Source: Brachybacterium kimchii
GTDB taxonomy: Bacteria; Actinomycetota; Actinomycetes; Actinomycetales; Dermabacteraceae
NCBI RefSeq assembly: GCF_023373525.1
Contig: NZ_CP097218.1
Span: 496,001 to 560,000, forward strand
Direction: 5' to 3'
Length of the DNA stretch: 64,000 nucleotides
The position numbers and the translations under genes were made by a program. Position 1 is the stretch's first letter, and each line of letters starts with the position of its first letter. This document shows positions 1 to 64,000 of the stretch, in pieces. The notes under the pieces were generated by a model. The model was not told where the DNA came from, did no database searches, and saw only the letters and a list, made by a program, of their open reading frames with translations.

Positions 1-353
1 TAGGACTGGATGTGGTTCAGGCGGCAGTAGCTGCAGCCGTTGGCGGCCGAGGAGACGAGGGCCAGGAAGTCCCTGTCCTCCTGGCTGAGCGCCCCCTTCC
101 GTCCGAGCAGGCCCAGCAGCAGGGTGTTGAGGTGCTGTGCGTGCTCGCCGGCGAGGGCGGAGGCGGCGGCCCAGTTCGGGAGGTAGCCGAGCTGGGACTC
201 GAGGCCGTCGAGCTGCTCCCGGAGAGCGGTCGGCAGATCCTCGCGTCGGGCGAGGGGGAGCCGGGAGATCTCGGAGCGCTGCTCGGCAGGGCTCGATGCG
301 GCCGTGTCCCGGGCAGTCGTCGCCGTGGGCGCCTGCGTGGCGGTGGTGGTCAT
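1..353 (-). CDS. AhpD-like peroxidase-related (carboxymuconolactone decarboxylase family) protein, 3' end missing
   Basis: The gene enters from the left edge and only its first 117 codons are visible. The reading starts MTTTATQAPTATTARDT and runs to NGCSYCRLNHIQS at the edge. The CxxC (Cys-Ser-Tyr-Cys) followed by Asn-His is the redox motif of the AhpD/CMD fold, in the context seen in the 'peroxidase-related enzyme' subfamily. The preceding segment (AREQLDGLESQLGYLPNW) also resembles that subfamily. By family knowledge the Cys pair would reduce peroxides. The ATG has GGAGG eight bases upstream on the minus strand. The C-terminal half is outside the window, so subfamily assignment is tentative. 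Confidence 0.7.
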   Translation of the reverse strand, partial: MTTTATQAPTATTARDTAASSPAEQRSEISRLPLARREDLPTALREQLDGLESQLGYLPNWAAASALAGEHAQHLNTLLLGLLGRKGALSQEDRDFLALVSSAANGCSYCRLNHIQS

Positions 354-423
354 GGGTCCTCCGTCCCGTGGGGTGTGGATCGGTCGTGCGCGCGGCAGCT
401 CCGCGACTCGCACGCACATAAGC

Positions 424-452
424 ACACTAGATGGGGTGCATAAGCGGAGCAA
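424..452 (-). promoter_or_regulatory. Candidate promoter for the AhpD-like gene
   Basis: On the minus strand TTGCTC (447-452) is followed after 17 bases by TAGTGT (424-429), about 70 bases before the ATG. The direct repeat CATAAGC (417-423 and 439-445) brackets the -10 and could be an operator. Matches to the consensus are modest. I see nothing else in 354-647. Confidence 0.35.
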
Positions 453-647
453 GGGGTAGGAGATACGGCGACTCACGCGGACATCTGCGTGGACGTCCTC
501 GTCCTCCCCGCGCCGCCCGATGGTCATGAGGATCTCTTCGCACACCGGGTTCGCCTCGGAGAGCGTGTCCGGGCGGCCGGGGCCCGCGGCCGTCACGAGA
601 CGTCCGGACCCCGCACGCGCGCCCTCGCGTTCTGAGAAGATCAGCCC

Positions 648-1289
648 ATGAACGACACCGCCGTCCCCGCCCGCACCCTCGTCTTCATCGGGGACTCAAT
701 CACCGACGCCGGCCGTCGCGAGGATCCGGAGCACCTCGGGTTCGGATACGTGCGGCTGATCGCCGAGCACTTCGCGGCCCATGAGCCGGATGCGAGGGTG
801 CTGAACACGGGGATCGGTGGGAACCGCGTGCCGGACCTGGTGGCGCGGTTCGGTCCGGACTGCGTGGACCTCGCCCCCGACGTCGTCACCCTCTACGTGG
901 GCGTGAACGACACCTGGCGCCGCTACGACAGCGACGACCCCACCTCCGTGGAGGACTTCGAGGCCGGGTACCGCTATCTGCTCGACCAGCTCTCGGGCGC
1001 GCGGCCGGGCGTGCCCGTGCTGCTGATCCTCCCGTTCGTCGCCGATATCGACGAGGAGAAGGCCCGCTTTCACGAGGACCTCGCTCCCAAGGTCGCTCGC
1101 ATCCGGGCGCTCGCCCGCGAGTTCGGCCACCCCGTCGTGGACTCCGAGCACCTGCTGGAGCGCGCCTACGCCGCGGGCCACACCCCGGCGACCATCGCCG
1201 AGGACGGCGTGCACCCGACGATCGCGGGGCACCGCCTGCTGGCCGACGCCTGGCTCGAGGCCTTCGCGACGGTGGACCCGCGACGCTGA
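648..1289 (+). CDS. SGNH/GDSL-family hydrolase
   Basis: A 213-residue cytoplasmic esterase/lipase-like protein with no signal peptide. Block I is FIGDSIT with nucleophile Ser17. The oxyanion blocks are GIGGNR (about residue 57) and GVNDTW (about residue 86). The C-terminal Asp-x-x-His is in EDGVHPT near residue 190. All catalytic blocks are intact, unlike the second SGNH protein at 8983-9660. The length is usual for single-domain SGNH hydrolases acting on acyl or acetyl esters. It is monocistronic, convergent with the calpain-like gene and ends inside a shared terminator hairpin. Substrate unknown; similar proteins include acetylxylan esterases and rhamnogalacturonan acetylesterases. Confidence 0.85.
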   Translation: MNDTAVPARTLVFIGDSITDAGRREDPEHLGFGYVRLIAEHFAAHEPDARVLNTGIGGNRVPDLVARFGPDCVDLAPDVVTLYVGVNDTWRRYDSDDPTSVEDFEAGYRYLLDQLSGARPGVPVLLILPFVADIDEEKARFHEDLAPKVARIRALAREFGHPVVDSEHLLERAYAAGHTPATIAEDGVHPTIAGHRLLADAWLEAFATVDPRR

Positions 1290-1310
1290 CGCGGCCCGGC
1301 CGCCTCAGCG
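1284..1310. terminator. Bidirectional terminator containing both stop codons
   Basis: CGCTGA, C, GCGGC, loop CCG, GCCGC, C, TCAGCG form an 11-bp stem with one C-C mismatch. The stop codon of the SGNH gene (1287-1289) and that of the calpain-like gene (1305-1307 on the minus strand) are the two arms of the stem, so both convergent genes end inside it. There is no U tract, as is common in actinobacteria. Confidence 0.6.
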
Positions 1311-2111
1311 CAGCGGGCGGGCGGTGACGTCGATCGAGAGGAAGCCGCGGCGGAACGTCCGGCGGTCGACGACGAGCAGCTCGTCGGGCGTCCACGGGTT
1401 CCGCAGGGAGATCTCGCCCGTCGCCGGGTCGCATCCCACGATCGCCATCACGTGGTTCGCCGGCAGCGGCCCGCCCGCGGTCATCACGCGGGGCGAGAGC
1501 GGGTGGGTGGAGGCGAGCACGGCGCGCCCCTCGTCGAGCCATCCCCGCAGGCGGTCGGGGCGGGGGAGCAGCACGTGCGTGCGCGCGGGGATCCCCGCGA
1601 GCAGCTGGAGGCCGAACCGCCCGAGCCCCCGACCGAGCATCCGGTAGGACCCGGCGACATGGATCGCGGCGGCCTTCTCCACGAGGCCCGGCCATCCCGG
1701 TGCGTCGGCGGCGCTCCCGGGTGCGGATCCGGACCCAGACCCAGACCCAGACCCAGACTCAGTCTCGGCCCCGGACCGGGACTGGAGTGCGCCCACCCAG
1801 CGGCCCCGCGCGTCGACCGGCATCGCCCGATCGACCGCGATGCGCACGCGGCCCCCGCGCAGCAGGACTCCGACGCTGCTCGACCCGTCGTGCGCCCTGA
1901 TCATCTCTGCGACGCGCGCGGGCGCCGCCTCGTGGATCGCGAGCATCGCCGCCGCCACCCAGCAGTCGCCGAACGCGCCCTGGCGGGGACGGGCATCGAG
2001 GTCGAGCGCGGAGCCGTCGACGCGGAAGCCGACGCCCGCGGGGCCCGCGGACAGGACGCGCGCCCGCCGTACAGGGACGACGAGCGCGCGCAGCCGGCGG
2101 CGCCAGCTCAT
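1305..2111 (-). CDS. Calpain-like (C2-type) cysteine protease domain protein
   Basis: 268 residues. QGAFGDCWVAAAM (catalytic Cys50) matches the calpain box QGxxGDCW. Near the C-terminus, ANHVMAIVG supplies His220 and LRNPWT supplies Asn238, matching the calpain His and RNPW(G) boxes. The papain-fold triad is therefore complete in a minimal domain. There is no signal peptide, transmembrane segment or EF-hand, so it is probably cytosolic. Residues about 112-135 form an insert with (Ser-Gly)5 encoded by a hexanucleotide repeat, between the Cys and His lobes. It stands alone, with pfp ending 16 bases upstream of its start on the same strand only by position; pfp is transcribed into another direction-free gap and no operon is evident. 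Activity and substrate are unknown. Confidence 0.7.
   Translation of the reverse strand: MSWRRRLRALVVPVRRARVLSAGPAGVGFRVDGSALDLDARPRQGAFGDCWVAAAMLAIHEAAPARVAEMIRAHDGSSSVGVLLRGGRVRIAVDRAMPVDARGRWVGALQSRSGAETESGSGSGSGSGSAPGSAADAPGWPGLVEKAAAIHVAGSYRMLGRGLGRFGLQLLAGIPARTHVLLPRPDRLRGWLDEGRAVLASTHPLSPRVMTAGGPLPANHVMAIVGCDPATGEISLRNPWTPDELLVVDRRTFRRGFLSIDVTARPLR
1732..1761. repeat. Hexanucleotide repeat GACCCA x4 plus one variant
   Basis: Four perfect GACCCA copies (1732-1755) and a GACTCA copy lie inside the calpain-like gene. On the coding strand they encode alternating Ser-Gly. The unit is a multiple of three, so slippage would change linker length without a frameshift. Confidence 0.8.
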
Positions 2112-2127
2112 GGGCGGGAGTGACTGA

Positions 2128-3348
2128 TCAGTGGGCTTCGACGGGCTCGACGTCCTGGCCGATGCGCGCCATCACCTCGCCGAACCAGGGCTGGGAGATG
2201 TCGAAGGCCTTGTGGCCGGCGATGCGCTCGAACTCGATCGCGCGCAGCAGATCGCCCCGCTCCTCGTCGTGCCCGATCACGCCGGTGCCGCCCTCGAGGG
2301 CGACCTGCACGGCGAGGTCCGTCATGGACTTGATGAGGCGCAGGTCCTCCGCGTTCGCCTTGGCCGAGCGCGAGAAGTAGCCGGACTTCTGCACCATGAC
2401 CTTCTCCGCGCCCAGGCGCTCCGCGAACTGCTTCGCGAACCACTGGCCGGGGTTGATGGTGTCGAGCTTGACGTGGCCGAAGGGGTCCTTCTCGGGCTCC
2501 TCGCCGCGCGCCTGCATCTCGGCGACGATCTCGGGGATACCCGCGCCCTCCGAGAGGAAGATGTTCACGCAGCCGGCCTCGTCCATGACGGCCTTGAGGC
2601 GCTCGGCCTCGCCCTCGATGTCGAGCTTCATCTCGGGCAGGAACACGGCGTGCACGTCCCAGCGCTCGGGCGTGTGACCGATGCCGGGCAGCCACTGCTG
2701 CTGGGCGTGCCACTGCTGGTAGTACTCGGCGGCCTGCGCCGTGAGGTATCCGCAGGAGCGGCCCATGATCTCGTGGATGATCAGCATGCGCGGGTTCGAG
2801 CCGTGCTCCGCGAGGACGTTCTGGGCGAAGACGCTGGTCTGCTCCGCGGCGGTCTTCGCGCCCAGGGACTGGCGGATCGGCACGATGTCGTTGTCGATCG
2901 TCTTGGGCAGTCCCACGACCTGCAGGTCGAAGCCGTTCTCGTGGAGATGCTTGGCCAGGTCCGCGGCGGTGGTGTTGGTGTCGTCGCCGCCGATCGTGTG
3001 GAGCACGTCCACGCCGTCGGCCTTGAGCTTGTTCGCGGCGACCTCGAGCGCGTCCTCGCCCTCCTGGATGAGGCCGCGCTTCACGAGGTCGGCGGTGTTG
3101 GTGAGCTTCACGCGGGAGTTGCCGATGGGGGAGCCGCCGTAGTTGTGCAGGATCCCGGCGTGCTTGCGCACCTCGTCGTCCACGACGATCTTCTCGCCGG
3201 AGAGCAGGCCCCAGTAGCCGTGCTTGTAGGCGATGATCTCGACGTCGGGCACGAGCTCGGTGTAGCGCTCGATCAGTCCTCCCACGGCGGAGGAGAGGCA
3301 GGGGGCGTAGCCGCCGGCGGTGAGCAGTGCGACGCGCTTGATCGTCAT
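2128..3348 (-). CDS. pfp: Pyrophosphate-dependent 6-phosphofructokinase
   Basis: 406 residues. It catalyses the reversible phosphorylation of fructose 6-phosphate with PPi instead of ATP (EC 2.7.1.90) in cytosolic glycolysis/gluconeogenesis. The donor-site sequence is GGDDTN (about residues 119-124); the second Asp marks PPi use, where ATP enzymes have Gly. The catalytic loop is PKTIDNDI. MGRSCGYLTAQAA and FLSEGAGIPEI complete the long-type PFK fold. The start has AAGGA at a good distance (GAAGGACCTGACCC before the ATG). It sits downstream of hisN on the same strand with a gap of 139 bases, so it may have its own promoter. Confidence 0.93.
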   Translation of the reverse strand: MTIKRVALLTAGGYAPCLSSAVGGLIERYTELVPDVEIIAYKHGYWGLLSGEKIVVDDEVRKHAGILHNYGGSPIGNSRVKLTNTADLVKRGLIQEGEDALEVAANKLKADGVDVLHTIGGDDTNTTAADLAKHLHENGFDLQVVGLPKTIDNDIVPIRQSLGAKTAAEQTSVFAQNVLAEHGSNPRMLIIHEIMGRSCGYLTAQAAEYYQQWHAQQQWLPGIGHTPERWDVHAVFLPEMKLDIEGEAERLKAVMDEAGCVNIFLSEGAGIPEIVAEMQARGEEPEKDPFGHVKLDTINPGQWFAKQFAERLGAEKVMVQKSGYFSRSAKANAEDLRLIKSMTDLAVQVALEGGTGVIGHDEERGDLLRAIEFERIAGHKAFDISQPWFGEVMARIGQDVEPVEAH

Positions 3349-3487
3349 GGGTCAGGTCCTTCGCGGTGTACGTGACGTGCGCGCACGGATGCGGACCGCG
3401 CAGCGCGTGGACAACACGGCCATCGTATCGGCCGGGTGCGCGGACACGCGCCGGCGGCCCGCGCGTCGGACCCCTCGGCGCGGCGCG

Positions 3488-4279
3488 TCAGTCGCGCGGT
3501 GCGAGGGCCTCGAGCGTCTCCTCGTGCAGGTGGCCGTTGGTGGCCACCGCATTGCCGCCGAAGGGGCCGTCCTCGCCGTCGAGAGAGGTGAACCGGCCGC
3601 CCGCCTCCGTGACGATCGGGACGAGCGCGGCCATGTCGTGGAGCTTGAGCTCGGGCTCGGTCGCGACGTCGACAGCGCCCTCGGCCAGCAGCATGTACGA
3701 CCAGAAGTCGCCGTAGGCGCGGGTGCGCCAGAAGCGCTGCATGAAGTTGAGCATCTGGGGGAGCCTGTCCAGGTCCGCCCACCCGTGCAGCGACGAGTAG
3801 GACAGCGAGGCGTCCTCGATGGTCCGCACGTCCGAGACCTGCATCTTCGTCGCCGCGTTCAGGCGCGTGCCCGTCCACGCGCCGGTCCCGGAGCCCGCCC
3901 ACCAGCGGCGCGAGAGCCCGGGCGCGGAGACCAGGCCGACCACCGTCTCGCCGTCCTCGACGAGTCCGATGAGCGTCGCCCACACGGGCACTCCGCGCAC
4001 GAAGTTCGAGGTGCCGTCGATCGGGTCGATGATCCACTGGCGCGGGGAGTGGCCGGTGGAGCCGAACTCCTCGCCGATCACCTGATCGCGCGAGCGGGAG
4101 CGGGCGAGCTGGGCCCGCACGAGCTCCTCCGCCGCGGTGTCCGCGTCGGTGACCTCCGTCAGATCCGGCTTGGTCTCGACCGTGAGGTCCTGGGCCTTGA
4201 AGCGGGACATGGTGAGCTGATCGACCGCATCGGCGAGGACATGGGCGAGCCGCAGATCGTCGGCGAATCGAGAGGACAT
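3488..4279 (-). CDS. hisN: Histidinol-phosphatase / inositol monophosphatase family
   Basis: 263 residues of the FIG superfamily of Mg2+-dependent, Li+-sensitive phosphatases. The metal ligands are in GEEFG (about residue 66) and WIIDPIDGTSNFVRGVPVW (about residues 78-97), with the third motif WAGSGTGAW further on. The spacing and the FVRG sequence fit the HisN type that dephosphorylates L-histidinol phosphate; inositol-1-phosphatase is the main alternative. It lies 69 bases downstream of rsgA on the same strand, an arrangement (aroA-rsgA-hisN) I know from other actinobacteria. No SD precedes the ATG, but a TAGGGT box does, so it may be transcribed leaderless. Confidence 0.82.
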   Translation of the reverse strand: MSSRFADDLRLAHVLADAVDQLTMSRFKAQDLTVETKPDLTEVTDADTAAEELVRAQLARSRSRDQVIGEEFGSTGHSPRQWIIDPIDGTSNFVRGVPVWATLIGLVEDGETVVGLVSAPGLSRRWWAGSGTGAWTGTRLNAATKMQVSDVRTIEDASLSYSSLHGWADLDRLPQMLNFMQRFWRTRAYGDFWSYMLLAEGAVDVATEPELKLHDMAALVPIVTEAGGRFTSLDGEDGPFGGNAVATNGHLHEETLEALAPRD

Positions 4280-4286
4280 GCGCCCA

Positions 4287-4292
4287 ACCCTA
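4287..4292 (-). promoter_or_regulatory. Candidate -10 of a leaderless hisN promoter
   Basis: TAGGGT on the minus strand ends seven bases before the hisN ATG. A TANNNT box at that distance puts the start of transcription at or next to the initiation codon. There is no SD, which agrees. Confidence 0.45.
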
Positions 4293-4348
4293 CGGCCTGG
4301 GCGCCCCGATTCCCGGCACCTCCCACGCCGCGCGCAGGTCCGCCGCCC

Positions 4349-5392
4349 TCACGCCTCCCACGGGTCGTTGCGGCGCAGCGCCTCGTCGAGACGGCGGTAC
4401 GAGGCCAGGCGCTCAGGACCGGCCGAGCCCGCGCGCCCCTCCTCGACCGCGGCGTCGAGCGCGCAGTCGGGGGCGTCAGCGGCGTGGGTGCAGCCGCGCG
4501 GGCACTCCTCGGCGAGCGGGGCGAGATCGGCGAAGGCCTCGAGCAGCTCCTCGGGGGAGACGTGCCCGAGTCCGAAGGACCGCACGCCCGGGGTGTCGAT
4601 CACCCAGCCCGACTGGTCGGGAAGGCGCAGGGCGAGCGCCGAGGACGAGGTGTGGCGACCGCGGCCGGTGACGTCGTTGACGTGTCCCGTCGCCCTGTCG
4701 GCACCGGGAACCAGCGCGTTCAGCAGCGTCGACTTGCCCACGCCGGAATGGCCGATGAGCACGCTCGTGCGGCCGTGGAGATGCGCGTCGAGCTCCTCGA
4801 CGCCGACGACCTCCCCCTCCGCGTCCAGCTGCGTGACCACGTGCTCGACGCCCAACGGCGCGTACTGGGCGAGGAAGTCGACGGGATCGCGCAGGTCGGA
4901 CTTCGTCAGGCAGAGCAGGGCGTCGATCCCGGCGACCCAGGCCGCGACCAGGCAGCGGTCGATCATGCCGCCGCGCGGCTCGGGGTCCGCGAGCGCCGTG
5001 ACGATGACCATGAGGTCGGCGTTCGCGACCAGCGGGCGCTCCGTCGGATCGTCGTCGTCGGCGCTGCGCCTCAGGAAGGAGGAGCGCTCGTGCACCTTCA
5101 CGATGCGCGCGAGCGATCCCTCCGTCCCGCTGGTGTCGCCGACCAGACCCACCACGTCGCCGGGGACGATCGGGGTGCGGCCCAGTTCGCGGGCCCGCAT
5201 CGCGGTGACCACGTGCTCGCCGGGCGTCCCGGAGCCGACGACGGTGCGCCAGCGCCCGCGGTCGACGGCGGTGACGAACGCCGGGATCGCGTCGTCGTGG
5301 CTCGGGCGGATCTTCGTGCGCGGCCGCGAGCCGCGGCGGTTGGGCCGGATCCGGACGTCGGACTCGTCCAGGTCGCGGATCCGGCGACTCAC
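4349..5392 (-). CDS. rsgA: Small ribosomal subunit biogenesis GTPase RsgA
   Basis: 347 residues. It is a late 30S maturation factor whose GTPase is stimulated by the ribosome. It shows the circularly permuted G-domain order: G4 (LTKSDL), then G1 (GHSGVGKSTLLN), then G3 (DTPG). An N-terminal OB-like domain precedes it and a C-terminal zinc knuckle follows (CPRGCTHAADAPDC). The GTG start overlaps the aroA stop (GTGA), so translation is probably coupled to aroA. The N-terminal 30 residues are basic (RRIRDLDES...RPNRRGSRPRTKIRP), as usual in actinobacterial RsgA. Confidence 0.93.
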   Translation of the reverse strand: MSRRIRDLDESDVRIRPNRRGSRPRTKIRPSHDDAIPAFVTAVDRGRWRTVVGSGTPGEHVVTAMRARELGRTPIVPGDVVGLVGDTSGTEGSLARIVKVHERSSFLRRSADDDDPTERPLVANADLMVIVTALADPEPRGGMIDRCLVAAWVAGIDALLCLTKSDLRDPVDFLAQYAPLGVEHVVTQLDAEGEVVGVEELDAHLHGRTSVLIGHSGVGKSTLLNALVPGADRATGHVNDVTGRGRHTSSSALALRLPDQSGWVIDTPGVRSFGLGHVSPEELLEAFADLAPLAEECPRGCTHAADAPDCALDAAVEEGRAGSAGPERLASYRRLDEALRRNDPWEA

Positions 5393-6711
5393 CGCGCCTC
5401 GCCCGCCTCGTCCGTGTGCAGCATGGCCAGCCACATGCCCACGAAGTCCGGGAGGGTCTTCTGCGTGGTGGCGACGTCGACCACGCGCACGTCGGGCACG
5501 CGGAGGCCGATGATCGCGCCCGCGGTCGCCATGCGATGGTCCTGGTAGGTCTCGAACTCGCAGCCGGTGAGGGGCCCGGGATGGATCTCGAGGGATCCCT
5601 CGTGCTCGACGGTGCGGCAGCCCAGCTTCGAGAGCTCCGTGGCGAGGGCATGGATGCGGTCGGTCTCGTGGCCGCGCAGATGCTTGATGCCGCGCAGGTG
5701 GCTGGGGGAGTCCGCGAGGGCGGCGAGGGCGGCGATCGTGGGCGTCAGCTCGCCGGTCGCCGAGAGGTCCGCGTCGATCCCGTGGATGACGCCGGTGCCG
5801 CGCACGCACACGTCCTCGTCCTCGCGCCAGAACTCCCCGCCCATGCGCGCGAGCAGGGTGCGGAAGGCGTCACCCGGCTGGTCGGTGCGGCGGGGCCAGT
5901 CGGCGATCTCGATCTCCCCGCCGGCGACCAGCGCGGCGGCCAGGAACGGACCCGCGTTGGAGAGGTCCGGCTCGATGCGCACGTCGCCGAAGGCGATCGG
6001 TCCGGAGCGGACGGTCCAGACATGGGTGCCGTCGGGCTCTTGGCTGTGGGAGACGTCGATGCCCGCGCGGCGCATCTCCGTCATCGTCATCTCGATGTGG
6101 GGGAGCGAGGGCAGGGAGTCGCCGACGTGCCGCACCCGCAGGTCCTGATCGCAGCGCGCGCCGACCAGCAGCAGGTTCGAGATGAACTGGCTCGAGGCCG
6201 ACGCGTCCACGTCGATGCTCCCGCCGGCCAGGCGCCCGCGTCCGTGCACGACGAACGGCAGATGTCCGGGCTCGCCCGTCTCTGTGACCTCGACGCCGAG
6301 CGATCGCAGCGCCTGGATCGCCGGTCCCATGGGCCGCAGCAGCGCCGACTCGTCCCCGGTGAAGGAGACATCGCCGTGGTGCAGGGCCGCGAGCAGCGGC
6401 ACGAAGCGCATGACGGTGCCGGCGAGTCCCGTGTGGATCTCGATCGGCCCCTCGGCATGCTCCGCGGGCGGCGGGAGCGGCGTGACCCGCAGCGCCTCGC
6501 CCTCCACGCTCAGCGTCGCCCCCAGGCGCTCGAGGGCATCGCGCATCAGGCGCGTGTCACGCGAGACCAGCACCCCCGTCAGCGCCGTGGGCGCATCGGC
6601 GATCGCCGAGAGCATCATCCAGCGCGCCGTGAGCGATTTCGAGCCGGGGACGCGCACGAGCGCGTCCACGGGACCGCCCGCGACGAGGGCGGTCCAGGTG
6701 ACCTCCGACAT
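5389..6711 (-). CDS. aroA: 3-phosphoshikimate 1-carboxyvinyltransferase (EPSP synthase)
   Basis: 440 residues. It joins shikimate 3-phosphate and PEP in the shikimate pathway. VPGSKSLTARWMML at the N-terminus binds shikimate 3-phosphate and PEP; TGLAGTVMRFVPLLAAL is the second conserved loop; SASSQFISNLLL and QDHRMATAGAI follow. The two inverted alpha/beta domains are complete. It is four bases downstream of the DoxX gene and overlaps rsgA by four bases, so doxX-aroA-rsgA form one transcription unit, divergent from sigR-rsrA. Confidence 0.95.
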   Translation of the reverse strand: MSEVTWTALVAGGPVDALVRVPGSKSLTARWMMLSAIADAPTALTGVLVSRDTRLMRDALERLGATLSVEGEALRVTPLPPPAEHAEGPIEIHTGLAGTVMRFVPLLAALHHGDVSFTGDESALLRPMGPAIQALRSLGVEVTETGEPGHLPFVVHGRGRLAGGSIDVDASASSQFISNLLLVGARCDQDLRVRHVGDSLPSLPHIEMTMTEMRRAGIDVSHSQEPDGTHVWTVRSGPIAFGDVRIEPDLSNAGPFLAAALVAGGEIEIADWPRRTDQPGDAFRTLLARMGGEFWREDEDVCVRGTGVIHGIDADLSATGELTPTIAALAALADSPSHLRGIKHLRGHETDRIHALATELSKLGCRTVEHEGSLEIHPGPLTGCEFETYQDHRMATAGAIIGLRVPDVRVVDVATTQKTLPDFVGMWLAMLHTDEAGEAR

Positions 6712-6714
6712 CGA

Positions 6715-7368
6715 TCAGCCGAGCTGGTCCGCGAGCTTCTCGCTGGACTTCCTGGCCTGCTTGGCGACCTCGTCGGCCTTCTTCGAGGCCTTCTTGCTGA
6801 GCTCGTCGGCCTTCTTGCTCGCCTTCTTCGAGAGCGAGCCCGAGGAGCTGCCGGCCTTCTTGGTCAGCCGATCGGCCTTCTTCTCGAGGTCGCGCTGGGT
6901 GGCGGCGGCCTTCTTCTGGCTGCGCTCGACGAACTGGCCCCACTGGTAGCCCAGCGACGGGCGGCCCTCGCGGTCCAGCACCGCGATCATCACGCCGCCC
7001 AGCAGGCCGACGTCGGCGAGGATCGACTTGATCTCGTCCATGCGCTCCTCGCCGCGCAGCTGCCAGACCTTCTTGCGCCCGGCCAGGCCCACGCTCGTGG
7101 TCACGAGCAGCACACCGGCGGCGGTGCGGGGCGCGCGGCCGGTTGCGTAGGAGAGGCCCGCGACGGCGGCGACGGCGCCGGTGGCGCGCAGCACGGTGCG
7201 GGAGTCGACGAAGGAGGGGGCCGACGTGCTCTCGAGGGCCTTGTCGACCTGGGCGAAGGCGGAGGGCGCGACCTCGATCTCACGCTCGGGGGAGATCGCG
7301 GTGCGCACGCCCTCGAAGATGAAGGGGGCGGCGAGAGCAGGGCGGGCGATGCGGCGGATGAGCGACAT
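6715..7368 (-). CDS. DoxX-family membrane protein with a lysine/alanine-rich tail
   Basis: 217 residues. The first ~150 resemble DoxX/DoxD proteins: [15 protein letters not shown] at the N-terminus, then hydrophobic helices ([41 protein letters not shown]). About 65 residues follow that repeat [20 protein letters not shown], like the histone-H1-type tails of some actinobacterial proteins. The tail could bind nucleic acid or the membrane surface; that is inference. The ATG has GTGAGG upstream. The 5' leader holds a GCCGGGC-GGG-GCCCGGC hairpin (7401-7417), and TAGGCT on the minus strand (7427-7432) is a possible -10. It is the first gene of the aroA unit. Confidence 0.7.
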
Positions 7369-7465
7369 GGTGTCCTCACGTCTCGGGTTCGATGGACTCT
7401 GCCGGGCGGGGCCCGGCGTTGTGATCAGCCTATCGCGCACCCCGCCCCGTGCGTCCGGCCGCCGG

Positions 7466-7491
7466 GGAACAGCCGAGGGGTCGTGCGCGTT
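7466..7491 (+). promoter_or_regulatory. SigR-type promoter upstream of sigR
   Basis: GGAAC (7466-7470) and GTT (7489-7491) are separated by 18 bases. The Streptomyces SigR consensus is GGAAT with 18-19 bases to GTT. It lies about 250 bases upstream of the short sigR start and about 130 upstream of the longer one, in the arrangement expected for autoregulation. Confidence 0.6.
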
Positions 7492-7621
7492 GCACCGAGC
7501 GGACCCTGACGGGAAGCGCAGGAGCGGACCGGCCTCGTCGCCGATGAGCATCCGCCGCCGCGCGGACCGTCCCCACCGTTCGCACCAGCGCGCCCTGCGG
7601 CGCAGGGAGAGGAGAGAGCCG

Positions 7622-7738
7622 ATGACCACGTGCCTGCGGACGCGGCCCCCGTCGGCCCTCCCCTCGCGCCGCTCGTCCCTGCGCGGGACCTCGTGCACGA
7701 CCGTCCTCGCACCGACCGGTGCCGTACCGTGGAGCCTG
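7622..7738 (+). other. In-frame upstream extension of sigR (possible long isoform)
   Basis: An ATG at 7622 is in frame with the sigma factor and preceded by a strong SD (GGAGAGGAGAGAG). It adds 39 residues ([19 protein letters not shown]...). The short start at 7739 has only a close GGAG. With the SigR-type promoter upstream, this mirrors the Streptomyces SigR-prime isoform. A still earlier in-frame ATG lies at 7544. In high-GC DNA an open frame alone proves little; the SD is the main argument. Confidence 0.45.
7725..7730 (+). promoter_or_regulatory. Candidate -10 of an internal sigR promoter
   Basis: TACCGT ends eight bases before the ATG at 7739, so a transcript from it would be almost leaderless and encode only the short sigma. 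No good -35 is visible. Confidence 0.35.
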
Positions 7739-8380
7739 ATGACCACCACTGATCACGACGGCGACCGAGCCCCCGGCGCCGCCCCCGAGGACACGGCTCC
7801 CGAGGACTTCGACTTCGAGGCGGAGGCGCTCGCGCACCTCGACTCGCTCTACGGCGGCGCGCTGCGCATGACCCGCAATCCGCAGGACGCCGAGGACCTG
7901 GTCCAGGAGACCTACCTCAAGGCGCTGCGGGCGCGCGATCGCTTCACGCCGGGCACGAACCTGCGCGCCTGGCTGTACCGCATCATGACCAACTCGTACA
8001 TCTCGACGTACCGGCAGAAGCAGCGTCGGCCGCGGGAGTCGTGGACCGACGAGGTCGAGGACTGGCAGCTCGCAGAGGTCGAGTCCCATTCGAGCCGCGG
8101 TCTACGCTCGGCCGAGGCCGAGGCGCTGGACCGCCTGCCCGACACCGCGGTGAAGACGGCCCTGCAGGACCTGCGCGAGGACTACCGCATGGCGGTCTAC
8201 CTCGCCGACGTCGAGGGCTTCGCTTACAAGGAGATCGCCGAGATCATGGACACGCCGATCGGCACCGTCATGTCCCGGCTGCACCGCGGACGCCGCCAGC
8301 TGCGCGAAGCGCTGAGCGACTACGCGCGCAGCAGCGGGTTCCTGCGGGACGGAGCAGACGACGGGGAGGAGGGACGATGA
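7739..8380 (+). CDS. sigR: ECF sigma factor of the SigR/SigH thiol-stress type
   Basis: 213 residues. Region 2 (about residues 35-105) holds [24 protein letters not shown] and [24 protein letters not shown]. Region 4 (about residues 140-195) holds [39 protein letters not shown]. These sequences are typical of the SigR/SigH group that drives thioredoxin and other disulfide-stress genes. The next gene is its zinc anti-sigma factor and overlaps it by four bases (ATGA). It is divergent from doxX-aroA-rsgA, as in other actinobacteria. The start could also be ATG 7622 (see that entry). Confidence 0.92.
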
Positions 8381-8700
8381 CCGAGGAGCATGACGAGACC
8401 CGCCGCGACCTGCGGTTCGGGCTCGAGGAGGCGCTGGATGGCGAGCTCCCGCGCGACGTGGTCGAGCGCATGACGCGCCACGCCGAGGACTGCCCCGAGT
8501 GCGCCGACGAGCTCGAGCGCCTGCGCGCCATGAAGGACCTGGTGCGGCGCTGCTGCGCGAACGACACCGCCCCGCAGACCCTGCGCGAGCGCATCAGCGT
8601 GCAGTACCGCAGCGTGCAGTACCAGCGTCTCGAGGTCGAGCACGGGCCCGACGGCGCCACCTTCCGCTCCACCACGGTGCGCCGCGACACCCTGGGCTGA
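8377..8700 (+). CDS. rsrA: Zinc-binding anti-sigma factor, RsrA/RshA type
   Basis: 107 residues. It would bind SigR and release it on disulfide stress. The ZAS motif is intact: His35-x3-Cys39-x2-Cys42 ([11 protein letters not shown]), with Cys59-Cys60 (RRCCAND) further on. There is no cysteine in residues 1-34, whereas RsrA has one near position 11 that takes part in its redox switch. The C-terminal ~30 residues ([20 protein letters not shown]...) contain a short [10 protein letters not shown] duplication and look unrelated to the sensor part. Translation is coupled to sigR through the ATGA overlap. A strong terminator follows. Confidence 0.88.
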
Positions 8701-8744
8701 CCCGGGCTGACCTGGGCCTGCCCCGGCGGGTCCGGCCCCTGACG

Positions 8745-8780
8745 CGACGAGGCCCCCTCCGGATGGAGGGGGCCTCGTCG
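8745..8780. terminator. Perfect 16-bp terminator hairpin between rsrA and the bL37 gene
   Basis: CGACGAGGCCCCCTCC (8745-8760), loop GGAT, then its exact complement (8765-8780). It lies between convergent units (rsrA on plus, the bL37 unit on minus) and can serve both. Confidence 0.85.
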
Positions 8781-8844
8781 ATGCTCGGGGTGCTGCGCGT
8801 CGGGGCCGACGGATCGGCTCGCCCTCACGCTGCGCGAGCGCGCC

Positions 8845-8919
8845 TCAGGTGTTGGGACGCTTGCCGTGATTGGCGCCGTTCTTGCGACGGGACCGGCGCT
8901 TGCGACCGCGCTTGCTCAT
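8845..8919 (-). CDS. 50S ribosomal protein bL37 (24 residues)
   Basis: A 24-codon gene, shorter than most gene finders accept. The translation begins MSKRGRKRRSRRKN and ends NHGKRPNT. From memory this matches the mycobacterial large-subunit protein bL37, which starts MAKRGRKK and ends ANHGKRPNA. Half of the residues are Arg or Lys, as expected for a protein buried in rRNA. The SD is excellent (AAGGAGAGCGTG before the ATG). It lies 63 bases downstream of the SGNH-like gene on the same strand and ends before the shared terminator. The family is restricted to Actinobacteria. Confidence 0.92.
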   Translation of the reverse strand: MSKRGRKRRSRRKNGANHGKRPNT

Positions 8920-8982
8920 CACGCTCTCCTTCCTTCGCCCGGACAGACAACCTCAGCATTCTGTCACAGGGGATCGGCTGGT

Positions 8983-9660
8983 TCAGTCGGAGGTGCCCAG
9001 GAAGCGACCGAAGCCACCATGCAGGACCAGCCAGGCCATGAGGCCGTAGCCGGTCTGCCCGGGGTGGTCGCCGCCGCTGCGGGCGAGGTCCGAGGTCCAC
9101 TGCTCGTGGCCTTCGAGGGAGCGCACGGTGTCCACGTAGGGCACGCGGCGCCGCGCGCAGACGTCGTCGAAGGCCCCGGAGAGCTCGACGAGGGCGTCGG
9201 TGCGCGCGCGGTCGGCGCTGGGCGGCGGGCCGACGACGAACGCCGGGATCCGCAGCCGCTCGAGACCGTCGAGGACCTTGGCGAGGTTCAGACGGGAACG
9301 GGCCAGCGAGATGCCGGCATCGACGTCCCCGCCGCCCAGGCCCAGCACCACGCGATGCTCCACGGTGCCCTGGGCGAGGCCCTCGGCGTCGGTGCGCAGA
9401 CGCACCTCCTCGTCCCAGCGCTCGGAGAGGTCGGCCGAGGTCTCCGAGGGGACCGCGCTCGTGTACAGCTCGACCCGCGGTCTCGGTCCCTGCTCCTTGG
9501 CGACGGCCCGGCCGAGCCAGCCGAGCGCCCGGGCGTCGCCCACGCCGGCGAGGAGCTCCTCGCCGAGGGCCACCAGGCGGATCGGCCTGTCGCTCGCGGG
9601 GGCGGGGCTGGCCGGGACGGTCCGCTGGACCGGGACCGAGCGGGGGGCGGGCTGTTCCAC
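8983..9660 (-). CDS. Degenerate SGNH/GDSL-hydrolase-like protein
   Basis: 225 residues with the SGNH fold pattern but an altered active site. The block I position reads LVALGEELLAGVGDARALGW: Glu35 stands where the GDSL serine should be. The C-terminal block reads SGGDHPGQTGY: His199 is kept but the residue three before it is Gly, not Asp. Catalysis by the usual Ser-Asp-His triad is therefore unlikely. I recall GD(D/E)L variants of this block in related actinobacteria, so this may be a conserved subfamily. There is no signal peptide. It lies 12 bases downstream of kgd and is probably co-transcribed with it. Function unknown. Confidence 0.65.
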   Translation of the reverse strand: MEQPAPRSVPVQRTVPASPAPASDRPIRLVALGEELLAGVGDARALGWLGRAVAKEQGPRPRVELYTSAVPSETSADLSERWDEEVRLRTDAEGLAQGTVEHRVVLGLGGGDVDAGISLARSRLNLAKVLDGLERLRIPAFVVGPPPSADRARTDALVELSGAFDDVCARRRVPYVDTVRSLEGHEQWTSDLARSGGDHPGQTGYGLMAWLVLHGGFGRFLGTSD

Positions 9661-9672
9661 GTCGTCTCCTCG

Positions 9673-12600
9673 TCAGTTCTGCAGTGCCTGCGCGACCAGG
9701 GTCTCCTGCTCGGCCTTGTGGGTCTTGGCGGACCCGGTGGCCGGCGAGGCGGAGGCCGGTCGCGCCACGACCTGCAGGGTACGCCCCACGGCGGCCGGGA
9801 AGTTGAGGGCCATGAAGCCCCAGGCGCCCTGGTTCAGAGGCTCCTCCTGCACCCAGACGAGGTCGGCGTCCGGGTAGGCGGAGAGCGTCTCGCGCAGCTC
9901 CTCCTCCGGCAGCGGGTAGTACTGCTCGAGGCGCACGATCGCGACGTCGTCGATGCCCTGCTTCTCCCGCGCGGCCACGAGCTCCCAGTAGAACTTCCCG
10001 CTGGTCAGCAGCACCTTCTTGGCCTTCGAGGGCTCCACGGTCGGATCCGGGAGCACGGGCTCGAAGGTGCCCGAGGTGAAGTCCTCGACGGAGCTCACGG
10101 CGGCCTTGTTGCGCAGCATCGACTTCGGGGTGAAGACGATCAGCGGCTTGCGGGGCTCGGTGCGGGCCTGGCGGCGCAGCAGGTGGAAGTAGCTCGCCGG
10201 CGTCGAGGGCATCGCCACACGCATGTTCTCCTCGGCGCACAGCACGAGGAAGCGCTCGATGCGGGCGGAGGAGTGGTCCGGGCCCTGGCCGTCGTAGCCG
10301 TGGGGGAGGAGCATCACCACGGAGGACTGCTGTCCCCACTTCTGCTCGGAGGAGGAGACGAACTCGTCGATGATGGTCTGCGCGCCGTCGACGAAGTCGC
10401 CGAACTGCGCCTCCCACAGCACCAGGGCGTTCGGGCTCTCCACGGAGTAGCCGTACTCGAAGCCGAGCGCGGCGAACTCGGAGAGCGAGGAGTCGTAGAC
10501 GTTGAAGCGCGCCTGGTCCTCGCTCAGGTGCAGCAGCGGGGTGAACGTGTCCTGGTTCAGGGAGTCGATGAGGACGCTGTGGCGCTGCACGAAGGTGCCG
10601 CGGCGCGAGTCCTGGCCCGCCAGGCGCACGCGAGTGCCCTCCATGAGCAGGGAGCCGAAGGCCAGCAGCTCGCCGTAGGCCCAGTCGATGCCGCCCGTGC
10701 GGGACATCTCCTGACGCTTCTCGAGCAGGCCGGTGAGCTTCGGGTACACGGTGAAGCCCTCGGGTGCGGCCATGTGGGCGTCCCCGATGCGCTCGAGCAC
10801 AGACGCGGAGACGGCGGTCGCCGAGGGCACCACGATCTCGCCGGTGTGCTGCGAGCTGGGCAGGTCCAGCCCCTGCACCGAGTTCTTCGGGTCGGCCTCG
10901 CTGCTGGCGTTGCGGGCGTCGGCGAAGGCCTGGTCCAGGTGCTGCTGGAAGTTCTTCACCAGGGCGCCGGTCTCGTCCTCGGTGAGGTCGCCGCGCTCGA
11001 TGAGGGAGTCGGTGTAGAGCTTGCGGACGGAGGGGCGGTCCTTGATGAGGTTGTACATGAGCGGCTGCGTCATGGCCGGGTCGTCGCCCTCGTTGTGGCC
11101 GCGCCGGCGGTAGCAGATCATGTCGATGACCACGTCGCGGTGGAACTTCTCGCGGTAGGCGAAGGCGATCTCGGCGACCCGCACGCAGGCCTCGGGGTCG
11201 TCGCCGTTGACGTGGAAGACCGGCAGCTGCGTGGTCTTCGCGGCGTCGCTCGAGTAGAACGAGGAGCGCGAGGAGTCCGGCAGCGTGGTGAAGCCGATCT
11301 GGTTGTTGATGATCACGTGGACGGTGCCGCCCGTGCGGTAGCCGCGCAGCTCCGAGAGGTTCAGGGTCTCGGTGACCACGCCCTGGCCGGCGAAGGCCGC
11401 GTCGCCGTGGATGAGGATGGGCAGCACCGGGAAGTCGGTGACCCGCTCGAGCTGGTCCTGCTTGGCGCGCACGATGCCCTCGAGCACGGGGTTCGCGGCC
11501 TCGAGGTGCGAGGGGTTCGCCGCGAGGTACACCTTGGTGGTGGTGCCGTCCTCGGCGGTGTACGTGCCCTCGGTGCCCAGGTGGTACTTGACGTCTCCCG
11601 AGCCCAGGCCGCCCGAGGAGCCGTCGAACTCCTGGAAGATCTGGCCGAAGCTCTTGCCGGCCAGGTTCGAGAGCACGTTGAGGCGGCCGCGGTGGGCCAT
11701 GCCGATGCAGACCTCCGCGATGTCGCCATGGGCGGCGTCGGAGAGGATCGAGTCCAGCAGCGGGATGACGGACTCGCCGCCCTCGAGGCTGAAGCGCTTC
11801 TGGCCCACGAACTTGGTCTGCAGGAACGTCTCGAACGCCTCGGCGGCGTTGAGGCGGTCCATGATGTGGGTGACCTGGTCCTTGTCGTACTGCTTCTTGG
11901 GTGACTCGAACTGCTCCTGGATCCAGAGGCGCTCCTCCGGATCGGCGATGTGCATGTACTCCACGCCCACGGTGCGGCAGTAGGCGTCGCGCAGGATCCC
12001 GAGGATGTCGCGGAGGGTGGCCTCCTTGCGGCCACCGAGCCCGCGGGTCGGGAAGGTGCGGTCCAGGTCCCACAGGGTGAGGCCGTAGGTCTGCACGTCG
12101 AGGTCGGGGTGGGTGCGCACGCGGTACTGCAGCGGGTCCGTGTCGGCCATCAGATGGCCGCGCACGCGGAAGGCATGGATGAGATCCATGACGTGCGCGA
12201 GCTTCTCGGCCTCGGTGTCGTGCAGCGGGTTGTCGGCGATCCAGCGCACGGGCTCGTAGGGGATCCGCAGCGAGGCGAAGACGCGGTCGTAGAAGCCATC
12301 CTTGCCCAGGAGCTTGTCGGCCATCTTCTTGAGGAACTCGCCGGAGGCGGCGCCCTGGATGATCCGGTGGTCGTAGGTCGAGGTCAGCGTCATGACCTTC
12401 GAGACCGCGAGCTCGGCCAGGGTGGCCTGGCTCGCGCCCTGGAACTGCGCCGGGTAGTCCATCGCGCCGACGCCGACGATCGTGCCCTGGCCGGACATCA
12501 GGCGCGGGATCGAGTGGACGGTGCCGATGCCGCCGGGGTTCGTGAGGGTCACGGTGGTGCCGGTGAAGTCGTCCATCGTGAGCTTGCCGGCGCGGGCGCG

Positions 12601-13587
12601 CTTGACGATCTCCTCGTAGCTCGCCCAGAAGGTGAAGAAGTCCAGCTGCTGCGCGGCCTTGATCGAGGGCACCACGAGGGAGCGCGAGCCGTCGGGACGG
12701 GGCATGTCGATCGCGAGGCCGAAGTTCACGTCCTCGCGCTGGAGCAGGAGCGGCTTGCCCTTCTCGTCGACGTCGAAGCCGTTGTTCATGTCGGGCATCT
12801 CGGTGATGGCCTCGACCATGGCCCAGCCGATGAGGTGGGTGAAGGAGACCTTGCCGCGGCGGTTCCGCTTGAGGTGGTTGTTGATGACGATGCGGTTGTC
12901 GAACAGCAGCTTGACCGGCACGTCGCGCACGGACGTCGCCGTCGGCACCGTGAGCGACTCGTCCATGTTCCGCACCACCGCGGCGGCCGGGCCGCGCAGC
13001 TTGGTCGGGACGGGCTCGGTGAACTCGCGCTCGGGGATGGTCGAGCTCGGGGTGGTGGACCGCATCGGCCGGTCGGAGGTGTCGGAGACCTTCGCGGCGG
13101 GAGCGTCGTTCACGGCAGGGGAGTCCTTCGCAGAAGAGGGTGCGGACGGGGAGGCATCGGCGGGTGCGGAGCGGGAGGCGCCGTCGGACGCGGGCTTCGA
13201 GGTCGCCTCGGGCGCCGGGGCCGGCGCGGTCTTCGGGGCCTTCGCCGCGGGGGCGGGCTCCTCGGCGGCGGGAGCAGCAGCCGTGGAGGCCGGCGCGGGG
13301 TCGGGCGCGGGCTTCGTCGCCTGCGCGGCCGCGGGGGGCTGCTCCGAGGGTGCCGACTGCTCGGCGGGAGCGGGAGAGGCCTCGCCGGAGGACGACGGGG
13401 ACTCGGACGACGATGCGGGAGCGCTCGGGGTCTGCTGCGTGCGTGAGCGGAAGAACTCTGCCCAGCTCGGATCGACGCTCGAGGGGTCGGCCTTCCACTG
13501 CTCGTGGAGCTCGTCCACCAGCCACTGGTTGGGCCCGAACTCGGGCTCCTCGTCAACGGAATCGGAGAGGGGTGTCTTCTGTGACAC
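9673..13587 (-). CDS. kgd: Multifunctional 2-oxoglutarate dehydrogenase E1/E2 component (OdhA/Kgd)
   Basis: About 1304 residues. It is the actinobacterial fusion that decarboxylates 2-oxoglutarate (ThDP-dependent E1) and carries an E2-type succinyltransferase core. Order: residues ~1-45 N-terminal helix (FGPNQWLVDELHEQW...SSVDPSWAEFF); ~46-165 Ala/Pro/Glu linker; ~170-420 E2 catalytic domain with DHRIIQGAASGEFL near residue 405; ~430-1304 E1 with NNQIGFTT near residue 763. There is no lipoyl domain, so it needs a separate lipoylated E2. The GTG start (13587) gives an N-terminus of usual length; ATG 13608 is the alternative, and neither has a strong SD. A TAGGGT box lies about 50 bases upstream. 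Mycobacterial Kgd is slightly shorter because of its linker. Confidence 0.93.
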   Translation of the reverse strand: MSQKTPLSDSVDEEPEFGPNQWLVDELHEQWKADPSSVDPSWAEFFRSRTQQTPSAPASSSESPSSSGEASPAPAEQSAPSEQPPAAAQATKPAPDPAPASTAAAPAAEEPAPAAKAPKTAPAPAPEATSKPASDGASRSAPADASPSAPSSAKDSPAVNDAPAAKVSDTSDRPMRSTTPSSTIPEREFTEPVPTKLRGPAAAVVRNMDESLTVPTATSVRDVPVKLLFDNRIVINNHLKRNRRGKVSFTHLIGWAMVEAITEMPDMNNGFDVDEKGKPLLLQREDVNFGLAIDMPRPDGSRSLVVPSIKAAQQLDFFTFWASYEEIVKRARAGKLTMDDFTGTTVTLTNPGGIGTVHSIPRLMSGQGTIVGVGAMDYPAQFQGASQATLAELAVSKVMTLTSTYDHRIIQGAASGEFLKKMADKLLGKDGFYDRVFASLRIPYEPVRWIADNPLHDTEAEKLAHVMDLIHAFRVRGHLMADTDPLQYRVRTHPDLDVQTYGLTLWDLDRTFPTRGLGGRKEATLRDILGILRDAYCRTVGVEYMHIADPEERLWIQEQFESPKKQYDKDQVTHIMDRLNAAEAFETFLQTKFVGQKRFSLEGGESVIPLLDSILSDAAHGDIAEVCIGMAHRGRLNVLSNLAGKSFGQIFQEFDGSSGGLGSGDVKYHLGTEGTYTAEDGTTTKVYLAANPSHLEAANPVLEGIVRAKQDQLERVTDFPVLPILIHGDAAFAGQGVVTETLNLSELRGYRTGGTVHVIINNQIGFTTLPDSSRSSFYSSDAAKTTQLPVFHVNGDDPEACVRVAEIAFAYREKFHRDVVIDMICYRRRGHNEGDDPAMTQPLMYNLIKDRPSVRKLYTDSLIERGDLTEDETGALVKNFQQHLDQAFADARNASSEADPKNSVQGLDLPSSQHTGEIVVPSATAVSASVLERIGDAHMAAPEGFTVYPKLTGLLEKRQEMSRTGGIDWAYGELLAFGSLLMEGTRVRLAGQDSRRGTFVQRHSVLIDSLNQDTFTPLLHLSEDQARFNVYDSSLSEFAALGFEYGYSVESPNALVLWEAQFGDFVDGAQTIIDEFVSSSEQKWGQQSSVVMLLPHGYDGQGPDHSSARIERFLVLCAEENMRVAMPSTPASYFHLLRRQARTEPRKPLIVFTPKSMLRNKAAVSSVEDFTSGTFEPVLPDPTVEPSKAKKVLLTSGKFYWELVAAREKQGIDDVAIVRLEQYYPLPEEELRETLSAYPDADLVWVQEEPLNQGAWGFMALNFPAAVGRTLQVVARPASASPATGSAKTHKAEQETLVAQALQN

Positions 13588-13634
13588 TCTGCGATCGCCA
13601 ACCTTCATGAAAATCGAATGGAGCGGACTCGTCC

Positions 13635-13640
13635 ACCCTA
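13635..13640 (-). promoter_or_regulatory. Candidate -10 for kgd
   Basis: TAGGGT on the minus strand would place the transcript start about 20 bases before ATG 13608 and 40 before GTG 13587. No clear -35. Confidence 0.3.
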
Positions 13641-13737
13641 ACCGAGGGGAGGGGTCCCCGCGCCCATGAAGTGGGCATCCGCGCACCGATGACGGAGGGG
13701 TAGATCACCTCTGGTGCGAGGGGCCGGAGCCGACGGT

Positions 13738-13769
13738 CCCCGGAGGCCGCGGCGACCGCGGACGCGGGG
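13738..13769 (-). terminator. Terminator-like hairpin after the histidine kinase gene
   Basis: Nested arms CCCCG...CGGGG (13738-13742 and 13765-13769) and CCGCGG-CGA-CCGCGG (13747-13761) lie directly after the kinase stop codon and upstream of the kgd promoter region. Confidence 0.5.
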
Positions 13770-13770
13770 C

Positions 13771-14799
13771 TCAGCGATCGGGGAGCGTCAGGCGTATCGC
13801 CGAGGAGCGATCCGGGTCCGTGTGCGGCCGCGGATCGTCGATCACCTGGATCCGACCGCCGTGCAGCTCGACCGCCCAGCGGGCGATCGCCAGGCCCAGT
13901 CCGGTGCCGCCCGAGCCGTCGTCGGTGCCCCCGCCGTGCTGGAAGCGCTCGAAGACGCGCTCGCGGTCGGCGCGGGCGATGCCCGGGCCCTCGTCCCGCA
14001 CCTCGATGAGCACGCCGTCGTCGGCCGCGGTGCGCTCGGCGCGCACGCGCACCCTGCCGTCAGGCGGGGAGTGGCGGGAGGCGTTGTCCAGGAGGTTCGC
14101 GATGACCTGGCGGATGCGGGCGGCGTCGGCCGCGGCGGTGAGGTCGGCCGGGTCGACCTCGACGACCCAGCGCAGCTCGCGACCGCGGGCCCGGGCGCCC
14201 AGATCCGCGGCGTCGACCGCCTCGTGCAGGAACGGGGTGAGGGCGACCTGCTCGACGTCGATGTCGATCACGCCGGCATCGATCCGCGAGAGGTCCAGGA
14301 GGTCGTCGACGAGGTCGGAGAGCCGCTCGGTCTCCCCGAGCGCGACCTCGAGCGCGGCCGGATCGGGGTCGGTGACCCCGTCCACGATGTTCTCGAGCTG
14401 GGCGCGCAGCCCCGCCACGGGCGTGCGCAGCTCGTGCGAGACGTTCGCCACGAGGTCGCGCCGCACCTTGTCGGTGACCTGCAGCTCGGTGGCCATGCGG
14501 GTGAACGCCTCGGCGAGCTGGCCCACCTCGTCGCGGCTCGAGGCCTCGATGCGCTGGGAGTAGTCGCCGCGGGCCATGGCGCGCGCGGCCCGGGTCATCT
14601 GGCGCAGCGGGGAGGTCATGCCGCGCGCGAGGACCTGGGTGACCGCGAGCGCCGCGAGCACCACGAGCGGCAGGGTGAGCAGGGGATGCAGGTTCGCGGC
14701 GAGGCTCAGCCAGGTGAGCACCACGGCCACGATGACGCTCACGGCGACCAGCACGCCGAGCTTGACCTTGAACGAGCGCAGCTGGTCCAGAGGCCGCAC
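13771..14799 (-). CDS. Two-component sensor histidine kinase
   Basis: 342 residues from the GTG at 14799. Two transmembrane helices (about residues 12-32 and 38-56) are separated by only a few residues, so there is no periplasmic sensor domain. A HAMP domain follows (about 56-110), then the H box VSHELRTPVAGL with His122, N box IRQVIANLLDNASRHS, G1 DEGPGIA and G2 GGTGLGLAIARWAV. The short loop is typical of kinases that sense the membrane or a membrane partner. The start is not certain: there is no good SD before GTG 14799, and the frame is open further up without a standard start. It is co-transcribed with the regulator (gap 47 bases). Confidence 0.85.
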   Translation of the reverse strand: MRPLDQLRSFKVKLGVLVAVSVIVAVVLTWLSLAANLHPLLTLPLVVLAALAVTQVLARGMTSPLRQMTRAARAMARGDYSQRIEASSRDEVGQLAEAFTRMATELQVTDKVRRDLVANVSHELRTPVAGLRAQLENIVDGVTDPDPAALEVALGETERLSDLVDDLLDLSRIDAGVIDIDVEQVALTPFLHEAVDAADLGARARGRELRWVVEVDPADLTAAADAARIRQVIANLLDNASRHSPPDGRVRVRAERTAADDGVLIEVRDEGPGIARADRERVFERFQHGGGTDDGSGGTGLGLAIARWAVELHGGRIQVIDDPRPHTDPDRSSAIRLTLPDR

Positions 14800-14846
14800 C
14801 TCGAGGTTCTCGAGCGACTCCTGGACCGCCGCGCGGCTCGGGCGTC

Positions 14847-15641
14847 TCAGGAGGACCGCCCCGACCCGTCGGCCCCGAGCCCGTCGGGCTCCGGCTCGTC
14901 CTCGTCGTCCGGCAGCTCGAGCGCGTAGCCGACGCCGTGGACGGTGCGCACGAGGTCCGCGCCGAGCTTGCGGCGCAGCGCCTTCACATGGGAGTCGACC
15001 GTGCGGGTGCCCGTCGCGTCGACCCAGTCCCAGACGTCCGCGAGCAGCTGCTCGCGGGTGAGCACGGTGCCGGGCGCGTTCGCCAGGCACAGCAGCAGAT
15101 CGAACTCGGTGGGGGTGAGGTGCGCGGGCGCGCCGGCACGGGTGACGCGGTGCGCGGCGCGGTCGATGACCAGGTCGCCCAGCTGCAGCACGGCGGCCGC
15201 CTCGCCGGCGCCCCCGGTCCCGACGTCGGGGGTCGACGAGGCGCGGCGCACCCGGCGCAGCAGCGCCTTCAGCCGCGCCACGAGCTCGCGCATCGAGAAG
15301 GGCTTGGTCATGTAGTCGTCGGCCCCGACGCCGAGGCCCACGAGCATGTCGGTCTCGTCGTCGCGCGCGGTGAGCATGAGCACGGGGACCGGGTCCTCCG
15401 CCTGGATCCGGCGGCACACCTCGAGGCCGTCGAAGCCCGGGAGCATCACGTCCAGGACCACGACGTCGGGCGCGGCCTCGCGCACGGCGGCGACGCCGGA
15501 GGGGCCGTCGAGCGCGGTCGAGACCTCCCAGCCCTCGGCGGTCAGGCGGTCGGCGATCGCGCGGGTGATGGTGGGCTCGTCCTCGACGACGACCACGCGG
15601 GTCGGGCGGCTCGCGCTCTCGGTCTCGGCAGGCTTCGACAT
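14847..15641 (-). CDS. OmpR/PhoB-family response regulator
   Basis: 264 residues. The receiver domain (about residues 14-128) has acidic pocket Glu20-Asp21, phosphoacceptor Asp64 (VVVLDVMLPGFDGLEV), Thr in LMLTA and Lys in MTKPF. The winged-helix domain (about 150-240) contains HLTPTEFDLLLCL and RTVDSHVKALRRKLG...VRTVHGVGYAL. The last ~20 residues are acidic and disordered (DDEDEPEPDG). Its partner is the kinase just downstream. It is divergent from the CNNM pair across 192 bases; whether it regulates those genes is open. Confidence 0.92.
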   Translation of the reverse strand: MSKPAETESASRPTRVVVVEDEPTITRAIADRLTAEGWEVSTALDGPSGVAAVREAAPDVVVLDVMLPGFDGLEVCRRIQAEDPVPVLMLTARDDETDMLVGLGVGADDYMTKPFSMRELVARLKALLRRVRRASSTPDVGTGGAGEAAAVLQLGDLVIDRAAHRVTRAGAPAHLTPTEFDLLLCLANAPGTVLTREQLLADVWDWVDATGTRTVDSHVKALRRKLGADLVRTVHGVGYALELPDDEDEPEPDGLGADGSGRSS

Positions 15642-15720
15642 GGCGTCACTGTATCCGCGCGGTCCTGCACACGGCCCCGTCGGACCCTGGACGCTCCCTG
15701 CGCCCGCGCGCACGCGCTCC

Positions 15721-15728
15721 TATACACT
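15721..15728 (+). promoter_or_regulatory. Candidate promoter -10 for the CNNM operon
   Basis: TATACACT contains both TATACA and TACACT. The inferred transcript start (about 15733-15735) is only a few bases before ATG 15739, which opens a short leader reading frame. No -35 is recognisable. Confidence 0.4.
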
Positions 15729-15738
15729 CGGTGCCACT

Positions 15739-15837
15739 ATGAGCGATTCGCCCGTGCCGAGTACCGGCGCGCGCACCCGGACGGACACTGTGCCGCGGAT
15801 GCGCGCCCTCCCCGCCCGTGGGGAGATCACCCGATGA
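15739..15837 (+). CDS. Possible 32-residue leader peptide of the CNNM operon
   Basis: The frame starts MSDSPVPSTGARTRTD, contains four prolines, and ends with a TGA that overlaps the ATG of the next gene (ATGA). It begins almost at the predicted transcript start, so it could be translated leaderless. Short proline-rich leader frames control some magnesium transporter genes in other bacteria, and CNNM/CorC proteins are linked to Mg2+ and Co2+ transport. Whether it is translated is unknown; codon bias cannot decide at this length. Confidence 0.35.
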   Translation: MSDSPVPSTGARTRTDTVPRMRALPARGEITR

Positions 15838-17201
15838 CCTGGATCCTGCTCGCAGCAGGGATCGTCCTCACGCTGGGCACGGCGGTGTTCGTCGCCTCCG
15901 AGTTCTCGCTCGTGGCCCTGGACCGCCACACGGTCGAGAAGGCCCGCGACGGCGGGGACAAGCGCGCCGGCGGCGTGCTCCACGCCCTCACGCACCTCTC
16001 CACGAACCTCTCCGGCGCCCAGCTGGGCATCACCATCACCACCCTGCTCTTCGGCTTCGCCGTCCAGGACCCGCTGGCCGGACTGCTCAGTCCTCTCGCA
16101 CGGGCCGCGGGCCTCGGCGAGGACGTCGCGGTCCCCGTCTCCGTGGTCGTCGCGATGATCATCGCCTACGCGTTCTCGATGATCTTCGGGGAGCTGGTGC
16201 CCAAGAACCTCGCGATCGCCACCCCGATGGGCACCGCCCGCATCGTCGCCCCGATCCAGCACGGCTTCACGATGCTCTTCAAGCCGCTGATCGCCGTGTT
16301 CAACGCGACCGCGAACGCCGTGCTGCGCCTGGTGAACATCGATCCCCAGGAGGAGCTCTCGGCCGCCCGCTCGCCCGCGGAGCTCGAGTCCCTCGTGCGG
16401 CACTCGGCCCGCGCCGGCACCCTCGACGAGGGCACCGCAGTGCTGCTCTCCCGCACCCTCCAGCTCGGCGACCGCGAGGCGGGCGACGTGCTCACCCACC
16501 GCGGCGCGATGGTGAGCGTCGCCGCGGACACGAGCGCCCAGGAGGTCCTCGAACTCTCCCGCACCACGGGGCACTCCCGCTTCCCCGTCACCGACGGCGG
16601 CGAGGACGACATCGTGGGCGTCGTCCAGGTGCGCCAGGCCGTCGCGGTCCCGCGCCCCGAGCGCGCGCGCACCCCCGCGAGCGAGCTGATGGCCGAGATC
16701 CCGCGCGTGCCGGAGACGGTGCCGCTGGACGACCTGCTGATCGACCTCAGGGACGTCGGCGCGCAGCTCGCCGTCGTCGTCGACGAGTACGGCGGCACCT
16801 CCGGCATCGTCACCCTCGAGGACGTCATCGAGGAGATCGTCGGCGAGGTGAGCGACGAGCACGACGACGACGAGCCCGAGCGCTTCCTGCCCGACGGCGA
16901 GGACGGCTGGAGCGTCAGCGGCCTCATGCGGCCCGACGAGATCCGACGGGAGCTCGGCGTGCGCGTGCCCGAGTCCGCCGACTACGACACGCTGGGCGGG
17001 CTCGTCATGGACAGCCTCCACCGGGTCCCCGCCGCAGGGGACGTCGTGGACGTCTCCGGCCTGCGCCTCGAGGTCGTCGAGATGGACGGGCGGCGCGTGG
17101 ACCAGGTGCGGCTGAGGGCCACCGATCCCGCGGCGCTCGTGCGCCGCGAGGAGGACGACGAGGACGAGAGCGCCGACGAGCGGAAGGCGGACCACCGATG
17201 A
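15834..17201 (+). CDS. CNNM/CorC-family (hemolysin-like) membrane protein 1
   Basis: 455 residues. The DUF21 membrane domain (about residues 1-190) has four hydrophobic segments and the FGELVPKNLAIA motif. A CBS pair follows (about 205-335), ending VDEYGGTSGIVTLEDVIEEIVGEV, then the CorC_HlyC domain (about 350-430) with DYDTLGGLVMDSL. This is the complete architecture of the family implicated in Mg2+/Co2+ efflux and cation homeostasis. The acidic C-terminus (EEDDEDESADERK) may be disordered. It overlaps the next gene by four bases. ATG 15834 is chosen because DUF21 starts right there and the upstream frame is low-complexity. Confidence 0.88.
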   Translation: MTWILLAAGIVLTLGTAVFVASEFSLVALDRHTVEKARDGGDKRAGGVLHALTHLSTNLSGAQLGITITTLLFGFAVQDPLAGLLSPLARAAGLGEDVAVPVSVVVAMIIAYAFSMIFGELVPKNLAIATPMGTARIVAPIQHGFTMLFKPLIAVFNATANAVLRLVNIDPQEELSAARSPAELESLVRHSARAGTLDEGTAVLLSRTLQLGDREAGDVLTHRGAMVSVAADTSAQEVLELSRTTGHSRFPVTDGGEDDIVGVVQVRQAVAVPRPERARTPASELMAEIPRVPETVPLDDLLIDLRDVGAQLAVVVDEYGGTSGIVTLEDVIEEIVGEVSDEHDDDEPERFLPDGEDGWSVSGLMRPDEIRRELGVRVPESADYDTLGGLVMDSLHRVPAAGDVVDVSGLRLEVVEMDGRRVDQVRLRATDPAALVRREEDDEDESADERKADHR

Positions 17202-18250
17202 GCGACACCGCCGCCCTGGTCCTGGGCCTGGCCATGCTGCTCGGCAACGCCTTCTTCGTGGGCGCCGAGTTCGCCGTGATGAGCGCCCGCCGCAGCCAGC
17301 TCGAGCCCCTCGTCGAGGCCGGACGGCCGGGCTCGAAGACCGCGCTGTGGGCCGTCGAGCACGTCTCCGTGATGCTCGCCGCCGCCCAGTTCGGCGTGAC
17401 TGTCTGCTCGGTCACCCTGGGCGCCGTCGCCGAGCCCGCGATCGCGCACTTCCTCGAGCCCCTGCTCGAGCATCTCTCCGTGCCCGCCGTGCTCACCCAC
17501 CCGATCGCCTTCGTGGTGGCCCTCCTCATCGCCTCCTACCTGCACGTGGTGTTCGGCGAGATGGTCCCCAAGAACATCTCGATCGCCGTGCCCGTGGGCG
17601 CGGTGCTCGTGCTCGCCACGCCCCTCGTGCTCGTGGCGCGCGTGTTCACCCCGGTGATCTGGGTGCTCAACCACACGGCGAACATGATCCTGCGACTGCT
17701 GGGCGTCCAGCCCAAGGACGAGGTCGAGTCGCGCTTCACCGCGGAGGAGATCTCCGCGATCGTCGACGAGTCCCGCCGCGAGGGGCTCCTCGAGGACGAG
17801 CAGGGGCTCCTGCAGGGCGCCATCCAGTTCTCCGACCGCACCGCGGGGGACGTCATGGTGCCCATGGCCGACGTCGTCACCGTCACCTACGACGTCACTC
17901 CGGGCCAGATCGAGCAGATCGTCGCGACCACGGGCTTCAGCCGCATCGGGGTGCGCAACGATGCGGGGGATCTGGTGGGGTACGTCCACCTCAAGGACGT
18001 GCTGCTGCCGGCCGACGCCCCCGAGGAGGACTACGACCGGCCGATCCATCCCGGGATCGTGCGCGCCGTGGTCTCCGTGGCCGACGACGACGAGATCGAG
18101 GAGGCCCTGCGCGCCATGCAGTACAACGGCGCGCACCTGGCCCGCGTCGACGCCCCGACCTCGCGCAGCGTGGGCGCCGTGTTCCTCGAGGACGTCCTGG
18201 AGGAGCTCGTGGGCGAGGTCAAGGACGTCATGCAGCGCAGCCGGGCCTGA
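17198..18250 (+). CDS. CNNM/CorC-family membrane protein 2, lacking CorC_HlyC
   Basis: 350 residues. The DUF21 domain (about residues 1-185) has FGEMVPKNISIA; the CBS pair (about 200-340) ends FLEDVLEELVGEV, and the protein stops 9 residues later. It thus lacks the C-terminal CorC_HlyC domain present in its neighbour. Such long-short tandem pairs occur widely in actinobacteria and may form heterodimers (inference). Its ATG overlaps the stop of the first gene, so production is coupled. Confidence 0.87.
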   Translation: MSDTAALVLGLAMLLGNAFFVGAEFAVMSARRSQLEPLVEAGRPGSKTALWAVEHVSVMLAAAQFGVTVCSVTLGAVAEPAIAHFLEPLLEHLSVPAVLTHPIAFVVALLIASYLHVVFGEMVPKNISIAVPVGAVLVLATPLVLVARVFTPVIWVLNHTANMILRLLGVQPKDEVESRFTAEEISAIVDESRREGLLEDEQGLLQGAIQFSDRTAGDVMVPMADVVTVTYDVTPGQIEQIVATTGFSRIGVRNDAGDLVGYVHLKDVLLPADAPEEDYDRPIHPGIVRAVVSVADDDEIEEALRAMQYNGAHLARVDAPTSRSVGAVFLEDVLEELVGEVKDVMQRSRA

Positions 18251-18512
18251 CGTCCGGCCTGACGCCCGGTCCGGCGCCCGTGCGCCGAGGTGACCGACAC
18301 GACACGCGTCCTGCGCGGCGGGTCAAGGGTCTTTACCCGCCTGTGGGGCGGGGCAAAGGTTCGGTAATGAGGTCGCTTCCCGTGACGTCGGACCTCTCTG
18401 ACCTGGGTAGCTTGGACCGCGTTGTTCGGCGACGCGTCCTTCCCCGTCCGGCGTCGCACCCCGGGCACTCACCAGGACTCTGCGTCTCCGACCCCCCTCC
18501 AGGAGCTCCATC

Positions 18513-19295
18513 GTGGCGAATCATCGCGCCCTCGGCCGGGCACACGTCCGGACGCTGCGCACAGGCAGCGCCTCCCATCGTGACTCGGCAGTGCAGGCCG
18601 GTGTGCTGAAGGTCGGCGTGCTCGGCGCGCTCGCGACCGCCACCATCGCGTTCCCGCTCGCGTCCGCGAGCGCGGGCGGCCAGTCCGCTCCGCTGCCCAC
18701 CATCAACGGCGGCCAGTCCGCCGCGCAGGCGAAGGCCGCGAGCGCACAGCTCGCCCCGGTCTCCATCGCCACGGCCGCCGAGGGCTCCGACGCGGACGAC
18801 GCCGACGCGGCGTCGACCTCCTCGTCCGCGCAGGAGGCCACCGGCGACCTCTCCGTGGAGACCTCGCCCAACGCGGAGGCCATCGAGGCCCTCGGCGGCG
18901 AGTCCGACGAGGGCTTCATCCACCCGGTGAACGCCCGGATCACCTCCCCGTACGGTGAGCGCGTCCACCCGGTGCTGCACACGCGCATCATGCACGACGG
19001 CGTCGACTTCGGCGCGGCCTGCGGCACCGACGTGCGCGCCGCCGCCGCCGGCACCGTGGTCGCCGTCGAGCACAACTCGGCCTCGGGCAACCGTGTGAAG
19101 ATCGACCACGGCGACGGCGTCATCACCGGCTACTACCACCTCTCCTCGTTCAAGACGAGCGTGGGCGCGAAGGTCGAGCAGGGCGACGTCATCGGAGAGG
19201 TCGGCTCGACCGGCCGTTCCACCGGCTGCCACCTGCACTTCGCGAAGATGGACGAGTCCGGGACCTACTCGAACCCGATGTCGCTGTTCAAGTGA
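18513..19295 (+). CDS. Secreted M23 (LytM-type) peptidase
   Basis: 260 residues with a GTG start and AGGAG eight bases upstream. An N-terminal signal (about residues 30-50, VLKVGVLGALATATIAFPLASASAG) is followed by an Ala/Ser/acidic linker (about 55-125) and the M23 domain (about 130-260). Metal and catalytic residues are in MHDGVDFG (His and Asp of HxxxD), YYHLSS and CHLHF (HxH). It would cleave peptidoglycan cross-bridges outside the membrane; it has no separate wall-binding domain. The 262-base leader before it contains TAATGA (18365-18370) and the GC-rich repeat CCCGCC...GGCGGG but no riboswitch I can recognise. It precedes tsaD by 46 bases. Confidence 0.9.
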   Translation: MANHRALGRAHVRTLRTGSASHRDSAVQAGVLKVGVLGALATATIAFPLASASAGGQSAPLPTINGGQSAAQAKAASAQLAPVSIATAAEGSDADDADAASTSSSAQEATGDLSVETSPNAEAIEALGGESDEGFIHPVNARITSPYGERVHPVLHTRIMHDGVDFGAACGTDVRAAAAGTVVAVEHNSASGNRVKIDHGDGVITGYYHLSSFKTSVGAKVEQGDVIGEVGSTGRSTGCHLHFAKMDESGTYSNPMSLFK

Positions 19296-19341
19296 CCTCG
19301 CTGAGCGCGGTCATCCCCGCGACCTCTGACGGAGGAGTCCT

Positions 19342-20406
19342 GTGAGCGGCGTCCCCGTCGTCCTGGGTGTCGAGTCCTCGTGCGACGAGACCGGCTTCGG
19401 CATCGTCAGCGACGGCGTCCTGCTCGGCCAGGGCCTCGCCTCGAGCGCCTCCCAGCATGCCGAGTTCGGGGGAGTGGTCCCCGAGATCGCGGCCCGCGCC
19501 CACCTCGAGGCCGCGGTCCCCACCCTGCGCATCGCCCTGCACGACGCCGGCGTCGAGCTGCGCGACATCACGCACGTCGCCGCGACCTCCGGACCCGGCC
19601 TCGCGACCGCCGTGCACGTGGGACTGGCCGCTGCGAAGTCCGTCGCCTGGTCCCTCGGCGTCCCGCTGTACGGAGTGCATCATCTCGCCGGGCATGCCGC
19701 GGCCGACACCCTCGAGCACGGCCCGCTGCCCGCGCAGTCGATCATCCTCATCGTCTCCGGCGGGCACACCTCGATCCTCCACGTGAAAGATCTGGTCGCC
19801 GACCCCATCGAGCACCTCGGCGACACCCTCGACGACGCCGCCGGCGAAGCCTTCGACAAGGTCTCGCGACTGCTGGGCCTCGGCTACCCGGGCGGCCCTG
19901 CGATCTCGAAGGCGGCCGTCGGCGGGGACCCCGAGGCCTTCTCCTTCCCCCGCGCCATGCTGCGCCCCGGCGACCAGCCGTACGTCTTCTCCTTCTCAGG
20001 GCTGAAGACGGCCGTGGCCCGCACCGTGGAGTCCCTCGAGCGCGCGGGCGAGGAGGTGCCGGTCGCCGACATCGCCGCCTCCTTCGAGCAGGCCGTCGTG
20101 GACGTCCTCGTCACCAAGGCGCTGCGCGCCGTGCAGGAGAAGGGCCTCGACACCCTGGTCATCGTCGGGGGAGTCGCCGCGAACCAGCGGCTGCGCGCCG
20201 TCGCCCAGGAGCGCTGCGACGCCGCGGGCGTCGAGCTGCGCATCCCGCCGATCCGGCTGTGCACCGACAACGGCGCGATGATCGCCGCGGTCGGCGACCT
20301 GCTGGTGCGCGGCGGCGCCTCGCCGAGCGGCCTGCAGATCGCCGCGGACCCCTCGGCCGTGCTCCACGGCGCGCAGCTGCCGCTGCCCGCGGGCTTCGCC
20401 GTCTGA
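19342..20406 (+). CDS. tsaD: tRNA N6-threonylcarbamoyladenosine transferase TsaD
   Basis: 354 residues. It transfers threonylcarbamoyl from TC-AMP to A37 of ANN-decoding tRNAs, with TsaB and Tsa[17 protein letters not shown] opens the ASKHA fold; the iron-binding HHLAGHAA (about residues 113-120) and the nucleotide loop SGGHTS follow; SFSGLKTAV and CTDNGAMIA close it. The GTG has GGAGG at an ideal distance. TsaC, which makes the TC-AMP, is in the same window at 40049-41011. TsaB and TsaE genes are not next to it here. Confidence 0.96.
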
Positions 20407-20468
20407 GACCTGTGCCTCACTCGCGCCGCGCGACCCGGCTCGGGGCGCGGGCGACGGGGTCCTCGCGC

Positions 20469-20474
20469 TAGACT
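20469..20474 (+). promoter_or_regulatory. Candidate -10 for tRNA-Arg
   Basis: TAGACT lies 10 bases before the first base of the tRNA, correct for a -10 box with a very short 5' leader. No -35 consensus. Confidence 0.45.
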
Positions 20475-20484
20475 GTCAAGGTCC

Positions 20485-20557
20485 GCCCGCGTAGCTCAGT
20501 GGATAGAGCGTCTGCCTCCGGAGCAGAAGGTCGTAGGTTCGAATCCTGTCGCGGGCA
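20485..20557 (+). tRNA. tRNA-Arg (anticodon CCG)
   Basis: All four arms form. The acceptor pair is GCCCGCG/CGCGGGC, the D stem GCTC/GAGC, the anticodon stem TCTGC/GCAGA around loop CTCCGGA (anticodon CCG), and the T stem GTAGG/CCTGT around TTCGAAT. Length is 73 bases to the discriminator A. The 3' CCA is not encoded (ACCG follows). A tRNA-Arg(CCG) upstream of lysA is also known in mycobacteria. Confidence 0.96.
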
Positions 20558-20562
20558 CCGAC

Positions 20563-20608
20563 GGAATCCCCGGTCGGAGACCTCTCGAGGTCACCGGCCG
20601 GGGATTCC
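20563..20608. terminator. Long bidirectional terminator between tRNA-Arg and otsAB
   Basis: Outer arms GGAATCCCCGGTCGG (20563-20577) and CCGGCCGGGGATTCC (20594-20608) pair over 15 positions with one G-U. Inside, GACCTC and GAGGTC extend the stem across an A-A mismatch to a tiny loop. It starts six bases after the tRNA and lies before the convergent otsAB stop. Confidence 0.85.
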
Positions 20609-20644
20609 TGCGTGAGGGTGCGAGACGCGGGCGCGCCCCGGACC

Positions 20645-22906
20645 TCACTCCTCGCCGGTGCGCAGCTCCAGCAGGCGCTCGAGGAGATCGGCGACCGCGT
20701 CGGTCCCCTCGATGCGGAACGCGGCGGCGGTGTCGCCGTCGCCCACCTTCACCCCCAGGTCCCCGTCCTCGAGGATCGCGAAGACGTTCTCGTCGGTGAC
20801 GTCGTCGCCGAGGTAGAGGAGCGCGTCGGCCGCGGCGGCCCGGCCGAGCGCGCGCACGGCGGTGCCCTTGTGGGAGTCGACCACGGAGAACTCGACGACC
20901 TCCTTGCCCGGCGTGACGGTGACGTCGGGGAGGCCGCGCGCGAACTCGAGCGCGGCCTCGGTGGCGTTGCCCGCGCCGCGCCCCTTCGCATTGCGCGTGT
21001 GCAGCACGGCGGAGGCGGGCTTGACCTCGACCTCCGCACCCGGGTGCTGGTCGGCGATGTGCTGGAGGCGGCGCGCGATGGAGTCGCGCAGGTTCTGCCG
21101 GGTCTCGTCCATGGTCATCGTGCCCGCGTCCATGACGTCGGCGTGCAGGTCCGACGGCAGGGCCCCGACCTCGGCGCCGTGCGAGCCGACGAGTGCGACG
21201 GAGCTGGGCATGCCCGCGTGGTGCTGCAGATCCTCGAGCGCCCGACCGGAGACGAGCGCGACATTCACCCCGGACAGCTCCGTGAGCTCCCGGAGCGCGC
21301 CGATCGAGCGCGGGTTCGCCTGCACGGCGTCGCGGTCGGCGACGATCGGTGCGAGCACGCCGTCGAAGTCCGAGGCGACGAGGATCCGCGGGGTGTCCGC
21401 GAAGGCCTCGAGCGCCGCGTCGAGCTGCGCGGTATCCGGGGTCTCGTCCCCGGACAGACGGATGATCGGGGCCGACGGGGGAGCGGGCTCGCCGACGGCC
21501 TCGAGCTCGTCGAGGAAGTGCTTCGCCCAGGACTGCACGTCGTGGTCGAGGACCTGCCGGCGCAGGGAGGTCATCATCTCCTCCTGCTCCTCCTCCGGCA
21601 TGCTCAGCGCCCGCAGCGCCGCGGACTTCAGCTCGTCGATGTCGTGCGGGTTCACCAGCAGTGCGGCGCGCAGCTCGTCGGCCGCGCCGGCGAACTCGGA
21701 GAGCACCAGCACGCCGCGCAGGTCGGGTCGCGAGGCGACGTACTCCTTCGCGACGAGGTTCATGCCATCGCGCAGGGCGGTCACCAGCACCACGTCGGCC
21801 GCCATGTACAGAGCCGTCATGTCCCGACGGTTGAAGGAGCGGTGCAGGTAGGAGATGGCCGGGCGGCCGATGGGGGCGTGGTCGCCGTTGATGCGGCCGA
21901 CGGTCAGCTCGACCTCGTCGCGCAGCTGCCGATAGGCGTCGACCCTCTCTCGCGAGGGCGTGGCGACCTGCACGAGAACCGTCTCGCGAGGATCGATGGA
22001 GCCGTCGTTCAGCAGCTCGCCCCAGGCCTTGAGGCGGTGGCGGATGCCCTTGGTGTAGTCGAGACGATCCACGCCCAGCACGACGTTCTCGGGATCCCCC
22101 AGGTCGTGGCGCAGCTGGCGGGCGCGCTCCTTGATCTCCGGATCCTCGGTCAGCTCGGTGACGGCCTGGGTGTCGAGCGAGATCGGGAAGGTCCCGGCGA
22201 TCACGTCGCGCGGTTCGACCGCGCCGATCCCGGGCACCGTGACGGTGCGCTGGTCGACCTGGTAGCCCAGCAGGTGGCGCACCGATGCGAGGAAGTTCAG
22301 GGTGTCGCTCTCGCGCTGGAAGCCCACGAGGTCCGCGCCCAGCAGCCCGCGGAGCACCTGGTTGCGCTTGGGCAGCTGGCTGAACAGCTCGACGGGCGGG
22401 AAGGGGATGTGGTTGAAGAAGCCGATGCGGACGTCCGGTCGCTCGGAGCGGATCATCTCCGGCACGAGCTGGAGCTGGTAGTCGTGCACCCAGATCGTGC
22501 CGCCGGGCGCGGTCACGGCCGCCGCGGCCTTGGCGAAGCGGCGGTTCGCGCTCACGTAGGTGTCCCACCAGGTGCGGTGGTAGGCGGGGTCGACGATCAC
22601 GTCGTGGTACAGCGGCCAGAGGGTCGCGTTGGAGAAGCCCTCGTAGTACTTCTCGATGTCGGTCGCGTCGAGGGAGACCGGGTACAGGTCCATGCCGTCG
22701 GCGCGGAACGGCTCGGGCGCCTCGCCCGGGGAGCCGGCCCAGCCCACCCAGGCCGCCGAGTCGACGTTCCGCATCACGCTCTCCATGGCGGTGACCAGAC
22801 CGCCGGGACTCGTCACCCACTCGGTGGCGCCGTCGGGAAGGGTCTTCGCGTCGACCGGGAGACGGTTGGCGACGACCACCAGATCGTGCAGTTCTTGCGA
22901 TGCCAC
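20645..22906 (-). CDS. otsAB: Bifunctional trehalose-6-phosphate synthase/phosphatase (OtsA-OtsB fusion)
   Basis: 753 residues. The N-terminal GT20 domain (about residues 1-475) makes trehalose 6-phosphate from UDP-glucose and glucose 6-phosphate. It shows LVVVANRLP, IWVHDYQLQLVP, FFNHIPFPP, GVDRLDYTKGI and ALRDGMNLVAKEY. The C-terminal HAD phosphatase (about 500-753) has the nucleophile motif SDFDGVLAPI, VALVSGR, and YLGDDVTDENVF for Mg2+. Both active sites are intact, so one protein could make trehalose. Fused OtsAB is known from plants, yeast and some bacteria; many actinobacteria have separate genes. The GTG start has AGGAGG six bases upstream. It is monocistronic and divergent from lysA. 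Confidence 0.93.
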   Translation of the reverse strand: MASQELHDLVVVANRLPVDAKTLPDGATEWVTSPGGLVTAMESVMRNVDSAAWVGWAGSPGEAPEPFRADGMDLYPVSLDATDIEKYYEGFSNATLWPLYHDVIVDPAYHRTWWDTYVSANRRFAKAAAAVTAPGGTIWVHDYQLQLVPEMIRSERPDVRIGFFNHIPFPPVELFSQLPKRNQVLRGLLGADLVGFQRESDTLNFLASVRHLLGYQVDQRTVTVPGIGAVEPRDVIAGTFPISLDTQAVTELTEDPEIKERARQLRHDLGDPENVVLGVDRLDYTKGIRHRLKAWGELLNDGSIDPRETVLVQVATPSRERVDAYRQLRDEVELTVGRINGDHAPIGRPAISYLHRSFNRRDMTALYMAADVVLVTALRDGMNLVAKEYVASRPDLRGVLVLSEFAGAADELRAALLVNPHDIDELKSAALRALSMPEEEQEEMMTSLRRQVLDHDVQSWAKHFLDELEAVGEPAPPSAPIIRLSGDETPDTAQLDAALEAFADTPRILVASDFDGVLAPIVADRDAVQANPRSIGALRELTELSGVNVALVSGRALEDLQHHAGMPSSVALVGSHGAEVGALPSDLHADVMDAGTMTMDETRQNLRDSIARRLQHIADQHPGAEVEVKPASAVLHTRNAKGRGAGNATEAALEFARGLPDVTVTPGKEVVEFSVVDSHKGTAVRALGRAAAADALLYLGDDVTDENVFAILEDGDLGVKVGDGDTAAAFRIEGTDAVADLLERLLELRTGEE

Positions 22907-23356
22907 AGGGGCCTCCTGACATGGGGGGACGACACCGTCAGGCTATCAAGTGAGAGGGGTCACGAAGACCCCGCGATGGCTCCGCGACGCGCGTCGCGAT
23001 CGCCCGCCGGGGACCCGTCCGCGACGGCGCCATGTCCTCGGCATCTGTCCCCTCACCAGGACCGATGAGTGCACGACGGGATGCGTGGACCTCTCTTCGC
23101 CGCCCGGTGCGCACCCGGCGCGCAGAGGGCGGGAGGGGCCCTGGCGGCAGGCGCGCACCGCAGCACGGGTGCGCCGCTCCTCACTGCGTGGACACGGCCA
23201 GCGAGCGGGCGACCGCGCCGCATAGTGTTCCTCCTCGGGACCGCGCCCGCGTTCGCGCGGATGCGCGGGCCCCGGGAATCGGCCGGAGAGGCCGACCGCC
23301 CTGCACGCCCGACCCGACGCCCGATGTCCGATGCCCGACCCAGGAGGCCACGCGCG
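22907..23356. other. 450-base divergent intergenic region between otsAB and lysA
   Basis: It holds the 5' leaders of otsAB (minus) and lysA (plus). On the minus strand TAGCCT (22941-22946 region) is a possible otsAB -10. On the plus strand CATAGT (23221-23226) is a possible lysA -10, 130 bases upstream. Neither has a convincing -35. No argS, small gene, RNA or riboswitch is recognisable; open frames here have no SD and resemble nothing. Confidence 0.4.
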
Positions 23357-24769
23357 ATGCGAGCCCATGAAGCAGGAGCACTGCACGGCAACGACGCCGC
23401 GCCCACCTGGCTGCCCTTCCCCACCGATGTCAACGCCCTGATCCCGGGACTCTGGTCGAGCACCTGCGTGCGCGACGCGGACGGAGCCCTCGAGATCGGC
23501 GGCGTGAGCGCCACGACCCTCGCCGAGGAGGTCGGCACCCCCGCCTTCGTGCTGGACGAGGACGACTTCCGCGAGCGCGCCCGCGCCTTCCGCACCGCCT
23601 TCACCACGGCCTTCGCCCCCCACGCCGGGGCCGACGTCTACTACGCCGGCAAGGCGTTCCTCTGCGGAGCCGTCGCCCGCTGGGTCGACGAGGACGGTCT
23701 GGGCCTGGACGTGTGCACCGGCGGCGAGCTCGCCGTCGCGCTGCGCGCAGGGTTCCCTGCCGACCGCATGGCCCTGCACGGCAACAACAAGTCCGACCGC
23801 GAGATCGCCCGCGCGCTCGAAGCGGGCGTCGGCCGCATCGTCATCGACTCCCTCGCCGAGGTCCGGCAGGCCGCGCGCGTGGCGTCGGACCTGGGCGTGC
23901 AGGCGCACGTCATGCTGCGCGTGACCACCGGCGTCGAGGCGCACACCCACGAGTTCATCGCGACCGCCCACGAGGACCAGAAGTTCGGCCTCTCGATCAC
24001 CTCAGGCGACGCCCTGACGGCCGTGCGGGAGGTGCTCGCGAGCCCCGAGCTGGGCCTCGTCGGCCTGCACTCGCACATCGGCTCCCAGATCTTCGACGTC
24101 GGCGGCTTCGAGGTCGCCGCCCGCCGCGTCCTCGACCTCGTCGCCCAGGTCCGCGAGGAGCTCGGGCACACCATCGAGCACCTCGACCTCGGCGGCGGCT
24201 TCGGCGTCATGTACAACACGCAGCACACGCCCTCGACGCCCGAGGACCTCGCGAGCGGCATCGCCGCGATCATCGAGAAGGAGTGCCACGAGCTCGAGCT
24301 CGAGGTCCCGCACGTGGCGTTCGAGCCCGGGCGCGCGATCGCCGGGCCCTCGACACAGACCCTCTACACGGTGGGCACCGTGAAGGACGTCCGACTGGGC
24401 GGTCCGCACCACCGGGTCTACGTCTCGGTCGACGGCGGCATGAGCGACAACGTCCGCACCGCCCTGTACGACGCCGACTACTCGTGCCTGCTCGCGGGCC
24501 GCGTCTCCGACGCCCCGCCCGAGGTGGTGCGCGTGGTCGGCAAGCACTGCGAGAGCGGCGACATCGTGGTCAAGGACGAGTACCTGCCCGCCGACGTGCA
24601 GCGCGGGGACCTCGTCTCGGTGCCCGTGACCGGCGCCTACTGCTACTCGCTGGCCTCGAACTACAACCACGTGCCGCGGCCCCCGGTGGTCGCGGTGAAG
24701 GACGGCCGTTGGCGCACCCTCGTGCGTCGCGAGAGCGAGGAGGACCTGCTCGCCCTCGACGTCGGCTGA
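23357..24769 (+). CDS. lysA: Diaminopimelate decarboxylase
   Basis: 470 residues. It is the PLP enzyme of the last lysine step, meso-DAP to L-lysine. YYAGKAFLCGAVARW (about residues 94-108) carries the PLP lysine; LHSHIGSQIFD, LDLGGGFGV and FEPGRAIAGP bind PLP phosphate; GKHCESGDI holds the active-site cysteine. The fold-III barrel and beta domain are complete. ATG 23357 is preceded by AGGAGG nine bases upstream, which decides the start over longer open-frame alternatives. It is followed after 165 bases by hom, as in many actinobacteria. Confidence 0.95.
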   Translation: MRAHEAGALHGNDAAPTWLPFPTDVNALIPGLWSSTCVRDADGALEIGGVSATTLAEEVGTPAFVLDEDDFRERARAFRTAFTTAFAPHAGADVYYAGKAFLCGAVARWVDEDGLGLDVCTGGELAVALRAGFPADRMALHGNNKSDREIARALEAGVGRIVIDSLAEVRQAARVASDLGVQAHVMLRVTTGVEAHTHEFIATAHEDQKFGLSITSGDALTAVREVLASPELGLVGLHSHIGSQIFDVGGFEVAARRVLDLVAQVREELGHTIEHLDLGGGFGVMYNTQHTPSTPEDLASGIAAIIEKECHELELEVPHVAFEPGRAIAGPSTQTLYTVGTVKDVRLGGPHHRVYVSVDGGMSDNVRTALYDADYSCLLAGRVSDAPPEVVRVVGKHCESGDIVVKDEYLPADVQRGDLVSVPVTGAYCYSLASNYNHVPRPPVVAVKDGRWRTLVRRESEEDLLALDVG

Positions 24770-24846
24770 GGGGAGCGACCCACCACGGGCGCCCCGCGCA
24801 CGACGCATACGGACACATGGCGACGCGTTCGCGTCTCGGAGTTGGA

Positions 24847-24852
24847 TACAGT
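24847..24852 (+). promoter_or_regulatory. Candidate -10 upstream of hom
   Basis: TACAGT lies in the 165-base lysA-hom gap, about 83 bases before the hom ATG, in GTTGGATACAGTTTCC, one of the few AT-richer spots here. A -35 is not clear. Confidence 0.3.
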
Positions 24853-24934
24853 TTCCTGAGCCCGCGGGGCCCTCGAGCCCGCTGGCCACGCTGGAATCGC
24901 CCGTCGTCGCCCGGATTCTGCGGAAGGACCACTG

Positions 24935-26260
24935 ATGACTGATCCCCTGCCCGACCACGCCCCGCTGCGTGTCGCCGTGCTCGGCGCCGGCACCGTCGGA
25001 GCCGACGTGCTGCGCGTCATCGGCACCAGCGGAGACGAGCTCGCGCACCGCATCGGCGCGCCGCTCGAGGTCACGGGCATCGCCGTGACGGACCTCGGCA
25101 AGGACCGCGGGGAGCACGTGGACGCGTCCCTGCTCACCGATGATCCGGCCTCCGCGATCGCGGGCGCGGACATCGTCGTCGAGCTGATGGGCGGCATCGA
25201 GCCGGCCCGCACCCTGCTGCTCGAGGCCATGGCGAACGGCGCGAGCGTCGTGACCGCGAACAAGGCCCTGCTCGCGCAGGACGGCGTCGCCCTCTACGAG
25301 GCGGCCGACGCGAACGGCGTGGACCTGCACTTCGAGGCGGCCGTCGCCGGCGCGATCCCGCTGGTGCGACCGATCCGCGAGTCGCTCGCGGGCGACCGCA
25401 TCGGCAAGGTGCTCGGCATCGTCAACGGCACCACGAACTACGTCCTCGACGCGATGGCCCGCACCGGCGCCACCTTCGACGACGCGCTCGCGAGCGCCCA
25501 GGAGCTCGGCTACGCCGAGGCGGACCCGACGGCCGACGTCGAGGGCCACGACGCCGCCGCGAAGGCCTCGATCCTCGCCTCCCTCGCCTTCCACACCCGC
25601 GTGGGCATGCAGGACGTGCACTGCGAGGGCATCACGACGGTCACCGCCGCCGACATCGCCGCCGCCTCCCGCATGGGGCGCACGATCAAGCTGCTCTCGA
25701 TCGTCGAGCGCGTCGAGGAGGAGGGCGAGGAGCGCGTCTCCGCGCGCGTCTACCCGGCGATGCTCCCCGACAGCCACCCGCTCGCCTCGGTGTCCGAGGC
25801 CTACAACGCGGTGTTCGTCGAGGCCGAGGCCGCCGGCTCCCTCATGTTCTACGGGCAGGGCGCGGGCGGCGCGCCGACGGCGTCCGCGGTCCTGGGCGAC
25901 CTCGTGACCGTCGCCCGCCAGCGCGTGCACGGCGGCGTGGGCCCGCGCGAGTCGCGCTACGCGGACCTCGGGATCATCCCGGTCGACGCGCTGCGCAACG
26001 CCTTCTACGTCTCCCTCACCGTGCAGGACAAGCCCGGCGTGCTCGCCGAGGTCGCCGGCACCCTGTCCTCCCACGGCATCTCGATCTCGACGATCCACCA
26101 GGAGACGGAGCCGGCCGAGGAGGGCGAGCCCGAGCGCGCGCGCATCGGCATCGCCACCTACCGGGCGCTCGAGTCCGCGATGGACTCCGCCCTGGACGAC
26201 CTGGACAGCTCCGGGGCCGTCCTCACGATCGATTCCGTGATCCGCCTCGAAGGAGAATGA
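24935..26260 (+). CDS. hom: Homoserine dehydrogenase with ACT domain
   Basis: 441 residues. It reduces aspartate semialdehyde to homoserine with NAD(P)H. The Rossmann motif is [13 protein letters not shown] (residues 14-26); the catalytic domain has [25 protein letters not shown] and [19 protein letters not shown] with the catalytic Asp/Lys. A C-terminal ACT domain (about residues 355-441: [28 protein letters not shown]) suggests feedback by threonine. It leads the operon hom-thrC-thrB, with gaps of 4 and 10 bases. Confidence 0.96.
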
Positions 26261-26264
26261 CCCG

Positions 26265-27323
26265 ATGGCACACCAGTGGCGCGGCGTGCTCGCCGAGTAC
26301 CGCGAGCACCTCCCGTTCTCCGACGAGGACACCCTGCTGACGCTCGGCGAGGGCGGCACGCCCCTCGTGCACTCGCCGACCCTCTCCCGCACGGTCGGGG
26401 CGGACGTCCACGTCAAGGTCGAGGGCATGAACCCCACCGGCTCCTTCAAGGACCGCGGCATGGTCTCCGCGATGTCCCGGGCCGTGTCCGACGGCGCGAA
26501 GTCCGTGGTGTGCGCCTCGACGGGCAACACCAGCGCCTCGGCCGCCGCCTACGCGACGCGCGCCGGGATCACGTGCGCCGTGCTCCTGCCGCAGGGCAAG
26601 ATCGCCGCCGGCAAGCTCGCCCAGGCCGTGGTCCACGGGGCGAAGCTCATCCAGGTCGAGGGCAACTTCGACGACTGCCTCGAGATCGCCCGCAAGCTCG
26701 ACGCCGCCCACCCCGTGGAGCTCGTGAACTCCGTGAACCCCTTCCGGCTCCAGGGGCAGAAGACGGGCGCTTTCGAGGTCTGCGACGCGCTCGGCAGGGC
26801 CCCGGACATCCACGTCCTGCCCGTGGGCAATGCGGGGAACATCTCCGCCTACTGGATGGGATACACCGAGTACCGCGACAAGGGCATCACCGGCTCCGCC
26901 CCCGCCATGTGGGGCTTCCAGGCCGAGGGCGCCGCGCCCTTCAAGGCAGGTCGCCCGGTCACCGATCCCGAGACGGTCGCCACCGCGATCCGCATCGGCG
27001 CACCCGCCTCCTGGAGCCTCGCCGTCGCGGCGCGCGACGACTCGGGCGGCCTGATCGACGCCGTCTCCGACGACCAGATCCTCGATGCGCAGGCGCTGCT
27101 CGCGGGCGAGGTCGGCATCTTCGTCGAGCCCGCCTCGGCCGCTGGGGTCGCCGGTCTCCTCCAGCAGGCGGAGAAGGGGCTCGTGCCCCGCGGCGCGACG
27201 ATCGCGATCACCGTCACCGGCAACGGGCTCAAGGACATCGACACCGCGCTGACCCGCCAGGACCTGACCCCGACCGTCATCCCGGTCGACGTCGAGGCCG
27301 CGGCCGACGCGATGGGGCTGTGA
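26265..27323 (+). CDS. thrC: Threonine synthase
   Basis: 352 residues. It is a PLP fold-II lyase that converts O-phosphohomoserine to threonine. The PLP lysine is in [13 protein letters not shown] (about residue 62); [14 protein letters not shown] binds the cofactor phosphate, and [13 protein letters not shown] and TVTGNGLKD complete the site. The length is that of the short actinobacterial class. AAGGAGA precedes the ATG by nine bases, starting inside the end of hom. Confidence 0.95.
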
Positions 27324-27333
27324 GCCGCCCGGC

Positions 27334-28311
27334 ATGAGGATCACCACCGAGCGCGTCGGCGTGCGCGTGCCCGCCACCAGCGCGAACCTGGGACCGGGCT
27401 TCGACGCGCTGGGTCTCGCCCTGCACCTCGTGGACGACCTCGAGCTCGAGGCCACCACCGGTCCGGTCGAGGTCACCGTCGAGGGGGAGGGTGCGGGCGA
27501 CGTCCCGGCAGGGGAGGACCACCTCGTGGTGCGCGCCCTGCGCCGGGGCCTCGACCACGCGGGCGCCCCGCAGGCCGGGGTGCGCCTGCACTGCCGCAAC
27601 CGGATCCCGCACGGGCGCGGCCTGGGCTCGAGCGCGGCGGCGACAGTCGCCGGGCTCATGCTCGCGCGCCTCCTGGTCTCCGAGCCGGAGGCCCTCGACG
27701 ACCAGGTGCTGCTGGATCTGGCGACCGAGATGGAGGGCCACCCGGACAACGCCGCCCCGGCGCTGCTGGGCGGCGTGGTCCTCTCCTGGACGGACCGCGT
27801 CGGCGCCCGCGCGGAGCGCCTCGACCTCGCGGCGCCCGGCGGCCGTGCGCCGCGCGGCGTCCGGACCGCGCAGAGCGGGAGCGGGGCCGCGCAGGAGCCG
27901 ACGATCAACCCTGTCGTGCTCCTGCCGACGGCCCGGCTCGCCACGAGCGCGGCGCGCTCGCTGCTGCCCGAGACCGTGCCCCATGCCGACGCCGCCTTCA
28001 ACGCGGCCCGGGCCGCTCTGCTCGTGCACGCGCTCACGAGCGACCCGTCGCTGCTGCTGCCCGCGACCGAGGACCGCCTGCACCAGGAGTACCGCGCCCC
28101 GGGCATGCCGCAGAGCGTCGAGCTCGTGCGCGTGCTGCGCAGCGAGGGGTACCCCGCCGTGATCTCCGGCGCGGGCCCGTCCGTGCTGGTCATCGACGGT
28201 GCGGGGCCCGAGCTCGCGCCGCTCGTGCGACGCGTGGTCGACGATCCCCGTGCATGGCGCATCGCCCGTGTCGGACTCTCATCGACCGGTGCGGAGCCTG
28301 TGGTACCTTGA
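27334..28311 (+). CDS. thrB: Homoserine kinase (GHMP family)
   Basis: 325 residues. It phosphorylates homoserine with ATP, feeding ThrC. VRVPATSANLGPGFDALGLAL is the N-terminal GHMP motif, IPHGRGLGSSAAATVAGLM the ATP loop (about residues 91-109), and AVISGAGPSVL the C-terminal motif 3. A polar stretch (about 165-190, GRAPRGVRTAQSGSGAAQEP) is an insertion relative to typical ThrB and probably a surface loop. Last gene of the threonine operon. Confidence 0.94.
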   Translation: MRITTERVGVRVPATSANLGPGFDALGLALHLVDDLELEATTGPVEVTVEGEGAGDVPAGEDHLVVRALRRGLDHAGAPQAGVRLHCRNRIPHGRGLGSSAAATVAGLMLARLLVSEPEALDDQVLLDLATEMEGHPDNAAPALLGGVVLSWTDRVGARAERLDLAAPGGRAPRGVRTAQSGSGAAQEPTINPVVLLPTARLATSAARSLLPETVPHADAAFNAARAALLVHALTSDPSLLLPATEDRLHQEYRAPGMPQSVELVRVLRSEGYPAVISGAGPSVLVIDGAGPELAPLVRRVVDDPRAWRIARVGLSSTGAEPVVP

Positions 28312-28580
28312 AGCCGCGTCCGACGACGTGATCGGCCCGGCCCAGCGCCGGCGACCACGGCCCGGGGACTTCCGCACAGTGGGTGCAGAGAGGTCCTGGG
28401 CGAGGACGTACCCCAGAGAATCCCCGGCGACGCCGCGTTCGCGTGCTTCCGTGCGCTGTGCGCCACGGCCGCCCTCGGGGAGAGGACTGCCGCGAACCCC
28501 GCCGTCCACCGGCCCGGTCGCCGCGCAGCTCATGCACTCATCACGGACGCGCGCCGCGCGATCCACAGGAAGGAACCTGG

Positions 28581-30695
28581 GTGAACGACACCACCGCACC
28601 GCAGGGCGACAGCACGTCGCTCGCGGCGAAGAAGCTTCCCGAGCTGCAGCAGATCGCTGCCGGGCTCGGCATCAAGGGGGCGCGTCGCCTCCGCAAGGGC
28701 GAGCTCATCGACGCGATCAGCGGGGGCGGCTCCGCCGCCCCGAAGAACACCTCCTCGACGAGCAGCGCCCCGACGAGCACCGCTCCGAAGGCCGACGCGT
28801 CGAGGACCGCGACAGCAGACGCCGCCGCGCCGCAGAGCACGGCGCCGACGAGCGGAGCCTCCGAGGGCTCGGCCTCGTCGGCCGACGTCCTGGACCTGGG
28901 CCTGGATCTTCCCGCGCAGGACGAGCGCCCCACGGGCGGGCGCCAGGAGCGCCGGAGCCGCGACGACCGCCAGGGTCGCGACGAGCGCCAGGAGCGCGGC
29001 GGGCGCAGCGAGCGCCCGGCTCGCGCGGAGCAGAACGATCGCGCCGAGCGCCAGGAGCACGGCGACCAGGGCGAGGGCCGCCAGCGCGGCGACCGCCAGG
29101 ATCGTCAGGACCGCGGCGACCGCCAGGATCGCGGCGACCGTCAGGACCGCAACGACCGTTCGGGCCGCGGGGACCGCAAGGACCGCGACAACCGCAAGGA
29201 CAGCAACGACCGCAACGACCACGGCGATCAGGGCGGGCGCGGCTCGCGCCCCCGTCTCGAGGACATCGAGCTGCCCGATCGCACGGGTGAGGACTCCGAC
29301 ATGAGCCGCAACGACCAGGGCGGCCGGGGCGGCCGCGGAGACTCCGAGGACGGCCGCAACCGCCGCTCCCGCAACCGCTCGCGCGATCGCAAGCGCAAGG
29401 GCCGCAACGGCGGGGAGAACCCGCAGCAGGACGGCGGCGGCAGCGGCAACGGGGGCGGCGACGACGAGCAGGTGCGCGAGGGCGAGGAGCTCGTGAGCGT
29501 CGCCGGCATCCTCGATGTGCGCGACAACAACGCCTACGTGCGCACCACCGGCTACCTGCCCGGATCGAGCGACGTCTACGTCTCCATGAACATGGTGCGG
29601 AAGAACGGCCTGCGCAAGGGCGACGCGATCACCGGCCTGGTGCGCGCCCCCAAGGACGGCGAGGAGCAGCGCCAGGAGCAGCCCCAGCAGGGCGGCGGCG
29701 GGCGCAACCGACGCAACCGCGGCGGCAACCAGCAGGGCAAGTACGCCCCGCTGCTCCAGGTCGACACGATCAACGGCCTCACGCCCGACCGGGCGAAGCA
29801 GCGCGTGGACTTCGGCAAGCTCACCCCGCTGTACCCGGACGAGCGCCTGCGCCTGGAGACCGCGCCGAACGCGATCGCCCCGCGCATCATCGATCTGGTC
29901 TCGCCGATCGGCAAGGGCCAGCGCGGCCTCATCGTCGCGCCCCCGAAGGCCGGCAAGACGATCATCATGCAGCAGATCGCGAACGCGATCACCACGAACA
30001 ACCCCGAGGCCCACCTCATGGTCGTGCTCGTCGACGAGCGCCCCGAGGAGGTCACCGACATGCAGCGCACGGTGAAGGGCGAGGTCATCGCCTCGACCTT
30101 CGACCGCCCTGCGTCGGACCACACGATCGTCGCCGAGCTCGCGATCGAGCGTGCCAAGCGCCTCGTGGAGATGGGCAAGGACGTGGTGGTGCTGCTGGAC
30201 TCGCTCACCCGCCTCTCGCGCGCCTACAACCTGGCCGCCCCGGCCTCGGGCCGCATCCTCTCCGGCGGTGTCGACGCCTCGGCGCTGTACCCGCCCAAGC
30301 GGTTCTTCGGCGCCGCCCGCAACATCGAGAACGGCGGCTCGCTGACCATCCTCGCCTCGGCCCTGGTGGAGACCGGCTCCAAGATGGACGAGGTCATCTT
30401 CGAGGAGTTCAAGGGCACCGGCAACATGGAGCTGCGCCTCTCGCGGAACCTCGCGGACAAGCGCATCTTCCCGGCGGTGGACGTCAACGCCTCGAGCACC
30501 CGCCGCGAGGAGGAGCTCATGGGCAAGGAGGAGCTGGCCATCATGTGGAAGCTCCGCCGCGTGCTCGGCGCGCTCGACCAGCAGCAGGCGCTCGAGCTGC
30601 TCCTGGAGCGCGTGAAGAAGACCCAGTCGAACACCGAGTTCCTGATGACGGTCTCCAAGAACACCCCCAGCGTGGGCGGCCGCTCCGGCGACTGA
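28581..30695 (+). CDS. rho: Transcription termination factor Rho with a large disordered insert
   Basis: 704 residues. The Rho_N helix bundle is at about 14-46 ([15 protein letters not shown]...RKGELIDAI). An insert of about 250 residues (47-300) is rich in Asp, Arg, Gly, Gln and Asn with repeated DRQDRGDRQ units. The cold-shock RNA-binding domain (about 300-430) is interrupted by another Gln/Arg/Gly loop near 370-390. The ATPase (about 430-700) has [15 protein letters not shown] at about 453-467, [10 protein letters not shown] and [15 protein letters not shown] 28581 has AAGGA upstream. The leader from thrB is 269 bases with no recognised element, and Rho autoregulation may act there. A tetraloop terminator follows. 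Confidence 0.95.
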
Positions 30696-30718
30696 CCTCC
30701 CCGGGGACTGGGTTCCTG

Positions 30719-30773
30719 GGCCCGGATATCCGGGCCGACGACGGCGGGGCGGGCACTTCGGTGCCCGCCCCGC
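30719..30773. terminator. Tandem hairpins after rho, the second with a TTCG tetraloop
   Basis: GGCCCGGATATCCGGGCC (30719-30736) is a perfect 18-base palindrome. GCGGGGCGGGCAC, loop TTCG, and its exact complement (30744-30773) form a 13-bp stem with the extra-stable UUCG loop. They lie between rho (plus) and the ABC permease gene (minus). Confidence 0.85.
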
Positions 30774-30791
30774 TTCGTCATCCCGGCTCCG

Positions 30792-31730
30792 TCATCCCTT
30801 GATCGCGCCCGCCGCGATGTTCGCGATGAAGTGGCGCGAGCCGATGATGAAGACGCCGATGAGCGGCAGCACGCTGACCAGCGCGCCCGCCATGACCATC
30901 CCGTAGTCCGTGAGGTACAGCGAGTTGAGGTTCTGCAGGGCGGTCTGCAGGGTCTGGCGATTCGGGTCGACCAGCACGATCAACGGCCACACGTAGTCGT
31001 TCCATGCGGTGATGAACGTGAAGATGCCCAGGAACGCGAGGCCGCCGCGCATCATCGGCACGCCGATCCGGCGGTAGATGGTGAAGAAGCCGGCGCCGTC
31101 GATCCGCGCGGACTCCACGAGCTCGTCGGGGATGGACGAGCTCGCCATCTGCCGCAGCAGGAAGATGCCGAAGGCGTTCGCGGCGCCCGGGACGATGAGC
31201 GCCTGCAGCGTCCCCACCCAGCCGATCTTCGACATGAGGATGAAGCTCGGCACCAGCGAGAGGCTCCCGGGGATCAGGAAGGTCGCGATCATCAGCACGA
31301 ACAGGGCGTTCTTCCCAGGGAAGTCGTACTTCGCGAAGGCGAAGGCGGCGAGGGAGTCGAAGAACATCACCAGCACGGCGCACAGCGCGGACACGATGAT
31401 CGTGTTCACGAGGGCGGAGAGGATGTCCACGCTCGAGAACAGGTTCCTCAGGTTCTCCGCGAAGCTCGTGCCGAAGGTGAGACGCGGCGGGTACCCGAAG
31501 ATCTGCGCGGTCGTCGACGTCGACATCACCGCGAGCCAGTAGAACGGGAACACCGACAGCACGACGCCGACGAGGATCAGCAGATGCGTGATCACCTTCT
31601 CGAGGCGGGCGCGCGCGATCGCGGCCCGGTCGCCCGAGGTCCGCAGTCCCGGCCGGTCGTTCGCGCGCGGCTCCGCCGGGCCTCCCGGCGCCGTGCGTTC
31701 GGAGGTGCGGGTGGAATCAGCGGTGGTCAT
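30792..31730 (-). CDS. CUT1-type sugar ABC transporter permease (MalG-like)
   Basis: 312 residues. After a ~45-residue polar N-terminus there are six predicted membrane helices (first about 47-67, last about 283-303). The EAA loop that contacts the ATPase reads [28 protein letters not shown] (about 205-232). It is the last gene of the three-gene import operon, overlapping its partner by four bases. No ATPase is encoded nearby; CUT1 systems in actinobacteria often share an MsiK-type ATPase. Confidence 0.92.
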
Positions 31731-32713
31731 GAGCGTGCCTTCCTGCCGGTCCGTCGGGGCGCGTCCCTGCGCTCGCTGAGCAGGCGCCAGTTGATGATCG
31801 CGAACACGGAGGCGAGGACGAAGAGCGCCCAGGCGATGGCCGAGCCATAGCCGAAGTCGAACTGCGTGAACGCCTGGTTGTACTGGTAGAGCACAATGGT
31901 CATGCCGGCCTCGCCGTTGCCGCCGGCGTCGCCGAGGAGCACCTGCGGCTCGGTGAACAGGCTCAGCCCGCCGACGGTCGAGGTGATGACGGTGAACAGG
32001 ATGATCGGCCGCAGCATCGGGATCGTCACGCGGGTGAAGATCTGCCAGGTCGAGGCGCCGTCGGTCTTCGCGGCGTCGTACAGGTCCGTCGGGATCGACT
32101 GGAGCCCGGCGAGGTAGATGATCGCGTTGTAGCCGGTGAACCGCCAGATCACCATGACGGCGATGGTGACCTTGATGCCCAGGCTGCTCGAGAGCCAGGG
32201 CACGGAGTCGACGTGCAGGGCGGTCAGCGCCGAGTTCACGAGTCCGAAGGAGTCGGAGAACACCGACCCGAAGACGATCGCCATCGCGACCATGCTGGTG
32301 ACGTTCGGCAGGAAGAAGGCCACCCGGTAGAACCCGCGGAAGCGGATGTTCTGGTGCAGCAGGAACGCGATGACGAGCGCCAGGAACAGCATCGGGACCG
32401 TGGAGAGGAACCAGATGATGAACGTGTTCGCGACCGCGTTCCAGAACCGGGAGTCCTGGACGAGGTAGATGTACTGGGAGAGCCCGGCGAAGCGGATCTC
32501 GCCCATGCCGTCCCAGTCGGTGAAGGAGAGCACGATCGAGAACACGATGGGGAACAGCCCGAAGACGAGGAAGAGCACGTAGAACGGGGCGATCGCGACG
32601 TACTGGGGCCAGTGGGAGAGGACTCCTCGCCAGCCGCGGGCCCGGGTGCGAGGGACGGCCGCGGCGGGGGCCCGGGCGGCGTCGACGGGCGGGGGAGTGG
32701 TCATGACGCTCAT
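31727..32713 (-). CDS. CUT1-type sugar ABC transporter permease (MalF-like)
   Basis: 328 residues with six membrane helices. The first is PQYVAIAPFYVLFLVFGLFPI (about 35-55). The EAA loop reads LYDAAKTDGASTWQIFTRVTIPMLRP (about 225-250). It overlaps the solute-binding protein gene upstream and the second permease gene downstream by four bases each. ATG 32713 is used because it overlaps the upstream stop; ATG 32704 is in frame too. Pairs with the other permease to form the channel. Confidence 0.92.
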   Translation of the reverse strand: MSVMTTPPPVDAARAPAAAVPRTRARGWRGVLSHWPQYVAIAPFYVLFLVFGLFPIVFSIVLSFTDWDGMGEIRFAGLSQYIYLVQDSRFWNAVANTFIIWFLSTVPMLFLALVIAFLLHQNIRFRGFYRVAFFLPNVTSMVAMAIVFGSVFSDSFGLVNSALTALHVDSVPWLSSSLGIKVTIAVMVIWRFTGYNAIIYLAGLQSIPTDLYDAAKTDGASTWQIFTRVTIPMLRPIILFTVITSTVGGLSLFTEPQVLLGDAGGNGEAGMTIVLYQYNQAFTQFDFGYGSAIAWALFVLASVFAIINWRLLSERRDAPRRTGRKARS

Positions 32714-34002
32714 CGCTGGACTCCTCGTTTGCGCAGTGCCTTCTCGGCGGCGGCGATCGCATCGGCCCATGCGCGGTCCGGGTCCTTGCCGGCGGTCTCG
32801 ACGTTGGTGATCTCGAGGGTGAAGCTGCCGGAGACGACGCTCTCCCACGTGCTGATGAACGATTCCGGCACCTGCTCGGCGGCGTGCGAGAAGAAGGCGA
32901 GCGGATCCTGGTCCCCGAAGAAGTCACCCGCGTACTTCATGGTGCCGCTCTCGTAGGAGGCGGGTGCGGAGGGGAAGAGCTGGACGTCGTTGTAGGCCTC
33001 GGCCTGGTGGTCCGGCGTGTTGATCCAGCGGATGAAGGCGAAGGCGGCCTCCGGGTCCTTGCAGGTGTGGGGGATCGCGGCGAAGGAGCCTCCTGAGTTC
33101 CCCGGGCGCACGGGCTGGTCGGCCAGGCGCCAGAGGCCCGCGGAGTCCGGCGCGGACTCCTGGATGATCTGGGACCACCACGAGGCGTTCACGTGGCCGG
33201 CGGTCTTCCCGCTGGACCACGCGGCGTTCTGGTCCGTGCCGCGGGCGTCCGGGATCCCCGCGGTGATGTGCGCGTCGATCGCGGCGATGGCCGTGTCCCA
33301 GGCCTCGCGCACCGCCGAGCCCTCGGCCGTGTACAGGGGCGTGTCCTCGGCGTCGAGGTAGCGCTCGGGGCTCGCGTTGAGGAACTGCTCGTAGATGGAC
33401 TGCGCGGTGTTGACGAGCGCGGAGCCGGTCGCCTTCCGGAGCTCGGCGCCCAGGGCGATCCACTCCTTCCACGTCGAGACCGCGGAGGAGACCTCGTCCG
33501 GTTCCGTCGGCAGCCCCGCCTTCTCGAACACGTCCTGGCGGTAGTAGAAGCCGGTCGGGCCGATGTCGAGAGGGAAGAAGCAGAAGCGCTCCTCGGGCGT
33601 GATCCCGAGCTTCCACTTCCACTCGTAGTAGTCGTCCGCGTGCTGGGCGGCCCCCAGGTCGCTCATGTCCAGGAACTGGTGCTCGTTGCGGAAGTAGAGG
33701 GCGTTGTTCGAGTTGATGTACGTGATGTCCGGGATGTAGGCGCCGCCCGCGAGGCTCGTGCGCAGCTTGGTGTCGAAGGTGGTGCCGATGACGTCGGCGC
33801 GCACGTGCCGATCCGTGCCGGGGACGTTCTTCGCGGCCTGCTCGAGGAGCTTCGGGCTGGCGGACCGGTTCCAGTACCACATGACCAGCTCGTCGGGGTC
33901 GTCGGAGATCGTGGGGGAGGAGCCGCAGGCGGCCAGTCCTCCCGCTGCCAGTCCCGCCAGGCCGAGGCCTCGCAGGACGTGTCGTCGCGTGGGTGGGTGC
34001 AT
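32710..34002 (-). CDS. Sugar ABC transporter solute-binding lipoprotein
   Basis: 430 residues. The N-terminus MHPPTRRHVLRGLGLAGLAAGG has a twin-arginine pair and a lipobox LAAC with Cys26, so it is exported and lipid-anchored. The mature protein has the extracellular-solute-binding family 1 pattern: DELVMWYWNRSASPKLL, PDITYINSNNALYF, GPTGFYYRQDVFEKAGLP, aromatic residues lining the cleft (DYYEWKWKLG, NASWWSQ), and a C-terminal AFAFIRWINTPDHQAEAYN. The ligand cannot be read from sequence; an oligosaccharide or cyclic polyol is likely from the neighbours. Its 5' region has a TTGACA promoter and a palindromic operator. Confidence 0.9.
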   Translation of the reverse strand: MHPPTRRHVLRGLGLAGLAAGGLAACGSSPTISDDPDELVMWYWNRSASPKLLEQAAKNVPGTDRHVRADVIGTTFDTKLRTSLAGGAYIPDITYINSNNALYFRNEHQFLDMSDLGAAQHADDYYEWKWKLGITPEERFCFFPLDIGPTGFYYRQDVFEKAGLPTEPDEVSSAVSTWKEWIALGAELRKATGSALVNTAQSIYEQFLNASPERYLDAEDTPLYTAEGSAVREAWDTAIAAIDAHITAGIPDARGTDQNAAWSSGKTAGHVNASWWSQIIQESAPDSAGLWRLADQPVRPGNSGGSFAAIPHTCKDPEAAFAFIRWINTPDHQAEAYNDVQLFPSAPASYESGTMKYAGDFFGDQDPLAFFSHAAEQVPESFISTWESVVSGSFTLEITNVETAGKDPDRAWADAIAAAEKALRKRGVQR

Positions 34003-34037
34003 GGGCTCTCCTCGTCATCGAGCAGGCGATCAGGGCC

Positions 34038-34049
34038 GTGAACGTTCAC
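34038..34049. promoter_or_regulatory. Operator palindrome 1 (GTGAACGTTCAC)
   Basis: A perfect 12-base palindrome with central CG, the form bound by LacI-family regulators. It lies just downstream of the -10 of the import operon (roughly +5 to +16), so binding would block transcription. An identical copy is at 34256-34267. No other copy was seen in the window. Confidence 0.82.
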
Positions 34050-34060
34050 AGCTGGCCAGG

Positions 34061-34089
34061 ACTATGGCATCCGCTCGCGGGGGTGTCAA
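34061..34089 (-). promoter_or_regulatory. Promoter of the sugar import operon
   Basis: On the minus strand TTGACA (34084-34089) is followed after exactly 17 bases by CATAGT (34061-34066). The -35 is a perfect sigma-70 consensus, the best in the window. The operator palindrome lies just downstream. Confidence 0.75.
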
Positions 34090-34255
34090 GGGTCACAAAT
34101 GTTCGGCGGGTGCGGCTCCTCCGACGGATGCCGGATCGTGTCTCCGTCGCATCTCTGTGCCGCCGCCCTGGGCGGCCGCGGCGGATCGACGCGCCCCGGC
34201 GGAGTTCTGTCGCGCATGGCGCCGCGGCCGCCGGACGTGTAGCGTGATCTTAGTC

Positions 34256-34267
34256 GTGAACGTTCAC
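34256..34267. promoter_or_regulatory. Operator palindrome 2 (GTGAACGTTCAC)
   Basis: Identical to the palindrome at 34038-34049, 218 bases away centre to centre. It lies 107 bases before the start of the fused oxidoreductase gene. TAGCGT (34240-34245) just upstream is a possible -10 for that gene, which would place this operator at its start of transcription. The two copies could be bridged by one tetramer or bound separately. Confidence 0.82.
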
Positions 34268-34373
34268 GGCAGGCGGATGAGCCGCGTTGCCCCGGTGCGG
34301 TCCGCGTCCGGCATCCGCCGCAGCATCCATCCGCCGTCCGCAGCTCCCACCCATCGACAGCGAGGTCGCATCC

Positions 34374-36452
34374 ATGAACACCGACAGCAGCGCCCCCACC
34401 CACGACGACAGCAGCACGGAGCGCGCGGCCGCGCCCGGCGCTCCGGCGCGCCTGCGCTGGGCGGTCCTCGGGCCCGGCTCGATCGCCCGTCGCTTCGCCG
34501 GCCAGCTGCCCCACAGCGAGCTCGGCGTGCTCGTGGGCGCGGGCAGCCGTGACCCGGAGCGGGCCCGCGAGTTCGCGCGCGAGTTCGGCATCGCCGAGGA
34601 CCCGGGTGCCGTGATCGGCACCTACGAGGAGGTCCTGGCCTCCGATGCGGTCGACGCCGTCTACGTCTCCACGGTGCACACCGAGCACGCGCGCCTGAGC
34701 ATCGCCGCCCTCGAGGCCGGCAAGCACGTGCTCTGCGAGAAGCCGCTGGCGGTGAACCACGGCACCGCGATGGCCGTCGCGGACGTCGCCCGCCGCACCG
34801 GGCGCGTGCTGCTCGAGGCCTTCATGTACCGCTTCCATCCGCAGACCGTCCAGGTGCTCGACCTCGTGCGCGAGGGCGCGATCGGCGAGCTCGTGCACGT
34901 CGACGCCTCGTTCTCGTTCGACACCGGGGCGCGCGAGGGACGTCTGTTCGACCCGCAGATCGCCGGCGGCGGGATCCTCGACGTCGGCTGCTACCCGCTG
35001 TCCCTGGCGCGCCTGGTCGCCGGGGCCGCCGCCGGGCGCACCGTCGTCGAGCCCGCCGCGCTCCGCGCCGCAGGCACCGTCGGCCCCACGGGCGTCGACG
35101 AGTGGGCGGCCGCGGAGCTCACCTTCGCGGGCGGTGCCACCGCGAGCCTGCGCACCGGTGTGCGTCTGGCGGATCCGCAGTCCGCCACGATCACCGGCAG
35201 CCGCGGCGTGATCCGTCTCGAGGATCCGTGGACGCTCGGCGAGGACACCGTGATCAGTCTCGACACGGCGGGCGAGGAGCCGCGCGAGATCCGCGTGGAG
35301 CACGCCCACCCCTACGCCCTGGAGGCGGACGCCCTCGCGCGCGCCGTCCTCGCCGGGCGGTCCGAGGTCCCCGAGCTCGATCTCGAGGCGAGCCTCGGCC
35401 AGGCGCGCGCGCTCGACGACTGGCGCGAGCAGATCGGCCTGCGCTATCCCTTCGAGCGCGAGGACTCCGCGATCCCCACCGTCTCGGGCGCCCCGCTGCG
35501 CGTGCGGGCGGACCGCGAGCACTCCGCCATGCCCTACGGCGAGATCCCGGGCGTCGGCAAGAAGATCTCCCGCCTGGTCATGGGCTGCGACAACCAGCCG
35601 AACCTCGCCCACGCCTCCGCCCTGTTCGACGCCTTCGTCGAGGCCGGCGGCACCACCTTCGACTCCGCCTACATCTACGGCGGCGGTCACCACGAGGTGC
35701 AGCTGGGGCAATGGATCACGAACCGCGGCATCCGCGAGGACGTCGTCGTGATCACCAAGGGCGCGCACACGCCGCACTGCGACCCCGACTCCCTGAGCCG
35801 TCAGCTGCTCGAGTCCCTCGAGCGCCAGCAGACCGACTACGCGGATCTCTACATGATGCACAGGGACAACCTCGAGATCCCCGTCGGCGAGTTCGTCGAC
35901 GTGCTCAACGAGCACCTCGAGGCCGGCCGGATCCGGGCGTTCGGCGGCTCGAACTGGACGCCCGCGCGTGTCGACGAGGCGAACGCGTACGCCGCGGCCC
36001 ACGGCAAGCAGGGCTTCAGCCTGCTGAGCAACCACTTCGGCCTGGCCGAGGCGCTCGACGTCCCCTGGGCCGGCTGCGTGCACGCGACCGACCCGGCCTC
36101 GAAGGCCTGGCTCGAGGAGCGGAAGATCCCGCTCTTCCCCTGGTCCTCCCAGGCCCGGGGCTTCTTCACCGGCCGTGCCGCGCCCGAGGACCGCTCGGAC
36201 GCCGAGCTCGTGCGCTGCTACTACTCCGACGACAACTTCGAGCGCCTCGAGCGCGCCCGCACCCTCGCCCGCGAGTTCGGTGTCCCGCCCACCGCGATCG
36301 CGCTCGCGTACGTGCTCGCCCAGCCGTTCCCCACGTTCCCGCTGTTCGGTCCCCGCTCCATCGCGGAGATGCGATCCTCTATGGAAGGCCTCTCGGTGCA
36401 GCTGACCCCCGAGCAGGTCGCCTGGCTGGATCTTCGGGAGGACATGGCGTGA
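34374..36452 (+). CDS. Fused Gfo/Idh/MocA dehydrogenase - aldo/keto reductase
   Basis: 692 residues in one frame. Domain 1 (about 28-370) is a Gfo/Idh/MocA oxidoreductase: Rossmann motif WAVLGPGSIARRFAG (about 32-46), GKHVLCEKPLAVN with the EKP lysine at 123, and the C-terminal Gfo domain (EAFMYRFHPQ, GGGILDVGCYPLSLARL). Domain 2 (about 390-692) is an aldo/keto reductase with all four catalytic residues: Asp430 and Tyr435 (FDSAYIYGG), Lys462 (VITKGAH) and His496 (MMHRDN). GSNWTP and LFGPRSIAEM would bind NAD(P)H. Both halves look functional. The gene overlaps the LacI gene by four bases and is divergent from the sugar importer. It probably oxidises and reduces, or epimerises, the imported sugar. 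No frameshift is needed to obtain the fusion. Confidence 0.9.
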   Translation: MNTDSSAPTHDDSSTERAAAPGAPARLRWAVLGPGSIARRFAGQLPHSELGVLVGAGSRDPERAREFAREFGIAEDPGAVIGTYEEVLASDAVDAVYVSTVHTEHARLSIAALEAGKHVLCEKPLAVNHGTAMAVADVARRTGRVLLEAFMYRFHPQTVQVLDLVREGAIGELVHVDASFSFDTGAREGRLFDPQIAGGGILDVGCYPLSLARLVAGAAAGRTVVEPAALRAAGTVGPTGVDEWAAAELTFAGGATASLRTGVRLADPQSATITGSRGVIRLEDPWTLGEDTVISLDTAGEEPREIRVEHAHPYALEADALARAVLAGRSEVPELDLEASLGQARALDDWREQIGLRYPFEREDSAIPTVSGAPLRVRADREHSAMPYGEIPGVGKKISRLVMGCDNQPNLAHASALFDAFVEAGGTTFDSAYIYGGGHHEVQLGQWITNRGIREDVVVITKGAHTPHCDPDSLSRQLLESLERQQTDYADLYMMHRDNLEIPVGEFVDVLNEHLEAGRIRAFGGSNWTPARVDEANAYAAAHGKQGFSLLSNHFGLAEALDVPWAGCVHATDPASKAWLEERKIPLFPWSSQARGFFTGRAAPEDRSDAELVRCYYSDDNFERLERARTLAREFGVPPTAIALAYVLAQPFPTFPLFGPRSIAEMRSSMEGLSVQLTPEQVAWLDLREDMA

Positions 36453-37459
36453 GCAGGAGCCGTGAGAGCGCCGGTGCGCGGACGGACGCCCGGACGACGG
36501 GCGCCCGGCGCGCCACCATCGTCGACGTGGCCACGCGCGCCGGCGTCTCGCGGCAGACGGTCACCCGGGCCATGAACGACATGCCCGGCATCAGCCCCGA
36601 CACCCGCGAGCGCGTCCTCGCCGCGGCCGAGGAGCTCAACTACCGACCCTCGCGCTTCGGACGCGGCCTCGTCTCCCAGGGGCCGCCCACCCTCGGCCTG
36701 CTGGTCAACGAGCTCACCAACACGTTCTTCCCGGAGATCGCCGCCGCCGTGATCCGCGAGAGCGCACGGCGCGGGTGGAACGTGGTGGTCGCCGAGACCG
36801 AGAACGGAGCGGAGGCCGAGGCGATCGCGACCGAGCTCGTGCGACGGGCCGACGCCTTGCTGGGCTACAGCCTCCCGGCCGACGCCGACGAGATCGTCCC
36901 CGCGCGCATGCCGCTCGTGCGCCTCGACCTCCAGGAGGCCGACGGTGCGGGCGTGCGCTTCGCGGAGGAGGCCGCGATGAGCGGGCTCGCCGCGCATCTG
37001 GAGCGCTCCGGCGCCGCACGCGTCGCCGTGCTCGACAGCACCCAGGACGGGGAGAGCCGCCGCGCGCACGAGATGCGGGAGGCCGTCGGCCGGCGGATCG
37101 CCGCGGTGGACCTCGTCCCCGCGTCGGCGGGCGGCATCCCGGCCCAGGTCGAGGCGGCGCTCGAGGCGGGCGCGGACACCCTCATGGCCTGGAACGACGT
37201 GCACGCGCTTCAGGTGCTCAAGACGCTGCGCACCCGCGGTCTGAACGTCCCCGACGACGTGCGTGTGACGGGCGTCGACGGGCTCGCGCTGGGGGAGCTC
37301 GTCTCCCCGGAGCTCACGACCATCGGCGTCGACCTCGAGGCCGTGGCCCGCGAAGCGGTCGATCTCGTGGACGGGCTGTTCACCGGACGCCTGAGCGCGG
37401 CCGACGGCGGGGCCGTGCGCACCGTGCCCTACCGGCTCATCATCCGCGAGTCCGCCTGA
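36449..37459 (+). CDS. LacI-family transcriptional regulator
   Basis: 336 residues. After ~20 basic residues comes the helix-turn-helix (about 23-45: TIVDVATRAGVSRQTVTRAMND) and hinge (LNYRPSRFGRGL). The periplasmic-binding-protein-like effector domain follows (about 68-336: TLGLLVNELTNTFFPEIAAAV; TLMAWNDVHALQVLKTLRTRGLNVPDDVRVTGVDG). The GTG overlaps the stop of the fusion gene. It most likely binds the two GTGAACGTTCAC sites and is released by an imported sugar or its metabolite; no operator lies directly before it, so it is produced with the operon it would control. Confidence 0.92.
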   Translation: MSRSRESAGARTDARTTGARRATIVDVATRAGVSRQTVTRAMNDMPGISPDTRERVLAAAEELNYRPSRFGRGLVSQGPPTLGLLVNELTNTFFPEIAAAVIRESARRGWNVVVAETENGAEAEAIATELVRRADALLGYSLPADADEIVPARMPLVRLDLQEADGAGVRFAEEAAMSGLAAHLERSGAARVAVLDSTQDGESRRAHEMREAVGRRIAAVDLVPASAGGIPAQVEAALEAGADTLMAWNDVHALQVLKTLRTRGLNVPDDVRVTGVDGLALGELVSPELTTIGVDLEAVAREAVDLVDGLFTGRLSAADGGAVRTVPYRLIIRESA

Positions 37460-37570
37460 GAGCGGGACGGGCCGCCTCCCCGGTGCTCGGGCGCCCCTGT
37501 GCGGATCCCGCCCCGTGGGGAGTTCGTCACCCCCACGCGTCGGGGGCTGTGCCTGCTCGTGCGCACGTGG

Positions 37571-37576
37571 CACAAT
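37571..37576 (+). promoter_or_regulatory. Candidate -10 for rpmE
   Basis: CACAAT sits 66 bases before the rpmE ATG. It separates rpmE from the LacI gene, 110 bases upstream. -35 unclear. Confidence 0.4.
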
Positions 37577-37642
37577 CGGGCGTCGGTTCTGGTTCACGGC
37601 GCCCGTCGGGCACCGACCCAGCGACCTCACGAAGGAGAGATC

Positions 37643-37855
37643 ATGAAGGCGAACATCCACCCGGATTATCACGTGACCCAGGTGACCTGCACCTGCGGCA
37701 ACACGTTCACCACCCGCAGCACCAAGGGCGACGGCGAGATCCGCGCCGAGGTCTGCTCCGCCTGCCACCCGTTCTACACGGGCAAGCAGAAGATCCTGGA
37801 CACCGGCGGTCGCGTGGCCCGCTTCGAGGCCCGCTACGGCAAGAAGTCCAAGTAA
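37643..37855 (+). CDS. rpmE: 50S ribosomal protein bL31, zinc-binding (C+) form
   Basis: 70 residues. [10 protein letters not shown] opens the protein. Four cysteines form the zinc site: VTCTCGNTF (16 and 18) and [15 protein letters not shown] (about 37 and 40). Zinc-free paralogues lack these. The SD GAAGGAGAG is ideal. In actinobacteria it normally follows rho directly; here 6.9 kb separate them. A strong terminator follows 10 bases after the stop. Confidence 0.97.
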
Positions 37856-37865
37856 CAGCGCTTCC

Positions 37866-37901
37866 GACACCGGCGGTTCCCCCTGGGGAGCCGCCGGTGT
37901 C
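37866..37901 (+). terminator. Terminator after rpmE
   Basis: GACACCGGCGG (37866-37876) pairs with CCGCCGGTGTC (37891-37901). The loop region also pairs partly (CCCC with GGGG). It lies 10 bases after the rpmE stop. Confidence 0.85.
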
Positions 37902-37966
37902 GTGTCTCCGGCCTCCCGGTCGGGCGATGACATGATCCTGCCGGTGTCCTGATCCGAGGAGAGGCC

Positions 37967-39127
37967 GTGGCGCATCCTGCCGATGACCTCGACGGCCTCC
38001 CGCTCGAGCGGCTGAGCGCCCTCGAGGCGGAGCACGCCGAGCTGCAGCGGCGCATGGCGGACCCCTCCCTGCACACTGACGCCTCCCGCGCGCGACGCGT
38101 GGGACGCCGCTACGCCGAGGTCGACCAGATCGTCACCGCGCTGCGCGACCTGCGCAGTGCGGCCGAGGACCGCGACGCCGCGCGCGAGCTCGCCGCGGAG
38201 GACCCCGAGTTCGCGGCCGAGGCCCAGCGGGACGCCGAGCGCGTCGCGACCCTCCGCGAGCACCTGCGCGAGCTGCTCGCCCCCCGCGACGAGGACGACT
38301 CCCGGGACGTGCTCATGGAGATCAAGGCCGGAGCCGGCGGCGAGGAGTCCGCCCTGTTCGCCGCGGAGATGCTGCGCATGTACCGGCAGTACGCGCTCTC
38401 CCGGGGCTGGACGCTCGAGGTCATCGACTCCACCGACTCCGACCTGGGCGGCATCAAGGACGCGACCCTCTCGATCCGCGCGGGCTCGTCCGCCGTCGAC
38501 GGCGGGGCCGGGACCGGCGGAGGAGCGGCCGACGGCGTCTGGGCGCACCTCAAGCACGAGGGCGGCGTCCACCGGGTCCAGCGCGTGCCGGTCACCGAGT
38601 CCGCCGGGCGCATCCACACCTCCGCCGTCGGCGTCCTGGTGATGCCCGAGGCCGACGAGACCGACGAGGCCGAGCTGCTCGCCGAGCAGATGGTCCCAGC
38701 GAACCTGCGCATCGACGTCTTCCGCTCCTCCGGGCCCGGCGGGCAGAGCGTGAACACCACTGACTCCGCCGTGCGCATCACCCACCTGCCCACCGGCATC
38801 GTCGTCTCCTGCCAGAACGAGAAGAGCCAGCTGCAGAACCGGGAGCAGGCGATGCGGATCCTGCGCTCGCGCCTGCTCGAGGCGCGCCGCGCCGAGCAGG
38901 ACGCCGAGGCCTCCGCGAGCCGCCGCTCCCAGGTGCGCACCGTCGACCGCTCCGAGCGGATCCGCACGTTCAACTTCCCCGAGTCACGGGTGACCGACCA
39001 CCGCACCGGCTTCAAGGCGGGCAACCTCGAGGCCGTCCTCGCCGGCGACCTCGACGCCCTCATCGACTCCTCCCGCCGCGCAGAGGCCGAGCAGCGCCTG
39101 CGCGAGGCCGCCGAGGGAGAGCTGTGA
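37967..39127 (+). CDS. prfA: Peptide chain release factor 1
   Basis: 386 residues, slightly longer than the usual ~360. It reads UAA and UAG stop codons. The codon-recognition motif is PVT in [18 protein letters not shown] (PAT/PxT type of RF1), and the GGQ motif is [17 protein letters not shown] near residue 255. About 18 extra residues ([19 protein letters not shown], near 173-190) lie before the recognition helix, in a loop that is short in E. coli. GTG has GAGGAGAGG upstream. Overlaps prmC, whose product methylates this GGQ glutamine. Confidence 0.95.
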
Positions 39128-40035
39128 GCATCGACGTGCGGATGCGCCTGCGCACCGCGCTGTCGCGCACGACCGCCCGACTGGGAGAGGCGGGCATCGT
39201 GTCCTCGAGCGCCGAATCCCGCACCCTCATCGAGGCCGCCGCGCGGGCCGACGGGCCCCTGGTCCTGCTCGATGCGCTCCCGGAGGACTTCGACGCGCGC
39301 CTCGAGGAGCTCGTGGCCCGCCGCGAGCGCCGGGAGCCTCTGCAGCTGATCCTGGGGCGCGCCCCGTTTCGACGGCTCCTGCTCGAGACCGCTCCCGGCG
39401 TGTTCATCCCGCGCCCGGAGACCGAGCTCGCGATCGATCTGCTGCTCGAGCACGCACGGTCGGACGACGTGCGCACCGTCGTGGACCTCTGCACGGGCAG
39501 CGGCGCCCTCGCGGCCGCGGTCCTCGACGAGATGCCCTCCGCACGCGTCCTCGCCCTCGAGATCGACCCCGCCGCCCGCGACCTGGCGGCGCGGAACCTC
39601 GCGGCCGTGGATCCGGAGCGCGGCGAGGTCCGCACGGGCGACGTCGGGGACACGCAGCTCCTGGCCGACCCGGAACCCGTGCTCGGCGCCCGCGCCGGAG
39701 GAGTCGACGCGGTGCTCGCGAACCCGCCCTACATCCCCGCCGATGCGATCCCCCGCGAGCAGGAGGTGCGCGAGCACGACCCGGCGCGCGCACTGTTCGG
39801 CGGGGGAGCGGACGGACTCGACGTGCCCCGCTCCGTGGTCGCCCTCGCCGGGCGACTGCTGCGGCCCGGCGGTCTGCTCGTGATGGAGCACGCCGACGTG
39901 CAGGGCCCGTCGACGCGCGCCCTCGCCGAGGAAATGGGGTCCTTCGTCGACATCCGCACGGTCCGCGACCTCACCGGCCGCGACCGCTTCCTGGTCGCCC
40001 TCCGCGCCCACCCGTCCACCCCCAGCACGAGATGA
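39124..40035 (+). CDS. prmC: Release factor glutamine methyltransferase
   Basis: 303 residues. It methylates the Gln of the GGQ motif of release factors with [21 protein letters not shown] links the N-terminal helical domain to the SAM-binding domain; [15 protein letters not shown] is motif I and [16 protein letters not shown] the catalytic NPPY. GTG overlaps the prfA stop (GTGA). Confidence 0.95.
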
Positions 40036-40048
40036 GAGACTGAGCGCC

Positions 40049-41011
40049 GTGAGCGTGTACGACACCACGAACGAAGCCACCCGCGACGAGGGCCTCCAGG
40101 CCGCACAGGACGCCCTGTCCGACGGCGGCCTGATCGTGCTCCCCACCGACACCGTCTACGGCATCGGCGCGGACGCCTTCACCCCGGACGCCGTGCAGGC
40201 GCTGCTGGACGCCAAGGACCGCGGGCGCGACGCCCCTCCGCCGGTGCTCGTCGGGGATCCCGCCGTGCTGCTGGGACTCGCGGTCGACGTCCCCGAGTAC
40301 GCCGAGCGCCTCACGGAGGCCTTCTGGCCCGGCGCGCTCACCCTGATCCTCACCGCGCAGCCCTCGCTGAACTGGGACCTCGGGGAGACCCGGGGCACCG
40401 TCGCCCTGCGCATGCCCGACGACGAGGTCACCCTCGAGCTGCTGCGCCGCACCGGGCCGCTCGCCGTCTCGAGCGCGAACCGCCACGGCAAGCCCGCGGC
40501 GCTCAGCGTCATGGACGCCGCGACCCAGCTCGGCGACCGCGTCGAGGTCTACCTCGACGGGGGCCCCGCACGCCTGGGCACCGCCTCCACCATCATCGAC
40601 ACCACGGTCGAGCCCGCCGAGATCGTCCGCGAGGGCGCGCTCACCCGCGAGCAGATCGTCGAGGCCGTCGGCGACATCTTCACCGCCCCCGAGCCGGAGG
40701 AGCCCGACACCGTCACCGGGACCGACGCCGGGGCTGAGACCGACGGCGACGCCGACGCCGCAGCCGACGCCGACGTCGACGAGGCGACGGCAGGGGGAGC
40801 GTCGGCCGACGCGACGACGGAGACGGCGACCGAGACCGACGAGCCCGCCGAGGCGGAGGGCGAGGAGAACGTCGAGGACATCGGCGCCGACGCCTTCGCC
40901 GCCGCCGGCTCCACGCCGCTGCCCGCGCCCGCCGACGCCGTCGACGCCGCAGAGCCCGACTCCTCCGCCGACGGACCCGGGGAGACCGGGAGCGGGAGCC
41001 GCCCCGCGTGA
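40049..41011 (+). CDS. tsaC: L-threonylcarbamoyladenylate synthase with acidic tail
   Basis: 320 residues. The first ~205 form the Sua5/YciO/YrdC domain, which makes threonylcarbamoyl-AMP from Thr, bicarbonate and ATP for t6A in tRNA: GGLIVLPTDTVYGIGADA, DAKDRGRDAPPPVLV, FWPGALTLIL, PLAVSSANRHGKPA. The last ~110 residues are Asp/Glu/Ala/Thr-rich and probably disordered. There is no Sua5-type C-terminal domain. The stop overlaps the wecA start. With tsaD at 19342 the window holds two of the four t6A genes. Confidence 0.94.
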   Translation: MSVYDTTNEATRDEGLQAAQDALSDGGLIVLPTDTVYGIGADAFTPDAVQALLDAKDRGRDAPPPVLVGDPAVLLGLAVDVPEYAERLTEAFWPGALTLILTAQPSLNWDLGETRGTVALRMPDDEVTLELLRRTGPLAVSSANRHGKPAALSVMDAATQLGDRVEVYLDGGPARLGTASTIIDTTVEPAEIVREGALTREQIVEAVGDIFTAPEPEEPDTVTGTDAGAETDGDADAAADADVDEATAGGASADATTETATETDEPAEAEGEENVEDIGADAFAAAGSTPLPAPADAVDAAEPDSSADGPGETGSGSRPA

Positions 41012-42141
41012 GGATCTACCTGTTCGTCCTGCTCCTCGCGGCGGCGGTGACCTTCCTGGTCACACCCGCGGTGCGCCTCATGGCGCGCAGGATCGGGGCG
41101 ATGACGGCGGTCCGCTCGCGCGACGTGCACACGGTCGTGACCCCGCGCCTCGGGGGACTGGGGATCCTGGTGGGGGTCGCCGCGGCGATGCTCATCGCGA
41201 GCCGCATCCCCTTCCTCCACGGACTGTTCCACGAGAGCAGCCAGCCCTGGGCGATCCTCGCCGCCGCCGGGATCGTCGCCCTCCTGGGCGCCGCCGACGA
41301 CAAATGGGACCTCGACTGGGTCACCAAGCTCGCGGGACAGGTGCTCGCCGCCGTGCTGCTGGCCGCCGAGGGAGTGCGCCTGGTGTCCCTGCCCATCGGC
41401 GGCGTCACCCTGCTCTCCTCGCGCAGCGCCATCATCCTCACGGTGCTCGTCGTGGTGGTCTCGATGAACGCGGTGAACTTCGTGGACGGTCTGGACGGGC
41501 TGGCCGCGGGGGTGATGGCGATCGGGGGCACGGCGTTCTTCGCCTACGCCTACATGCTCACCCGCAGCGCCTCGACCACGGACTACTCCTCGCTCGCCGC
41601 CCTGATCACGGCCGCGATGGTGGGCGCCTGTCTGGGGTTCCTGCCACACAACCTGCCGCGCGCGAAGATCTTCATGGGGGATTCGGGCTCCATGCTGCTG
41701 GGCCTGCTGCTCGCCGCGAGCACCATCACGGTCACCGGCCAGATCGACACCGCGCAGCTGTCCGACGCGAAGGTCATCGGTCAGTTCCTGCCGATCCTGC
41801 TGCCCATCGGCGTCATGTTCATCCCGTTCCTCGACTTCGTGCTCGCCGTCGTCCGCCGCATCGGCTCGGGCCACTCGCCCTTCCACGCCGACAAGCTCCA
41901 CCTCCACCACCGCCTGCTCGCGATCGGCCACTCGCAGCTCGGGGCCGTCCTCATCATGTACATGTGGGCGATCGTGATCTCGGTGGGGATGCTGCTGCCG
42001 GCCCTCGTGGACATGCGCACCGTCGTGATCTTCTGGGGGATCGGGCTGCTCGTCGCCTTCGTGGTGACGATCGATCCGATCGCCCGGCTGCGCCGCCGCT
42101 CCGGGAGGCGCCATCCCGCCCACGAGCGCGAGGCCGGCTGA
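41008..42141 (+). CDS. wecA: Undecaprenyl-phosphate GlcNAc-1-phosphate transferase (WecA/Rfe-like)
   Basis: 377 residues, about eleven membrane helices. Transfers a HexNAc-1-phosphate from UDP-sugar to polyprenyl phosphate, first step of wall polymer/linkage unit synthesis. Motifs: LLGAADDKWDLDW (DDxxD, Mg2+), NAVNFVDGLDGLAAG, KIFMGDSGSMLLG, and HADKLHLHHRLL (HxHH) in the last cytosolic loop. GTG overlaps the tsaC stop. The same place holds rfe in mycobacteria. Confidence 0.92.
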   Translation: MRIYLFVLLLAAAVTFLVTPAVRLMARRIGAMTAVRSRDVHTVVTPRLGGLGILVGVAAAMLIASRIPFLHGLFHESSQPWAILAAAGIVALLGAADDKWDLDWVTKLAGQVLAAVLLAAEGVRLVSLPIGGVTLLSSRSAIILTVLVVVVSMNAVNFVDGLDGLAAGVMAIGGTAFFAYAYMLTRSASTTDYSSLAALITAAMVGACLGFLPHNLPRAKIFMGDSGSMLLGLLLAASTITVTGQIDTAQLSDAKVIGQFLPILLPIGVMFIPFLDFVLAVVRRIGSGHSPFHADKLHLHHRLLAIGHSQLGAVLIMYMWAIVISVGMLLPALVDMRTVVIFWGIGLLVAFVVTIDPIARLRRRSGRRHPAHEREAG

Positions 42142-42208
42142 CCCCGTCGGCCGCCGCCCCACACCAGACCCGACCCGACCCGAGAACACCGAGGAATCCG
42201 AGACGCCG

Positions 42209-44105
<1,897 letters not shown>

Positions 44106-44116
44106 GGACCCCCACC

Positions 44117-44665
44117 ATGATTCTTGCCGAAGGCACCTCGGAAGAGGTCGAGGGCTGGAAGATCCTGGTGCCCGAGCCCCAGGAGATCGTCTGGTCGCTG
44201 ATCTTCCTGGTCATCTTCGCCGTCGTCTTCATCAAGTTCATCCTGCCGCGGCTCAACGCCGTGCTCGATGAGCGCAGCGAGAAGATCGAAGGCGGTCTGA
44301 AGAAGGCCGAGGAGGTCCAGCAGCAGGCGGACCAGCTGAAGGACGAGCAGGAGCAGGAGCTCGCGGCGGCGCGCCAGGAGGCCGCCTCCATCCGCGAGAA
44401 GGCCCGTGCGGACGGCGCCGCGATCGTCGAGGAGGCCAAGGCGCGCGCCGAGGCCGAGAACGACCGCATCCTCAGCGCCGGCCGTCAGCAGCTCTCGGCC
44501 GAGCGCACCACCGCCGCGGCCCAGCTCAAGGGAGAGGTCGGCACGCTCGCGAGCGACCTCGCCTCCAAGATCGTCGGGGAGTCCCTCACCGACGACGAGC
44601 GCTCCCGCCGCGTGATCGACCGGTTCCTGGACGACCTCGAGTCGTCCCAGACCGCGACCCGATAA
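44117..44665 (+). CDS. atpF: ATP synthase F0 subunit b
   Basis: 182 residues. One membrane helix (about 22-45, EIVWSLIFLVIFAVVFIKFIL), then a long charged coiled coil (KKAEEVQQQADQLKDEQEQELAAARQEAA...) that forms the peripheral stalk to the delta subunit. Follows atpE by 11 bases. Confidence 0.95.
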   Translation: MILAEGTSEEVEGWKILVPEPQEIVWSLIFLVIFAVVFIKFILPRLNAVLDERSEKIEGGLKKAEEVQQQADQLKDEQEQELAAARQEAASIREKARADGAAIVEEAKARAEAENDRILSAGRQQLSAERTTAAAQLKGEVGTLASDLASKIVGESLTDDERSRRVIDRFLDDLESSQTATR

Positions 44666-44674
44666 GGACACCAG

Positions 44675-45490
44675 ATGCGAGGAACCTCCTCCACCTCCCT
44701 GCGTGAGGTGACCCAGCGGTCCCAGGACCTCCTGCGCGGCGACGACGTGTCGCTGTCGCAGGTCGCCGAGGACCTCTTCGGGGCCGCCGACGCGATCGAC
44801 TCCAGCAACCAGCTGGTGCGGATGCTGAGCGACGGCGGTCGACCCGCCGAGGTCAAGCAGTCCGTGGCGCGCTCGCTCTTCGAGGGGCGCGTCAGCCCCG
44901 GGGCGCTCTCCGTGATCCTCGAGATCGTCGGCCGCCGCTGGTCCGAGCAGGAGGACGTCCTGGACGCCCTCGAGCAGCTCGGCGTCGAGGCCCTCCTCGA
45001 GCAGGCGACCCGCGAGGGCGTGCTCGAGCAGGTCGAGGAGGAGCTCTTCCAGATCTCCCGCGTGATCGACGAGAGCGGCGAGCTCACCGGCGCCCTGGAC
45101 GACGCCCGCGAGCATCCCGAGCAGCGCGCGGGGATCGTCTCGCGACTGCTCGAGGGCCGCGTGCACCCGCTGACCCTCGCGCTCGCCCGCCGTGCGGTGG
45201 GTCGGCGCACGGACGTCAAGCCCGCTCGCCGCCTCCTGGGCTTCGCCGAGTTCGCCTCGGCGCGGCGCCGCCGTCTGCTGGCGATCGTGCGCAGCGCGCG
45301 ACAGCTCACCCCCGAGCAGCAGTCGCGACTGTCCTCGATCCTCACCCGGATCTACGGCCGCGAGGTCCAGACCAACTTCGAGCTGGACGAGGACGTCGTC
45401 GGCGGCCTGCGCGTCCAGGTCGGGGACGACCTCTACGACGCGACAGTCCTCGCGCGCCTGGCCCAGGCGCGCTCCCGCCTGGTGGCCTGA
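44675..45490 (+). CDS. atpH: ATP synthase F1 subunit delta
   Basis: 271 residues, longer than the ~180 of E. coli but normal for Micrococcales. The extra part is N-terminal. The C-terminal delta signature is LTPEQQSRLSSILTRIYGREVQTNFELDEDVVGGLRVQVGDDLYDATVLARL. Joins the b stalk to the alpha3beta3 head. AAGGA precedes the ATG; 111 bases separate it from atpA. Confidence 0.93.
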   Translation: MRGTSSTSLREVTQRSQDLLRGDDVSLSQVAEDLFGAADAIDSSNQLVRMLSDGGRPAEVKQSVARSLFEGRVSPGALSVILEIVGRRWSEQEDVLDALEQLGVEALLEQATREGVLEQVEEELFQISRVIDESGELTGALDDAREHPEQRAGIVSRLLEGRVHPLTLALARRAVGRRTDVKPARRLLGFAEFASARRRRLLAIVRSARQLTPEQQSRLSSILTRIYGREVQTNFELDEDVVGGLRVQVGDDLYDATVLARLAQARSRLVA

Positions 45491-45601
45491 CGGCCGCGCG
45501 GCGAGATCCACCGGAGATCCCCCGGGACCTCCCATCTGACGACCACAGCTGGTACGACCACCGCCCCGCCCGCGGGGCAGAGAAGGAAGCGAAGCACCGC
45601 G

Positions 45602-47227
45602 ATGGCTGAGCTCACGATCCGCCCGGAGGACATCCGGAACGCCCTGGACACCGCAGTGTCCACCTACCAGGCCGGCACGCCCGAGCGCGAGGAGATCGGC
45701 CGCGTCACCGAGTCGGCCGACGGCATCGCCCGCGTCGAGGGTCTCCCCGGCGTCATGGCCAACGAGCTCGTCCGCTTCGAGGACGGCACTCTCGGTCTGG
45801 CCCTGAACCTCGAGCTGCGCGAGGTCGGCGTCGTCGTCCTCGGCGAGTTCTCCGGCATCGAGGAGGGCCAGGAGGTGCGCCGCACCGGCGAGGTGCTCTC
45901 CGTGCCCGTCGGCGACGACTTCCTCGGCCGCGTGGTCGACCCCACCGGCGCCCCCATCGACGGTCTCGGCGAGATCGCCAGCACCGAGCGCCGCGCCCTC
46001 GAGCTGCAGGCCCCCACGGTCATGCAGCGCAAGAGCGTCAAGGAGCCGATGCAGACCGGCATCAAGGCCATCGACTCGATGACCCCGATCGGCCGCGGCC
46101 AGCGCCAGCTCATCATCGGCGACCGCCAGACCGGCAAGACAACCATCGCCCTGGACACGATCCTGAACCAGAAGGCGAACTGGGAGTCCGGCGACCCGAG
46201 CCAGCAGGTGCGCTGCATCTACGTGGCCGTCGGCCAGAAGGGCTCGACCATCGCGTCGGTCCGCGCCACCCTCGAGGAGGCCGGCGCCCTCGACTACACG
46301 ACGATCGTGGCGGCCCCCGCCTCCGATCCCGCGGGCTTCAAGTACATCGCCCCCTACGCGGGCTCGGCCATCGGCCAGCACTGGATGTACGAGGGCAAGC
46401 ACGTCCTCATCGTCTTCGACGACCTCACCAAGCAGGCCGAGGCCTACCGCGCCGTGTCGTTGCTGCTGCGCCGCCCGCCGGGCCGCGAGGCCTACCCCGG
46501 TGACGTGTTCTACCTGCACTCCCGCCTCCTCGAGCGCTGCGCGAAGCTCAGCGACGAGATGGGCGGCGGCTCGATGACCGGCCTGCCGATCATCGAGACC
46601 AAGGCCAACGACGTCTCGGCGTACATCCCGACCAACGTCATCTCGATCACCGACGGCCAGGTCTTCCTGCAGTCCGACCTGTTCAACGCCGATCAGCGCC
46701 CCGCTGTCGACGTCGGCATCTCGGTCTCCCGCGTCGGCGGCTCCGCGCAGATCAAGGCGATGAAGGGCGTCTCCGGCACGCTGAAGATCTCGCTCGCGCA
46801 GTACCGCGACCTCGAGTCCTTCGCGATGTTCGCCTCGGACCTCGACGCCGCCTCGAAGCAGCAGCTGAACCGCGGCGCGCGCCTCATGGAGCTGCTCAAG
46901 CAGCCCCAGTCCTCGCCCTTCCCGGTCGAGGAGGAGGTCATCTCGATCTGGGGCGGCACCACCGGCAAGTTCGACGACATCGAGGTCGAGGACGTCCGCG
47001 AGTTCGAGTCCCTGCTGCTCGAGCACCTGCGCCACAACGGCACCGTGCTCGAGGACATCCGCACCTCGAAGAAGTTCTCCGAGGAGACCGAGCAGCAGGC
47101 CACCGAGCTGCTCGAGCAGGTCAAGCGCGACTTCCTGGCCGGCAAGGGCCAGAGCGAGGCTCGCACCGACGTGCACGAGAGCGCGGAGGACGAGGACATC
47201 GACCAGGAGCGCATCGTCCGCGGATGA
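45602..47227 (+). CDS. atpA: ATP synthase F1 subunit alpha
   Basis: 541 residues. Non-catalytic nucleotide site: Walker [14 protein letters not shown] (about 172-184). The N-terminal beta barrel ([17 protein letters not shown]), [25 protein letters not shown] and the arginine-finger region ([13 protein letters not shown]...GISVSRVG) are complete. GAAGGA lies before the ATG at some distance. Confidence 0.97.
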
Positions 47228-47313
47228 TCCGGTGCGCCGTCCGACCGGGCAGGGGAGACCCTGCTGGGGAGGGCGGCGCCGGGACCAGCCGGAGCATCCC
47301 GCGAAGGAGAGAC

Positions 47314-48228
47314 ATGGGAGCACAGCAGAGGGAGTACAAGAAGCGGATCACCTCCGCTCAGGGCATGAAGAAGATCTTCAAGGCCAAGGAGATGGTCGCG
47401 GCCTCGCGCATCGCCAAGGCCCACGCCCGGGTGCTCGCGACCACGCCGTACGCCGAGGCGATCACTCGGGCGATCGGCGCCGTCGCGACCCATTCGACCG
47501 ACGTCGAGCATCCGTTCCTCGACCAGGAGCGCAGCGAGACCGGCCGCGCCGGCATCCTGCTCATCACGGCCGACCGCGGGATGACGGGCTCGTACTCGCA
47601 CAACGCGATCCGCGCCGCGGAGGAGCTCGCCAACCACCTGATCGACGAGGGCAAGACGCCCGTGCTGTACGTCGTCGGCCGCAAGGGCGAGACCTACTAC
47701 ACGTTCCGCAACCGTCCGCCGGTCACGGCCTGGACCCCGTTCCAGGAGAGCGAGATCCCTGCGCTCGGCCACGAGATCGCGCAGCGTCTCACCGGCGACC
47801 TGCTCAGCGAGGACCCGGAGGTGCATCTCGACGAGGCGTACCTCGTGGGCACCCGCTTCCTCAGCCGGTTCCGGCAGGTGGCCCGGGCGACCCGCCTGGT
47901 CCCGCTCGAGGTCGTCGACGCCGAGGCGGGCGCCGAGGCGCCCTCGTACCCGCTGTACGAGTTCGCGCCCGACGCCGAGACGGTCATGGACGAGCTGATC
48001 CCGCGCTACCTCGAGTCGCGCATCGTCAACCTGCTCATGCAGTCGATGGCCTCCGAGCACGCGGCGACGCAGCGCGCGATGAAGACGGCCACGGACAACG
48101 CCGAACAGCAGATCCGCAAGTTCACCCGGCTGGCCAACTCGGCGCGCCAGGCGGAGATCACCCAGGAGATCTCGGAGATCGTCGGCGGCGCCGACGCCCT
48201 CTCGGGATCCGGTCGCACCGAACGCTGA
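47314..48228 (+). CDS. atpG: ATP synthase F1 subunit gamma
   Basis: 304 residues. N-terminal helix MGAQQREYKKRITSAQGMKKIFKAKEMVAASR and C-terminal helix SEHAATQRAMKTATDNAEQQIRKFTRLANSARQAEITQEISEIVGGA form the rotor shaft. GAAGGAGA precedes ATG 47314 by five bases, which decides the start against a GTG-rich frame upstream. Confidence 0.96.
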   Translation: MGAQQREYKKRITSAQGMKKIFKAKEMVAASRIAKAHARVLATTPYAEAITRAIGAVATHSTDVEHPFLDQERSETGRAGILLITADRGMTGSYSHNAIRAAEELANHLIDEGKTPVLYVVGRKGETYYTFRNRPPVTAWTPFQESEIPALGHEIAQRLTGDLLSEDPEVHLDEAYLVGTRFLSRFRQVARATRLVPLEVVDAEAGAEAPSYPLYEFAPDAETVMDELIPRYLESRIVNLLMQSMASEHAATQRAMKTATDNAEQQIRKFTRLANSARQAEITQEISEIVGGADALSGSGRTER

Positions 48229-48259
48229 GCCGCCGCGAGCGCTCCGCGCGCCGGCCTGA

Positions 48260-50022
<1,763 letters not shown>

Positions 50023-50037
50023 GGCGCACGCGCACCG

Positions 50038-50517
50038 ATGATGCACGTCAACGTCCCGATCACCCTCGTGGTGGTCGGGACGTTGGTCGTTCTGCTGGCG
50101 ATCGCGGTGCTCGTGCGCTCCGCGGTGATCGCGCGCCGCGGGGGAGCGCTCGACTGCTTCCTGTGGCGCCCCGGTGCCCGCGGCGGACGCGGCGCCTGGC
50201 GCGGCGGACGCCTGCGCTTCACCTCCCAGGGGCTGCTCTGGCACCGCACCGACGCCCTGCTCGCCGGCGGCGAGGTGCTGCTGCGCCGCAGCGAGATCCT
50301 CGACGTCCAGCGGCGGAACGTCGCCGTCGGCTCGGGCGGCGGTGAGGACGCGGATGACGGGTCCGGAGGGGCGCGCATCGTCCTGGACACCGAGATCGAG
50401 TTCGTCCGCGGAGAAGGCGAGCCGCTGTGGCTCATGCTGCCCTTCACGACCTCCTCGGCCGTCATCGCCTGGTACGAGGCGGCGCCGACGGGCTCGGTGC
50501 GCGGGGACGCCGACTGA
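50038..50517 (+). CDS. DUF2550 family membrane-anchored protein
   Basis: 159 residues. One N-terminal membrane helix (about 6-28, PITLVVVGTLVVLLAIAVLV), then a PH-like domain: GALDCFLWRP, GGRLRFTSQGLLWHRTDALL and the C-terminal WLMLPFTTSSAVIAWYEAAP. It follows atpC by 15 bases; a DUF2550 gene after atpC is conserved from mycobacteria (Rv1312) to Micrococcales. Role unknown. Confidence 0.85.
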   Translation: MMHVNVPITLVVVGTLVVLLAIAVLVRSAVIARRGGALDCFLWRPGARGGRGAWRGGRLRFTSQGLLWHRTDALLAGGEVLLRRSEILDVQRRNVAVGSGGGEDADDGSGGARIVLDTEIEFVRGEGEPLWLMLPFTTSSAVIAWYEAAPTGSVRGDAD

Positions 50518-50524
50518 GCAGTGT

Positions 50525-50610
50525 GCGCGGTGCCGGCCGGGTGCCGTGAGGTCGGTCCGACGGCGCGGTGCCGGTCGGTGCTTCGAGCTCAGTCCGGCTG
50601 CGCGGTGCCG
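50525..50610. repeat. Three imperfect copies of a ~38-base repeat at the nagA 3' end
   Basis: GCGCGGTGCCG occurs at 50525, 50563 and 50600, with related sequence between (GAGNTCNGTCCG). Copy 3 encodes the last residues and stop of nagA; copies 1 and 2 fill the gap to the DUF2550 gene. GACTGAGC (50512-50519) and GCTCAGTC (50587-50594) also pair across the gap and contain both stop codons. Confidence 0.6.
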
Positions 50611-51842
50611 ACGAGCTCGCCGCGACGGATGACCTGCACGGGACGCAGCTCCGAGTCGACCAGCAGCACGTCGGCCGCGAGTCCCGCCCGCAGCGCCCCA
50701 ATCTCGTCCTCGCGTCCGAGGACGCGCGCCGGGACCACGGTGGCCGCGCGCACAGCGGCGGCCAGATCCACGCCGGCCTCGCGCACGGCGAAGCGCACGA
50801 CGTCGATCAGATGCGCGGTGCCGCCGGCGATCGAGCCGCCGTCGGCGAGGGTCGCGACGCCGCCCTGCACGTCCACGTCCAGCGCGCCGAGGCGGTAGCT
50901 GCCGTCGGCCATGCCTGCGGCGGCCATGGCATCGGTGATGAGCACGACGCAGTCGTCGGCCGCGAGGGAGAACACGTGGGCGACGGTCTCGGCGGCGAGA
51001 TGGACCCCGTCGGCGATGACCTCGGCGACGATCTCCCCGCGGCCGGCCGCATCGAGCGCCGCGAGGGCCGGCCCCGGATCGCGGTGGTGGATGGGCCGCA
51101 TGCCGTTGAACAGATGCGTCGCGGTGGGCAGCGCGGATCGGCCGTGGTGCCGTCGCAGGGCGTCGCGGGAGGCGGTGATCGCCGCGTCCATCTGCGCGCT
51201 GTCGCAGTCGGTGTGCCCGAGCGAGGGGAGGGCGCCGCCCGCGGCGAGGGCGTCGATGACCGCGGGGGCGTCGGCCGTCTCCGGCGCCATCGTCATGGTC
51301 GCGACGGCGCCGCGGCCCTCCGCGCACAGTTCGCCGACGAGCGCCGCGTCGCCTCCGGTGATGTGCGCGGGGTTCTGGGCGCCCTTGCGCGCCTCGGAGA
51401 TGAAGGGGCCCTCGAGGTGGATCGCCTCGACCTCCCCGTCCTCGACGAGCCCGGCGAGCATGCGCACGCGCCGACCGAGCTCCTCGGCCGAGGCGGTCAC
51501 GAGCGAGGCGACGAGCGAGGTGGTGCCGTGGCGACGGTGCTCGCGCACGGCGACCATGGCCTCCTGGGCGTCCGCGCAGTCCGGGAACGAGGCCCCGCCT
51601 CCGCCGTGGCAGTGCAGGTCGATGAGGCCGGGAAGGATCAGCCCGGGATGCTCGAGGGTGCGCTCGGCGCGGTGGGCAGGCGCCTTCTCCTCGGGGCCTG
51701 CCCACAGGATGCGGCCCCCTGCGAGGAGGACCAGCGACCCCGGGAGCACGCCCCGGTCGAGCACTGCCGTGCCGCGGAGGGCGAGATCGGCATGCAGGGG
51801 CTCTGCGTGCTGCGGGTCGACGTGGGCGTCGGTCGGGGGCAT
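50589..51842 (-). CDS. nagA: N-acetylglucosamine-6-phosphate deacetylase
   Basis: 417 residues of the amidohydrolase superfamily. It removes acetate from GlcNAc-6-phosphate in amino-sugar and cell-wall recycling. Metal/catalytic motifs: IDLHCHGGGG, IHLEGPFIS (Glu), LGHTDCD (His), ATHLFNGMRPIHHR and LITDAMAAAGM (catalytic Asp). ATG 51842 has AGGAG six bases upstream, against longer open-frame alternatives. It follows nucS by 23 bases and is probably co-transcribed; nagB is not in the window. Confidence 0.93.
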   Translation of the reverse strand: MPPTDAHVDPQHAEPLHADLALRGTAVLDRGVLPGSLVLLAGGRILWAGPEEKAPAHRAERTLEHPGLILPGLIDLHCHGGGGASFPDCADAQEAMVAVREHRRHGTTSLVASLVTASAEELGRRVRMLAGLVEDGEVEAIHLEGPFISEARKGAQNPAHITGGDAALVGELCAEGRGAVATMTMAPETADAPAVIDALAAGGALPSLGHTDCDSAQMDAAITASRDALRRHHGRSALPTATHLFNGMRPIHHRDPGPALAALDAAGRGEIVAEVIADGVHLAAETVAHVFSLAADDCVVLITDAMAAAGMADGSYRLGALDVDVQGGVATLADGGSIAGGTAHLIDVVRFAVREAGVDLAAAVRAATVVPARVLGREDEIGALRAGLAADVLLVDSELRPVQVIRRGELVGTAQPD

Positions 51843-51865
51843 CGGTGCTCCTGGTGCGTGCGGGA

Positions 51866-52588
51866 TCAGAAGAGGCGGCTCTCGGCGTCGTCGATGCCGC
51901 GCAGGGCGTCGTAGTCCAGGGTCACGCAGTCGATGCCGCGGTCGTGGGCGAGGACCTTGGCCTGGGGCTTGATGGCCTGGGCGGCGAACATGCCGCGCAC
52001 CGGCGCGAGCAGCGGATCGCGGTTGAGCAGGTCGAGGTAGCGGGTGAGCTGCTCGACGCCGTCGATCTCGCCGCGCCGCTTGATCTCGATGGCGACGGTC
52101 GCGCCGTCGGCGTCGCGGGCCAGGATGTCGACCGGTCCGATGGCGGTCGGGTACTCCCGGCGCACGAGCGACCAGTCGGTCCCGAGGGTCTCGATGTTCT
52201 GGGCGAGCAGCGCCTGCAGATGCGCCTCGACGCCGTCCTTCTGCAGGCCCGGATCGACGCCGAGCTCGACGCTGGTGTCCTCGAGGATCTCGTGCAGGCG
52301 CACGCGGAGGCGGTCTCCGGTCTTCGCATGGACCACATCCCACTGCTGCACCCAGTCCTCCCCGGGCAGGGGAGCGGGGTCATCCGCCGCGTCCTCGACA
52401 TCGGCCCGGTCGACGACCTTCAGCTGACACGGCGGACTCATCCAGTTCAGCGGCTTGTAGCTGCCGCCGTCGGAGTGGACGAGCACGCTGCCGTCGGCCT
52501 TGACGATGAGCAGGCGGGTGGCCAGGGGCAGATGGGCGGTGAGCCGACCGGTGTAGTCGACCGAGCACTGAGCAACGACGAGACGCAC
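51866..52588 (-). CDS. nucS: Endonuclease NucS/EndoMS (mismatch-specific)
   Basis: 240 residues. It is the non-canonical mismatch repair nuclease of archaea and actinobacteria, which lack MutS/MutL. The N-terminal dimer/DNA-binding domain ([21 protein letters not shown]...) is followed by the RecB-like nuclease domain with Asp in GPVDILARD and ExK in [17 protein letters not shown]. The C-terminal SRLF is the beta-clamp-binding tail. The start is GTG with no SD but a -10-like box six bases upstream. Confidence 0.95.
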
Positions 52589-52594
52589 CCGGCC

Positions 52595-52600
52595 AGGGTA
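52595..52600 (-). promoter_or_regulatory. Candidate -10 of a leaderless nucS promoter
   Basis: TACCCT on the minus strand ends six bases before the GTG of nucS. There is no SD, which agrees with leaderless expression. Confidence 0.45.
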
Positions 52601-52770
52601 CGGCAGGACGGACGGGGCCTGCGCCGTGCGCCGACCGTGCCCGTGCCGCGCACGGCCTCAGAGAGGCGCGCGCCACGCGTGCGGCCTCTCACGCTCGCGC
52701 GCGAAGGGGGTGTGCTCGTCGTTCGATTCTCGTATCGTGGCAGGGATTCGGTGCGAACGAGGAGATCGTC

Positions 52771-54234
52771 ATCATCTACAAGATCATTGCAACCGTCCTG
52801 GTGGTGCTGGGACTGGTGGGGCTCCTCATCGGGCGCCTGGGGGAGACCACGTGGGCTCCCGAGACCGAGCGCACCGCGACCGTGGACCTGTCCGACCCCG
52901 GCCCGGCCGTCGTCATCGACCCGGGCGTGCTGTACGTGGGCGGGACCCAGGGGGACGTGAAGATCACCGCGGACTCCGACGTCTCCGTGATCACCGCCTC
53001 CAACGACGACATCGACGCCTACCTCGACGGCGTGAAGCACACGCAGGTCACGGGGCTGAGCGACTGGAGCACGCTGAAGACCGAGACGGTCGACGACGAC
53101 GGCGAGGACTCGATCTCCGATCCCACCTCCTCCGACCTGTGGCGCAGCGTCAAGACCTCGAAGAGCCCGACGACGATCGACGTCGGCGACTTCTACGCCG
53201 AGGAGACCTCGACGGATCCGCAGCCCTACCGCGCGATCCTGCTCGTCACCGACGGCAGCGAGCCCGGCGCCGACAGCATCTCGATCACCTGGCCGGTCGA
53301 CGAGAAGAACGAGTGGGTCCCCTTCGCGTACGCCGCGGGCGCGACCCTCATCATCGTGGGCCTCGTGATGCTCGTGGTCTCCTTCGGTTCCTCGCGCCGC
53401 GAGCGCGAGCGGGCCGGCGCCGGTGAGGACTCCGAGGGGCTCGGGGCGGACGACGCCCGGGAGCCGGAGCTCGAGTCCGCGTCGGCATCCGCACCCGCGT
53501 CGGCCTCTGCGGGCGCGAGTTCTGCGGACGCGTCCGCGGGTGAGCCCACCGGCGCCGTCCTCGGTGGGGCCGCTGGGCTCGGCGCCGCGGGCGCGGGCGC
53601 GGCGCATCTCGCCGGCGGCTCCGCGGCCGACGAGCCCCACGGGGCCGACGAGACCGACAGGGTCGACGAGACCCACGAAGCCGACGAGACCCATGAAGTC
53701 GAGGGGGCTCAGGAGACCGACGAGGCCCCGACGCGCGAGCACGAGAGCATCGACGCGTGGCAGTTCGGCGACGAGCAGGCGCAGGCCGCACCCACGGCCG
53801 ACGCCGCGGCGGCGGACACGGCGTCGTCCGCGGACGAAGGGCCGGAGCAGTCTGCGGCCGAAGACGGTGCGGCGAACGACCCGTCGGCCGAGCCCTCGAC
53901 GGACGTCCTCGATCGGATCGACGAGGAGCCCGGTGCCGGCGATGCGGACCCGGGCGAGCAGCGTCCGGTGACCGCGCCGATCCCCGTCGGCGGCTCGGAG
54001 GGAGCGGCCGCCGGCCATGACGACGCCGAGGGCTCCGAGGATCCCACGGAGGTCATCGACCGCATCGAGGAGCCGATCGCGGGACCCGGCGAGGATGCGT
54101 CGGCCGCCCTGCCGCGTCGCTCGCACCGCCACCGCGCCGCGACGCCGGAGCCGGAGCACGGCGAGACCCCCCATGACGACGCACAGCACACGGGCCCCGA
54201 GCACGGGCTCGACACCGAGGAGGAGCAGCGATGA
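52771..54234 (+). CDS. Actinobacterial membrane protein with acidic cytosolic tail; probable ATC start
   Basis: About 487 residues. Helix 1 (about 4-22) is followed by an extracytoplasmic domain of about 155 residues (ERTATVDLSDPGPAVVIDPGVLYVGG...), then helix 2 (AYAAGATLIIVGLVMLVVSF, about 190-209). A tail of ~275 residues is rich in Ala, Glu, Asp and Thr, with repeats such as DETHEADETHEVEG. I know no function; it resembles uncharacterised Brachybacterium proteins. No ATG, GTG or TTG precedes helix 1; GAGGAG sits six bases before ATC 52771, so initiation there (IIYKIIATVLVVLGLVG) seems likely. GTG 52801 would halve helix 1. Overlaps the lipoprotein gene by four bases. Confidence 0.7.
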   Translation: MIYKIIATVLVVLGLVGLLIGRLGETTWAPETERTATVDLSDPGPAVVIDPGVLYVGGTQGDVKITADSDVSVITASNDDIDAYLDGVKHTQVTGLSDWSTLKTETVDDDGEDSISDPTSSDLWRSVKTSKSPTTIDVGDFYAEETSTDPQPYRAILLVTDGSEPGADSISITWPVDEKNEWVPFAYAAGATLIIVGLVMLVVSFGSSRRERERAGAGEDSEGLGADDAREPELESASASAPASASAGASSADASAGEPTGAVLGGAAGLGAAGAGAAHLAGGSAADEPHGADETDRVDETHEADETHEVEGAQETDEAPTREHESIDAWQFGDEQAQAAPTADAAAADTASSADEGPEQSAAEDGAANDPSAEPSTDVLDRIDEEPGAGDADPGEQRPVTAPIPVGGSEGAAAGHDDAEGSEDPTEVIDRIEEPIAGPGEDASAALPRRSHRHRAATPEPEHGETPHDDAQHTGPEHGLDTEEEQR

Positions 54235-55298
54235 GCGCGTGGAACAGGCGCGGGTTCCTGGGCGGCGTCGGCGTGCTCGCCGTCGGCGGCCTGCTGGCGG
54301 CCTGCGGGTCCGACGACTCGACCCCGCCCGCGGTGCCCACGGGACCCGAGGCCGAGGGTCCGACCCCCGCGGTGACCAGCGATCAGATGGCCTCCTACCT
54401 CAAGGCGGTGCACGCCGCGGTGGAGAAGGCGGACGACGACCTCGACGCGAAGGCCCTCGCGCCCCGCGTGATCGGCTCGGCCGCCTCCTTCCGCAAGGAC
54501 ACCTACTCGATCCTGACGAAGAACAAGGACTGGATCGCGAAGAACGCCGAGGACTTCCGCGCCAGCGCCCTCGACCGGCCCGGCGAGAAGGCCGTCGTGC
54601 CGATCACCTCGACCACTTCGGACTTCCCGCGCACCGCCATCGCTCTCGTCGAGGCCGACGGTGATGACGACGCCGCCCCGTACTTCATGATCCTGCAGCA
54701 GAAGGACGCGCACTCCCCGTACGCGACCTGGGGCTGGGCGCAGCAGGCCGTGGGCGTGGACATGCCGACGGTGCCCTCGGCGAAGGTGGGCAGCGAGGCG
54801 GTCGACGGCAAGGCCGACGACCTGCTGATGACCCCTGCCGACGCCATGACCCTCTACTCCGAGGTGCTCGCCTGGGGCGGCGGCAAGGACTCGAAGAAGC
54901 AGCTCGCGAGCGATCCCTTCACCACCCGGACCCACAAGGACATCCAGGAGGAGCGCAAGCAGCTCAACGAGGGCGTCGAGAAGGACGAGGTGGGGACGAT
55001 CCGCGAGATCTACACGCCCGTGAAGGACGAGATCGCCGGCCTGCGCACGGAGGACGGCGGCGCGATCGTGCTGGGCACCATGACCTCGAAGCGCACCCTG
55101 AAGGTCACCGACGGCTCGAAGGTCAGCTACGGCAAGGACAACATCTTCACCACGATCATCGGCAGCCGCACCTTCACCAAGGAGTACGTGCGCGAGTACG
55201 GCACGACCGTCGCCCTCTACATCCCCCCGAAGGGGTCCGACGCGAAGGTCCAGCCCATCGGGGCGACGCGCGCCGTGATCGGCGCCAGCGGCGAGTGA
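54231..55298 (+). CDS. Tat-exported lipoprotein of unknown function
   Basis: 355 residues. MSAWNRRGFLGGVGVLAVGGLLAAC has a twin-arginine motif and lipobox ending at Cys25. The mature part is hydrophilic and begins with a Pro/Thr linker; the rest has mixed alpha/beta character with no motif I recognise. It is translationally coupled (ATGA) to the membrane protein with the extracytoplasmic domain, so the two may work at the same surface. It is not a solute-binding protein by pattern. Confidence 0.8.
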   Translation: MSAWNRRGFLGGVGVLAVGGLLAACGSDDSTPPAVPTGPEAEGPTPAVTSDQMASYLKAVHAAVEKADDDLDAKALAPRVIGSAASFRKDTYSILTKNKDWIAKNAEDFRASALDRPGEKAVVPITSTTSDFPRTAIALVEADGDDDAAPYFMILQQKDAHSPYATWGWAQQAVGVDMPTVPSAKVGSEAVDGKADDLLMTPADAMTLYSEVLAWGGGKDSKKQLASDPFTTRTHKDIQEERKQLNEGVEKDEVGTIREIYTPVKDEIAGLRTEDGGAIVLGTMTSKRTLKVTDGSKVSYGKDNIFTTIIGSRTFTKEYVREYGTTVALYIPPKGSDAKVQPIGATRAVIGASGE

Positions 55299-55320
55299 TC
55301 GGCCACGCGGGTCCGGCCGG

Positions 55321-55380
55321 GCTGACCGACCCGCCCGACCCGCTGGACCCGCCTGACCAGGCTGACCCGCCCGACTCGTT
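55321..55380. repeat. Degenerate GACCCGCC repeats
   Basis: Runs of CTGACC/GACCCGCC(T) units after the lipoprotein stop, about seven imperfect copies. They may act as a Rho-type or weak terminator; no strong hairpin is formed. Confidence 0.4.
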
Positions 55381-55447
55381 CGACGGGTGAGCGGCCGGCG
55401 ACACACTTCGAGAACCCCAGCAGTCACGCAACGCGAAGGAGCATCCC

Positions 55448-56368
55448 ATGACCGATCCCTACGGCGTCATCGACCTCGCATCGCTCAAGAAGCCCGAGGG
55501 CTCCGAGGGGGCGGGGACCGTCGGCGAGCACGAGGTGACCGTCGACGAGGCGAACCTCGAGCAGATGATCCAGGACTCCGCGAGCGTCGCGACGCTCCTG
55601 CTGGTCACGAGCTCGCGCGTCCCCGGCATCGACGAGCTGCTGGGCGCGCTGCGCTCGGGCGTCGACGCGAAGGGCGGCGCGCTGCGGCTCGCCGTCGTCG
55701 ACGCGGACACCCAGCCGCGCGTGGCGGGCGCCCTGCGTGTGCAGCAGCTGCCCACCCTCATGCTGCTCCTCCAGGGGCAGCTGCAGCCGATCGCCGAGTC
55801 CATGGTCCCCGCCGACCAGATCCCCGGACTGCTCGACCAGATCGTGCAGGTCGCGCAGCAGACCGGTCTGGACGTGAGCGGTGCGGGCGACGGGCAGGGG
55901 GCCGACGGCGCCGGCGCGGACGACGCGGACGGCGGGGCCCCTGCGCAGCCCGAGCTGCCGCCCCTGCTGCAGACCGCCTACGACGCGATCGAGGCGGGCG
56001 ATCTCTCCGGCGCGCAGACCGCCTTCGAGGAGCACCTGAACCAGAACCCGGCCGACGCCGAGGCGAAGGCGGGCCTGGCGACCGTGCACCTCATGGAGCG
56101 CACCCGGGACGCCCAGCTCGACGCCGCCCGCCAGGCAGCGGCCGACGCGCCGCAGGACCTCGACGCGCAGCTGCTCGTCGCCGACCTCGACATGCTCGGC
56201 GGCCACGTCGACGACGCCTTCGGCCGTCTGCTCGACCTGCTGCGCGGCGCCGACCAGGACACCAAGGACCGCGTGCGCGCGCGCCTGCTCGACCTCTTCG
56301 AGGTCGCCGGCCCCGAGGACCCGCGCGTCGGACCCGCCCGCAAGCGCCTGGCGAACCTGCTCTTCTGA
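55448..56368 (+). CDS. Thioredoxin-like/TPR protein of the YbbN (CnoX) type, without CxxC
   Basis: 306 residues. The N-terminal thioredoxin fold (about 30-140) has the cis-Pro region VQQLPTLMLLLQGQ, but the active-site position reads VTSSRVPGI: both cysteines are missing. The C-terminal part (about 175-306) has helical TPR-like repeats (AYDAIEAGDLSGAQTAFEEHLNQNPADAEAKAGLA). In E. coli CnoX/YbbN is a holdase that hands clients to GroEL; redox activity is not expected here. The gene before glgB-glgE is thioredoxin-like in mycobacteria too. AAGGAG is the SD. Confidence 0.85.
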   Translation: MTDPYGVIDLASLKKPEGSEGAGTVGEHEVTVDEANLEQMIQDSASVATLLLVTSSRVPGIDELLGALRSGVDAKGGALRLAVVDADTQPRVAGALRVQQLPTLMLLLQGQLQPIAESMVPADQIPGLLDQIVQVAQQTGLDVSGAGDGQGADGAGADDADGGAPAQPELPPLLQTAYDAIEAGDLSGAQTAFEEHLNQNPADAEAKAGLATVHLMERTRDAQLDAARQAAADAPQDLDAQLLVADLDMLGGHVDDAFGRLLDLLRGADQDTKDRVRARLLDLFEVAGPEDPRVGPARKRLANLLF

Positions 56369-56400
56369 CCCGCGCCGCGGCGGGCGCGCTCCGAGACTCC

Positions 56401-58689
56401 TCAGCCGCGGCCGTCGGGGCGGAGCACCAGGGCCCCGAGCGGCGGCACCGAGAGCCGCACGGAGTGTGAGCGTCCGCCGGCGGGGACCTGCTCCACGTCC
56501 ACGCGGCCCAGGTTCCCGACCCCGCCGCCGCCGTACACCGGCGCGTCGGAGTTCAGGACCTCGCTCCAGGACCCGCCCGAGGGCATGGGGATGCGGTGCT
56601 CGTGCCAGGGCTCGGGCGAGAAGTTCAGGACCACCACGAGCTCGCGGCCGGCGCGGTCGCGGCGCAGGAACGCGATGGTGTCGTGGGAGGCGTCGTCGGC
56701 CAGCAGCCATTCGAAGCCGTCGGGGTCCTGGTCGAGCTCGGAGAGCGCAGGGTGCTCGCGCAGCAGGGCGTTGAGGTCCCGGACGTAGCGCTGGATGCCC
56801 CGGTGCATGTCGAACTCGAGCAGCCACCAGTCCAGGCCCGTCGACTCGTTCCACTCCGAGGACTGCCCGAACTCGCTGCCCATGAACAGCAGCTGCTTGC
56901 CCGGATGGGTCCACTGCAGGGCGAGGTAGGCGCGCAGCGTCGCCGCCTGCTGCCAGTCGTCGCCCGGGGCCTTGCGCAGCAGGGGCTTCTTGCCGTGGAC
57001 GACCTCGTCGTGGGAGATCGGCAGCACGAAGTTCTCGGAGTACTGGTAGACCATCGAGAACGTCAGCTCGCCGTGGTGGTACTGGCGGTTGATCGGGTCC
57101 TCGCCGACGTACTCGAGGGTGTCGTGCATCCACCCCATGTTCCACTTGAAGCCGAAGCCCAGGCCTCCCGCGTCCGTGGGACGGGTGACGCCGGGGAAGG
57201 ACGTGGACTCCTCGGCGATCATGACGATGCCGGGCGCTCGCTTGTAGGCGGTGGCGTTCGCCTCCTGGAGGAAGGCGATGGACTCGAGGTCCTCCCGGCC
57301 GCCCTCGCGGTTGGGCACCCATTCGCCGTCGTCCCGCGAGTAGTCCAGGTAGAGCATCGAGGCGACGGCGTCCACGCGCAGGCCGTCGACATGGAACTCC
57401 TCGAGCCAGTAGCAGGCGTTGGCGACCAGGAAGTTGCGCACCTCGCTGCGGCCGGTGTCGAAGATCAGCGTGCCCCAGTCGGGGTGCTCGCCACGTCGGG
57501 GGTCCGCGTGCTCGTACAGCGGGGTGCCGTCGAAGCGCGCGAGCGCCCACTCGTCCTTCGGGAAGTGGGCGGGCACCCAGTCCATGATCACGCCGATGCC
57601 GGCCGCGTGCAGGGCGTCGATCAGCGCTCGCAGATCGTCGGGCGTGCCCCAGCGCGACGTCGGCGCGTAGTAGCCGGTGACCTGGTACCCCCAGGAGCCG
57701 CCGAAGGGATGCTCGGCCACGGGCATGAACTCGACGTGCGTGAACCCCATGGCCTGCACGTACTCGACGAGCTCGGTGGCGAGCTCGCGGTAGCCGAGCC
57801 CCGGCTTCCAGCTGCCCAGGTGGACCTCGTAGACCGACATCGGGGCGGCCAGCGCGTCGTGCTGGGCGCGCGCGGCGAGCCACGCGTCGTCGGACCACTC
57901 GTAGTCGCTCGTGGTGACGATCGAGCCGGTCGCCGGCGGCACCTCGGTGCGCCGCGCCATCGGGTCGGCCTTGTCGCGCCACTGCGAGGTCGCGTCGAGG
58001 ATGCGGAACTTGAACACCGCCCCGTCGCCGACGCCGGGCACGAAGATCTCCCACACCCCTGCGGAGCCCAGGGAGCGCAGGGCGTGCCCGCGGCCGTCCC
58101 AGCCGTTGAAGTCGCCGACGACCTGGACGGCGCGGGCGTTCGGCGCCCAGACGGCGAAGGAGGTGCCGGGCACGCCGTCGACCTCGCGCACATGCGCTCC
58201 GAGCACCTGCCACAGCTCCTCGTGGCGTCCCTCGCGGAGGAGGTGCAGGTCGAGCTCGCCGAGCGTGGGCAGGAAGCGATAGGGCTCCTCGAGCTCGACG
58301 CTCCCGCCCTCGGGCGCCCACTGCACGCGGATCCGGTAGGAGTCCAGGTGCGCGCGGGGCACCGCGACCACCCAGATGCCGTCGTACTCGTGGCGCATGG
58401 GATGGACGGTGCCGTCGGGGAGGACGAGCGAGACCTCGTGTGCGAGGGGCTTGAGGGTGCGCACGGTGACGCCGCCGTCGTAGGAGTGCACGCCCAGCAC
58501 CGAGTGCGGGTCGTGGTAGCTGCCGGTCGCCGCGGCCCCCAGCTCGTGGGTGCCCACGGGCATCGCCCGCGGGGCCGGGGTGCCGCCGGTGGACGGGGTG
58601 GGGGTCGACGGAGGCCGGGACGACGGAGGGACGGACGACGGGCCGCCCGGGGCCGCGCCGGATCCGGTGTTCGACATGTTCTCGTCCAT
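56401..58689 (-). CDS. glgB: 1,4-alpha-glucan branching enzyme
   Basis: 762 residues, GH13. It makes alpha-1,6 branches in glycogen. After a ~35-residue Ser/Pro/Gly N-terminus come two beta-sandwich modules (YHDPHSVLGVHSYDGG; TSFAVWAPNARAVQVVGDFNGWDGR). The barrel has DWVPAHFPKDEWALARFDGTPLYEHADPR, GLRVDAVASMLYLDYSR (catalytic Asp), MIAEEST (catalytic Glu) and SHDEVVHGK. ATG 58689 is used because GAGGAG lies eight bases before it; GTG 58698 overlaps the glgE stop but would have the SD too close. Translation follows glgE. Confidence 0.95.
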   Translation of the reverse strand: MDENMSNTGSGAAPGGPSSVPPSSRPPSTPTPSTGGTPAPRAMPVGTHELGAAATGSYHDPHSVLGVHSYDGGVTVRTLKPLAHEVSLVLPDGTVHPMRHEYDGIWVVAVPRAHLDSYRIRVQWAPEGGSVELEEPYRFLPTLGELDLHLLREGRHEELWQVLGAHVREVDGVPGTSFAVWAPNARAVQVVGDFNGWDGRGHALRSLGSAGVWEIFVPGVGDGAVFKFRILDATSQWRDKADPMARRTEVPPATGSIVTTSDYEWSDDAWLAARAQHDALAAPMSVYEVHLGSWKPGLGYRELATELVEYVQAMGFTHVEFMPVAEHPFGGSWGYQVTGYYAPTSRWGTPDDLRALIDALHAAGIGVIMDWVPAHFPKDEWALARFDGTPLYEHADPRRGEHPDWGTLIFDTGRSEVRNFLVANACYWLEEFHVDGLRVDAVASMLYLDYSRDDGEWVPNREGGREDLESIAFLQEANATAYKRAPGIVMIAEESTSFPGVTRPTDAGGLGFGFKWNMGWMHDTLEYVGEDPINRQYHHGELTFSMVYQYSENFVLPISHDEVVHGKKPLLRKAPGDDWQQAATLRAYLALQWTHPGKQLLFMGSEFGQSSEWNESTGLDWWLLEFDMHRGIQRYVRDLNALLREHPALSELDQDPDGFEWLLADDASHDTIAFLRRDRAGRELVVVLNFSPEPWHEHRIPMPSGGSWSEVLNSDAPVYGGGGVGNLGRVDVEQVPAGGRSHSVRLSVPPLGALVLRPDGRG

Positions 58690-58694
58690 GGTGC

Positions 58695-60740
58695 TCACTC
58701 CTCGCTGCGGACCACGCGCAGCACGTGCGCGGGGCGGTCGGTGGGCGAGAGGATCACGAAGGGGTTCTCGTCCCATGTGAAGCGCTCGCCGGTCAGCAGG
58801 TCCTCGACCTCGAAGCTCCCCTCGACGTCGAGGGCCCCGGTGTCCAGGTGGATGGTGGAGCCCGTGCCCTCGTCGTACCGGGTCAGGGACACCACGATGA
58901 CGGTGTCGGCGCGGCCGGAATCGGTCTGCGAGCCCGGCAGGTGCTTGGAGAAGACGACCACCTGGGGGTCGTCCGCCTCGTGGAAGACGATCTCGGTGAG
59001 CGTCTGCAGCGCGGGGTGCTCGCGCCGGATCAGGTTGAGCTGCGTGAGCAGCGGCTCGAGGCTCTGACCGCGCTGCAGGGCGCCGGCGAAGTCACGGGGC
59101 CGGTACTCGTACTTCTCGTTGTCGATCTGCTCCTCGGCGCCGGGTCGCGGCACGTCCTCGACGAGCTCGTACCCCGAGTAGACGCCCCAGGTGGGCACGA
59201 GGGTCGCGGCGAGGATCGCGCGCAGGCGGAACGCGGGGCGGCCGCCCTGGGACATGAAGGGCGTGAGGATGTCGTGGGTCGTCGGCCAGAAGCTCGGCGT
59301 CATATAGGGCGCCGAGTCTACGAGCTCGAGCAGGTACTCCTCGAGCTCCTCCGGGGTGTGGCGCCACGTGAAGTACGTGTAGGACTGGTGGAATCCGACC
59401 TTGCCGAGCGTGTGCATCATCGTGGGCCGGGTGAAGGCCTCGGCGAGGAAGATGACCTCGGGGTGCTTCTCGTCGAACTCGGCGAGCAGCTCCTGCCAGA
59501 AGCGCACGGGCTTGGTGTGCGGGTTGTCGATGCGGAACAGCGTGACGCCGCGCTCGACCCAGCCCTCGAGGACGTCGCGGATCGCCGCGTACAGCCCCTC
59601 GTAGTCGGTGTCGAAGCTCAGCGGGTAGATGTCCTGGTACTTCTTGGGCGGGTTCTCCGCGTAGGCGATGGTGCCGTCGGGCCGCACCACGAACCACTCC
59701 GGATGCTCCTTCACCCACGGGTGGTCGGGGGAGCACTGCAGCGCCACGTCGAGGGCGACCTCGAGACCGAGATCGTGGGCGCGGCCCACGAACGCCTCGA
59801 AGTCCTCCATCGTCCCCAGGTCGGGGTGGATCGCGTCGTGCCCGCCCTCGGCCCCGCCGATCGCGTAGGGCGACCCGGGGTCCCCGGGCCGGGGGTCCAG
59901 GGTGTTGTTGCGGCCCTTGCGGAAGGTCTCGCCGATCGGATGGACCGGCGTCAGGTAGGCGACGTCGAAGCCCATCGCGGCCACCCGGTCCAGCTCTCCG
60001 GCCGCGCTGCGCAGGGTGCCGCTCCTCCAGCCGCCGTCCTCCGCGCTGAAGCGCGCGCCGATCGAGCGCGGGAAGAACTCGTACCAGGAGCCGAAGAGCG
60101 CGAGGCGCCGGTGGACGACGAGCTCGTGCGGGCCGTCGGACGTCACGCCCTCGCGCAGCGGCCGCGCGGCGAGGATCGCCCGGAGGTCGGCGGCGAGCGC
60201 CGGGGCGACCCGGGCTGACGGGGAGAGAGCGTGGTTGCGCAGGGCGTCGATCGCGGCGCGGACGACGGGACCGTCGGAGGCGGGGCGCTCGCCAGACTCG
60301 ATCTCGGCGAGCACGCGCCCCAGCACCTCGGCGCCCTCGGCGATGACGAGGTCGACGTCGATCTCGGCGGGGATCTTCACCTCGGCGACGTGCGCCCACG
60401 TCGCATACACGTCGCCGAAGGCCTCGATCGTGAACTGCCAGTGCCCGGTCACCCGGGGGCGGATGCGGGTCTCCCAGAGATCGAGCCCGGGGTTCGTGCT
60501 GACCAGGGACTGCCGGGTGGCGTTCCCCTCCGGATCGCGCAGGACCACCTGCACGCCCATCGCGTCGTGCCCCTCGCGGAAGGCGTTCGCGGTGATGCGG
60601 ACGCTCTCGCCCTCGGCGCACGAGGCGGGGAAGCGGTCGGCGTCCACCACGGGGCCGGCGGCCATCACCGGGATCCGGCCGATGCCCGCGTCGAGGCCCG
60701 TCGGCTGCGCGGCGGCGGAGGACGGGGGGAGGGAAGCCAT
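58695..60740 (-). CDS. glgE: Alpha-1,4-glucan:maltose-1-phosphate maltosyltransferase
   Basis: 681 residues, GH13_3. It adds maltosyl units from maltose 1-phosphate to alpha-glucan. Domain N (about 20-120), the S domain (ADLRAILAARPL), then the barrel: FFPRSIGARFSAEDGGWRSGTL, DVAYLTPVHPIGETFRKGRNN, the nucleophile in LFRIDNPHTKPVRFW and the acid/base in FLAEAFTRPTMMHTLGKVGF. The usual supplier enzymes TreS and Pep2 are not in the window. ATG 60740 has AGGAGC at a good distance. First gene of glgE-glgB. Confidence 0.96.
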   Translation of the reverse strand: MASLPPSSAAAQPTGLDAGIGRIPVMAAGPVVDADRFPASCAEGESVRITANAFREGHDAMGVQVVLRDPEGNATRQSLVSTNPGLDLWETRIRPRVTGHWQFTIEAFGDVYATWAHVAEVKIPAEIDVDLVIAEGAEVLGRVLAEIESGERPASDGPVVRAAIDALRNHALSPSARVAPALAADLRAILAARPLREGVTSDGPHELVVHRRLALFGSWYEFFPRSIGARFSAEDGGWRSGTLRSAAGELDRVAAMGFDVAYLTPVHPIGETFRKGRNNTLDPRPGDPGSPYAIGGAEGGHDAIHPDLGTMEDFEAFVGRAHDLGLEVALDVALQCSPDHPWVKEHPEWFVVRPDGTIAYAENPPKKYQDIYPLSFDTDYEGLYAAIRDVLEGWVERGVTLFRIDNPHTKPVRFWQELLAEFDEKHPEVIFLAEAFTRPTMMHTLGKVGFHQSYTYFTWRHTPEELEEYLLELVDSAPYMTPSFWPTTHDILTPFMSQGGRPAFRLRAILAATLVPTWGVYSGYELVEDVPRPGAEEQIDNEKYEYRPRDFAGALQRGQSLEPLLTQLNLIRREHPALQTLTEIVFHEADDPQVVVFSKHLPGSQTDSGRADTVIVVSLTRYDEGTGSTIHLDTGALDVEGSFEVEDLLTGERFTWDENPFVILSPTDRPAHVLRVVRSEE

Positions 60741-60813
60741 GGACGCTCCTGATCGCTCGGTCGTGCACGGGGTCTCGCGAGGTGACGGCGGTCTCACAGG
60801 GCCGCCGGTGGAC

Positions 60814-63144
<2,331 letters not shown>

Positions 63145-63252
63145 CGCCGCATTCTTCCACCGGGCGCACGCCGCGCCGGGCATGACACGAGCGGCCTGCG
63201 CACCCGTCCGGGACGCCCCGCGAACAGGACCGGGCCGCGGGGCCCGGAGAGG

Positions 63253-63258
63253 TTAGGA
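63253..63258 (+). promoter_or_regulatory. Candidate -10 for the MoxR gene
   Basis: TTAGGAT-type box (TAGGAT) in the glgX-moxR divergent gap, about 125 bases before the ATG. No -35; weak. Confidence 0.25.
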
Positions 63259-63381
63259 TCGTCGGGGCGCCGGGCGCGGCCCGTCGTCCCCATGCAGCAC
63301 CAGCAGCGCGTCGGCCCCTCCGGGCGTCCCGACTGCCGCACGATCCGCACGCAGCACCACGCGACGGGAGCACCCCTGCAG

Positions 63382-64000
63382 ATGACCCAGCAGCCTCAGG
63401 AATCCCCCGGGCATCCCGCCCCCGGCCGCTCGGGCGCCGCCTTCGCCCCTGCACAGCCCGCGATCCCTCCGGCGAGCATGGAGCGTGCGGGGAGCATCGT
63501 CCGCAGCATCACCCAGGTGTTCCAGTCGCGCGTGGTGGGCCAGGAGAACCTGCGCCGCACCCTGCTGGCGGCGCTCGCCGCGGGCGGCCACGTGCTGCTC
63601 GAGTCCGTGCCGGGCCTCGCGAAGACGACCGCGGCCTCTGCGCTCGCCTCCGGCATCTCCGGCTCCTTCTCCCGCATCCAGTGCACGCCTGACCTGATGC
63701 CGAACGACATCATCGGCACCCAGATCTTCAACTACGGCTCGGGCACCTTCACCACCCAGCTGGGCCCGGTCCACGCGAACGTGGTCCTGCTGGACGAGAT
63801 CAACCGCTCGAGCGCCAAGACCCAGTCGGCGATGCTCGAGGCGATGCAGGAGCGCCAGACCTCCATCGGCGGCGAGGTCTACCCGCTGCCCGAGCCGTTC
63901 ATGGTGCTCGCGACCCAGAACCCCATCGAGGAGGAGGGCACGTACGTCCTCCCCGAGGCGCAGATGGACCGCTTCCTCATGAAGGAGGTCCTCACCTACC
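63382..64000 (+). CDS. MoxR-family AAA+ ATPase, 3' end missing
   Basis: 206 codons are visible before the right edge. After a ~30-residue Pro/Ala N-terminus the AAA+ core starts: VVGQENLRRTLLAALAAGGHVLLESVPGLAKTT (Walker A variant GLAKT), VVLLDEINRSSAKTQSAMLEAMQERQTSI (Walker B and the MoxR signature) and VLATQNPIEEEGTYVLPEAQMDRF (sensor 1). MoxR proteins are usually followed by a DUF58 gene and von Willebrand A proteins; those would lie outside. ATG 63382 has GGGAG 11 bases upstream, so the start is moderately sure. Confidence 0.9.
   Translation, partial: MTQQPQESPGHPAPGRSGAAFAPAQPAIPPASMERAGSIVRSITQVFQSRVVGQENLRRTLLAALAAGGHVLLESVPGLAKTTAASALASGISGSFSRIQCTPDLMPNDIIGTQIFNYGSGTFTTQLGPVHANVVLLDEINRSSAKTQSAMLEAMQERQTSIGGEVYPLPEPFMVLATQNPIEEEGTYVLPEAQMDRFLMKEVLTY

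Follow-up and report, generated by a model that had tools for sequence, protein, structure and literature searches.

The window, i.e. the whole stretch of 64,000 nucleotides analyzed here, encodes a protein of 268 residues that belongs to the calpain family (peptidase family C2) and consists of the peptidase domain only. Its gene has a fixed place behind a phosphofructokinase gene and is vertically inherited with natural losses, and the protein has no calcium ligands of the classical type; these three findings are new. We favor, with moderate confidence, the view that the protein is a cytoplasmic, calcium-independent calpain-type cysteine endopeptidase which makes a limited cleavage of a substrate.

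Gene, family and predicted fold

The sequence-only reading had placed a minimal calpain-like protease at 1305-2111. An open reading frame is present at this position; its strand had to be corrected to minus, with the ATG at 2111 and the stop codon ending at 1305. The plus-strand reading of 1305..2111 was rejected as an unrelated arginine/proline-rich frame. The length of 268 residues and the numbering Cys50, His220 and Asn238 were correct, and all three motifs named earlier were found. The peptidase gene, its parts and its two neighbors are as follows.

1305..2111, minus strand: single-domain calpain-family (C2) cysteine peptidase, 268 aa (Pfam, profile, AlphaFold model, fold comparison)
2073..2111, minus strand: N-terminal basic segment (MSWRRRLRAL...), with W3, R4, L7 and L10 nearly invariant and low model confidence
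1959..1982, minus strand: QGAFGDCW motif, residues 44-51, with putative oxyanion Gln44 and nucleophile Cys50
1701..1760, minus strand: low-complexity linker ESGSGSGSGSGSAPGSAADA, residues 118-137, a strain-specific loop before the W..EKA helix
1434..1460, minus strand: ANHVMAIVG motif, residues 218-226, with putative general-base His220
1389..1406, minus strand: LRNPWT motif, residues 236-241, with putative third triad residue Asn238
2128..3348, minus strand: pyrophosphate--fructose-6-phosphate 1-phosphotransferase, 406 aa (NCBIfam NF005121, 724 bits)
648..1289, plus strand: GDSL-type hydrolase, a convergent neighbor conserved on the far side of the peptidase gene in most Brachybacterium loci

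The linker is short or absent in relatives. Part of this Gly-Ser stretch is encoded by a GACCCA hexamer array of 5.2 copies (window 1732-1762), which is nearly absent in relatives and may vary in length from strain to strain.

A Pfam scan identified Peptidase_C2 (PF00648) as the sole domain above cut-off (25.3 bits versus 23.8). This single-sequence match is weak when taken alone; PF00648 matched all 32 of 32 orthologues, with a best E-value of 2e-14. Gln44, Cys50 and His220 are invariant in the 32 aligned orthologues; at position 238, 27 of them have Asn and five have Asp. Asp is accepted as the third triad residue in functional C2 peptidases, e.g. yeast PalB (Rawlings 2015, PMC4631099). The order Cys, His, Asn with a Gln ahead of the Cys is that of family C2. 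A search of the PDB with the single protein returned linker noise and weak calpain matches only, and this was resolved by the orthologue profile: among solved calpain cores it matched human calpain-1 (E-value 2.7e-12) from the Cys motif through the Asn motif, a span that contains the calpain hallmark W..LEKA.A...GSY. Hence, the earlier description of a minimal, single-domain member of the calpain family with its catalytic residues kept was borne out by Pfam, profile and orthologue alignment. Pfam found no EF-hand, transmembrane, secretion or other domain, in agreement, for the EF-hand and membrane domains, with the sequence-only reading. The NCBIfam search gave no meaningful family for the peptidase, and PADLOC (E-value 0.01) gave no anti-phage defence model for it or its two neighbors.

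An AlphaFold model built from the orthologue alignment (pLDDT 86.7, pTM 0.84) was poorly defined only at the N-terminal 20 residues and in the linker region, and showed the topology of a calpain core. With this model as query, the best 38 Foldseek matches were all calpains (best E-value 1.5e-9). In VIA-align, the top 24 rows were calpain cores with Z-scores from 19.8 to 11.4, the best being the inhibited calpain-1 core with 225 residues aligned at an rmsd of 2.8. The protein thus shares with the core (PC1-PC2) of human calpain-1, -2 and -3 the predicted fold, the Cys-His-Asn triad, the oxyanion Gln and the W..EKA..GSY region at about 20% identity. The first non-calpain was staphopain with Z 10.1 over 143 residues; staphopain and papain-type peptidases belong to the same papain-like superfamily and have the same order of triad residues, but they lack the calpain-specific region. 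Another papain-like fold without calpain topology, which had been named as the outcome that would speak against a calpain, therefore did not win. Since motif, profile and fold matches all favor calpains, the protein is calpain-family and not merely papain-like, and we regard this assignment as solid.

The model scored higher against cores in inhibited or calcium-bound form (Z 18.8-19.8) than against the full-length structures 1df0, 1kfx and 1u5i (Z 13.7, 14.0 and 15.3), which we take to be calcium-free. This difference weakly suggests a pre-assembled catalytic site; the active-like arrangement of the half-domains is weak evidence because AlphaFold tends to yield a single closed conformation.

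Calcium sites and substrate cleft

Calpain-1 Asp106, nine residues ahead of the catalytic Cys, aligns with Arg41 of the C2 peptidase, and Glu185, two residues ahead of the Trp of W..LEKA, aligns with Pro138, which is invariant in the orthologues (we assume the usual calpain-1 numbering of the calcium ligands). Calcium site 1 is therefore gone. The part of the core beyond the triad Asn has 28 residues in the C2 peptidase versus 58 in calpain-1, i.e. about 30 fewer. According to the definition of the calcium sites in the calpain core, site 2 falls within this stretch, and site 1 is retained by only some bacterial homologues (PMC4631099). With the ligands of site 1 replaced and the site-2 stretch shortened, classical calcium control appears unlikely from the alignment, as anticipated by the earlier claim that control must differ from that of classical calpains. 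The C2L and penta-EF-hand domains of classical calpains were likewise not found by Pfam in the 268 residues.

Furthermore, Arg161 and His203, invariant or nearly so in the orthologues, replace Gly207 and Ile252 of calpain-1, and Thr202 occupies the place of Ser251. These calpain-1 positions presumably border the substrate cleft; substrate specificity therefore probably differs from that of calpain-1.

Distribution, selection and gene neighborhood

The genome carrying the window (4.35 Mb, two contigs) has a B. subflavum contig as its nearest match. Among 396 sampled genomes of the order, orthologues scoring 292-429 bits were found only in Brachybacterium and Dermabacter/Helcobacillus records, and the next best proteins fell to 90 bits. 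A clear orthologue is present in 32 of the 38 Brachybacterium genomes, including that of the window. The remaining six are G001 and G003, both incomplete assemblies without a match; G006 and G020, with weak or contig-cut matches only; G029, with a broken gene (L067); and G035, a clean loss, in which the flanking genes face each other across a gap of about 80 bp. The loss in G029 is recent, since the neighboring proteins are about 98% identical to those of the window. In G034, the copy (L060) has no usual in-frame start codon upstream of the core and carries an in-frame TGA between N-terminal segment and core. At this place, no peptidase gene was found in four further genera of the family. Within Brachybacterium and Dermabacter, inheritance of the gene is vertical, with natural losses.

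Between close intact pairs, dN/dS of the peptidase gene was 0.14-0.33. In every comparison, the phosphofructokinase, HisN and AroA genes gave lower values; the broken copy gave 0.65 against the window. The gene is thus under purifying selection, yet evolves faster than its neighbors and is dispensable. Because it is absent, broken or missing in some genomes and genera and has a dN/dS above that of its neighbors, its role is accessory and not essential.

Brachybacterium homologues of this kind were already published in 2015, which lowers the novelty implied by the sequence-only reading. Rawlings (2015, PMC4631099) described a protein of 258 residues from Brachybacterium faecium as the shortest bacterial homologue, and the B. 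faecium and B. paraconglomeratum proteins as the most divergent members, with a peptidase domain only as in the protein studied here. These are other species, and the long Gly-Ser linker is found in the window strain. Among the orthologues are the B. paraconglomeratum protein, under a named record (L079, which is the contig of L046), and one of 258 residues (L056); the published homologues are therefore very probably the same gene. In that paper, the occurrence in bacteria was treated as sporadic and read as scattered transfer, an inference that does not fit the near genus-wide, syntenic distribution; the phosphofructokinase was not mentioned. No functional study of the short Brachybacterium C2 group was found in the literature searched, and Brachybacterium is not mentioned in a later survey on calpains of cyanobacteria.

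The phosphofructokinase gene lies directly upstream of the peptidase gene on the same strand with a gap of 16 bp. The order AroA-RsgA-HisN-pyrophosphate phosphofructokinase-C2 was found in all 35 loci, i.e. the window and 34 fetched ones, with gaps between the last two genes of 4-52 bp in Brachybacterium, except G034, whose copy has lost its start, and of 78-155 bp in the Dermabacter group. No terminator-like site was found between the two genes; a promoter scan found no sigma-70-like site, such a scan being uninformative in DNA of this high GC content. Gene order and spacing suggest that the peptidase gene is probably co-transcribed with that of the phosphofructokinase.

Individual loci showed irregularities. 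L059 has two aroA copies and an rsgA that is divided into two pieces, by duplication or assembly fault; in L057, both the phosphofructokinase gene and the GDSL gene are distributed over two frames, possibly through sequencing errors. Elsewhere in the order, a DAHP-synthase-like ORF often comes after the phosphofructokinase gene instead (by inspection), as in L102, L103, L104 and L108 from other families. A conserved link between glycolysis and the shikimate pathway through this gene pairing is possible.

In a tree of 48 catalytic domains, the Dermabacteraceae proteins formed one clade (100/100), which joined stand-alone C2 proteins from a different genus of the same order (L147, L149, L152-L155, L159, L167, L173 and L174), apart from the WXG100 types (97/90). 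Where their surroundings were read, these relatives are encoded between a secreted-protease-like gene and the adk-map-rpsM-rpsK-rpoA region (by inspection), with no phosphofructokinase match within about 8.6 kb. As they sit elsewhere, the link to phosphofructokinase is not general.

Additionally, the genome of the window encodes two C2 proteins with WXG100-like N-termini, at L069:10000-11226 and L068:9242-10504 (about 3.27 and 3.24 Mb of C1), the WXG100 match in L069 being weak; an EssC-like ATPase gene is located at C1:260426. As judged from these features, both proteins are likely type VII substrates. Next to the L068 C2 gene lies one that encodes a Fic-like HPFTDGNGR motif.

Function

In the mechanism we propose, Gln44 would form the oxyanion hole, Cys50 would be the nucleophile and His220 the base, completed by Asn238 or, in some orthologues, Asp; this site would lie between two half-domains predicted to be arranged already as in active calpain. 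The short cationic N-terminal segment, possibly a docking or membrane-contact helix on a flexible tether, probably recruits the peptidase to a partner or surface. Its level would follow the phosphofructokinase operon via probable co-transcription. The protein is likely intracellular, as the sequence-only reading had proposed; the regulatory role named there is a possibility. Twin-arginine export was considered because of the WRR near the N-terminus and rejected; after the arginine-rich N-terminus, the next hydrophobic stretch has at most about six residues (by inspection).

A conserved neighbor had been suggested as a way to the target, and the phosphofructokinase is such a neighbor. The peptidase might trim or degrade this enzyme or a factor bound to it and thereby tune glycolytic flux, and the position directly downstream, mostly with short gaps, would fit. 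However, the surrounding AroA, RsgA and HisN genes and, in most cases, the GDSL gene are conserved as well, so that the adjacency may be merely inherited; the enzyme is also conserved in genomes without the peptidase, and the sister clade is located elsewhere. Gene order was therefore rejected as proof of a functional tie and is a lead rather than evidence for a target, and no literature linking this phosphofructokinase to proteolysis was found. We consider such a dedicated processing or regulatory protease improbable, and quite doubtful the more specific proposal of a family-specific, calcium-independent calpain co-expressed with and acting on the pyrophosphate-dependent phosphofructokinase or its complex. 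If true, the latter would place a point of proteolytic control in glycolysis and provide a first function for such bacterial calpains.

Export through the type VII secretion system, as an effector or lytic enzyme, is suggested by the two WXG100-calpain proteins and the EssC-like ATPase gene of the same genome. Such proteins, known from Actinobacteria, share the C2 catalytic domain but differ in their WXG100-like N-terminus and probable export; Pfam found no WXG100 domain in the window's C2 peptidase, and the tree separates the stand-alone clade from them, which makes this explanation unlikely. Thiol-acyl transfer other than proteolysis, e.g. amidase or transpeptidase chemistry on a C2 fold, has a precedent within the papain-like superfamily in phytochelatin synthase, a non-protease that was among the second-rank fold matches of the model, and Arg161 and His203 indicate a different cleft; the best sequence and fold matches are nevertheless all endopeptidases, and we judge this chemistry very doubtful. 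Least probable, in our opinion, is a decaying relic without present function. Fast evolution, broken copies in two species, a clean loss in one and the repeat-expanded linker of the window strain could be read in this way, but the retention in 32 of 38 genomes of the genus, the invariant catalytic residues and a dN/dS well below 1 in intact pairs, as compared to the broken copy, argue against it.

We therefore return to the cytoplasmic, calcium-independent endopeptidase as the preferred reading. Hardly anything is known of what bacterial calpains do, and their patchy distribution had been attributed to repeated horizontal transfer. The Brachybacterium group combines stable vertical inheritance, a fixed neighborhood, natural loss mutants, absent calcium sites and culturable hosts; therefore, the role of a minimal calpain and its calcium-free control are directly testable in these bacteria.
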